Positions 1 to 29,643 of a stretch of DNA of 29,643 nt are shown here, piece by piece (positions within the stretch are counted from its first letter, which is position 1; every line of letters starts with the position of its first letter). The position numbers and the translations under genes were made by a program. The notes beneath the pieces were generated by a model. That model saw only the letters and a list, made by a program, of their open reading frames with translations. It ran no database searches and was not told the DNA's origin. This DNA comes from a virus, in IMG/VR virus record IMGVR_UViG_3300046454_000230, positions 1 through 29,643 of that record. The stretch is one strand, 5' to 3'.

Positions 1-191
1 GTCGCCTTCACGGGTTCGAGAGCGGCTTCGGCTGCATTAGCGCGGTTGATTAGATCGATGGATGTCTCCCGCCAAATCTCGTCATTTGCAACGAGAGCGG
101 CTATGTGGTCGGTGTAGAGGACGTAATGCCCATCGCGTTGCTCAACGATGCCAAATTCTGGCTTCCAGTCGTGGCGCTTTATGTCGGTCAT
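1..191 (-). CDS. Hypothetical protein, left-arm operon (3' end outside window)
   Basis: This frame opens at an ATG (191-189) and runs off the left edge without a stop, giving 63 complete codons. The ATG overlaps the TGA of the upstream gene (ATGA), so the two are translationally coupled. I recognise no enzyme family. The segment DGHYVLYTDHIAAL (about residues 19-32) matches DGEYVLHADHVAAL in the gene at 845-1198 of the same operon, so the two are probably paralogues or share a small module. The remainder is helical and rich in Ala, Glu and Asn. It is too short for the minimum length of many ORF finders but is supported by coupling and by the paralogue. Confidence 0.65.
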   Translation of the reverse strand, partial: MTDIKRHDWKPEFGIVEQRDGHYVLYTDHIAALVANDEIWRETSIDLINRANAAEAALEPVKA

Positions 192-424
192 GCCGATTCA
201 TCCTCTTTTTCGACTGGAAGTTCGCCATTCCAGAGACGAACGACCTCATCCCTGTATTCATCGTGGAGCTGGACTGCGCAGCCAGTGCAGAAGATCGTGT
301 AGCTCGCGACGTATTCGCCACCGTTGTAAATCATGAGGTTACCCATGAAGTGGATCTTCTCGTCATTGCTGCCGTCGGTGTGACAGAACGGGCAATCGCG
401 AAGTTTCGGCCTGATCTCGCTCAT
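188..424 (-). CDS. Lar-like zinc-ribbon protein (restriction alleviation family)
   Basis: A 78-residue protein with CPFC at residues 11-14 and a second pair CTGC near residues 46-49, followed by a conserved-looking tryptophan segment (VVRLWNGE). This is the layout of Lar-family phage proteins: CPFCG near the N-terminus, a second Cys pair, and a W-N near the end. Lar of the Rac prophage relieves type I restriction by changing host methylation; many relatives are only known as zinc-ribbon proteins, so the function here is inferred. The ATG overlaps the stop of the upstream gene and its own stop overlaps the next start. A second family member is at 3670-3951 on the other strand. Confidence 0.7.
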   Translation of the reverse strand: MSEIRPKLRDCPFCHTDGSNDEKIHFMGNLMIYNGGEYVASYTIFCTGCAVQLHDEYRDEVVRLWNGELPVEKEDESA

Positions 425-834
425 CTTCCCTGCTCCAGCGAAGCGCCATAGACACGATCACTGAGAGCGTATTCAATGCGGGATGCGGAGTTGTGGCCGA
501 CAGGGGACAATGCCTCCTCATCGTCCTGCCATACGGCCCACGCGTGGCTTTGGAGGACATATGTCGGAAGCTGCGATGGCTGAACACCGAACTCGTCGTT
601 GTCGGCAATGATCAGATATTCGCGGGCGACTTCCTCGGTGATATCCTCAAGCTTGCCCATCGGCTCAACCTCAAGCCGATAGATGCGGATAGCCGTGTCG
701 CCAACTTCGCTGATCACGTCCTGAGGTGTCAGGTTATTGCCGAAAAACTCGCTTTCGCGGAAATAGCGCTTGCCACCCCTGATCGTATCGACTGCCAGGA
801 GAGCTTGGGTATCGGTGACCGTGAATTTTGGCAT
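421..834 (-). CDS. Hypothetical protein, left-arm operon
   Basis: A 137-residue acidic protein, not recognised. The N-terminal half (MPKFTVTDTQALLAVDTIRG and onward) looks like a small beta-rich domain, and the C-terminal third has an aromatic stretch (HAWAVWQDDEEA). The start is chosen because AGGA lies 8 bases before the ATG at 834. It begins 10 bp after the stop of 845-1198 and its stop overlaps the start of the Lar-like gene. There are no membrane segments and no Cys clusters. Its place in the operon suggests an early, accessory, possibly host-interaction role, but nothing in the sequence shows which. Confidence 0.7.
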   Translation of the reverse strand: MPKFTVTDTQALLAVDTIRGGKRYFRESEFFGNNLTPQDVISEVGDTAIRIYRLEVEPMGKLEDITEEVAREYLIIADNDEFGVQPSQLPTYVLQSHAWAVWQDDEEALSPVGHNSASRIEYALSDRVYGASLEQGR

Positions 835-844
835 TGTCCGCGTC

Positions 845-1198
845 CTATTCAGTTGGAGAGGTGGAGGGGGAGAGGGCGGCGACTAACTCAAACCGGCCAT
901 CCTCGAACTCGGACACCGGACGAACCCACAAGCCAGACTCATCGCTCCGGTAGACCGCGACGTGGTCATAATCCTTGAGTGGGGTATCCGTTTGCAGATA
1001 CGCGTAGCCGAGAAGCTCGTAGGAGCCGCCCTTCCGATGACGGAACTTTTTCAGGCCATCGTATTTGCGCTTGAGCTTCGTGTTCTCCGCCCGCAGTGTT
1101 TCGAGAGCGGCCACATGATCAGCGTGGAGGACGTATTCCCCATCGCTTTGTTCGCGGACGACGCAGGAACTGTCTGGCTCGTGGAATCGCTTGATCAT
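845..1198 (-). CDS. Hypothetical protein with DG-YVL-DH-AAL module
   Basis: A 117-residue protein. Residues about 19-34 hold DGEYVLHADHVAAL, also found in the gene at 1-191. A short charged helix follows (LRAENTKLKRKYDGLKKFRH), likely a coiled-coil stub, then a beta-rich C-terminal part (YLQTDTPLKDYDHVAVYRS, GLWVRPVSEFEDGRFEL) of the kind seen in phage proteins that repeat a short 'value/parameter' fold. No catalytic motif is seen. The ATG overlaps the TGA of the upstream 52-residue gene. The function is unknown. Confidence 0.7.
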   Translation of the reverse strand: MIKRFHEPDSSCVVREQSDGEYVLHADHVAALETLRAENTKLKRKYDGLKKFRHRKGGSYELLGYAYLQTDTPLKDYDHVAVYRSDESGLWVRPVSEFEDGRFELVAALSPSTSPTE

Positions 1199-1353
1199 GC
1201 CGAGACACTCCGCTCTGCTTCAAACTTGCGGAACTGCTCTGCATTCTTCCGGCAAACGGCAGCGCGCTCAGTGTTGCCTGCGGCTTCATGAACAGCAGCG
1301 CGACGGTCGTTGTAGGCTGCGAGGTTGATGTTCGTTCTCATGCCGTGGACCAT
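1195..1353 (-). CDS. Small hypothetical protein
   Basis: A 52-residue basic, Ala/Arg-rich, mostly helical protein starting MVHGMRTNINLAAYNDRRAA. GGAG stands 8 bases before the ATG at 1353, and the TGA overlaps the ATG of the next gene (ATGA), which supports it despite its small size. ATG at 1341 is an alternative start without a comparable ribosome site. There is no known family. It is the first clearly readable gene of the leftward operon. Confidence 0.6.
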   Translation of the reverse strand: MVHGMRTNINLAAYNDRRAAVHEAAGNTERAAVCRKNAEQFRKFEAERSVSA

Positions 1354-1368
1354 ATCCGTTCTCCATTT

Positions 1369-1540
1369 TCCGAGGAGGGAAGAGCAGCCAACCGGCGGGG
1401 CGGGCGGGCTCTTGAAATTCTGTGAGCCTTTTCAGTTCTTGCTCAGGAACGCAGTCATCAAAGTGTGTATCGTCGATAAAGCCCTTGAACCTGGTACTTC
1501 GGTCGGGCGTAGCCGAAGCTCTTCTCGTCCTGCTGGCGGT
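1369..1540 (-). other. Open frame with protein-like content but no start codon
   Basis: On the minus strand this frame is open and reads like protein (GFIDDTHFDDCVPEQELKR, then ARPAGWLLFPPRK), but it has no ATG, GTG or TTG upstream before the stop at 1541-1543. The overlapping frame at 1458-1595 ends inside it. A one-base shift near 1470-1490 would join the two into one longer protein. It may therefore be a decayed gene, a frameshifted gene or a sequencing error. I see no other feature in this stretch. Confidence 0.25.
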
Positions 1541-1595
1541 TCAGCTGCGGTTCACATGGCCGTTCTCCCGTTGGGGCTTCGACTGCTTGAGCCAC
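1458..1595 (-). CDS. Possible small leader-proximal protein (GTG start)
   Basis: A 45-residue frame with a GTG start (MAQAVEAPTGERPCEPQ...), ending YRRYTL. A weak GAGAA lies just before the GTG. It overlaps another plausible frame (1541-1684) and runs into the open frame 1369-1540. Only one or two of these three frames can be real genes. It sits first behind the leftward promoter at 1657-1684, so a short early leader gene is expected here. No family is recognised. Confidence 0.35.
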   Translation of the reverse strand: MAQAVEAPTGERPCEPQLNRQQDEKSFGYARPKYQVQGLYRRYTL

Positions 1596-1684
1596 TTCTC
1601 AAAAAGCGCTGGAAAGATCGGCCGGGGCGTCTTCGTTTCCGTTGCTTGCAGGAATGAAGATACCAGAATGGCATAGACAGTCAA
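1541..1684 (-). CDS. Possible small protein at the head of the leftward operon
   Basis: A 47-codon frame with a TTG start, with protein-like content (TPRPIFPALFEKWLKQSK). The TTG coincides with the -35 hexamer of the leftward promoter, so translation from it is unlikely if that promoter is right. The only in-frame alternative near the predicted transcript start is a CTG at 1651. It overlaps the GTG frame at 1458-1595. It is listed because its composition looks coding; the start is unresolved. Confidence 0.28.
   Translation of the reverse strand: MTVYAILVSSFLQATETKTPRPIFPALFEKWLKQSKPQRENGHVNRS
1657..1684 (-). promoter_or_regulatory. Leftward early promoter (PL-like)
   Basis: Reading leftward there is TTGACT (1684-1679), a 16-base spacer and TATCTT (1662-1657). 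The operator 1661-1673 lies between and over the -10, and operator 1685-1697 abuts the -35. It should drive the left-arm genes and be shut off by the repressor. It overlaps the rightward promoter by one base in the -35 region. Confidence 0.6.
1661..1673. promoter_or_regulatory. Operator 1, module A
   Basis: TACCAGAATGGCA is an imperfect palindrome with half-sites TRCCA/TGGYA and a 3-base centre. Four more copies lie at 1685-1697, 2833-2845, 2857-2869 and 2891-2903. It covers the -10 of the leftward promoter. Confidence 0.6.
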
Positions 1685-1701
1685 TACCGGATTGGTATAA
1701 A
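1674..1701 (+). promoter_or_regulatory. Rightward promoter of the winged-helix gene
   Basis: TAGACA (1674-1679), 16-base spacer, TATAAA (1696-1701). The operator 1685-1697 fills the spacer and overlaps the -10. The predicted transcript start (about 1708) is next to the ATG at 1710, so the mRNA may be leaderless or nearly so. Confidence 0.6.
1685..1697. promoter_or_regulatory. Operator 2, module A
   Basis: TACCGGATTGGTA is palindromic at all but the centre. It is placed 24 bp from operator 1, the same spacing as between the two operators of module B. Confidence 0.6.
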
Positions 1702-1709
1702 TGTGAGGG

Positions 1710-2057
1710 ATGAGCAAAACACCAGAAACGCAGACCGACAGAATCAGACGATTAAAACGAAAATATCCGGCAGTCCCGGTAGCGCCGTTCCTGCGGATGC
1801 AGCGGAGATGGATACGCCGCGTGAACCAGATGACGAAGCTGACGCACGTCCAGCGATGCGCCGCAGTTTTTATCGGAGCGTTCTCGACGCCCGATACTCC
1901 GTTCTGCGCGGCTGGGATGGATTACATCTGCCGTCACGTCAGATGCGAGAGAACGGCCGTGCACCTTGCTGTCAAACAACTGGAGGCGGACGGATATATG
2001 CTTGTCGACAGGCAAAAAAGAGCCGGAAATGTCTATCGAATTAATGTGCCAATTTGA
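1710..2057 (+). CDS. Winged-helix (HTH_36-like) protein, possible replication or regulatory protein
   Basis: A 115-residue basic protein. The C-terminal half (about residues 68-113) has the pattern of a winged helix-turn-helix as found in phage replication initiators and plasmid Rep-type proteins: YICRHVRCERTAVHLAVKQL, then EADGYMLVDR and a wing ending GNVYRI. The N-terminal 40 residues are Arg-rich. It is alone behind its own operator-controlled promoter and is followed by a non-coding stretch with hairpins and direct repeats that could be its target. The ATG lies only 8 bases after the -10 hexamer, with GAGGG directly against it, so it may be read from a leaderless mRNA. A role as a transcription factor is equally possible. 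Confidence 0.65.
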   Translation: MSKTPETQTDRIRRLKRKYPAVPVAPFLRMQRRWIRRVNQMTKLTHVQRCAAVFIGAFSTPDTPFCAAGMDYICRHVRCERTAVHLAVKQLEADGYMLVDRQKRAGNVYRINVPI

Positions 2058-2063
2058 TAATTA

Positions 2064-2150
2064 TGGTTGTTCCTGGCCAACCACTTACGTGTTGTTCCCC
2101 ACCAACACAATATAGACGGGGGCTGATATAGACGGGGGGTTAATTTTTTT
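2064..2150. repeat. Tandem hairpins, direct repeats and AT tract: candidate origin or control site
   Basis: Two short stem-loops of like design follow one another: TGGTTG/CAACCA (2064-2069 with 2078-2083) and GTGTTG/CAACAC (2089-2094 with 2103-2108). Both contain GTTGTTCC, and they lie 25 bp apart. Then comes ATATAGACGGGGG twice (2110-2122 and 2126-2138, period 16), then TTAATTTTTTTAG (2140-2152). Paired repeats beside an AT-rich tract and downstream of a winged-helix gene resemble an iteron-type origin. A transcription terminator for the 1710 gene is an alternative reading of the hairpins. From here to 2318 I see no further gene; AGGAGG at 2162-2167 has no start codon near it. Confidence 0.4.
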
Positions 2151-2318
2151 AGATTTGGCTTAGGAGGAAGGAGTTATAGGAAACAGGGACGAGACGAACC
2201 CTTAAAAAGTCTCAACCTTGTTCGTAAACTTGCCCGCAATTCGCAAAAATTACAGATTGCTAATTGATCCTTACCGTACGTAGGATGAACGATTACGCAT
2301 CAATGTGGGGAAGCGACG

Positions 2319-2555
2319 ATGGCTTTGATCGATAATATTTCCGAATCGGTGAGCGAAATGACGATCGAGGAGAAAATTGCGTTCAGCGTTATTCTCGGCT
2401 GCTTGAAGTGCGAGGACCATGCAAATTGCCTGACCGCCCGGCGTCTTTTCCAAGAGCCGCTCTCACAGTCGCGTCGCTCTCGCGATCCTGGCCGGCAAGC
2501 CGCTGAGCGTTGTCAGCGAGATCGGAAAATAGCAGTCTCCCTAATTCCTCGTTGA
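2319..2555 (+). CDS. Possible small protein overlapping the repressor 3' end
   Basis: A 78-residue frame whose first 45 residues are protein-like (MALIDNISESVSEMTIEEKI, then a Cys-containing stretch GCLKCEDHANCL), preceded by GGGGAAG about 5 bases before the ATG. The second half becomes Arg/Ser-rich and runs antisense to the end of the repressor gene (2389-2555), which is suspicious. Either this is a real convergent gene with a tail overlap or only a chance frame. No family is recognised. Confidence 0.4.
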   Translation: MALIDNISESVSEMTIEEKIAFSVILGCLKCEDHANCLTARRLFQEPLSQSRRSRDPGRQAAERCQRDRKIAVSLIPR

Positions 2556-2820
2556 TCTCAGCAAGCATGACACCCTGGTCAAGAGCTACCTTGATCGACC
2601 GTCTCAGAAGGGATTGCCAAGAGCCACCGCCTTCGGAGCCAAAAATCAAAAATTCCGGAGTCGTATGCAAGTGGGGAGCGAGCTTTGTCGCCCATTCCTT
2701 CGTGAGCTTCCGCTTGCTTTTCTCCAATCGCTGAACTTGGGGCTGAGAGATGCCAGCGCGATCCGCCAGTGCTTGCTGGCTCAATCCGAGGATGTCCCGT
2801 AAGTCCTTGATCATGTTCAT
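2389..2820 (-). CDS. cI-like phage repressor, XRE-type HTH
   Basis: A 143-residue protein with a classical XRE/lambda-repressor helix-turn-helix near the N-terminus (LGLSQQALADRAGISQPQVQ, about residues 12-31, then RLEKSKRKLTKEWATKL). A helical region that could dimerise follows (residues 70-120). There is no LexA/S24 autoprotease domain, so induction would not be by classical self-cleavage. It is divergent from the Cro-like gene with the paired operators between, which is the lambda-type arrangement. There are two possible starts. ATG 2820 lies 8 bases after the -10, which would be leaderless as lambda cI is from PRM. ATG 2814 has AGGAG six bases upstream. The last 20 residues are low-quality and overlap the frame at 2319-2555. 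Confidence 0.8.
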   Translation of the reverse strand: MNMIKDLRDILGLSQQALADRAGISQPQVQRLEKSKRKLTKEWATKLAPHLHTTPEFLIFGSEGGGSWQSLLRRSIKVALDQGVMLAEINEELGRLLFSDLADNAQRLAGQDRESDATVRAALGKDAGRSGNLHGPRTSSSRE

Positions 2821-2828
2821 CTCCTGAA

Positions 2829-2856
2829 CTTATTCCGAATTGGCATTTAGATCAAA
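2829..2856 (-). promoter_or_regulatory. Leftward repressor promoter
   Basis: In the same geometry as the promoter at 1657-1684, reading leftward: TTTGAT (2856-2851), 16 bases, AATAAG (2834-2829). Both hexamers are poor, as expected for a maintenance promoter. Operator 2833-2845 lies over its -10. Confidence 0.4.
2833..2845. promoter_or_regulatory. Operator 1, module B
   Basis: TTCCGAATTGGCA has the same 13-bp pattern as the other operators. It lies exactly 1172 bp from operator 1 of module A and 24 bp from its partner. Confidence 0.55.
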
Positions 2857-2873
2857 AGCCAAACTGGTATATT
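2846..2873 (+). promoter_or_regulatory. Rightward early promoter (PR-like)
   Basis: TTTAGA (2846-2851), 16-base spacer, TATATT (2868-2873). The -10 overlaps the end of operator 2857-2869 exactly as in the module at 1674-1701. It should drive the Cro-like gene and the long right-arm operon. Confidence 0.5.
2857..2869. promoter_or_regulatory. Operator 2, module B
   Basis: AGCCAAACTGGTA matches the operator pattern and overlaps the -10 of the rightward promoter. Confidence 0.55.
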
Positions 2874-2890
2874 TTTTTCTTGCAAGTCGA

Positions 2891-2903
2891 TGCCAAAATG
2901 GTA
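2891..2903. promoter_or_regulatory. Operator 3, in the start region of the Cro-like gene
   Basis: TGCCAAAATGGTA is a further copy of the operator pattern, 34 bp from operator 2 of module B and overlapping the candidate ATG at 2898. A lone half-site TTGGCA follows at 2908-2913. It may mediate autoregulation. Confidence 0.5.
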
Positions 2904-3128
2904 TGGTTTGGCATGACCCTAGAAGAATATCTCCACGACACGAAGCCGAAGAAACTTTCGCACGCTGCGTTTGGCGAGAAGGTTGGCGTCACGCAAGCGA
3001 CGATCAACCGGTATGTGCGAGGGGATAGGTTTCCTTCTCCGGACATGATCCGGAAGATCCAAGACGTCACCGGCGGCGCGGTCACAGTCAACGACTGGTA
3101 CGCGAAATCGGCGGTGGCCGCGCAATGA
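2898..3128 (+). CDS. Cro-like HTH protein
   Basis: About 76 residues from ATG 2898; 71 from ATG 2913; a TTG at 2880 is also in frame. The core is a YdaS/Cro-type helix-turn-helix: SHAAFGEKVGVTQATINRYV followed by RGDRFPSPDMIRKIQDVTGG, then a short tail (VTVNDWYA) as in phage antirepressors of this type. It is divergent from the cI-like gene and lies first in the right operon, so it most likely acts as Cro, binding the shared operators. None of the possible starts has a good Shine-Dalgarno. TTG 2880 is 6 bases from the -10, so the mRNA may carry little or no leader. The stop overlaps the next ATG (ATGA). Confidence 0.75.
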   Translation: MVWFGMTLEEYLHDTKPKKLSHAAFGEKVGVTQATINRYVRGDRFPSPDMIRKIQDVTGGAVTVNDWYAKSAVAAQ

Positions 3129-3673
3129 TCTACTTCATCCGCTGTGCTGACCGCATCAAGATTGGATTCTCCGAAAACCCGAAGGTTCGCCTTGGAAAGA
3201 TTTCGGCCGACGCTCCATACCCTTGCGCTCTTCTCGGGGCTGTTGAAGGTGGAAAGGACGTCGAGAACGAATTGCATGCCAAATGGAAGCAGCACAGAGC
3301 ACACGGCGAGTGGTTTCACGACGTTCCAGAGATCACTGAGTGGGTTTTGCTGCGCTCGTCCTACACCAGCAATGCGAAGGGTGAAACGCAGTTTTGCGGC
3401 TTCTTCGTCCCTCGTGGATTTCCGAAGATCGTTTCTGCCAGACTTGGCGTCAGCCGCGCCGCGATATGCCGATGGAAAGAAGTTCCGCTCAAATACTGCT
3501 TCTCCATAGCTGAATTGCTCGGCGTCTCTGCCGTCGATCTCAGGCCGGATCTCTATACCGGTTGGACATCCAGGCTCGACCGATCGGTTCCGGAAGAGAA
3601 CTTGTGGCGTCATGGAGATCTGGTCGCCCCTTCCATACCCTTCTCCCACCTAGACGGAGGACGCCTGCAATGA
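3125..3673 (+). CDS. GIY-YIG-like (T5orf172/Mug113) protein fused to Cro-like HTH
   Basis: A 182-residue protein in two parts. Residues 1-75 have the shortened GIY-YIG signature of the T5orf172/Mug113 group: YFI (3-5), IKIGFS (11-16), Arg22, the ENELHAKW helix (48-54, with Glu49 and His51), and GEWF (61-64). Residues about 99-146 are a Cro/YdaS-type helix-turn-helix (ARLGVSRAAICRWKEVP, SIAELLGVSAVDLRPDLY). GIY-YIG proteins cut DNA; T5orf172 proteins are often attached to DNA-binding domains in phages, but their activity is poorly known. Coupled by ATGA to both neighbours. It could be a site-specific nuclease, or a regulator using an inactive nuclease fold. Confidence 0.7.
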   Translation: MIYFIRCADRIKIGFSENPKVRLGKISADAPYPCALLGAVEGGKDVENELHAKWKQHRAHGEWFHDVPEITEWVLLRSSYTSNAKGETQFCGFFVPRGFPKIVSARLGVSRAAICRWKEVPLKYCFSIAELLGVSAVDLRPDLYTGWTSRLDRSVPEENLWRHGDLVAPSIPFSHLDGGRLQ

Positions 3674-3951
3674 GCGATACCCTCAAGCCATGCCCGTTCT
3701 GCGGATGCCCTCCGAGAGAACCAGACGGTAACGGACATACGTGGTGCTCGACGGTTTCCTGCGGCAGCACGGCTTACATGTCCGTCAATGCTTGGAACGA
3801 GCGGCCATCGGAAACGGCACTTGCCATCCAGATTGATCCGCTCGTCTCGGCTCTGAAACTCGCGAAAGATCATAGCGAACTTCCTGACGAAATTCTCGAC
3901 ATCGTCGATGCGGCGCTCGCCTCCCACCTCTCCACCAGGGGAATACAATGA
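3670..3951 (+). CDS. Lar-like zinc-ribbon protein (restriction alleviation family)
   Basis: A 93-residue protein with the Lar pattern LKPCPFCGCPP (residues 5-15), then HTWCSTVSCG with the second Cys pair and the closing AWNER (about residues 41-45). The remaining C-terminal 45 residues are a helical extension. Start chosen at ATG 3670, overlapping the TGA of the previous gene; a longer in-frame reading from 3562 would lie within that gene. The family is associated with easing host type I restriction by phages; here this is inferred from motif only. A second copy of the motif occurs on the left arm at 188-424. Confidence 0.75.
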   Translation: MSDTLKPCPFCGCPPREPDGNGHTWCSTVSCGSTAYMSVNAWNERPSETALAIQIDPLVSALKLAKDHSELPDEILDIVDAALASHLSTRGIQ

Positions 3952-4256
3952 CCGAGATAGTCGAAGTCCTCAAGAAAGCGCGCGGGCTGATCAGTGATCC
4001 AAAGCATTGGACGCAGGGCACGTTCGCCAAGGACGCGTATGGCAGGGAAGTCGATCCAGAAGATGATCAGGCTATTTGCTTCTGCGCTATCGGTGCCATC
4101 CACGCGGCTGCTGGCGGAATGAACGAGGACTGCGGTCGGGCTATATGGGATCTCAGAATACGGACGCCGGAAAGAAGCGTTTCGGAATTCAATGATCATC
4201 GCAGCCATGCTGAAGTTTTGGAACTCTTCGACGACGCGATTGCGAGGCTCGCATGA
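3948..4256 (+). CDS. DUF6197-like protein
   Basis: A 102-residue protein with the pattern of the DUF6197 family: LKKARGLISDPKHWTQG at the N-terminus, the ICFCAIGAIHAAAG core, and an SEFNDHRSHAEVLELFDDAI ending. Members occur in phages and actinobacterial or rhizobial genomes; their role is unknown. It is coupled to both neighbours by ATGA overlaps. No nuclease, membrane or DNA-binding motif is visible; the Cys/His arrangement (FCAIG, H, H) might bind metal, but that is a guess. Confidence 0.7.
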   Translation: MTEIVEVLKKARGLISDPKHWTQGTFAKDAYGREVDPEDDQAICFCAIGAIHAAAGGMNEDCGRAIWDLRIRTPERSVSEFNDHRSHAEVLELFDDAIARLA

Positions 4257-4384
4257 CCCAGTTCTACGCATCATGGGCACTCATTCTCCTCGGCTGGCTC
4301 GCCTTCACCACCCGCATGTTCATTCGAGACAACAGCAAGGCTATCGCTGTTGAGCGTGCTGCTGGGTTGGGGAGCGGGAGATAA
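4253..4384 (+). CDS. Small single-pass membrane protein
   Basis: A 43-residue frame: a short polar start, one hydrophobic segment (YASWALILLGWLAFTTRMF, residues 5-23), then a basic tail. It begins at an ATG overlapping the previous TGA and ends in TAATG shared with the next gene, so the coupling on both sides supports it. It is probably an inner-membrane peptide with the N-terminus outside by charge distribution. Function unknown. Confidence 0.6.
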   Translation: MTQFYASWALILLGWLAFTTRMFIRDNSKAIAVERAAGLGSGR

Positions 4385-4728
4385 TGCGCAAGAGGCTCAA
4401 CCGCGAAGTTATCCGTCTGCGCAATAGCTACCCCGACGAGACGAACGCGCAGCTCGCCTCCAGACTTGGCGTTCTGCCGCAATACATCTCCGTCACGTTG
4501 AAGCGGCAGGGATTGCCGAAGGCCCGCAGACCATCGTTTGAAGAGCGGCCAAAAACCGTGTCCCCGAGAATTCCCAACAATATAGCCGACAAGCTCTCCC
4601 ATGCTGCCGCGCGGCGTTGCATGACCACAAACCAACTTATCATTGCGCTGGTTACGGTCATCGCGAACGACGGCATGGTGGACGCCATCCTTGATGATGC
4701 CGGCAGATTTTTGGAGGCTGCCGAATGA
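4384..4728 (+). CDS. DNA-binding protein with N-terminal HTH and RHH-like C-terminus
   Basis: A 114-residue protein. Residues 8-45 form a helix-turn-helix (DETNAQLASRLGVLPQYISV, TLKRQGLPK). Residues 62-110 resemble a ribbon-helix-helix/Arc-type unit seen in many rhizobial phage proteins (SPRIPNNIADKLSHAAARR, TTNQLIIALVTVIANDG). A two-domain regulator of early genes is plausible. The start overlaps the TAA of the membrane peptide (TAATG) and the stop overlaps the next ATG. Confidence 0.65.
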   Translation: MRKRLNREVIRLRNSYPDETNAQLASRLGVLPQYISVTLKRQGLPKARRPSFEERPKTVSPRIPNNIADKLSHAAARRCMTTNQLIIALVTVIANDGMVDAILDDAGRFLEAAE

Positions 4729-4931
4729 CCACCACATCCATCCTCGACGAGTTTGAAACCCTGTTCTCCAAGAATTTCGGAGCCGCGAAATGCTGGCGTT
4801 GCGACGATGGCGGAGCACTGAAATCGGCATCGATCGTTCCGCGCCATCCGGCGTGTGAGTGCGAGATCGGGCAGAAAGCCGTTGAGGGCTTTGATTATCA
4901 CAACCGAGTTCAGACTGGGAGGAAGGCATGA
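4725..4931 (+). CDS. Small Cys-containing protein
   Basis: A 68-residue protein with a CWRC pair (residues 23-26) and a later HPACEC (about 44-49), which together could form a small zinc ribbon. The rest is unremarkable. ATGA overlaps occur at both ends. No family recognised. Confidence 0.6.
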   Translation: MTTTSILDEFETLFSKNFGAAKCWRCDDGGALKSASIVPRHPACECEIGQKAVEGFDYHNRVQTGRKA

Positions 4932-5287
4932 ACGTTCATTTCCGTGCTGGCCAGAGGGTTTGTCTAGTTGACGATATCTGGAGTGGCCTATGCTTCGACA
5001 TTGAGATCATGCCGGTTCTCAATTCCATCTACACAATCCGCGAGGTCATCACCCTCAACGGTCATGTCGCGGTGCGGCTCGTCGAGATCAAAAACCCGGT
5101 TCTCGAATATGGCGACGGCACGAATGAGATGGCCTTTCGGGCTTCGCGGTTTCGGCCGGTCGTCGAGCGCAAGACGGATATCTCAATCTTCACGGCCATG
5201 CTGAAGAAGAAAGAGATTCACTACACCCTCCAAGACACAAGCGAGTTGGCGAAGAAGTGCCGTCAGAAGGTCGGCGGTGAAGCATGA
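4928..5287 (+). CDS. Hypothetical protein
   Basis: A 119-residue protein. The first 85 residues look like an SH3-like beta barrel (VHFRAGQRVCLVDDIW, YTIREVITLNGHVAVRLVEI, ending ASRFRPVVERKTDISIF), a type often seen in small rhizobial phage proteins. The last 30 residues are helical and basic. Coupled to the previous gene by ATGA and to the next by the same overlap. No activity can be assigned. Confidence 0.65.
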   Translation: MNVHFRAGQRVCLVDDIWSGLCFDIEIMPVLNSIYTIREVITLNGHVAVRLVEIKNPVLEYGDGTNEMAFRASRFRPVVERKTDISIFTAMLKKKEIHYTLQDTSELAKKCRQKVGGEA

Positions 5288-5415
5288 ACATCCTTCGCGC
5301 CATCTTCAAAGACTGGTTTGGCCTCGTCGCTAACGATCCTGACGAACGGCCGACTGCGAAGATAATTCCATTTCCGCAGCGCGACGTCTCAAGCGTAAGG
5401 CGGCGCAGCGTGTGA
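5284..5415 (+). CDS. Small hypothetical protein, last of the first right-arm block
   Basis: A 43-residue frame (MNILRAIFKDWFGLVANDPD, ending SSVRRRSV). The N-terminal helix is amphipathic and aromatic; the tail is basic. It overlaps the previous TGA (ATGA). Three hairpins follow directly. Confidence 0.5.
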   Translation: MNILRAIFKDWFGLVANDPDERPTAKIIPFPQRDVSSVRRRSV

Positions 5416-5425
5416 GAACCAAAAG

Positions 5426-5569
5426 GACCACCTCACCCAGCGGCGTTTCGGGTGAGGTGGTCTGGGCCGAGACAGACGAGGTAACTGACACGTCTCGGCC
5501 AAACTTATTGAATTGCTTCGTATGCGGCACGTTCGAACTCCCTGACAAGAGTGAACGTCGCACACGAAG
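5426..5569 (+). ncRNA. Three tandem stem-loops in the early transcript
   Basis: Stem 1: GACCACCTCACCC (5426-5438) pairs perfectly with 5450-5462, loop 11. Stem 2: GGCCGAGAC (5465-5473) pairs perfectly with 5492-5500, loop 18. Stem 3: 5516-5534 pairs with 5553-5569 (CTTCGT/ACGAAG, TGCG/CGCA, ACGTTC/GAACGT with small interruptions). No T-run follows any of them, so they are not ordinary terminators. Stem 3 takes in AAGG of the ribosome site of the gene at 5582. The first two stems, two bases apart, recall the paired hairpins of HK022 put sites. A GTG frame from 5412 runs through, but is probably not coding. Confidence 0.6.
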
Positions 5570-5581
5570 GAAACCAAAATC

Positions 5582-6046
5582 ATGGGTAATTCAACCGGAA
5601 AACCGGGAAAGAATGAACAGGGAAAGCAGATGTCTAACGTAGCTTCAGATGTATCTCAGGCTAAATTCTACATCCAAGCCATCGGCGGCGGTGGCAAGGT
5701 CTACGCCATGATCGGCAAGGCATTGGATAGGCTGAACGAACTGTTCCCCCACAAGGGGGAGCCGGAAAAGCAATGGACCGAACGCCGACTGCGCGCCTGG
5801 TGGAACCACGACACGGATATTGTCCGACACTGGCAAATGCTTGAGCTCCACGCAGCGGCAGCAAAAGCAAAAGAGGAACGAGAACTCCTCGCAATGGCAC
5901 GGAGGGAACATGCCGAATTCATCCAGAAAACCGCCCGTCTTGCTGCGCTTCTTGAGCTTACGGACCCGGATTATTTTAGCGACGAAATTGCGAGGATGGG
6001 GATCGAGTCTCGCAATATGGGTCGCGCCGGAGCTCGAAGAGAATAA
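5582..6046 (+). CDS. Hypothetical protein with helical C-terminus
   Basis: A 154-residue protein; ATG 5582 has AAGGAA some 10 bases upstream, while ATG 5630 (138 residues) has AGGGAAAG upstream and would remove a low-complexity Gly/Lys leader. The core (AKFYIQAIGGGGKVYAMIGK, WTERRLRAWWNHDTDIVRHW) and the long helix after it (residues 95-135) look like a DNA-associated phage protein, with the W-RR-W segment resembling a helix-turn-helix. No specific family is recognised. The ribosome site is partly within stem 3 of the upstream hairpins, so translation may be controlled by RNA folding. Confidence 0.65.
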   Translation: MGNSTGKPGKNEQGKQMSNVASDVSQAKFYIQAIGGGGKVYAMIGKALDRLNELFPHKGEPEKQWTERRLRAWWNHDTDIVRHWQMLELHAAAAKAKEERELLAMARREHAEFIQKTARLAALLELTDPDYFSDEIARMGIESRNMGRAGARRE

Positions 6047-6084
6047 CGACGATGCAGGCGCTTGATTAATCTCCTCCCCCGCTG

Positions 6085-6142
6085 AAGCCGTCCTCCCCGG
6101 CTTTGGCAACCTACCCGGCGCGCGAATGCGTTCGGGGATTTT
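6085..6142 (+). terminator. Weak hairpins in the gap before 6163
   Basis: AAGCCG (6085-6090) pairs with CGGCTT (6098-6103). CCCG (6114-6117) pairs with CGGG (6133-6136), with an inner CGC/GCG, and is followed by GATTTTCTT. The second has the shape of a poor intrinsic terminator. This 116-bp gap holds no gene. Confidence 0.3.
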
Positions 6143-6162
6143 CTTCCACAAGGGCGCGACCG

Positions 6163-6375
6163 ATGAACGAGCTGCAATTATTCCGCCAGGGTTTTGACAC
6201 AGCCGAGATTGCAAATCTCACTGGCCAGACAGAGCCGGAAGTCTGCCGGAAGATGCATGAGGCTCGACAGGCTGAACACGAGCTCGAACGCCAGCGCAGA
6301 AATCGCCGCCTTTATCAACAGCGCTGGATGCAGAAATACCGCGCCGAGATGCGGGAACTGAGGGCGCGCTCGTGA
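6163..6375 (+). CDS. Small HTH protein
   Basis: A 70-residue basic protein from ATG 6163; the frame is open further upstream to 6103, but that part is low-quality. Residues 3-32 read as a simple helix-turn-helix of the sigma-like/Hin type (FRQGFDTAEIANLTGQTEPE), followed by a long charged helix rich in Arg, Glu and Gln. It probably binds DNA or supports a regulator. The stop overlaps the GTG of the next gene (GTGA). Confidence 0.6.
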   Translation: MNELQLFRQGFDTAEIANLTGQTEPEVCRKMHEARQAEHELERQRRNRRLYQQRWMQKYRAEMRELRARS

Positions 6376-6740
6376 CCGAAACCATTTCAGCAGCTCAATA
6401 CCGACAGACAAATCCGAAGAAGAGCAAGTACGGAAATCAGCGCACCATGCTCGACGGTATCGCTTTCGATTCAAAAGCCGAGGCGAAATATTACTCCAAT
6501 TTGAAGATCCGCGAAAGGGCAGGGGAAGTCGGCGGGGTTGAGCTGCAACGCTCCTTCGCCATCCTTGGACCGAAAGGCGAACTGGTCTGCACTTACCGCT
6601 CGGACTTCTGCTTCATCGACCACAGCCAGGATGGGCGCTTCCGCTGCGTCGATGTCAAAGGCTTCGAGACCCCCGAATTCAAACTCAAGCGCAAGCTTAT
6701 GAAGGCATTCCTTCAGATCGACGTGGAGACTGTCGCGTGA
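6372..6740 (+). CDS. DUF1064 family nuclease (PD-(D/E)XK fold)
   Basis: A 122-residue protein with the DUF1064 pattern: KYGNQRTMLDGIAFDSKAEA, YRSDFCF and CVDVKGFETPEFKLKRKL. Candidate catalytic residues are Glu37, Asp78 and Asp94-x-Lys96, as in PD-(D/E)XK enzymes. The family is typical of phage early regions and is often placed with Holliday-junction or branched-DNA nucleases, so it probably acts in replication-recombination. GTG start overlapping the previous TGA. Length is normal for the family. Confidence 0.8.
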   Translation: MTETISAAQYRQTNPKKSKYGNQRTMLDGIAFDSKAEAKYYSNLKIRERAGEVGGVELQRSFAILGPKGELVCTYRSDFCFIDHSQDGRFRCVDVKGFETPEFKLKRKLMKAFLQIDVETVA

Positions 6741-7150
6741 AAACCTTCACCTCAAAAGCAGACGAGACACCCGAATTCGTAGCCTTCTGGTCCGCGTGGC
6801 GGATTCACGCCCGCCATACCGATGGAAGAGGCGATGCCAGGGATGCATTTTTCAAGCACGTCAGGATGGGTGCTGATCCTCAAGACCTCGTGGACGGCGC
6901 AGCCTACTTCCTGCGCACCATGAAGGACAAGGACCGCGAATATATCCCTCTCGCCGCCTCGTGGCTTGGGAAGCGCGCCTATGAAGACATGGCCGAAGCA
7001 GAGCGCGCCCTCCAGCAGAAGCTCCGTGAACGCGTCATAGCCCAGCCGAACATCGTCACCCTTCAGCAGCCCAAGGAAAGCCCGGAGCGCCGTGCGGAGA
7101 TGGCCGCGAGGCTTCGCCAAGTGGCCAACGGTATGAGGTCGGGATCATGA
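6737..7150 (+). CDS. Replication-protein-like (replisome organiser C-terminal type) protein
   Basis: A 137-residue protein from a GTG start. The pattern FVAFWSAWRIHARHTDGRGD, an AFFKH helix, and YIPLAASWLGKRAYED is that of the C-terminal domain found in many phage replication initiators and DnaT-like helicase-loading proteins (FW..Y..., then IP...WL). The usual N-terminal winged helix is absent, so this could be a stand-alone loader or a remnant. The last 35 residues are basic and helical. Coupled by GTGA and ATGA to its neighbours. The identification is by pattern only. Confidence 0.55.
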   Translation: MKTFTSKADETPEFVAFWSAWRIHARHTDGRGDARDAFFKHVRMGADPQDLVDGAAYFLRTMKDKDREYIPLAASWLGKRAYEDMAEAERALQQKLRERVIAQPNIVTLQQPKESPERRAEMAARLRQVANGMRSGS

Positions 7151-7635
7151 GCGCGTCGAGCAAGATCAGAGCACTTTGTGTCGGCCACCCATCGGCCAAA
7201 ATAGCATGGCCGCACCGTGAGCTTCACGAGATAGCGGACGAAGTTGAGAAACTAGAGTCAAGATGGCAACCAATCGGAACAGCGCCGAAAGATGGTTCCA
7301 ACATCCTAGCTTGGTGCGATTCATGGCACGGCTTTCATATAGTGCATTGGGATATTGCGGAAAATGCATGGGTCGAAGGCAGTTGGGTATTTGAGACTGG
7401 CCCCACTGACTGGATGCCTATCGACCCTCCTGGAACGAAGCCAGATGGCGTAAGGGAGGCTAATGCAACGGCCGCTATGGACGTAGTCCAACGCCTCGTT
7501 GGCGTTCCAGCATTCATGATGACCACGTTTGGCGAGAGGCCGATCGTCTCCATCAAGTTTGATGATCGCAAAGGCGTGTGGGCATTTTTGAATGCGCTCG
7601 CTGATGCTCGGAAGCTGGTCAATAAAATCACATGA
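7147..7635 (+). CDS. Protein with DUF551-like domain
   Basis: A 162-residue protein. Residues about 40-95 match the DUF551-like pattern common in phages: WQPIGTAPKDGSNILAWCD, then HWDIAENAWVEG and PTDWMPIDPP. A short N-terminal helix and a second small alpha-beta part (VVQRLVGVPAFMMTTFG to the end) flank it. The function of the family is unknown. ATGA overlaps occur at both ends. Confidence 0.65.
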   Translation: MSASSKIRALCVGHPSAKIAWPHRELHEIADEVEKLESRWQPIGTAPKDGSNILAWCDSWHGFHIVHWDIAENAWVEGSWVFETGPTDWMPIDPPGTKPDGVREANATAAMDVVQRLVGVPAFMMTTFGERPIVSIKFDDRKGVWAFLNALADARKLVNKIT

Positions 7636-7832
7636 TTGATTGGCGGCTAAAACACATACGCAAAGCAGCCGAGCTTGAAGACAAGGGATGGCGTCTCGTT
7701 GCCGATAACATCGCGCTTGACGACTTCGTTCTTCGCGCTCGACGCAAACAGTTTCGCCCCGGAACAACGTGGCTATGGGCAATAGCGCAAGCATGGTCAC
7801 CACCAGCAGCACGAGAGGAAGAAACTCAGTGA
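7632..7832 (+). CDS. Small hypothetical protein
   Basis: A 66-residue basic protein with no recognised domain (WRLKHIRKAAELEDKGWRLV at the start). It is supported by coupling: the ATG overlaps the previous TGA and its own TGA overlaps the GTG of the next gene. Confidence 0.55.
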   Translation: MIDWRLKHIRKAAELEDKGWRLVADNIALDDFVLRARRKQFRPGTTWLWAIAQAWSPPAAREEETQ

Positions 7833-8047
7833 CGCATGAAGAAGCAATAGACGTGTTGGAGCGCGATCTCTGTTATTCCGTCCGCCGCAAATCTATCGAA
7901 GAAGCAATATCCGCCTACCTCGAAGCGCGCGGTGCTATTCTATGTGAGAAGAAAATATCCGTCCTCCTTTATGGGGAAGGAAAAGGATTGGTCCCTTTGC
8001 ACGCTCCCCTGAAAATCGAAGGAGGCGCAGATGGGAACCATCCTTGA
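7829..8047 (+). CDS. Small hypothetical protein
   Basis: A 72-residue protein from a GTG at 7829 (AGGAAG about 9 bases upstream; GTGA overlap with the previous stop). The first half is helical (EEAIDVLERDLCYSVRRKSI), the second is more irregular. The frame is open upstream to 7769 but that part lies inside the previous gene. Its end overlaps the next gene by 17 bp. No family recognised. Confidence 0.55.
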   Translation: MTHEEAIDVLERDLCYSVRRKSIEEAISAYLEARGAILCEKKISVLLYGEGKGLVPLHAPLKIEGGADGNHP

Positions 8048-8411
8048 GTTCAAGACCAAAGGCCCGAGCAAAACCCAAACTTGGCTGTTCGATATCTCGA
8101 TATTCGAATGCGAGACAGGGACAATGGGCCGGATCATTGATGCGAACCTTGATCTGGAAGGCATGGACGAGGGTGAGCGATGGGAAATGCTCGCTGATCA
8201 CCTCGATGCCCTTTCGTTCATGATGCATCAGGAAGCCAAAGCTGCGGGCGCAGAAAAGGGCAGCGTCATTGCCACATGCCAATTGTTCGAGGACGGCACT
8301 TCACGAGTTCGAGTGGACGACTCCGTGACCACCGATGCTCAAGTTGAATGGGTCATCAAGGGATTAGCAAGCGCGCAGGTGCCACCAATCGTCCGCGCGC
8401 AAGGAGAGTAG
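8031..8411 (+). CDS. Hypothetical protein
   Basis: A 126-residue acidic protein. GGAGG lies 5 bases before the ATG. The pattern is alpha/beta (KTQTWLFDISIFECETG, GERWEMLADHLDALSFMMHQ), with no motif I recognise. It is in the middle of the early operon. Confidence 0.6.
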   Translation: MGTILEFKTKGPSKTQTWLFDISIFECETGTMGRIIDANLDLEGMDEGERWEMLADHLDALSFMMHQEAKAAGAEKGSVIATCQLFEDGTSRVRVDDSVTTDAQVEWVIKGLASAQVPPIVRAQGE

Positions 8412-8414
8412 CAG

Positions 8415-8837
8415 ATGAACGCAATGTTGCAGCTTTCAGAACTTCATCGCCTGAACCAGGAACACAAGCTTCGCCAGCAGAAGCTGTGGAACCTCCCAGA
8501 ACCCGCGCCGATCGTCATCAAGGGGAAAGTCGCCAAGCGGCCAAGCATAGTTTTACCGGAAGCCGGAGAGCTTGAGAACATGCTTCGTCATCACACGATT
8601 GGCGAGCTTTCGAAGATCCTCGGATTTAGCCGGCGGGCAATCACAACGAGGCTGCGGCGGGCTGGGCTCGGAGTTGGTCTTCTTCCGAAGCGCGAACCGG
8701 TTCTTCATGTGCGTCCGCCGCAGGAATATTCGGCAGAGCCACGCCAGCTTCCCCCAGACAGGGTTATCCGCATCACGTCGATCGGAGCGCGAGTGACGAT
8801 GCCGCGTTTGAATTTTCTTGATGGAAAGGGCGACTGA
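8415..8837 (+). CDS. HTH protein
   Basis: A 140-residue basic protein. Residues about 55-82 form a helix-turn-helix (HHTIGELSKILGFSRRAITT, RLRRAGL). The N-terminal 30 residues are a Gln-rich helix and the C-terminus is irregular and basic. This resembles small phage regulators that use a sigma-like or GcrA-like HTH. Lies immediately before the NusG-like gene. Confidence 0.6.
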   Translation: MNAMLQLSELHRLNQEHKLRQQKLWNLPEPAPIVIKGKVAKRPSIVLPEAGELENMLRHHTIGELSKILGFSRRAITTRLRRAGLGVGLLPKREPVLHVRPPQEYSAEPRQLPPDRVIRITSIGARVTMPRLNFLDGKGD

Positions 8838-8838
8838 C

Positions 8839-9438
8839 ATGGATCAATATTATTTTGCTCTTCGTCTAAAGCCAGGATCCGGAAAGCCTCATCGCTTTCG
8901 CGGGGGAATGAACGTCGAATTTGCGCTCCACCAGGCAGGCGTGGAATATTATTTCCCCGTCGAGATGGTCAGCAAGATCCATCACAGGACCGGGAAGCTT
9001 ATCGACAAGCGCTTTCCTCTCATCCCAGGATATGCTTTCATCCCCGAAAGGAACGACTACGACTGGAAGGCGCTCAGCAAAATCGATTACATTGCCTGCG
9101 CCGTTCGCAGCAAAGACGGGCCGCTTCGCATTAGAGGCAGCGATATAGATCGCATCAGGGCAGCCGAAGACGCGCTCATGGTAAAATACCACTACGACAA
9201 GGCAGTTGCTCGCCAGCGCGCAGAAGCCGCTCTCCACAGGCTCACCTCACGAGAAGCGCGCCTTAGGTTCCCCGAGGGTAGCCGCATCAAGGTTCTCGAC
9301 AGCCACGCCATGTTCGGCGGCAAGGAAGCTCGGGTATTGGCAGCGACGGGCAGGGGGACGATTACCGCCATGATTGAAATGCTGTCAGGCGCGGTTAAGA
9401 TAGAGCTTGGGGTAGATTATCTGGAGGATGCCGCGTGA
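8839..9438 (+). CDS. Phage NusG/RfaH-like transcription elongation factor
   Basis: A 199-residue protein with NusG design. The N-terminal NGN domain (about residues 2-95) shows YYFALRLKPG, an ALHQAGVEYYFPVE segment and the typical KRFPLIPGYAFI. The C-terminal KOW region (about 148-192) shows PEGSRIKVLDSHAMFGGKEA and a closing VKIELGVDYLEDAA. NusG binds RNA polymerase and, in specialised paralogues such as RfaH, lets it pass terminators or load on one operon. In a phage, a role in antitermination of late or early genes is plausible. Start at ATG 8839 with AAGGG 8 bases upstream. The last residues are repeated in the short frame at 9630-9686. Confidence 0.8.
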   Translation: MDQYYFALRLKPGSGKPHRFRGGMNVEFALHQAGVEYYFPVEMVSKIHHRTGKLIDKRFPLIPGYAFIPERNDYDWKALSKIDYIACAVRSKDGPLRIRGSDIDRIRAAEDALMVKYHYDKAVARQRAEAALHRLTSREARLRFPEGSRIKVLDSHAMFGGKEARVLAATGRGTITAMIEMLSGAVKIELGVDYLEDAA

Positions 9439-9629
9439 GCTACGACAACGATAAAATAATAAGGGATATCATTGGGGGTCATGTTAAGCGCGAGCCGACA
9501 ACCGCGACAGAAGTGTTGATGGCTGAGAAGACCATGAGCTTTTTGAATGCCATTGACGATAAGTTTGCGCATTTAGAACGAAAGATTGAGCATCTAGAGA
9601 TGGAAATTCGCAGATTGCGCGAGGGCTGA
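9435..9629 (+). CDS. Small coiled-coil protein
   Basis: A 64-residue protein from a GTG overlapping the NusG-like TGA. Residues 38-63 are a clear coiled coil (FAHLERKIEHLEMEIRRLRE). The N-terminus is acidic-basic mixed. It could be a small partner of the NusG-like protein, but only position suggests this. Confidence 0.6.
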   Translation: MSYDNDKIIRDIIGGHVKREPTTATEVLMAEKTMSFLNAIDDKFAHLERKIEHLEMEIRRLREG

Positions 9630-9686
9630 GTGAACGGCTCAGTCAAGGCTGAATTGAATATCGATCTATTGGAGGATGCAGCGTGA
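9630..9686 (+). pseudogene. Duplicated C-terminal tail of a NusG-like gene
   Basis: An 18-codon frame from GTG 9630 to TGA 9686 encodes NGSVKAELNIDLLEDAA, closely matching the last residues of the NusG-like protein (SGAVKIELGVDYLEDAA, 9387-9438). The DNA after it also repeats the GTGA junction (GAGGATGC-GCGTGA). It is too short to be a working KOW domain, and the codons differ at several third positions, so this is an old remnant of a second copy rather than a recent duplication. Confidence 0.6.
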
Positions 9687-9886
9687 AGAAGCGGTTGTTC
9701 GGTATGGATGCGATAATCGATGCATACCTGAAAGGCGTTCTTGCCGAGCAAGAAGCCACAATGAATGAGGTTGCGACAAGGGCTATGACCGGTAATTGCG
9801 CCACCCTGACCCGCGTCGTCATCGATCCAGTGACAGGCGAAGAGAAGGTCGCAATCGAGATTGTTGATATCTCCGATATCGCTTGA
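9683..9886 (+). CDS. Small hypothetical protein
   Basis: A 67-residue protein from a GTG overlapping the stop of the NusG-tail remnant. It has a helical N-terminal half (MDAIIDAYLKGVLAEQEATM) and a beta-like tail (TRVVIDPVTGEEKVAIEIVD). No family recognised. Confidence 0.55.
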   Translation: MKKRLFGMDAIIDAYLKGVLAEQEATMNEVATRAMTGNCATLTRVVIDPVTGEEKVAIEIVDISDIA

Positions 9887-10161
9887 ATCTAAAGAGCAAA
9901 TCAAATAATGTCCCGTCAGTGATTTGTGGATGGGATGTTTCTGAGCGTTCGTCGCCGGTCCCGAGGGAAGAGCATCACGCTTCCCGCCATGTAAAGCTCA
10001 CCCAAAATTCAGAGGCCAACGCCTCACCTGAATCGAGAAGCTGGTACGACCTGACCTCTGCGTCACTGCCTCATGAGCTTGGCGGCGTAGCGATAAACCA
10101 GATTGGCGACGGCCGATCAAATGCTGTCAGCGTCTCTCGATACTCATCCCATGAGGCCACC
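9887..10161. other. Gap without a supported gene
   Basis: A TTG frame runs through (9883-10305) but its content is irregular and its C-terminal part is simply the membrane peptide that starts at 10162. I see one small hairpin (GGGAAG/CTTCCC near 9965-9985) and no clear promoter. It separates the early block from the structural block and would be the place for a late promoter. Confidence 0.4.
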
Positions 10162-10305
10162 ATGCGTCCTCTCATCATCGTTCTCATCATAATAGCCATT
10201 GCCTTCATGGCCTCGGCATTCCTCGTCGGGTGCGCTCAGCGTGGGTATCAGCCGCCGGGGGCTGGCTTGGATCCGGTAGTGAAACAAATTCTCAGCAATC
10301 CGTAA
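10162..10305 (+). CDS. Small lipoprotein-like membrane peptide
   Basis: A 47-residue protein: a hydrophobic N-terminal segment (IIVLIIIAIAFMASAFL) ends in LVGC, a good lipobox with Cys24, followed by a short Pro/Gly-rich tail. This suggests export and lipid attachment. Small phage lipoproteins can act as spanins or superinfection-exclusion factors; with no partner next to it, neither is shown. Confidence 0.55.
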   Translation: MRPLIIVLIIIAIAFMASAFLVGCAQRGYQPPGAGLDPVVKQILSNP

Positions 10306-10319
10306 CAAGGAGAATGAAC

Positions 10320-10490
10320 ATGACTATCTCTGAATTCAAAGCTTGGATCGACGGCTTCGAAGTCGGCGTTTCCGGTACTCCTCCGACCAAAGATCAATGG
10401 GAAGCGCTCAAGGCTGCTGTCGCATCGATCGACACCGGCTCGGCTCCCTCCACTCCCACGACTGAACCCGTCGCCACACAGGAGGCATGA
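10320..10490 (+). CDS. Small hypothetical protein
   Basis: A 56-residue protein. AAGGAG lies 7 bases before ATG 10320; ATG 10314 is too close to it. It reads as a helix-rich domain (EFKAWIDGFEVGV, KDQWEALKAAVASID) with a Ser/Thr/Pro tail, the pattern of small structural or assembly-associated phage proteins. The stop overlaps the next ATG. Confidence 0.6.
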   Translation: MTISEFKAWIDGFEVGVSGTPPTKDQWEALKAAVASIDTGSAPSTPTTEPVATQEA

Positions 10491-10573
10491 TCATGGCCAA
10501 GAAACCCGCATCCAAGCCCAGCAAGCCAGCCGCAAAGCCTTCCTTCATGCCCAAGGGCGGCAAGAAGTGCTGA
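10487..10573 (+). CDS. Very small Lys/Pro-rich peptide
   Basis: A 28-residue peptide (26 from ATG 10493, which is 7 bases from AGGAGG), with KPASKPSKPAAKPS and ending GGKKC. Similar tiny basic peptides sit ahead of packaging genes in alphaproteobacterial phages. The strong ribosome site supports translation. Confidence 0.5.
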   Translation: MIMAKKPASKPSKPAAKPSFMPKGGKKC

Positions 10574-10574
10574 C

Positions 10575-10796
10575 ATGGGGTTCGATGAGCCATCAGCCGC
10601 CGACTACGCATATTCTACCGCTCAAGACGCAAGGCGCGAGAACAAAGACTTGCTCCTTCGCGTCGAAGCTCTCGAACGGTTCGCAGAAGAGATGACCAAG
10701 TGCGTGACCGAGTTGATGAAAGACTCGACAGACGCAAAAGCCAGACTTTCCGTAGCTTTCCCGACAAAGGACGCCGATCATGGCAACGACAAATAA
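10575..10796 (+). CDS. Small coiled-coil protein
   Basis: A 73-residue protein with a central coiled coil (NKDLLLRVEALERFAEEMTK, residues 23-42). It starts one base after the previous stop and overlaps the next gene by 17 bp. Function unknown. Confidence 0.6.
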   Translation: MGFDEPSAADYAYSTAQDARRENKDLLLRVEALERFAEEMTKCVTELMKDSTDAKARLSVAFPTKDADHGNDK

Positions 10797-11016
10797 CACC
10801 GGCTCCAACTACGTTGCCGTGACGCCAAACGACACGACAATCGTCGGCGCGCTTGCTCTGTTCGTCGGGACAGGTGGAAACGTCTCTGTCAAGGCGAATG
10901 CATCAGCAGCGGCTGTTGTATTCAAGAACGTCCCGAGCGGCGCGACACTTCCAATCAGCGCGGCCATCATCATGGCGACGGGAACGACGGCGACTGATAT
11001 CGTCGGGATCTTCTAG
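10780..11016 (+). CDS. Spike-base-like protein (RCAP_rcc01079 family)
   Basis: A 78-residue protein that fits the small spike-base family named after the Rhodobacter gene transfer agent: VTPNDTTIVGALALFVGTGG, a VVFKNVPSGATLPISA strand pair, and the closing MATGTTATDIVGIF. In the gene transfer agent this protein sits at the base of head spikes. A head-spike role would fit a phage with fibres. Length is typical. It lies far from the capsid genes, just before the packaging block. Confidence 0.65.
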   Translation: MATTNNTGSNYVAVTPNDTTIVGALALFVGTGGNVSVKANASAAAVVFKNVPSGATLPISAAIIMATGTTATDIVGIF

Positions 11017-11276
11017 GAAAGCCCGGCGGACTTGCGCAATACAGCGTTCATTCGGCTCTGCCAGCCAGGCCCAGCCGCTTTGAACCATTCGATGACGTCT
11101 GGATCAACCCGAAGTGTTAGCAGCTTCTTTGCATCAGGATCAGTCTTTCGGCCACGCCTAGCACTCAGCGCCTTCTCATAGATATCAACATTGGCTCGCT
11201 CCGCAAACGCGCGTTCCTGGTCTCTGCGGATTTTATCGAGATGATCATCATGCCGCGCTTGGTAAATAATAGCCAT
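11013..11276 (-). CDS. BrnA-like antitoxin, orphan
   Basis: An 87-residue protein with the BrnA pattern: a charged N-terminus (ARHDDHLDKIRRDQERAFAE) and the ribbon-helix-helix-like end LLTLRVDPDVIEWFKAAGPG, WQSRMNAVLRK. BrnA normally neutralises BrnT and represses their operon; no BrnT gene is on either side. GGAG stands before the ATG at 11276. Transcribed against all its neighbours from the gap before the terminase genes, where an 11-bp direct repeat could be its operator. An immunity or anti-toxin role for the phage is inferred. Confidence 0.7.
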   Translation of the reverse strand: MAIIYQARHDDHLDKIRRDQERAFAERANVDIYEKALSARRGRKTDPDAKKLLTLRVDPDVIEWFKAAGPGWQSRMNAVLRKSAGLS

Positions 11277-11297
11277 GCAGCCGCTCCTTTCAATTTG

Positions 11298-11330
11298 CGT
11301 AACTACGGAAACCTTAATACGTAACTACGG
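11298..11330. repeat. Direct repeat CGTAACTACGG, possible BrnA operator
   Basis: CGTAACTACGG occurs at 11298-11308 and again at 11320-11330, 22 bp (two helical turns) apart, between the divergent BrnA-like and terminase genes. The spacing would put both sites on the same face, as is usual for ribbon-helix-helix repressors. Confidence 0.5.
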
Positions 11331-11332
11331 GA

Positions 11333-11722
11333 ATGTCCAAGCATATGTCTGAAGATACAGACGAAGAACAGCGGCCCGAACATCTGTTCAAAGCCGGCCA
11401 GTCTGGAAACCCGCTCGGTCGTCCAAAGGGCGCGCGCAATAAGCTCGGGGAACAGTTCATCTCCGACCTCTACGACGACTGGCAGAAGCACGGCGTCGAG
11501 ACGCTGGCAATTGTCCGCGCAGAGAAGCCCGATCAATACCTCAAGGTCGTTGCATCGATCCTGCCGAAGGATCTCAACGTCAACATCAACCAGATGGACG
11601 ATTTGACGGATGACCAGCTTATCCAGCGAATCCGATCTCTCGACGCCGCTATCAGACCTTTCCTTGATTCTCAAGGAGCAAGCGAAACTGATGGCGGAGC
11701 TCGACAGACGCAAACGCACTAA
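11333..11722 (+). CDS. Terminase small subunit-like (DUF5681) protein
   Basis: A 129-residue protein. Residues about 18-36 hold FKAGQSGNPLGRPKGARNKL, the DUF5681 signature that precedes terminase genes in many alphaproteobacterial phages. The middle is helical and the Asp-rich stretch near residue 85 is typical (QMDDLTDDQLIQRIRSLD). Small terminases bind the packaging site and hand DNA to the large subunit. ATG 11345 is an alternative start. The last third overlaps the upstream-extended large terminase frame. Confidence 0.65.
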   Translation: MSKHMSEDTDEEQRPEHLFKAGQSGNPLGRPKGARNKLGEQFISDLYDDWQKHGVETLAIVRAEKPDQYLKVVASILPKDLNVNINQMDDLTDDQLIQRIRSLDAAIRPFLDSQGASETDGGARQTQTH

Positions 11723-13067
11723 TATCCTCTCGGCTTACAAGCCATATCCGAAGCAGAAGGAATTTCACGCAGCCGGGGCGAAGTTTCGCGAACGGCTGTT
11801 CATGGCAGGCAACCAGCTCGGCAAGACGCTGAGTGGTGCGGCCGAAATGTCCTACCATCTAACGGGTAAGTATCCCGACGATTGGGAAGGCCACAGGTTT
11901 GACAAGGCGATCATCGCGCTTGCCGGCTCTGAATCCTACGAACTGACGAGAGACGGCACTCAGCGCCTGCTTGTCGGCCCGCCAATGAACGAAGAGGAAT
12001 GGGGCACTGGCTACATTCCGAAGAACGACATCGTTTCGTATACCCGGCGTTCTGGTGTTTCCGGTGCGCTGGATTCGATTACTGTCCGTCATGTATCGGG
12101 TGGCGCTTCGACGCTGCTGTTCAAGGCATACGAGCAGGGTCGTGGTAAATGGCAGGCAAACACTGTTCATTACGTCTGGTTCGATGAAGAGCCGCCGGAA
12201 GACGTCTATTTCGAGGGCATAACCAGAACCAATGCGACAGGCGGTTTGATCGCCGTCACCTTCACGCCGCTGAAGGGCATGAGTTCGGTTGTCGCCAGAT
12301 ACATCCTGGAGCATTCGGAAGACCGCACAGTCGTCACTATGACGATTGATGACGCGGATCATTATACGCCGGAAGAGCGGCGCAAGATCATTGCCAGTTA
12401 TCCAGCGCATGAGCGTGAAGCTAGAACACGCGGCATTCCGTCGCTAGGTTCCGGGCGCATCTTTCCGGTTCTGGAAGAAAACATCGTCATCGACCCGATC
12501 GATATCCCAAAGCACTGGGCGCAGCTCGGCGGTCTCGACTTCGGTTGGGATCATCCGACAGCCGGCGTGAGAATAGCCTGGGATCGCGACGACGACATTA
12601 TCTACATCACGCGCGACTATCGCCAGCGTGAAGCAACCCCGGTCATTCATGCCGCTGCTTTGAAGCCTTGGGATAAATGGCTTCCCTGGTCATGGCCACA
12701 TGACGGCCTGCAGCATGACAAGACCAGCGGCGATCAGCTGGCCGTTCAATACCGTGAACTGGAACTGAACCTTCTCTGGGAGCGAGCAACGTTCGAGGAT
12801 GGTTCAAACGGCGTCGAGGCCGGTGTCTTGGATATGCTGACACGGATGCAGACCGGAAGACTGAAAGTGTTTCGGACCTGCATCTACTGGCTTGAGGAAT
12901 TCAGGCTCTATCACCGCGTAGATGGAAAGATCGTCAAGGAACGCGACGACGTGATCTCCGCTTCTCGCTACGCAATCATGATGAAGCGCTACGCCGAATG
13001 CCCTCCTGTCGAAAAGGGGCGGTATCGCGCCGTCAACAGCAGTTCACAATCTTGGATGGCAGGGTAA
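11610..13067 (+). CDS. Terminase large subunit (P22 gp2-like)
   Basis: A 485-residue DNA-packaging motor. Walker A is AGNQLGKT (66-73); Walker B is VHYVWFDEE (186-194), with the catalytic Glu after the Asp. The nuclease half includes GGLDFGWDHPTA and the closing DDVISASRYAIM with its conserved Asp. This order (ATPase then RNase H-like nuclease) is that of all large terminases. ATG 11610 gives an N-terminus with the expected helix (LILKEQAKLMAELDRRKRTN), but overlaps the small subunit by 113 bp; ATG 11691 (458 residues) avoids this and has AAGGAG rather far upstream. Confidence 0.9.
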   Translation: MTSLSSESDLSTPLSDLSLILKEQAKLMAELDRRKRTNILSAYKPYPKQKEFHAAGAKFRERLFMAGNQLGKTLSGAAEMSYHLTGKYPDDWEGHRFDKAIIALAGSESYELTRDGTQRLLVGPPMNEEEWGTGYIPKNDIVSYTRRSGVSGALDSITVRHVSGGASTLLFKAYEQGRGKWQANTVHYVWFDEEPPEDVYFEGITRTNATGGLIAVTFTPLKGMSSVVARYILEHSEDRTVVTMTIDDADHYTPEERRKIIASYPAHEREARTRGIPSLGSGRIFPVLEENIVIDPIDIPKHWAQLGGLDFGWDHPTAGVRIAWDRDDDIIYITRDYRQREATPVIHAAALKPWDKWLPWSWPHDGLQHDKTSGDQLAVQYRELELNLLWERATFEDGSNGVEAGVLDMLTRMQTGRLKVFRTCIYWLEEFRLYHRVDGKIVKERDDVISASRYAIMMKRYAECPPVEKGRYRAVNSSSQSWMAG

Positions 13068-13075
13068 ACCAATAG

Positions 13076-15136
13076 ATGGCTGACACCACGACATCCACCG
13101 TCGATACCAACGTGAACATTGACGAGCAGACTCGTAAATTTATCGTATGGTTTAAGGAAGATATCCCGCACGTTCTGGATTGGCGCAAGGAAGCCCGCGA
13201 GGATTTCCTGTTCTACGCCAACGACCAATGGAGCGAAGACGACAAGAAGCAGTTGCGTTTGCAGGGCCGACCGGCAATGACGTTCAATCGCATTGCACCG
13301 CTGGTCAACGCCGTGACAGGCTCGGAGATCAACAATCGCCGGGAAGTCCGCTATATCCCGCGTGAAGAGGGTGACTCGCTTCCTGACGAAATGCTGACAT
13401 CGGCCGGCGAATGGTTCCGCGATATCGCCAACGCCGAGGACGAGGAATCAGACGCCTTTGCCGATACCGTAATCGGTGGCATGGGTTGGACGGACACAAG
13501 GCTTGATTTCGAATCCGAGCCTGATGGCGCACCGCTGGTTGCTCGTCTCGATCCGTTCAAGATGGTCTGGAGCTCCGGCACCAAGCCGAACCTCGAAGAC
13601 AGCGAGCGGATGTTCTTCCTCGATGAGAAGCCGCTTGCCGAAGCCGAGCAGATGTTCCCGGACGCCAATCCTGAGGATCTGCATGCGGACTGGGCAACGA
13701 CGCTGATGCTCGATCCGAAGACACCGCATGACCAGACGCGCGCCGATCATTATGAAGGTGGCCAGAACGATCTGGTTGACAAGTATTCGCGTCGTACCTG
13801 CACGATTGTCGAATGCCGCTGGCTTGAGCGCGTTCCGTTCATGCGCGGTCCCGATATCGCCAATCCAGGCAAGATGCGGGAATATCATCCGAAGCAGGTC
13901 GAGCTTATCCAGCAGAACATTCCAGGCTTCAAGGCAGTTCGCCAATACAAGAAGGTCGTCAAGCGCGCCTTCATCGGCCGCATCCTGCTTGCACCGATCG
14001 ATAGCCCGGCTGTTCCTGATGGTCTGATCGGCTGGGAATGCATCACCGGCTATCAGGACAAGATCAAGAACCAGTTCTATGGTGTTGTGCGGCCGACCAA
14101 GGACCCACAGCGCTGGTCGAACAAGTATTTCTCTCAGGTCATGTACATCTTGAACTCGAAGGCCAAGGGCGGCGTCATGGCCGAACGCGGGTCATTCTTT
14201 GAGAACGACCTGGAAGCGCAGGAAAGCTGGGCCAAGAGCGACACGATCACATGGCTGAAGTCCGGCGCTCTGTCCGGGCAATCCCCGAAGGTGCAGCCGA
14301 AGCCTGAGGCGCAGTTTCCGGCCGGTTTCTGGACATTGTTCGAGGAAACCAAGGAAGCCATCAACCAGGTCACCGGTCTTTCGCCTGAATTCATAGGCAC
14401 GCGCGAGGTCGATCAGGCTGGCGTGTTGGAATACCAGCGCAAGCAATCGAGTTTGAGCCTTCTCGCACCGTTGTTCAACAGCCTTCGCCGCTATCGCAAG
14501 CGCCAGGGCCGGATCATGCTCTACCTGATCCAGAACTATCTGGCTGATGGCCGTCTGGTCCGCATCGTCGGCAAGGACAACGAGCAGTATGTCCCGCTGA
14601 TGAAGGAGAAGATCGCCAACATCGAATACGACATCATCGTGGACGACGCGCCGAACAGCCCGAACGAGAAGGACAGGACATGGTCCATCCTTCAAAGCAT
14701 GCTGCCGCTGATTCAGGGCCTCATGCCTCCGGGTGCTCTGTCCCCTGATGTCGTCTTCCAGATTCTGCAGAGTTCGCCGCTTCCGGCCTCGTTGGTGTCG
14801 AATATCAAGAACGCCTACATGGCCAACATGCAGCAGCAGGCTCAACAACCGCCACAGCCGACGCACGAGGATATCAAGACACAGGCCCTCGCGCAGCAGT
14901 CGCAGATCAAGATCCAGGGCCAGCAGGCCGATTTGCAGACCAAACAGCAAGGCGCTGCCGTCGATCAGCAGAGCAAGGCAATCGATCTCTACATGGAACA
15001 GCAGAAGGCTGCGGTCGATCAGCAGAACATGCAGTTCCAGCAGTCTCTCGATTTGCAGAAGATGGCTTTGCAGGAACGTCAGATGACGATTGCGGCTCAA
15101 AGGGCAGAAACGCTGCAGACCAAGGCTGCGAAATAA
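13076..15136 (+). CDS. Portal protein, P22 gp1-like
   Basis: A 686-residue portal. The N-terminal part has the P22-type pattern (REDFLFYANDQWSEDDKKQL, QGRPAMTFNRIAPLVNAVTG), followed by the wing and stem region with FIGTREVDQAGVLEYQRKQS, and a Gln-rich coiled coil at about residues 585-680 like the long P22 barrel. The dodecamer forms the DNA entry vertex, binds terminase during packaging and the tail later. Starts 8 bp after the terminase stop. Length is close to P22 gp1. Confidence 0.9.
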   Translation: MADTTTSTVDTNVNIDEQTRKFIVWFKEDIPHVLDWRKEAREDFLFYANDQWSEDDKKQLRLQGRPAMTFNRIAPLVNAVTGSEINNRREVRYIPREEGDSLPDEMLTSAGEWFRDIANAEDEESDAFADTVIGGMGWTDTRLDFESEPDGAPLVARLDPFKMVWSSGTKPNLEDSERMFFLDEKPLAEAEQMFPDANPEDLHADWATTLMLDPKTPHDQTRADHYEGGQNDLVDKYSRRTCTIVECRWLERVPFMRGPDIANPGKMREYHPKQVELIQQNIPGFKAVRQYKKVVKRAFIGRILLAPIDSPAVPDGLIGWECITGYQDKIKNQFYGVVRPTKDPQRWSNKYFSQVMYILNSKAKGGVMAERGSFFENDLEAQESWAKSDTITWLKSGALSGQSPKVQPKPEAQFPAGFWTLFEETKEAINQVTGLSPEFIGTREVDQAGVLEYQRKQSSLSLLAPLFNSLRRYRKRQGRIMLYLIQNYLADGRLVRIVGKDNEQYVPLMKEKIANIEYDIIVDDAPNSPNEKDRTWSILQSMLPLIQGLMPPGALSPDVVFQILQSSPLPASLVSNIKNAYMANMQQQAQQPPQPTHEDIKTQALAQQSQIKIQGQQADLQTKQQGAAVDQQSKAIDLYMEQQKAAVDQQNMQFQQSLDLQKMALQERQMTIAAQRAETLQTKAAK

Positions 15137-15138
15137 TC

Positions 15139-15450
15139 ATGGACATCGAAGAAATCCGCCGATCCCAAGATATTCTGAGGAAGATGAGGGAGGCCGCGAT
15201 GCGCCAACCGTGGGCTTTCCGACAACGTACTGAAGCGGAAATAGCCGAGGCAAATGGCCGATGGGCCGCAATGGAAGCGGAACAAGCAGCTATCAAGGAT
15301 CGGTACGCTCCTGAACTTTGGACGGCTGCGGAAGCTGCATACGAACGGGTCGAACATGGTCCAGATGGGCCTCCCGAGACTCCGCACAACGAAATCGTCG
15401 CCATCATTGCCGACGCCATGGAAGCTTGGCGTTCAAATCCCACCGTCTAG
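15139..15450 (+). CDS. Hypothetical protein between portal and scaffold
   Basis: A 103-residue helical, Ala/Glu-rich protein starting 2 bp after the portal stop. It is rich in Trp and Arg (RQPWAFRQRTEAEIAEANGR) and ends with a helix (NEIVAIIADAMEAWRS). No family recognised; a small assembly factor is suggested by position only. Confidence 0.65.
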   Translation: MDIEEIRRSQDILRKMREAAMRQPWAFRQRTEAEIAEANGRWAAMEAEQAAIKDRYAPELWTAAEAAYERVEHGPDGPPETPHNEIVAIIADAMEAWRSNPTV

Positions 15451-15515
15451 GTGGTTTCGGTTGCTCATGCCGTTCATGAGTTTCGTCAGTCCACGATACG
15501 GACAGTTGAGGTCAC

Positions 15516-16460
15516 ATGAGCGTAGCACCAGACGTATTGACGCCGGAAGAGACAGCGTTCTTCGACAGTCGCGGCGAGAAAGATATCCCGGCAGAAGTTT
15601 CTACAGAAACCCCTGTCGTTGTCACAGACGCGCCGGCCACTGAGGAAATTGCTGGCCAGATCCGCGACGAGAAGGGCAAATTCGTTCCTCACCAGGCGCT
15701 CCATGCCGAGCGTGAGGAGCACAAGAAGACCAAGGCGCAGCTTGAGGAGTTCGGGCGCAAGTTCGCCGTCTCCGAGGACCGTTGGAATACCCTGCTGCAG
15801 CTCAACAAGCAGGAAGAAAAGCCCGCCGTTGCGCCTCCAGACCCGGAAACCGACATCTTCGGCTATGTCAAATGGCAGAAAGATCAGCTCGACGGTCTGC
15901 AGAAGACCATTTCCGAGCGCGACAAGGCCACGCAGGAGCAGCAACAGGCTTCACAGCAGGAACAGGCCATCTGGGGCGCATGGGAAAGCTCGGCCAAGTC
16001 CTACGCCGCAGAGAACGCCGATTTCGGCAACGCGGCGCAATGGCTGTCCGACTACCGCATGAAGCAGCTTGAGGCGATCGGCATTGTCGATCCTCGCATG
16101 GCTGACCCGGCGGCACGAAACCAGCAGATCAACGCCGAACTTCGCAATATCATCCTGTCGGCTCGCGAGCAGAACGCCAACCCGGCCGAACTCGTGTTCA
16201 AGCTGGCCAAGGGCTACGGCTATAACGGCAAAGCTGAACCAGCAGCCGAGGTAATCGACCCGAACGCCGCGCTTGGCGAGAAGATCGACCAGCTTGGCAA
16301 GGCCATCAGCCAGTCAAAGACCATGACGGCAACCGCCGGCAAGGCTGCGGCTGAACCCAACAGCGCAGAAGCGCTCCTCAATATGTCGGATGCTGAATTC
16401 GGCGTGTGGTTGAAGACCCCGGCAAACGCCAAGCTCTTCAAGCAAATGCAGGGTGGCTAA
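15516..16460 (+). CDS. Scaffolding-type protein
   Basis: A 314-residue, highly charged and mainly helical protein with acidic N-terminus and coiled-coil centre (HAEREEHKKTKAQLEEFGRK, about 63-82; QKTISERDKATQEQQQASQQ, about 129-148). It ends in a small helical tail with LKTPANAKLFKQM. Position between portal and capsid, composition and helix content fit a P22 gp8-like scaffold that guides procapsid assembly and leaves the head. No sequence motif proves it. Confidence 0.7.
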   Translation: MSVAPDVLTPEETAFFDSRGEKDIPAEVSTETPVVVTDAPATEEIAGQIRDEKGKFVPHQALHAEREEHKKTKAQLEEFGRKFAVSEDRWNTLLQLNKQEEKPAVAPPDPETDIFGYVKWQKDQLDGLQKTISERDKATQEQQQASQQEQAIWGAWESSAKSYAAENADFGNAAQWLSDYRMKQLEAIGIVDPRMADPAARNQQINAELRNIILSAREQNANPAELVFKLAKGYGYNGKAEPAAEVIDPNAALGEKIDQLGKAISQSKTMTATAGKAAAEPNSAEALLNMSDAEFGVWLKTPANAKLFKQMQGG

Positions 16461-16620
16461 TCGCCCTTCTGGAATGAACCGATCGGCAGCCGGTCTTGCT
16501 GTCTTCGCTTTGTTGAGCGTCATCAACACCTTCGACGCCTAGGTTAAATCGTCTTCGTGCGCCTGCTGACGTTACCGCAAGCAAATCACCCAGATATCCA
16601 CACATACAGAGGAGCCTCAA

Positions 16621-17709
16621 ATGGCTACTACTAGTTATGGCGTGAATGATGCGCTTGCGGTAAAACTCTGGAGCAAGAAACTTGCGGTTGAAGTCTCGAA
16701 GGCCACCGCGATTGCTCCCCTGATCGGCACCGACTCGAACAGCATCATTCAGCTCAAGGACGAAACCTCCAAGAGTGCAGGCGATGCGATCACGTTCGGT
16801 CTTCGTCGTCAGCTCGTCGGCGATGGCGTGACGGAAAACCAGGTCTTGCAGGGCAATGAAGAAGCGCTCAGCACGTTCTCGGACAAGCTCACCATCAACG
16901 AACTTGACCATGCCGTCCGTGTCAAGAATGGCCAGACGATCGACGCACAGCGCGTTCCGTTCGACCTTCGCGACGAAGCAACGGCCGGCCTTGCCGATTG
17001 GTATGGCGATCGCATGTCGCTTGCCTTTTTTATGCAAGTAGGCGGCTATACGGCTACGACCATCAACTTCGAAGGTCGTGTCATCACCATCAAGCCGGTG
17101 CATTACCTGTTCAACCAGCCGACTGCACCGACCCAGGTTGTCCGTCCGAACGCTCGGGCGAACGATGAAAGCCTGATCTCGACTGACATTTTCAACCTGA
17201 CCCTGATCGATACAGCGGTAGAGCGCGCCAAGCTCTCGAACCCGCGCCTTCGTCCGGTAATGGTTGATGGCCAGAAGAAATGGGTGATGTACATCCACCC
17301 ATCGCAGACGACCGACCTTCGCACGTCCACGTCAACTGGTCAGTGGCTGGACATCCAGAAGGCCGTCTACCAGGGGTCCAAGCAGAACAACCCGATCTAT
17401 GACGGGTCGCTCGGCGAGTACAATAACGTCGTCCTGCGTGAAGCAGAACATGTCGTTACTGGCGTGAACTCCTCCACCGCTGCGCAGATCACCACGGTTC
17501 GCCGTGCTGTCCTGCTCGGTGCCCAGTCGGCAGTATGCGGCTTTGGTATTGATCGCTCTGCGAGCAAGTACAAGACCGTTGAGGAACTGTTCGACTACCA
17601 GCGCGAACTCGGCGTCTCGGTCCAGACCGTTCTCGGCATGAAGAAGACTGTGTTCAACAGTGCTGACTTCGGCTGCGTCGTGGTTTCGACCTACGCTGCT
17701 GCTCACTAA
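16621..17709 (+). CDS. Major capsid protein, N4-gp56/DUF4043 type
   Basis: A 362-residue capsid protein. The N-terminal pattern is that of the N4-gp56/DUF4043 capsid family: YGVNDALAVKLWSKKLAVEV, SIIQLKDETSKSAGDAITFG, then VLQGNEEALSTFSDKLTIN and VPFDLRDEATAGLADWYGDR. The HK97 fold is expected. GAGGAG lies 6 bases before the ATG. Strong codon preference fits high expression. The 160-bp gap upstream (16461-16620) holds no gene and no promoter that I can support. The combination with a P22-type portal is common in alphaproteobacterial podoviruses. Confidence 0.85.
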   Translation: MATTSYGVNDALAVKLWSKKLAVEVSKATAIAPLIGTDSNSIIQLKDETSKSAGDAITFGLRRQLVGDGVTENQVLQGNEEALSTFSDKLTINELDHAVRVKNGQTIDAQRVPFDLRDEATAGLADWYGDRMSLAFFMQVGGYTATTINFEGRVITIKPVHYLFNQPTAPTQVVRPNARANDESLISTDIFNLTLIDTAVERAKLSNPRLRPVMVDGQKKWVMYIHPSQTTDLRTSTSTGQWLDIQKAVYQGSKQNNPIYDGSLGEYNNVVLREAEHVVTGVNSSTAAQITTVRRAVLLGAQSAVCGFGIDRSASKYKTVEELFDYQRELGVSVQTVLGMKKTVFNSADFGCVVVSTYAAAH

Positions 17710-17721
17710 GGAGGGCTGACC

Positions 17722-18129
17722 ATGACGACCAATACGCTTCAGACTTTCCCGTCTGCCCGCCACAACGCGATCAACCAGGTCAACTATCTCAGGGCCAACG
17801 TCGTGTTTGGCGCTGCCAACGGTGTCGCTGTCGTTCTGGGAGCAATCCCGGCCGGCTCGATCATCCTCAAGGCAATGTCCGGTGTCCAGGTCAATACCGT
17901 CTTCAACGCCGGTACCCTGAACACGCTCGATGTCGGCTCGGCTGCTACCGGCACGCTGTTCTCGGCTGCCGGCTCGCTGACGGCTCTGGCATTCGTACCG
18001 CTCAATGCGGCTACGGGTGTCTTCCGGGTCGCCTCCGATACGGTGATCACCTTCACGCCGAACCTCACCGGTACGGCGGCAACAACCGGCGATGCGGATG
18101 TCTTCATCGCCTACATCGAAAACATCTGA
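17722..18129 (+). CDS. Capsid decoration or stabilising protein (probable)
   Basis: A 135-residue, Ala/Thr/Gly-rich, beta-strand-dominated protein directly after the capsid gene (AGSIILKAMSGVQVNTVFN, ending ADVFIAYIEN). It has the composition and position of the small head proteins that accompany N4-gp56-type capsids. Not similar by eye to any protein with known structure. GGAGGG is 8 bases before the ATG. Confidence 0.6.
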   Translation: MTTNTLQTFPSARHNAINQVNYLRANVVFGAANGVAVVLGAIPAGSIILKAMSGVQVNTVFNAGTLNTLDVGSAATGTLFSAAGSLTALAFVPLNAATGVFRVASDTVITFTPNLTGTAATTGDADVFIAYIENI

Positions 18130-18136
18130 CCGGGCA

Positions 18137-18160
18137 GGGCGGGGAGAAATCTCCGCCCTT
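18137..18160 (+). terminator. Intrinsic terminator or attenuator after the head genes
   Basis: GGGCGGGGA (18137-18145) pairs with TCTCCGCCC (18150-18158, one G-T pair) over a GAAA tetraloop; two to four T follow. A stable hairpin with a short T-run, it may reduce but not stop read-through into tail genes, giving a high capsid level. Confidence 0.5.
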
Positions 18161-18178
18161 TCCATCTGAGGAGCATGC

Positions 18179-18397
18179 ATGGCCAACAGTTACTACGACG
18201 ATGTCGATTGGACATTGCTTTCCTTTGACGACCCGAAGCCGAAACTGTCGGTCGTCCTCCCATCCGGCAAGACCTACAGCGCAGAAGGCCCAGATTATCG
18301 GCCTCAGAAAGGCGTCTGCCCGAAGTGCGGAAAGCACGTCGGAAAAGGCAGCTACATCCACATAAAGGCCTGCAATGGACATTCTGACCAAGCTTAG
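18179..18397 (+). CDS. Small zinc-finger-like protein
   Basis: A 72-residue protein. CPKC (47-50) and HIKACNGH (61-68) make a likely C2HC zinc finger. The N-terminal half is acidic and beta-like. GAGGAG lies upstream of the ATG. Location among structural genes suggests a small assembly protein. The 3' end overlaps the next gene by 23 bp. Confidence 0.6.
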   Translation: MANSYYDDVDWTLLSFDDPKPKLSVVLPSGKTYSAEGPDYRPQKGVCPKCGKHVGKGSYIHIKACNGHSDQA

Positions 18398-18545
18398 CGA
18401 GCTCGGCTTCACCAATGCCACGCTTCTTGATGAGAAGCAGGGGCTATGCCGCATCATGACCAGCAATGGCTGGACGTATCAGCGCTTTGACGATGAAGCC
18501 AGCGTCGATGTCTGGGCACGTGACCATAAGCCGGAGGGCCAATAA
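18375..18545 (+). CDS. Small hypothetical protein
   Basis: A 56-residue protein (MDILTKLSELGFTNATLLDE, then NGWTYQRFDDEASVDVWAR), overlapping the end of the zinc-finger gene and linked to the next by TAATG. No family recognised. Confidence 0.55.
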   Translation: MDILTKLSELGFTNATLLDEKQGLCRIMTSNGWTYQRFDDEASVDVWARDHKPEGQ

Positions 18546-19189
18546 TGCCGACTTATGCTGACCTGCAGACGGCGATTGCCGACGATGTCGATGATACGAC
18601 TTTGGAATACAAGAACCAGATCAAGACGGCGATCCAGGCGGCGATCCGCTATTGCGAGCGCACGCCATACTATTTCAACCAGTCGCGCGACGTGACGTTC
18701 TCGACGGTATCCGGGCAGGCATTTTATGGTGCTGCGGCCAATGCCAACATTCCGACGCTGGTTCATATCGTCAGCGCATGGAGCGAGGACGCCTCCGGCC
18801 AGCGTTTTGAACTGAGATGGGCAAACGAGGACGATATCGAGCTTGTCTCGGATAACTCGGCCGCTCTGGGTGAACCCTATTGGTACACCTATTTCGCCCA
18901 GCAGGTGAGGCTTTACCCAATTCCGGGGGCGACGGTCTACACGATCCGCCTTCAGCTCGGGCCATACCGCCTTACGCCTGTCGTTCTCGATACCGACACC
19001 AATGCATGGTTCTCGGAAGCCTACGACATGATCAAGGCGCGCGCCAAGTACATCCTGGCCAAGGACACGCTGAAGGACGCCAACCTCGCTACCGAGGCGC
19101 TGAACGATTACGGCGACCAGGAAATCGCACTCTCGGGTGAAACGTCAAAGCGCATGAGCGGCGACACCATCCAGGCGACCAATTTCTGA
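18545..19189 (+). CDS. Head-tail adaptor protein (P22 gp4-like position)
   Basis: A 214-residue protein with the look of phage adaptor proteins: helical N-terminus (YADLQTAIADDVDDTTLEYK, then IQAAIRYCERTPYYF), a beta-rich centre (FSTVSGQAFY, RLYPIPGATVYTIRLQLGPY), and a helical end (EAYDMIKARAKYILAKDTL). It would join the portal ring and tail nozzle, closing the head after packaging. Linked by TAATG and TGATG overlaps. No lytic motif is seen, unlike P22 gp4. Confidence 0.7.
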   Translation: MPTYADLQTAIADDVDDTTLEYKNQIKTAIQAAIRYCERTPYYFNQSRDVTFSTVSGQAFYGAAANANIPTLVHIVSAWSEDASGQRFELRWANEDDIELVSDNSAALGEPYWYTYFAQQVRLYPIPGATVYTIRLQLGPYRLTPVVLDTDTNAWFSEAYDMIKARAKYILAKDTLKDANLATEALNDYGDQEIALSGETSKRMSGDTIQATNF

Positions 19190-20649
19190 TGACCACCTTC
19201 AATCTTGCCGAGTTCGGCCCTGACAGTGCGGACCTGAACAGCAACTTCACCGATGCGCTGAACAACGTATTGTGCGGTAGCGGCTTTTATCTGCCGGCTC
19301 CGCAGATCCAGGCATTGACCGCAGCACTGCCGACACAACCGACTGGCTGGCTGTCGGTTCGCTCGCTTGATGGGTCGATACGCTTCTTCGCCGGGACGTT
19401 CACCAAACTGTTCCTGCTCAACAATACGACGCTGGCATGGGATGACGTGTCGAAGACGGCAACGACATACAGTTCAACGCAGGATATCTCCTGGTCAATG
19501 ACGGCGTTCGGCAATTATGTCATTGCCGTCAACCAGAACGATAACCCGCAGGTCTACCAGATCGGCACCGACGTAAAATTCCGCGATCTGGGTGGCTCTC
19601 CTCCAAGAGCCGGCATTGTCAGGCAATGGGGTGATTTCGTCGCTCTGATGCGGCTGACCGGCAATCCGAACCGGGCGCAGTGGTCGGGTCTGAACAACGC
19701 GGAATTCTGGACACCGGGCTCGCAGAACAGCGATTTCCAGGACTTTCCAGACGGGGGTGTCGTTCAAGGCTCGACCGAGATGACCAATCCGATCATCTTC
19801 CTCGAAAGTGCCATTCAGTTGGGCACGTTCGTTCCGGGATCGGCTGAAGTCTTCACGTTTCGCAAGATCCAGGAGAAGCGCGGGGCAAAATCGCCAAAAT
19901 CGATCGCAACGCGCGGTAATCTTGGGTTTTTTGCCGATACGGGCGGGTTTTTCCAGATCGATTCCACCGGTCAAGTCACGCCAATCGGCTTTGAGCGCGT
20001 TGACCGGACGATTTTCACGCCGATGACGGCCTATTCTCAGTCAAGAATTATGGGCGCGATCGATCCATTCTATTCCCGCGTTTATTGGGCGCTCGATTAC
20101 GATGGCAACGGCGTTTATGACAAGATGCTGGTCTTTGACTGGCAGCTGTCGAAGTGGACGCAGATCGACATTGCCTGCTACGGGATATTCCCGTTCGCTA
20201 CCTCGGGATATACTCTCGACGGTCTCGACGCGGTCAGTTCCAGCCTCGACGCATTACCGTTCTCGCTGGATTCAGCGGTCTGGGATGGCGGCGCTCCGGT
20301 TCTTGGTGCGTTCATGTCCAACCTGAAGCTTGGGGCATTCTCCGGGACTCCTGCCGAGGCGACAGTGACCACGCAGGAAGTCGGCGACGTTACCGGCCAG
20401 ATGGCGCGCACGTCGAGCACCTATCCGCTCGTCAATACCAATCAGCTGTTCGTCTCCATCGGCATCAGGAACCGCCGTAGCGACAACGTCACGTGGCTTC
20501 CAGAACAGGCTCCTTCGTCCAATACCGGCCGTGTGAGAAAGCGTTCCAGAGCACGTTTTCACCGCATGAAGATCCGCATCATTGCCGGGGCAGTCTGGAG
20601 CTTCCTGAAGGGCATCGATGTCGACACATCCTCAGCAGGTGAACGATGA
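19189..20649 (+). CDS. Tail nozzle / packaged-DNA stabilising protein (P22 gp10-like)
   Basis: A 486-residue beta-rich protein, probably a beta-propeller like P22 gp10. Repeated strand blocks (WLSVRSLDGSIRFFAGT, TKLFLLNNTTLAWDDVS, YVIAVNQNDNPQVYQ) and a central IQEKRGAKSPKSIATRGNLG segment that I associate with this group. It would form the hexameric nozzle below the adaptor. The length matches gp10 (about 470). Overlaps both neighbours by one to four bases. Confidence 0.75.
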   Translation: MTTFNLAEFGPDSADLNSNFTDALNNVLCGSGFYLPAPQIQALTAALPTQPTGWLSVRSLDGSIRFFAGTFTKLFLLNNTTLAWDDVSKTATTYSSTQDISWSMTAFGNYVIAVNQNDNPQVYQIGTDVKFRDLGGSPPRAGIVRQWGDFVALMRLTGNPNRAQWSGLNNAEFWTPGSQNSDFQDFPDGGVVQGSTEMTNPIIFLESAIQLGTFVPGSAEVFTFRKIQEKRGAKSPKSIATRGNLGFFADTGGFFQIDSTGQVTPIGFERVDRTIFTPMTAYSQSRIMGAIDPFYSRVYWALDYDGNGVYDKMLVFDWQLSKWTQIDIACYGIFPFATSGYTLDGLDAVSSSLDALPFSLDSAVWDGGAPVLGAFMSNLKLGAFSGTPAEATVTTQEVGDVTGQMARTSSTYPLVNTNQLFVSIGIRNRRSDNVTWLPEQAPSSNTGRVRKRSRARFHRMKIRIIAGAVWSFLKGIDVDTSSAGER

Positions 20650-21071
20650 AACTTGAACTCACTGAGACATGGTCGCTCGATCAGTTGTTGCCCTACGGGC
20701 CGCAGATCACCGCCTGTCTTCGCAAGCTGCACAACATGTTTCCGGAAGATGGAACGATGGAAAGCATGGCGCAGGATATGTTTTCCGGTGCAACGCAGCT
20801 CTGGTTGATGCGCGACGAGGATGAATTCAAGGGCGTCGTGCTTACCCAGATCAAGACAATCGATGTTACCGGCTACAAGTCGGTCATCGTCGCCGGTCTT
20901 GCCGGTGAAGATGGCGTGGACCTCGCGCCGCACATTTCCAGCATCGAAGCATGGGCGAAAGAACAGGGCGCAAAATCCGTGACGCCTGTTGGCCGACAGG
21001 GCTGGAAAAAGCCGCTTGAAAAGATCGGCTACCACATCGATCGCGTGGTCTACAGGAAAGATATCCAATGA
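20646..21071 (+). CDS. GNAT-like protein of the tail module
   Basis: A 141-residue protein whose fold pattern matches the GNAT-like proteins often found next to podovirus tail genes: TQLWLMRDEDEFKGVVLTQI (about 49-68), then AHISSIEAWAKEQGA-type helix and the end RQGWKKPLEKIGYHIDRVVY. The pyrophosphate-binding loop Q/R-x-x-G-x-G/A is not clear, so activity is uncertain. Coupled by ATGA to both neighbours. Confidence 0.6.
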   Translation: MKLELTETWSLDQLLPYGPQITACLRKLHNMFPEDGTMESMAQDMFSGATQLWLMRDEDEFKGVVLTQIKTIDVTGYKSVIVAGLAGEDGVDLAPHISSIEAWAKEQGAKSVTPVGRQGWKKPLEKIGYHIDRVVYRKDIQ

Positions 21072-21859
21072 ACCCGACAACAAAGACCACTACAGACAGT
21101 TCCCCACCGAAGTGGTCGCAGCCGCTGTTCACGCAATCCGCCTCGGAAGCCCAGAAGATTTACAATTCTGGTGCAGGCGGCAATGTCTATCAGGGGCAGA
21201 CAGTTGCCGGTCTTGGCAATACGACGCAGGCGGGCATCAACGGGGTTCAGCAGGCCGCTGGCGCTTATGGCCAAAAGCCGAGCTACCTGACAGATCCAAC
21301 CTCGTCAGGGCAGAACCTCGGGGATATGGCCTCGGGGAAATATCTGCAACAGGGGAACCCATATTTCAACCAGGCTCTTCAAGGCCAGTTGGATAACACG
21401 GCCAATCAGGTTCAAAGCCAGTTTTCCGGTGCCGGGCGATATGGCAGCGGTGCGAATACCAATGCTTTGACGTCGCAGCTTGGCAATATCCGCAGCTCGG
21501 CACTGTCGAACCAGTTCAACCAGGATTCGCAGAACATGCTGGCGGCAAACGGCCAGATCGATTCTGCCGGCGCAAACCAGGCGAATGCGCTGAATAGCTG
21601 GAACCAGGGCGCGATCGGAGCCAATCAGGCAACGGTTCAGGCAGGCCAGCTTCAGGACAAGAACCAGCAGTCGCAGCTTGACGCCAACCTGCAGAAGTTT
21701 CAGGCGACAGACAATGCACCATGGACGCGCCTCGGCCTGCTTCAGAGCGCTGCTTCCGGTTCGGCCGGCAACTATGGAACGAACGTCCAGACCACCAAAC
21801 AAAGCACGAACCCGCTAAGCATGCTTGGCGGCATCGGCTCTCTGGCGACAAAGGCATAA
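21068..21859 (+). CDS. Ejection/structural protein, Gln/Asn/Ser-rich
   Basis: A 263-residue protein dominated by Gln, Asn, Ala, Ser and Gly, mostly helical, with repeats of heptad type (NQFNQDSQNMLAANGQIDSA, NQATVQAGQLQDKNQQSQLD). Its position after the tail genes and before two large proteins matches the internal ejection proteins of P22-like phages (gp7/gp20/gp16), which are injected to form a DNA channel. No sequence motif proves this. Confidence 0.6.
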   Translation: MNPTTKTTTDSSPPKWSQPLFTQSASEAQKIYNSGAGGNVYQGQTVAGLGNTTQAGINGVQQAAGAYGQKPSYLTDPTSSGQNLGDMASGKYLQQGNPYFNQALQGQLDNTANQVQSQFSGAGRYGSGANTNALTSQLGNIRSSALSNQFNQDSQNMLAANGQIDSAGANQANALNSWNQGAIGANQATVQAGQLQDKNQQSQLDANLQKFQATDNAPWTRLGLLQSAASGSAGNYGTNVQTTKQSTNPLSMLGGIGSLATKA

Positions 21860-21863
21860 TCCG

Positions 21864-23351
21864 ATGGCTTTCGATATCATGTCGCTATTCTCGCCGCAGG
21901 CCCGCAACATGTTGATGCAGCCGTTCGCGACCAATCCGGACAATCTGTTGATTGCGCCGCAGATGCACGATTATCCCGTCGCCGGTATTCCGCAGAACGC
22001 GCTCACCAATCCGCAGGCGTCTCCAATGCCGCAGAACGTCCCGGTTCCGACGCCAATGCCGCCTCAGATGCAGCAGCAAGCCGCGCCACAAGCGCCGCAG
22101 CAGGCTCCTTGGATGGTGCCAGCGCTTGGCCAGGGCTCTCCGCGCATCAATGACCCGCAAATGGTCGCAGCCGGCTCTCAGCCGACGATTGGCTCGATGT
22201 TCGGTGGCGCACCACAAGGACAGGGAGCGCCACAGCATACAGACCCGATGATGACAGGCTCGACGCAGCCAAACGCGCCCGGCATGGCTCCTCAAGGCGC
22301 TCCGGCACAGCAGGGCGGTCTCGCATCATTCTTCTCGCCAGACCGCAAGCAGTCGCTCAACGATTTCTTCACCGGGCTTGCCGCCGGATCAACGCCGGGG
22401 CAGAGTTTTGCGCTTGGCGCTGCTGCCGTGTCTCAGGGCTCGAAATCACGCAGTGACCAGAACGCCACGGAAGCATGGCTTGGCAAGCAGGGGATGGACC
22501 CAAATGAAGCAAGGACGCTGGCCAAAAACCCGACCGCGCTGAATGAATATCTCCGCTCGACCTTCCAGAAGCCGCAGAACGAACTGTTGCCGAACGGAAA
22601 AGGCTCGTTCTATGACCGGCAGAGCGGACAATGGATTTCGCCGCCTCCTGGCGCGGACAATGGCATGAATGAATATGGCCTTCAGCCGCTTTATGGGACC
22701 GACGCAAACGGGAAACCGACTATTCTTCAGCTTGGGAAGAATGGTGTTCCAATTCAGCCGCATCTCCCAGACGGGTTCGTTCCTACGCCCGCCGTTCAGC
22801 AGATGGATCTCGGAACGCACGTTCTCACACAAACAAAATATGGCGCGCCAGTCAGCGATCAGCAAAAGGACGTGACCGGCCGTTCCAACCAGGAGGCAAT
22901 CGGCGCTGGTGCCGGCGCGGCGGCGATCATGCTTCCGCAGGCTGAACAGCTTTCATCCCAGATCGACCAGCAGGTCAAGGCGCTGAAGGAAGACCCGTCG
23001 CTTCCGAACGTGCTCGGGCCGATCAACTCGCGCACGCCGACAATTCTGCCGTCTTCCGTCGCCGTTCAAGCCAAGATCGACCAGTTGAAGGGCGGCGCGT
23101 TCCTCACGGCTCGCCAGCTTCTCAAGGGCGGCGGCGCGATTACCGACTACGAAGGCCAGAAGGCAGAGTCGGCATTTGCCAGGATGAACCAGGCGCAGAG
23201 CGTGCAGGATTTCAATTCCGCGCTCGATGACTTCAATTCTGCCGTCAAACAAGGTGTTGCAAACCTGCAAAGGCAAAAGGCAATGGGCACGACCGGCACT
23301 CAGCCACCGGCCGCTCCGCAGCAGCAGTCAGATCCATTGGGGATTCGCTAA
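21864..23351 (+). CDS. Probable ejection protein, Pro/Gln-rich
   Basis: A 495-residue protein from ATG 21864 (the frame is open upstream to 21825, inside the previous gene). Residues 30-160 are Pro/Gln/Met-rich and probably disordered (PQMQQQAAPQAPQQAPW). The rest is helical, with LKGGGAITDYEGQKAESAFA near the end, a segment I have seen in podoviral internal proteins. Second of the three-gene ejection set. Confidence 0.6.
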   Translation: MAFDIMSLFSPQARNMLMQPFATNPDNLLIAPQMHDYPVAGIPQNALTNPQASPMPQNVPVPTPMPPQMQQQAAPQAPQQAPWMVPALGQGSPRINDPQMVAAGSQPTIGSMFGGAPQGQGAPQHTDPMMTGSTQPNAPGMAPQGAPAQQGGLASFFSPDRKQSLNDFFTGLAAGSTPGQSFALGAAAVSQGSKSRSDQNATEAWLGKQGMDPNEARTLAKNPTALNEYLRSTFQKPQNELLPNGKGSFYDRQSGQWISPPPGADNGMNEYGLQPLYGTDANGKPTILQLGKNGVPIQPHLPDGFVPTPAVQQMDLGTHVLTQTKYGAPVSDQQKDVTGRSNQEAIGAGAGAAAIMLPQAEQLSSQIDQQVKALKEDPSLPNVLGPINSRTPTILPSSVAVQAKIDQLKGGAFLTARQLLKGGGAITDYEGQKAESAFARMNQAQSVQDFNSALDDFNSAVKQGVANLQRQKAMGTTGTQPPAAPQQQSDPLGIR

Positions 23352-23353
23352 TA

Positions 23354-25297
23354 ATGCCGACGATCCAGGACATCCGCCAGCAATACCCGCAGTATCAGGA
23401 CATGTCCGATGGCGATCTGGCGAATGCGCTTCATCAAAAGTTCTATTCGGATATGCCGCAGGATCAGTTCAATGCCAAGATCGGTATGGCTCCTCCTGCG
23501 CCGGTTCAGCAGCCTGCACCCGACCCGCAGGCTGCGCAGGACAATTTCCACCGGTCGACAATCCTTCCTCTCGGCAAGGACATGAAAACTGGTGCCATCA
23601 GCATGGCTGTTCCTGGTCTGCTGAAGGGTATCTATGATAGCACCGTGGATGCTGTGACGGCACCAGGGCGCGCGATGAGTGGCGAACTCCCGGTTCTTGG
23701 CCCCGATGGCAATGTCACGCCACAGGCCATTCAGGCCGGCATGAACTTTGCATCGGTCTTTTCCCCCGCTTCCCCTGCCTCGACGCTGGAAAGGACTGTT
23801 CCTGCTGCCGCCGCTCCTGCCCTTTCCGAAGGGCAGAATGCCGCACTGTCGGCCCAACGTCTCGGAGTTGATCTACCGCGCGCCGTCGCATCGGATTCTC
23901 CGATCGTCCAACAAATGGGAAAGGTCGTCTCAAACGTCCCGATCGGCGGAACTCCACTCCGTACGGCCTCGACGGATGCTATTAAGCAGCTTGGCGATGC
24001 GGCAACGAACATTCAACAGGGATTTGGTGCTGGAGATGTTGCTGGCGCTGGTTCTGCACTTCTCCAGGGTATAAAGGATTATTCAGCCAATACTCTCGAC
24101 GATGCGGTGAGCAAAAAATATGACCTGGTGGATAACCTTGTTAACCCGAACGTCACATCTCCGCTTTCATCGACGCAGAAAATTGTCCAGCAGATCCAGG
24201 ATCGACGCGTTGCCGCAGCGCTCCCTCAGGATGGTTCCGCTACCTCAATCGTTTCTGATGCAATCAACAGACCCGGTGGGCTCACCTATTCCGGGGTTAA
24301 AGACCTTCGCACCACGATCGGAGGATATCTCAAAAATCCGCAGCTTGCCCCGGCAGGTTCTGATCAGAACGAACTAAGGGCCATATACGGTTCGTTGTCG
24401 GATGATCTTGGCAATGCCGTAAAGGCGTCCGATCACCCAACCATCGCGGCAAGACTTGCGGGGCAACCTGCTCCGGATGTCAACAAGGCATACAATGCGT
24501 TCACCGATGCCAATTCCTTTGCTGCGAAGACTATTGCCGAGCAAAAGCAGCTTGATAAGATTATTGCTCCGCAGAGCGACGAAGGGCTATTTTCGAAGAT
24601 CCATGCTATGGCGGGGTCTACTTCGTCTGCTGATATATCGAATCTCGCTCGTGCTCGTTCGGCGGTAAGTCCTGAAACATGGGACCAGGTATCGAGCGCC
24701 GTCATATCGAAGATGGGTCGCGATTCTGACGGGAATTTCTCACCTGATCGCTTCGTTACGGCTTATGGAAAGCTTTCCCAGAACGGCAAGAGCATATTGT
24801 TCAAGACGACTGGCAAGGACAATCTTGCCTCGTCGCTCGACGATATCGCTAATGTTTCACGCCGTTTCAAGCAGTTGAACCAGTATGCCAACCCAAGCGG
24901 GACTGGCCAGACTGTCGCCGGAATGAGCTATTTGACCGGTGCTTTCGTCGAGCCGACAACGGTTGTTTCAAGCTTGGCCGGGACGCGCGTTCTGGCCAAT
25001 ATCATGGCAAAGCCGACTTCTGCCAGTAAGCTTGCTGAATGGACCAAGGCTTATGAAGCAGCCGCAACCGCCCCGACGATGTCATCGAGCAACATGCTAG
25101 GCGCTCGGGCGAAGGTTCTTGCGCTCTCGATAGCGAGTGAGAATGGCGCGGCGGCACAGTTCGGGCAGCTTGTGAATGCCCTGTCTCGGGTCCGTCAGGT
25201 TCCAGCACAGCAGGGGAACAAAAATCAAGGGGCTCAGGAAAACCAGCAGAACGGTGTAGGCGCACAGCCTCGCATGCTTCTGCCAAACGAAACCTGA
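23354..25297 (+). CDS. Large probable ejection protein
   Basis: A 647-residue protein. It opens with IRQQYPQYQDMSDGDLANAL (about 7-26) and FYSDMPQDQFNAKIG, an N-terminal module shared by many large internal phage proteins. Most of the rest is helical, Ala/Ser-rich, with helical stretches of ejection-protein type and a hydrophobic patch around 510-540. Probably enters the host with the DNA. Starts 2 bp after the previous stop. Confidence 0.65.
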   Translation: MPTIQDIRQQYPQYQDMSDGDLANALHQKFYSDMPQDQFNAKIGMAPPAPVQQPAPDPQAAQDNFHRSTILPLGKDMKTGAISMAVPGLLKGIYDSTVDAVTAPGRAMSGELPVLGPDGNVTPQAIQAGMNFASVFSPASPASTLERTVPAAAAPALSEGQNAALSAQRLGVDLPRAVASDSPIVQQMGKVVSNVPIGGTPLRTASTDAIKQLGDAATNIQQGFGAGDVAGAGSALLQGIKDYSANTLDDAVSKKYDLVDNLVNPNVTSPLSSTQKIVQQIQDRRVAAALPQDGSATSIVSDAINRPGGLTYSGVKDLRTTIGGYLKNPQLAPAGSDQNELRAIYGSLSDDLGNAVKASDHPTIAARLAGQPAPDVNKAYNAFTDANSFAAKTIAEQKQLDKIIAPQSDEGLFSKIHAMAGSTSSADISNLARARSAVSPETWDQVSSAVISKMGRDSDGNFSPDRFVTAYGKLSQNGKSILFKTTGKDNLASSLDDIANVSRRFKQLNQYANPSGTGQTVAGMSYLTGAFVEPTTVVSSLAGTRVLANIMAKPTSASKLAEWTKAYEAAATAPTMSSSNMLGARAKVLALSIASENGAAAQFGQLVNALSRVRQVPAQQGNKNQGAQENQQNGVGAQPRMLLPNET

Positions 25298-25365
25298 GTT
25301 CATAAAATCCTCGCATGCCGCGCGACCAATCTAAGCGCAGATCTCCCAACATTCAAGGCGACCTT

Positions 25366-26154
25366 ATGACCTCACAAACTGATTTTGTCAGTCAGGCATA
25401 TTCGCAGGCGCTTGCCGCTGGGTTGACAGACACTCAGGCCCGGTTGGCAGCATCGCAGGCGGCGCTTGAGACCGGCTATGGTCAGCATGTCGTCGGCAAC
25501 AACTATTTCGGCATCAAGGCCGGTCCATCCTGGAACGGGAATGTCGTCAATGCGGCCACTCATGAAGAGGTGAACGGCCAAAGCCAGAAGCAGAATGCGA
25601 ATTTCCGGGCTTATTCGTCGCCGGTCGATTCCTTCCATGATTGGGCATCGACAGTCTCCAAGCACTGGCCGAACGCCTTCAATGCCAATGATTTCCAATC
25701 TGCTGCGCAAGGTCTGAATGCCGGCGGCCCGATGGGTTATGCGACCGATAGCCATTACGCCGCCAAGCTTGGACAGATCAACGGCATGCTGGGAACGGAC
25801 CCTTCTACGGTTCCGGCCGCAAACCCACAATTCGCCTCCGCTTCACCCGCGCCGCCACAAGCACAGCCGCAAGCTACGAGCCCGACCATGGGCCAGCAGT
25901 TCCGCCATGCCATTTTCGGCTCCATGGCTCCATTGCCAACCGCTCCAACGGCAGATGGCTCGATCCCGGCCGCCATACAGGCCGCAGCAAACCCGACATC
26001 TGGCGCTCACAACATCTTCGGGGCGATGTCCACCATGGCCGCATTACAGCCACAACAGCAGGCTCCCGCACCACAGAGAGTGCAGGGGCCGACGCCTGAC
26101 CAAGCGAACGCACTGCTGAAGTTCGTCCAGTCGCTACAGGCAAGACAAGCATAA
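25366..26154 (+). CDS. Virion-associated glucosaminidase (GH73, FlgJ-type)
   Basis: A 262-residue protein. Residues 1-150 form a GH73 domain: AALETGYGQHVVGNNYFGIK, with Glu35 as the likely acid and the NNYFGIK motif at 45-51. The rest is a Pro/Gln/Ala-rich linker (PPQAQPQATSPT) and a helical end. It would cut peptidoglycan during entry. ATG 25366 is preferred; an upstream ATG at 25315 adds 17 residues of no visible value. Follows the ejection set, so it is likely part of the injection apparatus rather than a release lysin. Confidence 0.75.
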   Translation: MTSQTDFVSQAYSQALAAGLTDTQARLAASQAALETGYGQHVVGNNYFGIKAGPSWNGNVVNAATHEEVNGQSQKQNANFRAYSSPVDSFHDWASTVSKHWPNAFNANDFQSAAQGLNAGGPMGYATDSHYAAKLGQINGMLGTDPSTVPAANPQFASASPAPPQAQPQATSPTMGQQFRHAIFGSMAPLPTAPTADGSIPAAIQAAANPTSGAHNIFGAMSTMAALQPQQQAPAPQRVQGPTPDQANALLKFVQSLQARQA

Positions 26155-26546
26155 TGGCCGACATTCCCTCGATCTCGGCCATTACCGATCCGACCATGCT
26201 GCGATGGATGCTGCTGCGCAACAATGAACCCGTCAGCGCGCCGTTGCCATTCACGGCCTATACACTGACGTTTCTGAGCGCTGCCAACTCGGTTGCGGCT
26301 AGAACCACACTTCTTGCCGACATGGCCGCAACGGACATCGGCTCGACCGTCTTTGCCCAAAACACTAGCGCCGCTGCAGTCGCAGTCGGGGCATCGACAG
26401 CCGGTTCCAATCTCAAACTCGCCAAATCGAGCGCTACCGGTGCCATGACGCAGGAAGCATCCGCCCTTTCCGGGACATGGATCAATTGCGGGTCTGCCCA
26501 TCCGGCCGGGGGCACCACGTACTCAAATTATAGAAGGACAGCATAG
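26154..26546 (+). CDS. Small tail or head-fibre protein
   Basis: A 130-residue, Ala/Thr/Ser-rich, beta-like protein (FTAYTLTFLSAANSVAART, ending THPAGGTTYSNYRR-like). It lies between the glucosaminidase and the tail fibre and is linked by TAATG and close spacing. A fibre-associated or chaperone role is suggested by position and composition only. Confidence 0.5.
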   Translation: MADIPSISAITDPTMLRWMLLRNNEPVSAPLPFTAYTLTFLSAANSVAARTTLLADMAATDIGSTVFAQNTSAAAVAVGASTAGSNLKLAKSSATGAMTQEASALSGTWINCGSAHPAGGTTYSNYRRTA

Positions 26547-27767
26547 ATGGGTTCGATATTCGACTGGAGCACGACTCCTGCCAATAACGCCACGGCTGAT
26601 GCGTCCATAAACTGGGCAGAAGGCCAAGCGCCATCGACGGTCAATAACTCGGCCCGCGTCATGATGGAGCGGGTTAAGGAGTTCATCAGCGATATTGCCG
26701 GTGTGAATACTGTTGGCGGCACGGCAAATTCCATAACGGTCACGGCAACCAGCCCGTTCTCGGCCTATTCCGATGGCCTGATCCTCAGGTTCAAGCCTAC
26801 TGCAACGGTGACCGGTGCGGCAACGCTAAATGCCAATTCTGTCGGCGCAAAGTCGATCCGGAAATTCGTGGCTGGCGGCGAAGTAGCAACCGGTGCCGGC
26901 GATATGGCAGCGGGTGGCATGTATGAGCTGGTCTATTTTGCCGCGTTGAACAGTGCGGCCGGCGGCTGGCTTCTCACCAATCCTCAAAGCGACCTCAAGG
27001 AGACATATGTCTCTCAGGCCGGCAACTATACGGCATTGGCAACCGACAACAACGCCGTTCATCTCTATACGGCAGCAACGCCAACGGTGTCGCTCACAGC
27101 AGCAGCAACGCTCGGGGCCAACTGGCATTACACGATCATCGCCTATGGCGGGCCAGTCATCATTGATCCGAACGGGGCCGAAACCATCAACGGCAACGCA
27201 ACGCTCACGCTTTCCACCGGCACTTCGACGAAGATCATCTGTGATGGAACGAATTTCTTCACCGAGTTCAAGCCGAATGCATGGGAACCTATCGGCGATT
27301 ATCCGCTATCTGCTGCAGCGTCTCTGCCAATTATCAATCTATCCGCGTTCGAAATGATCAGGATATCCGGATATGTTGAGACCTCGGCCACTGGCGGCGT
27401 CTTTATCCGCACGAGCAGCAATAACGGCAGTTCATACGATTCTGGCGCGGCTGATTATGGATTCCAGGGCATTACTGGCACCGGGAGCACCGCATCAGCA
27501 ACATCTCTATCGACGACCTCCATGGTCATCGCGGGCAGCGTCGATGCCGGGGCAAATTTCGGCGTTAATTTCGATTGTCAATTGTATAATTTCAACAAGG
27601 CGAAATTCTGCCGCTTCAAAAGCAGCGCTGTATTCGTGGCCTCAGCCACTTTTGCAGAAAGTCTGAACGGAGGTAGCCGTGCCCAGGCGACTGCCCGCAA
27701 TGCTTTTACTCTTTTTCCTTTGTCCGGGACATTGACCGGACGCGTCATTGTGGAAGGTATACGATGA
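26547..27767 (+). CDS. Tail fibre / tail spike protein
   Basis: A 406-residue protein. The N-terminus (FDWSTTPANNATADASINWA, EGQAPSTVNNSARVMM) is a frequent head-binding module of podoviral fibres. The rest is a beta-rich repeat of Gly, Thr, Ala and Asn, ending in a compact domain (SGTLTGRVIVEGIR). No lyase or hydrolase motif. It likely carries the receptor-binding function with the esterase that follows, to which it is coupled (ATGA). Confidence 0.7.
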   Translation: MGSIFDWSTTPANNATADASINWAEGQAPSTVNNSARVMMERVKEFISDIAGVNTVGGTANSITVTATSPFSAYSDGLILRFKPTATVTGAATLNANSVGAKSIRKFVAGGEVATGAGDMAAGGMYELVYFAALNSAAGGWLLTNPQSDLKETYVSQAGNYTALATDNNAVHLYTAATPTVSLTAAATLGANWHYTIIAYGGPVIIDPNGAETINGNATLTLSTGTSTKIICDGTNFFTEFKPNAWEPIGDYPLSAAASLPIINLSAFEMIRISGYVETSATGGVFIRTSSNNGSSYDSGAADYGFQGITGTGSTASATSLSTTSMVIAGSVDAGANFGVNFDCQLYNFNKAKFCRFKSSAVFVASATFAESLNGGSRAQATARNAFTLFPLSGTLTGRVIVEGIR

Positions 27768-28885
27768 AAACTATCCTGGCCATGGGCCAATCAAACACTG
27801 TCGGAATGGGGACGGGTGGCGCTTGGAACATCCCTTCTACCGTCACCGTCTGGAATTGCGCCGGCAATAGCTCGGATGCATCGACAGGGCTCGGGACGGC
27901 ATTCTCGACGCCTGCCAATAAGTCGGCAGCGCCGTTCATCGGCAATAACAACATGATGGCGCACGCTTGTCGGTATCTGGCGCATGAATTGGGCGAAGAT
28001 ATCCGGCTGATCATCGTCGCTTGCTCAGGATTTGCCATATCCAACTGGTGCAATTCTGCAGGCGTCACAGGGTCGATGTACGCTCGCATGGTGGCCGTCT
28101 TGGCCGCTGCTGGCGTAACCAGCGTTGACGCCTTTCTCTGGCATCAGGGAGAAGCAGACGCCACGATCTCGTCGAGCTATACGGCCTCCTGGAATGCGCT
28201 GCTCTCCCACATGACGACGGATGGCTATATCGCCTCTGATACGCCTATCGTCATGGGAGAACTGGGGATCTGGCAGACGGTCATGAACCCGGTTATCCGG
28301 GCGATTTCCGATGCCAGCAGCCGGATTGGCTTGGCTGATATTTCCTGCTTTCCGGTGAATACCACTGATTTACATTTCAACGGGCCTTCTCTAGTCCGGG
28401 CTGGATGCGAATATGCGCGGGAACTGATGAAACTGCCTGGCGCGTTCTACATCACGCCTCCGGCTGACGTGCTTTCCTATGTCGCGGCACCGGGAAGCGC
28501 CGATCATACTATTGCATCTGGCCAGGCAACATGGGTGTTGGTGAAAGCCGAAAACGGCATGAAATCGCTCATCCAGAACGGTGCCTTCGTCGCCGATCGT
28601 TTGGGCGTATGGGAGTTTTCGGGGCTTGTGTGCTCCTTCACCTACCATGTATCGCTTTGCCTGATCGATGAAACAGGGGCGGTTATCCAGTATCTCGCCG
28701 GAACCGGGGTTCAGACCTCTAGCGGGGTCAACCCCTATATCGATGGCAGCAGCACTCTAGCCTTGGGCTTCGGGGATAAGGTGTTTCTCGGCGTTCTTCA
28801 GGTGACCGGATCAACTATTTCCGTTGCTGCCGTCAATTCGGCGTGGCTGAACAGAATGACCGTGCGCTTCTTGGGCAGGATGTAA
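27764..28885 (+). CDS. SGNH/SASA-type esterase, tail-associated
   Basis: A 373-residue protein. The N-terminal catalytic domain (1-225) has the sialate-O-acetylesterase-like layout of the SGNH superfamily: MGQSN (7-11, nucleophile Ser10), WHQGEAD (126-132) and DLHFNG (202-207, Asp202/His204). The C-terminal 145 residues are a beta-rich domain that probably binds carbohydrate or trimerises. Coupled to the tail fibre by ATGA. Phage SGNH proteins remove acetyl groups from surface polysaccharide, so the likely substrate is O-acetylated capsule or O-antigen of the host. No signal peptide, as expected for a virion part. Confidence 0.8.
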   Translation: MKTILAMGQSNTVGMGTGGAWNIPSTVTVWNCAGNSSDASTGLGTAFSTPANKSAAPFIGNNNMMAHACRYLAHELGEDIRLIIVACSGFAISNWCNSAGVTGSMYARMVAVLAAAGVTSVDAFLWHQGEADATISSSYTASWNALLSHMTTDGYIASDTPIVMGELGIWQTVMNPVIRAISDASSRIGLADISCFPVNTTDLHFNGPSLVRAGCEYARELMKLPGAFYITPPADVLSYVAAPGSADHTIASGQATWVLVKAENGMKSLIQNGAFVADRLGVWEFSGLVCSFTYHVSLCLIDETGAVIQYLAGTGVQTSSGVNPYIDGSSTLALGFGDKVFLGVLQVTGSTISVAAVNSAWLNRMTVRFLGRM

Positions 28886-28886
28886 A

Positions 28887-29063
28887 TCACCAGGACCGCA
28901 AGGCTGCGGTCTCGATCTCTTCCTCTTCGGTGAGATCTCGATATTCCCAAGCGCCATTGCGGCGGCGCTTCATTTTGTGCGCGCCATCCCATGCCCAGCC
29001 CGAGAAATCAGGTTGGGTAAAAAGCCGCTTAACCAGCGCTGCCAGATGGTGAAGAGCTTTCAT
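28887..29063 (-). CDS. Small minus-strand protein in the lysis region
   Basis: A 58-residue protein (MKALHHLAALVKRLFTQPDF, a basic centre KMKRRRNGAWEYRD, acidic end EEEEIET), on the opposite strand to all nearby genes. The frame is open further to 29099 (TTG) and stays protein-like (VEWVCGYPAE), so the true start may be there; beyond that it runs into the lysozyme gene as a shadow. Its stop is one base from that of the esterase gene. No family recognised. If real, it is a convergent late-region cargo gene. Confidence 0.5.
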   Translation of the reverse strand: MKALHHLAALVKRLFTQPDFSGWAWDGAHKMKRRRNGAWEYRDLTEEEEIETAALRSW

Positions 29064-29111
29064 CTCGGCAGGATAACCACAAACCCACTCAACTCTCAAG
29101 AGATTCTCGCC

Positions 29112-29540
29112 ATGAAAACCAGCCCAGAAGGTCGGAAGGCCATCGCCGTGCGTGAAGGAAATATTCTGACGGCTTATCACGATACCGTTGGCGTGATCAC
29201 GATTGGGGTTGGGCACACGTCTGCAGCCGGTCCACCTATCGTAACGCCGGGGATGAAGATCACCGCCGAGCAGTCCGATGAAATCCTGTCTCGCGATCTG
29301 GTAAGCGTCGAGAATGACGTGAATTCCGCCGTCAAAGTGCCGCTCACACAGAACCAGTTCGACGCCCTTGTTTCCTTCGTCTTCAATATAGGAGGCACCG
29401 CGTTCCGGAACTCGACGCTGCTGAGAAAGCTGAACGCGAAAGACTATGCCGGCGCAGCAGATCAATTTCTCGTCTGGGTCAAGCAAAAGGAACTCACCGG
29501 TCGGCGCAAGGCTGAACGGGCGCAGTTTCTAGCGAGCTAA
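29112..29540 (+). CDS. Endolysin, GH24 (T4-lysozyme-like)
   Basis: A 142-residue lysozyme. Glu15, Asp24 and Thr30 (REGNILTAYHDTVGVITIG) have exactly the T4 lysozyme spacing of E11, D20 and T26. The rest follows the family (LTQNQFDALVSFVFNIGGTA, FLVWVKQKELTGRRKAE). No signal peptide or N-terminal membrane anchor, so it needs a holin for release. ATG 29112 is preferred; the frame is open upstream but without family likeness. Confidence 0.88.
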   Translation: MKTSPEGRKAIAVREGNILTAYHDTVGVITIGVGHTSAAGPPIVTPGMKITAEQSDEILSRDLVSVENDVNSAVKVPLTQNQFDALVSFVFNIGGTAFRNSTLLRKLNAKDYAGAADQFLVWVKQKELTGRRKAERAQFLAS

Positions 29541-29545
29541 TTGCG

Positions 29546-29643
29546 ATGTGGCGCTATATCAGCGAATCGACCCTGAAGCGGGAGGCCGCGTCGATAATCA
29601 TGTTCTGGCTGCTGGCGGCCGCGACGTACATCATGATCACGGC
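29546..29643 (+). CDS. Probable holin or lysis membrane protein (3' end outside window)
   Basis: A frame from ATG 29546, 5 bp after the endolysin stop and running off the edge. After a polar start (WRYISESTLKREAAS) there is a hydrophobic segment (IIMFWLLAAATYIMI). The place next to a signal-less endolysin suggests holin or spanin. Only 32 codons are visible. Confidence 0.5.
   Translation, partial: MWRYISESTLKREAASIIMFWLLAAATYIMIT

Follow-up and report, generated by a model that had tools for sequence, protein, structure and literature searches.

The window that we analyzed is the whole 29,643-base virus record IMGVR_UViG_3300046454_000230. Because terminase, portal, capsid, ejection, and lysis genes are present, we consider the virus podophage-like. 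As a fragment, the window does not show an integrase gene or the greater part of the left arm. A repressor gene lies between two clusters of the same 13-bp operator, OL with two sites (starting at 1661 and 1685) and OR with three (2833, 2857, and 2891). The repressor and cro genes are divergent, with the OR operators between them, and OL coincides with PL, the predicted promoter for the other arm (Table 1). Next to the terminase genes, the minus strand carries a homologue of BrnA-type antitoxins (11013 to 11276).

Table 1. Features of the immunity region and associated elements in the window (hexamers are given as -35, spacer length, -10)
Feature	Position	Strand	Sequence or product	Remarks
PL-leader RNA hairpin	1602-1649	-	core CGAAGACGC-CCCG-GCCGATC plus covarying outer stem	predicted 5' end of PL transcript
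PL (predicted promoter)	1657-1684	-	TTGACT-16-TATCTT	conserved letters; transcript start inferred
OL left operator	1661-1673		TACCAGAATGGCA	overlaps -10 of PL
Winged-helix promoter (predicted)	1674-1701	+	TAGACA-16-TATAAA	-10 ends 8 nt before ATG at 1710
OL right operator	1685-1697		TACCGGATTGGTA	abuts PL -35 (GGTATTGAC, leftward); overlaps -10 of winged-helix promoter
Winged-helix protein	1710-2057	+	115 aa	like N-terminal domain of O-like replication initiators
Two repeats (putative iterons)	2066-2106		GTTGTTCCTGGCCAAC (2066-2081), GTTGTTCCCCACCAAC (2091-2106)	25 bp apart
Direct repeat	2110-2122 and 2126-2138		ATATAGACGGGGG	
Repressor (C/CI-like)	2389-2820	-	143 aa	HTH_3 N-terminal domain
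Repressor promoter (predicted)	2827-2855	-	TTGATC-17-TAAGTT	-10 ends 6 nt before ATG at 2820 (predicted leaderless)
OR operator O3	2833-2845		TTCCGAATTGGCA	between -35 and -10 of repressor promoter; position differs among phages
OR operator O2	2857-2869		AGCCAAACTGGTA	adjoins -35 of repressor promoter
cro promoter (predicted)	2880-2907	+	TTGCAA-16-TATGGT	-35 at 2880-2885; -10 ends 5 nt before ATG at 2913 (predicted leaderless)
OR operator O1	2891-2903		TGCCAAAATGGTA	overlaps spacer and -10 of cro promoter; 34 bp from O2
Cro-like protein	2913-3128	+	71 aa, starts MTLEEYL	
Possible C-terminal half of split initiator	6737-7150	+	phrog_270 positions 172-304	rightward operon

The window repressor does not have the S24 C-terminal domain that most of its relatives carry and keeps only their HTH domain; versions of 99 aa occur in other members. 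It has a helix-3 pattern (SQ/TQ..I/V.R) in common with Cro. A scan of a genome-contig collection with the Cro alignment gave no match, and a tree of repressor N-terminal domains was poorly resolved (3 of 20 branches starred).

A distant DNA search led to Rhizobium phage RHph_Y25, in which the gene order is identical (winged helix, repressor C, Cro). Its sites equivalent to the five operators are 24, 24, and 35 bp apart, and 1196 bp separate the pairs. In a second phage (locus L002), the spacings are 25, 24, and 33 bp, the pairs are merely 753 bp apart, and the winged-helix gene is missing. The same layout was reached by repressor-based searching and by two protein-blind operator-pattern scans. 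The scans fell beside repressor homologues in prophages of Rhizobium lusitanum, R. rhizogenes, Rhizobium sp. P40RR-XXII, and Pseudochrobactrum saccharolyticum, with only those matches taken further that had a repressor homologue. The layout is also found in Microcystis phage Mae-JY35, and it recurs in about 20 dereplicated phages and prophages. RHph_Y25 and Mae-JY35 share operators, spacings, gene order, and winged-helix gene with the window, and RHph_Y25 also has the PL hairpin; unlike the window's repressor, those of both phages retain the S24 domain. Their records name the genes and leave the operators unannotated. One further record (locus L150), titled Bacillus subtilis SK6B4, contains a prophage region closely resembling one in Pseudochrobactrum and is probably mislabelled or contaminated.

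Operators and promoters of the two clusters

The original prediction placed one 13-bp palindrome at five sites. All five coordinates are right, as are the start-to-start distances of 24, 24, and 1172 bp, but the strict form TRCCRNNNTGGYA fits only the sites at 1661, 1685, and 2891, and those at 2833 and 2857 have one mismatch each. Exact matches in the window number 6 with both strands counted, against 0.21 expected, and none of 100 shuffles gave as many. Allowing two mismatches, as had been proposed, returned 171 sites against 109 expected, and at that stringency the pattern is too loose for use. A further site with one mismatch lies at 2047, where the winged-helix gene ends. Because the distance between pairs is 1196 bp in RHph_Y25 and 753 bp in the second phage, we regard the 1172 bp as accidental.

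We then trained a weight matrix on the window's five sites only and applied it to 18 other phage or prophage loci of 6 to 23 kb. In all 18 loci, O1 ranked no lower than fourth among all positions; both OL sites came within the top 5 in each of the 17 loci that include OL, and O2 did so in 15 of 18. That the palindromes are chance occurrences in a phage fragment would be in line with a stray exact TRCCRNNNTGGYA match at 19555 to 19567, within a virion structural gene, which is itself probably due to chance. This explanation is contradicted by the shuffles and by the recurrence of the sites at equivalent places in some 20 divergent phages, and the ranking by the window-only matrix refutes it; we consider its probability negligible. 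Judged from sequence comparison, the five operators are real.

The promoters had been described as back to back over each operator pair. At OL, they are present as a leftward promoter (1684 to 1657) and a rightward one (1674 to 1701) whose -35 hexamers share base 1679. The right OL site runs directly into the -35 of PL, and among dereplicated phages the TTG of TTGAC is kept in 20 of 20 and the C in 19 of 20. A rightward promoter over the 2857 site is likewise present (TTTAGA-16-TATATT, 2846 to 2873), and the original prediction had transcription start from it at about 2880. With its score of 9 of 12, it could drive cro through a leader of about 33 nt. However, other phages do not keep its TTTAGA -35; what they conserve is a CTTG-type -35 and, over O1, the TAT of a -10, at a near-fixed distance from the cro ATG. 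The putative leader is also without a clear Shine-Dalgarno sequence. Transcription of cro from the 2857 promoter is therefore improbable. Since the promoter conserved across phages, with its -35 at 2880 to 2885 and its -10 where the 2891 operator ends, lies over O1, a start at about 2913 is expected, and cro is most likely transcribed from there as a leaderless mRNA.

The cro ATG follows the -10 by 5 to 7 nt in 20 of 21 dereplicated phages, and the winged-helix ATG follows the rightward -10 of OL by 5 to 10 nt in 10 phages. From these short distances, leaderless mRNAs are predicted for the repressor, Cro, and the winged-helix protein. Leaderless mRNAs are documented in Sinorhizobium meliloti, with 171 mapped starts (PMC3616915), and the cI and cro mRNAs of phage PY54 are leaderless (PMC4488713).

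Two further parts of the original prediction agree with the recurrent layout: a single repressor/Cro pair is placed to act on both arms through two operator clusters, and the left cluster serves leftward PL and the winged-helix gene while the right one serves the repressor and cro. A third part, the descent of both clusters from one ancestral divergent switch by duplication, did not hold up. The two modules of the window do have the same operators, a 24-bp spacing in the OL and OR pairs, and superposable promoter geometry. Outside the operators, however, identity between OL and OR is 31% in the window and averages 38% between genomes, so their resemblance is no higher within a genome than between genomes, and it is low beside that of OL to OL (70%) and OR to OR (67%); duplication is thus not supported. 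Across 21 dereplicated phages, the OL pair spacing of 24 to 25 bp is universal where OL is present, and O1 and O2 are 32 to 35 bp apart. Only 6 of 23 phages, the window included, have the third OR site at 24 bp from O2; in 7 it is 37 bp away over the repressor ATG, and in 10 it is absent or weak. Moreover, the conserved -35 positions of OL and OR do not coincide but are offset by one base. Cloned modules are consequently very unlikely, and by these comparisons OL and OR are old and separate.

The hairpin at the start of the left operon

The predicted PL transcript begins with an RNA hairpin whose general core, CACGAAGAAGC-N(3-7)-GCCGATCTG, is common to many Rhizobiales prophages (e.g., L001 11988-12036, L036 2512-2559, L102 6790-6837, and L177-L204). 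Among 10 sequences, 6 of the 10 pairs have changes at both bases, and 90% of cells pair; sliding the alignment brings this down to 40% or less. With 40 distinct sequences, in an alignment fitted to the structure, seven pairs covary and the figure is 91%. Strong matches occur once per phage, below PL; no second copy was found on the right arm at a convincing score, and 17 whole records added no strong one. The hairpin had no match in Rfam, the RNA-family library searched. A short coding peptide was considered for the core and rejected: loops differ in length by numbers of nucleotides not divisible by three, and the stems covary.

Matches to the hairpin occur in 22 of 200 genomes of the R. lusitanum family. 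By our own count, 18 of 28 Rhizobiaceae-family loci have a TTGAC box 29 to 39 nt before the start of the hairpin model; as a control, 7% of windows hold TTGAC anywhere in 100 nt. For most of these 28 loci, in which a search for paired palindromes ahead of the hairpin gave no clear outcome, we claim the TTGAC box alone. By eye, the operators upstream of the hairpin in R. lusitanum-family loci appear to differ from the window's. A further phage group (locus L007, 2150 to 2260), whose Cro begins with MTLEDYIHE, shares the PL layout but uses another operator (TGTAGCAT/ATGCTACA) and matches the hairpin weakly. In L158, L163, L165, L167, and phage 16-3 (L171, 5790 to 5830), which do not have the conserved hairpin, another simple hairpin follows PL at the same place (e.g., GCTCATCC...GGATGAGC).

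Candidate functions for the hairpin are antitermination and stability of the 5' end. The right operon contains a gene for a NusG-like transcription antiterminator (phrog_25909) at 8818 to 9438, whose product could act on PL or late transcripts.

The winged-helix gene and the repeats that follow it

The original prediction of a possible origin between the modules gained support from repeat pairs after the winged-helix gene and from the similarity of its product to replication initiators. Profiles of O-like replication initiation were matched by 8 of 9 winged-helix homologues, and the predicted structure is a winged helix (pLDDT 85). In RHph_Y25 and the L155 phage, as in the window, the initiator profile phrog_270 is matched in two halves, with the winged-helix gene as the N-terminal half and the C-terminal half in the right operon. 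After the stop codon of the winged-helix gene stands a repeat pair, 23 to 25 bp apart, that differs in sequence with each winged-helix type and usually holds a dyad. In shuffle tests, P was 0.043 in the window and ≤0.003 in L001, L124, L036, L155, L166, and Mae-JY35; the L144 pair failed the test. There is a precedent in phage N15, in which a replication gene lies downstream of OL (PMC4488713).

The winged-helix protein might instead be a transcription regulator or antirepressor, with the repeats as its own operators and not an origin. RHph_Y25 annotates the protein as a transcriptional regulator, and the weak fold matches found with Foldseek include general winged helices (CodY and MarR proteins) besides plasmid replication initiators. 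The replication-initiation profiles argue against this possibility, as does the finding that in three phages the C-terminal half of the initiator profile, which this gene lacks, is encoded in the right operon. Furthermore, the repeats stand between the end of this gene and the 3' end of the repressor gene, which converges on it, and that interval shows no evident promoter. We consider the regulator reading somewhat improbable. The winged-helix gene probably encodes one half of a split initiator of replication, with an origin next to it, and an origin within the immunity region is likely.

We also put forward a broader and more tentative proposal, which we think rather unlikely to hold in full. 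It is that the left operon of many Rhizobiales prophages opens with a new class of structured RNA, kept while operators and repressors change, that would be a nut/put-like antitermination element, and that the OL module would directly control half of a split replication initiator, with the origin inside the immunity region.

A lambda-like switch in Rhizobiales phages

In phage lambda, cI is flanked by OL and OR, which share an operator; the cI and cro promoters are divergent, operators are spaced by about 24 bp, and the PRM mRNA is leaderless. The C-terminal domain of lambda CI provides cooperativity and RecA-dependent cleavage. The window resembles lambda in the repressor gene between OL and OR, the shared operator, the divergent promoters, the spacing of about 24 bp, and the leaderless repressor mRNA, which here is predicted. 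It differs in having a 13-bp operator of another sequence, two OL sites, a conserved OR pair at 32 to 35 bp (O1 to O2, 34 bp in the window, is not a lambda spacing), a winged-helix gene and putative origin between OL and the repressor, and a repressor without the C-terminal domain. Because the S24 domain is missing, we file the region as a variant that would work like lambda's and not as a lambda member. Also among the nearest known systems are the telomere phages N15, phiKO2, and PY54 (immB), which differ from the window virus in their enterobacterial hosts and linear plasmid prophages.

The nearest studied relative is Rhizobium phage 16-3. Its C repressor is a nearly full-length homologue of that of RHph_Y25 (36% identity over 96% of the query); the window repressor aligns to the RHph_Y25 repressor only across the first 62 of its residues, and a search with it did not retrieve 16-3 itself. 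As in the window, c of 16-3 lies between an OR pair (OR1, OR2) and an OL pair (OL1, OL2), PR, Pc, and PL are annotated in the same order, the -10 of Pc ends 6 nt before the c start codon, and the PL leader begins with a hairpin. The operators of 16-3 are ACAA/TTGT, whereas the window's are TACC/GGTA (TRCC/GGYA), and no TRCC/GGYA site was found at 16-3 OL or OR. In addition, OL of 16-3 follows c directly with no intervening gene, unlike in the window, and the 16-3 record has no Cro of the window's family and no winged-helix gene at that place. Since 16-3 has a C repressor homologous to that of RHph_Y25 and the same order of elements, the switch is of a known kind; the variant described here has its own operator, conserved OR pair, winged-helix/origin cassette, and PL hairpin.

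Taken together, these comparisons point, with a probability of about 0.9, to a lambda-type bipartite immunity region (OL-repressor-OR-cro) of a temperate, podophage-like Rhizobiales virus. From the placement of the operators, we infer binding and an order of occupancy as follows. In the lysogen, repressor on OL would shut PL, and with it the left arm, as well as the winged-helix promoter, and repressor on O1 and O2 would shut the cro promoter. O3, inside the repressor's own promoter, would allow autoregulation. During lytic growth, Cro would take the same sites and shut the repressor promoter. The repressor, Cro, and winged-helix protein, which start 5 to 8 nt after their -10 elements, would be made from leaderless mRNAs, and the PL transcript would begin with the conserved hairpin, perhaps as an antitermination or stability element. 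The winged-helix protein would probably bind the repeat pair after its gene as an origin, which the repressor would silence through OL.

For Rhizobiales phages, a structured RNA that is absent from the RNA-family library searched is predicted at the start of the left operon. Of the lambda design, the OL pair, the OR pair, and PL are the parts that are kept, and the third OR site and the repressor C-terminal domain are those that drift. Rhizobiales phages gain a well-defined lambda-like switch whose predicted operators, promoters, and leaderless starts are directly testable in the isolated phage RHph_Y25.
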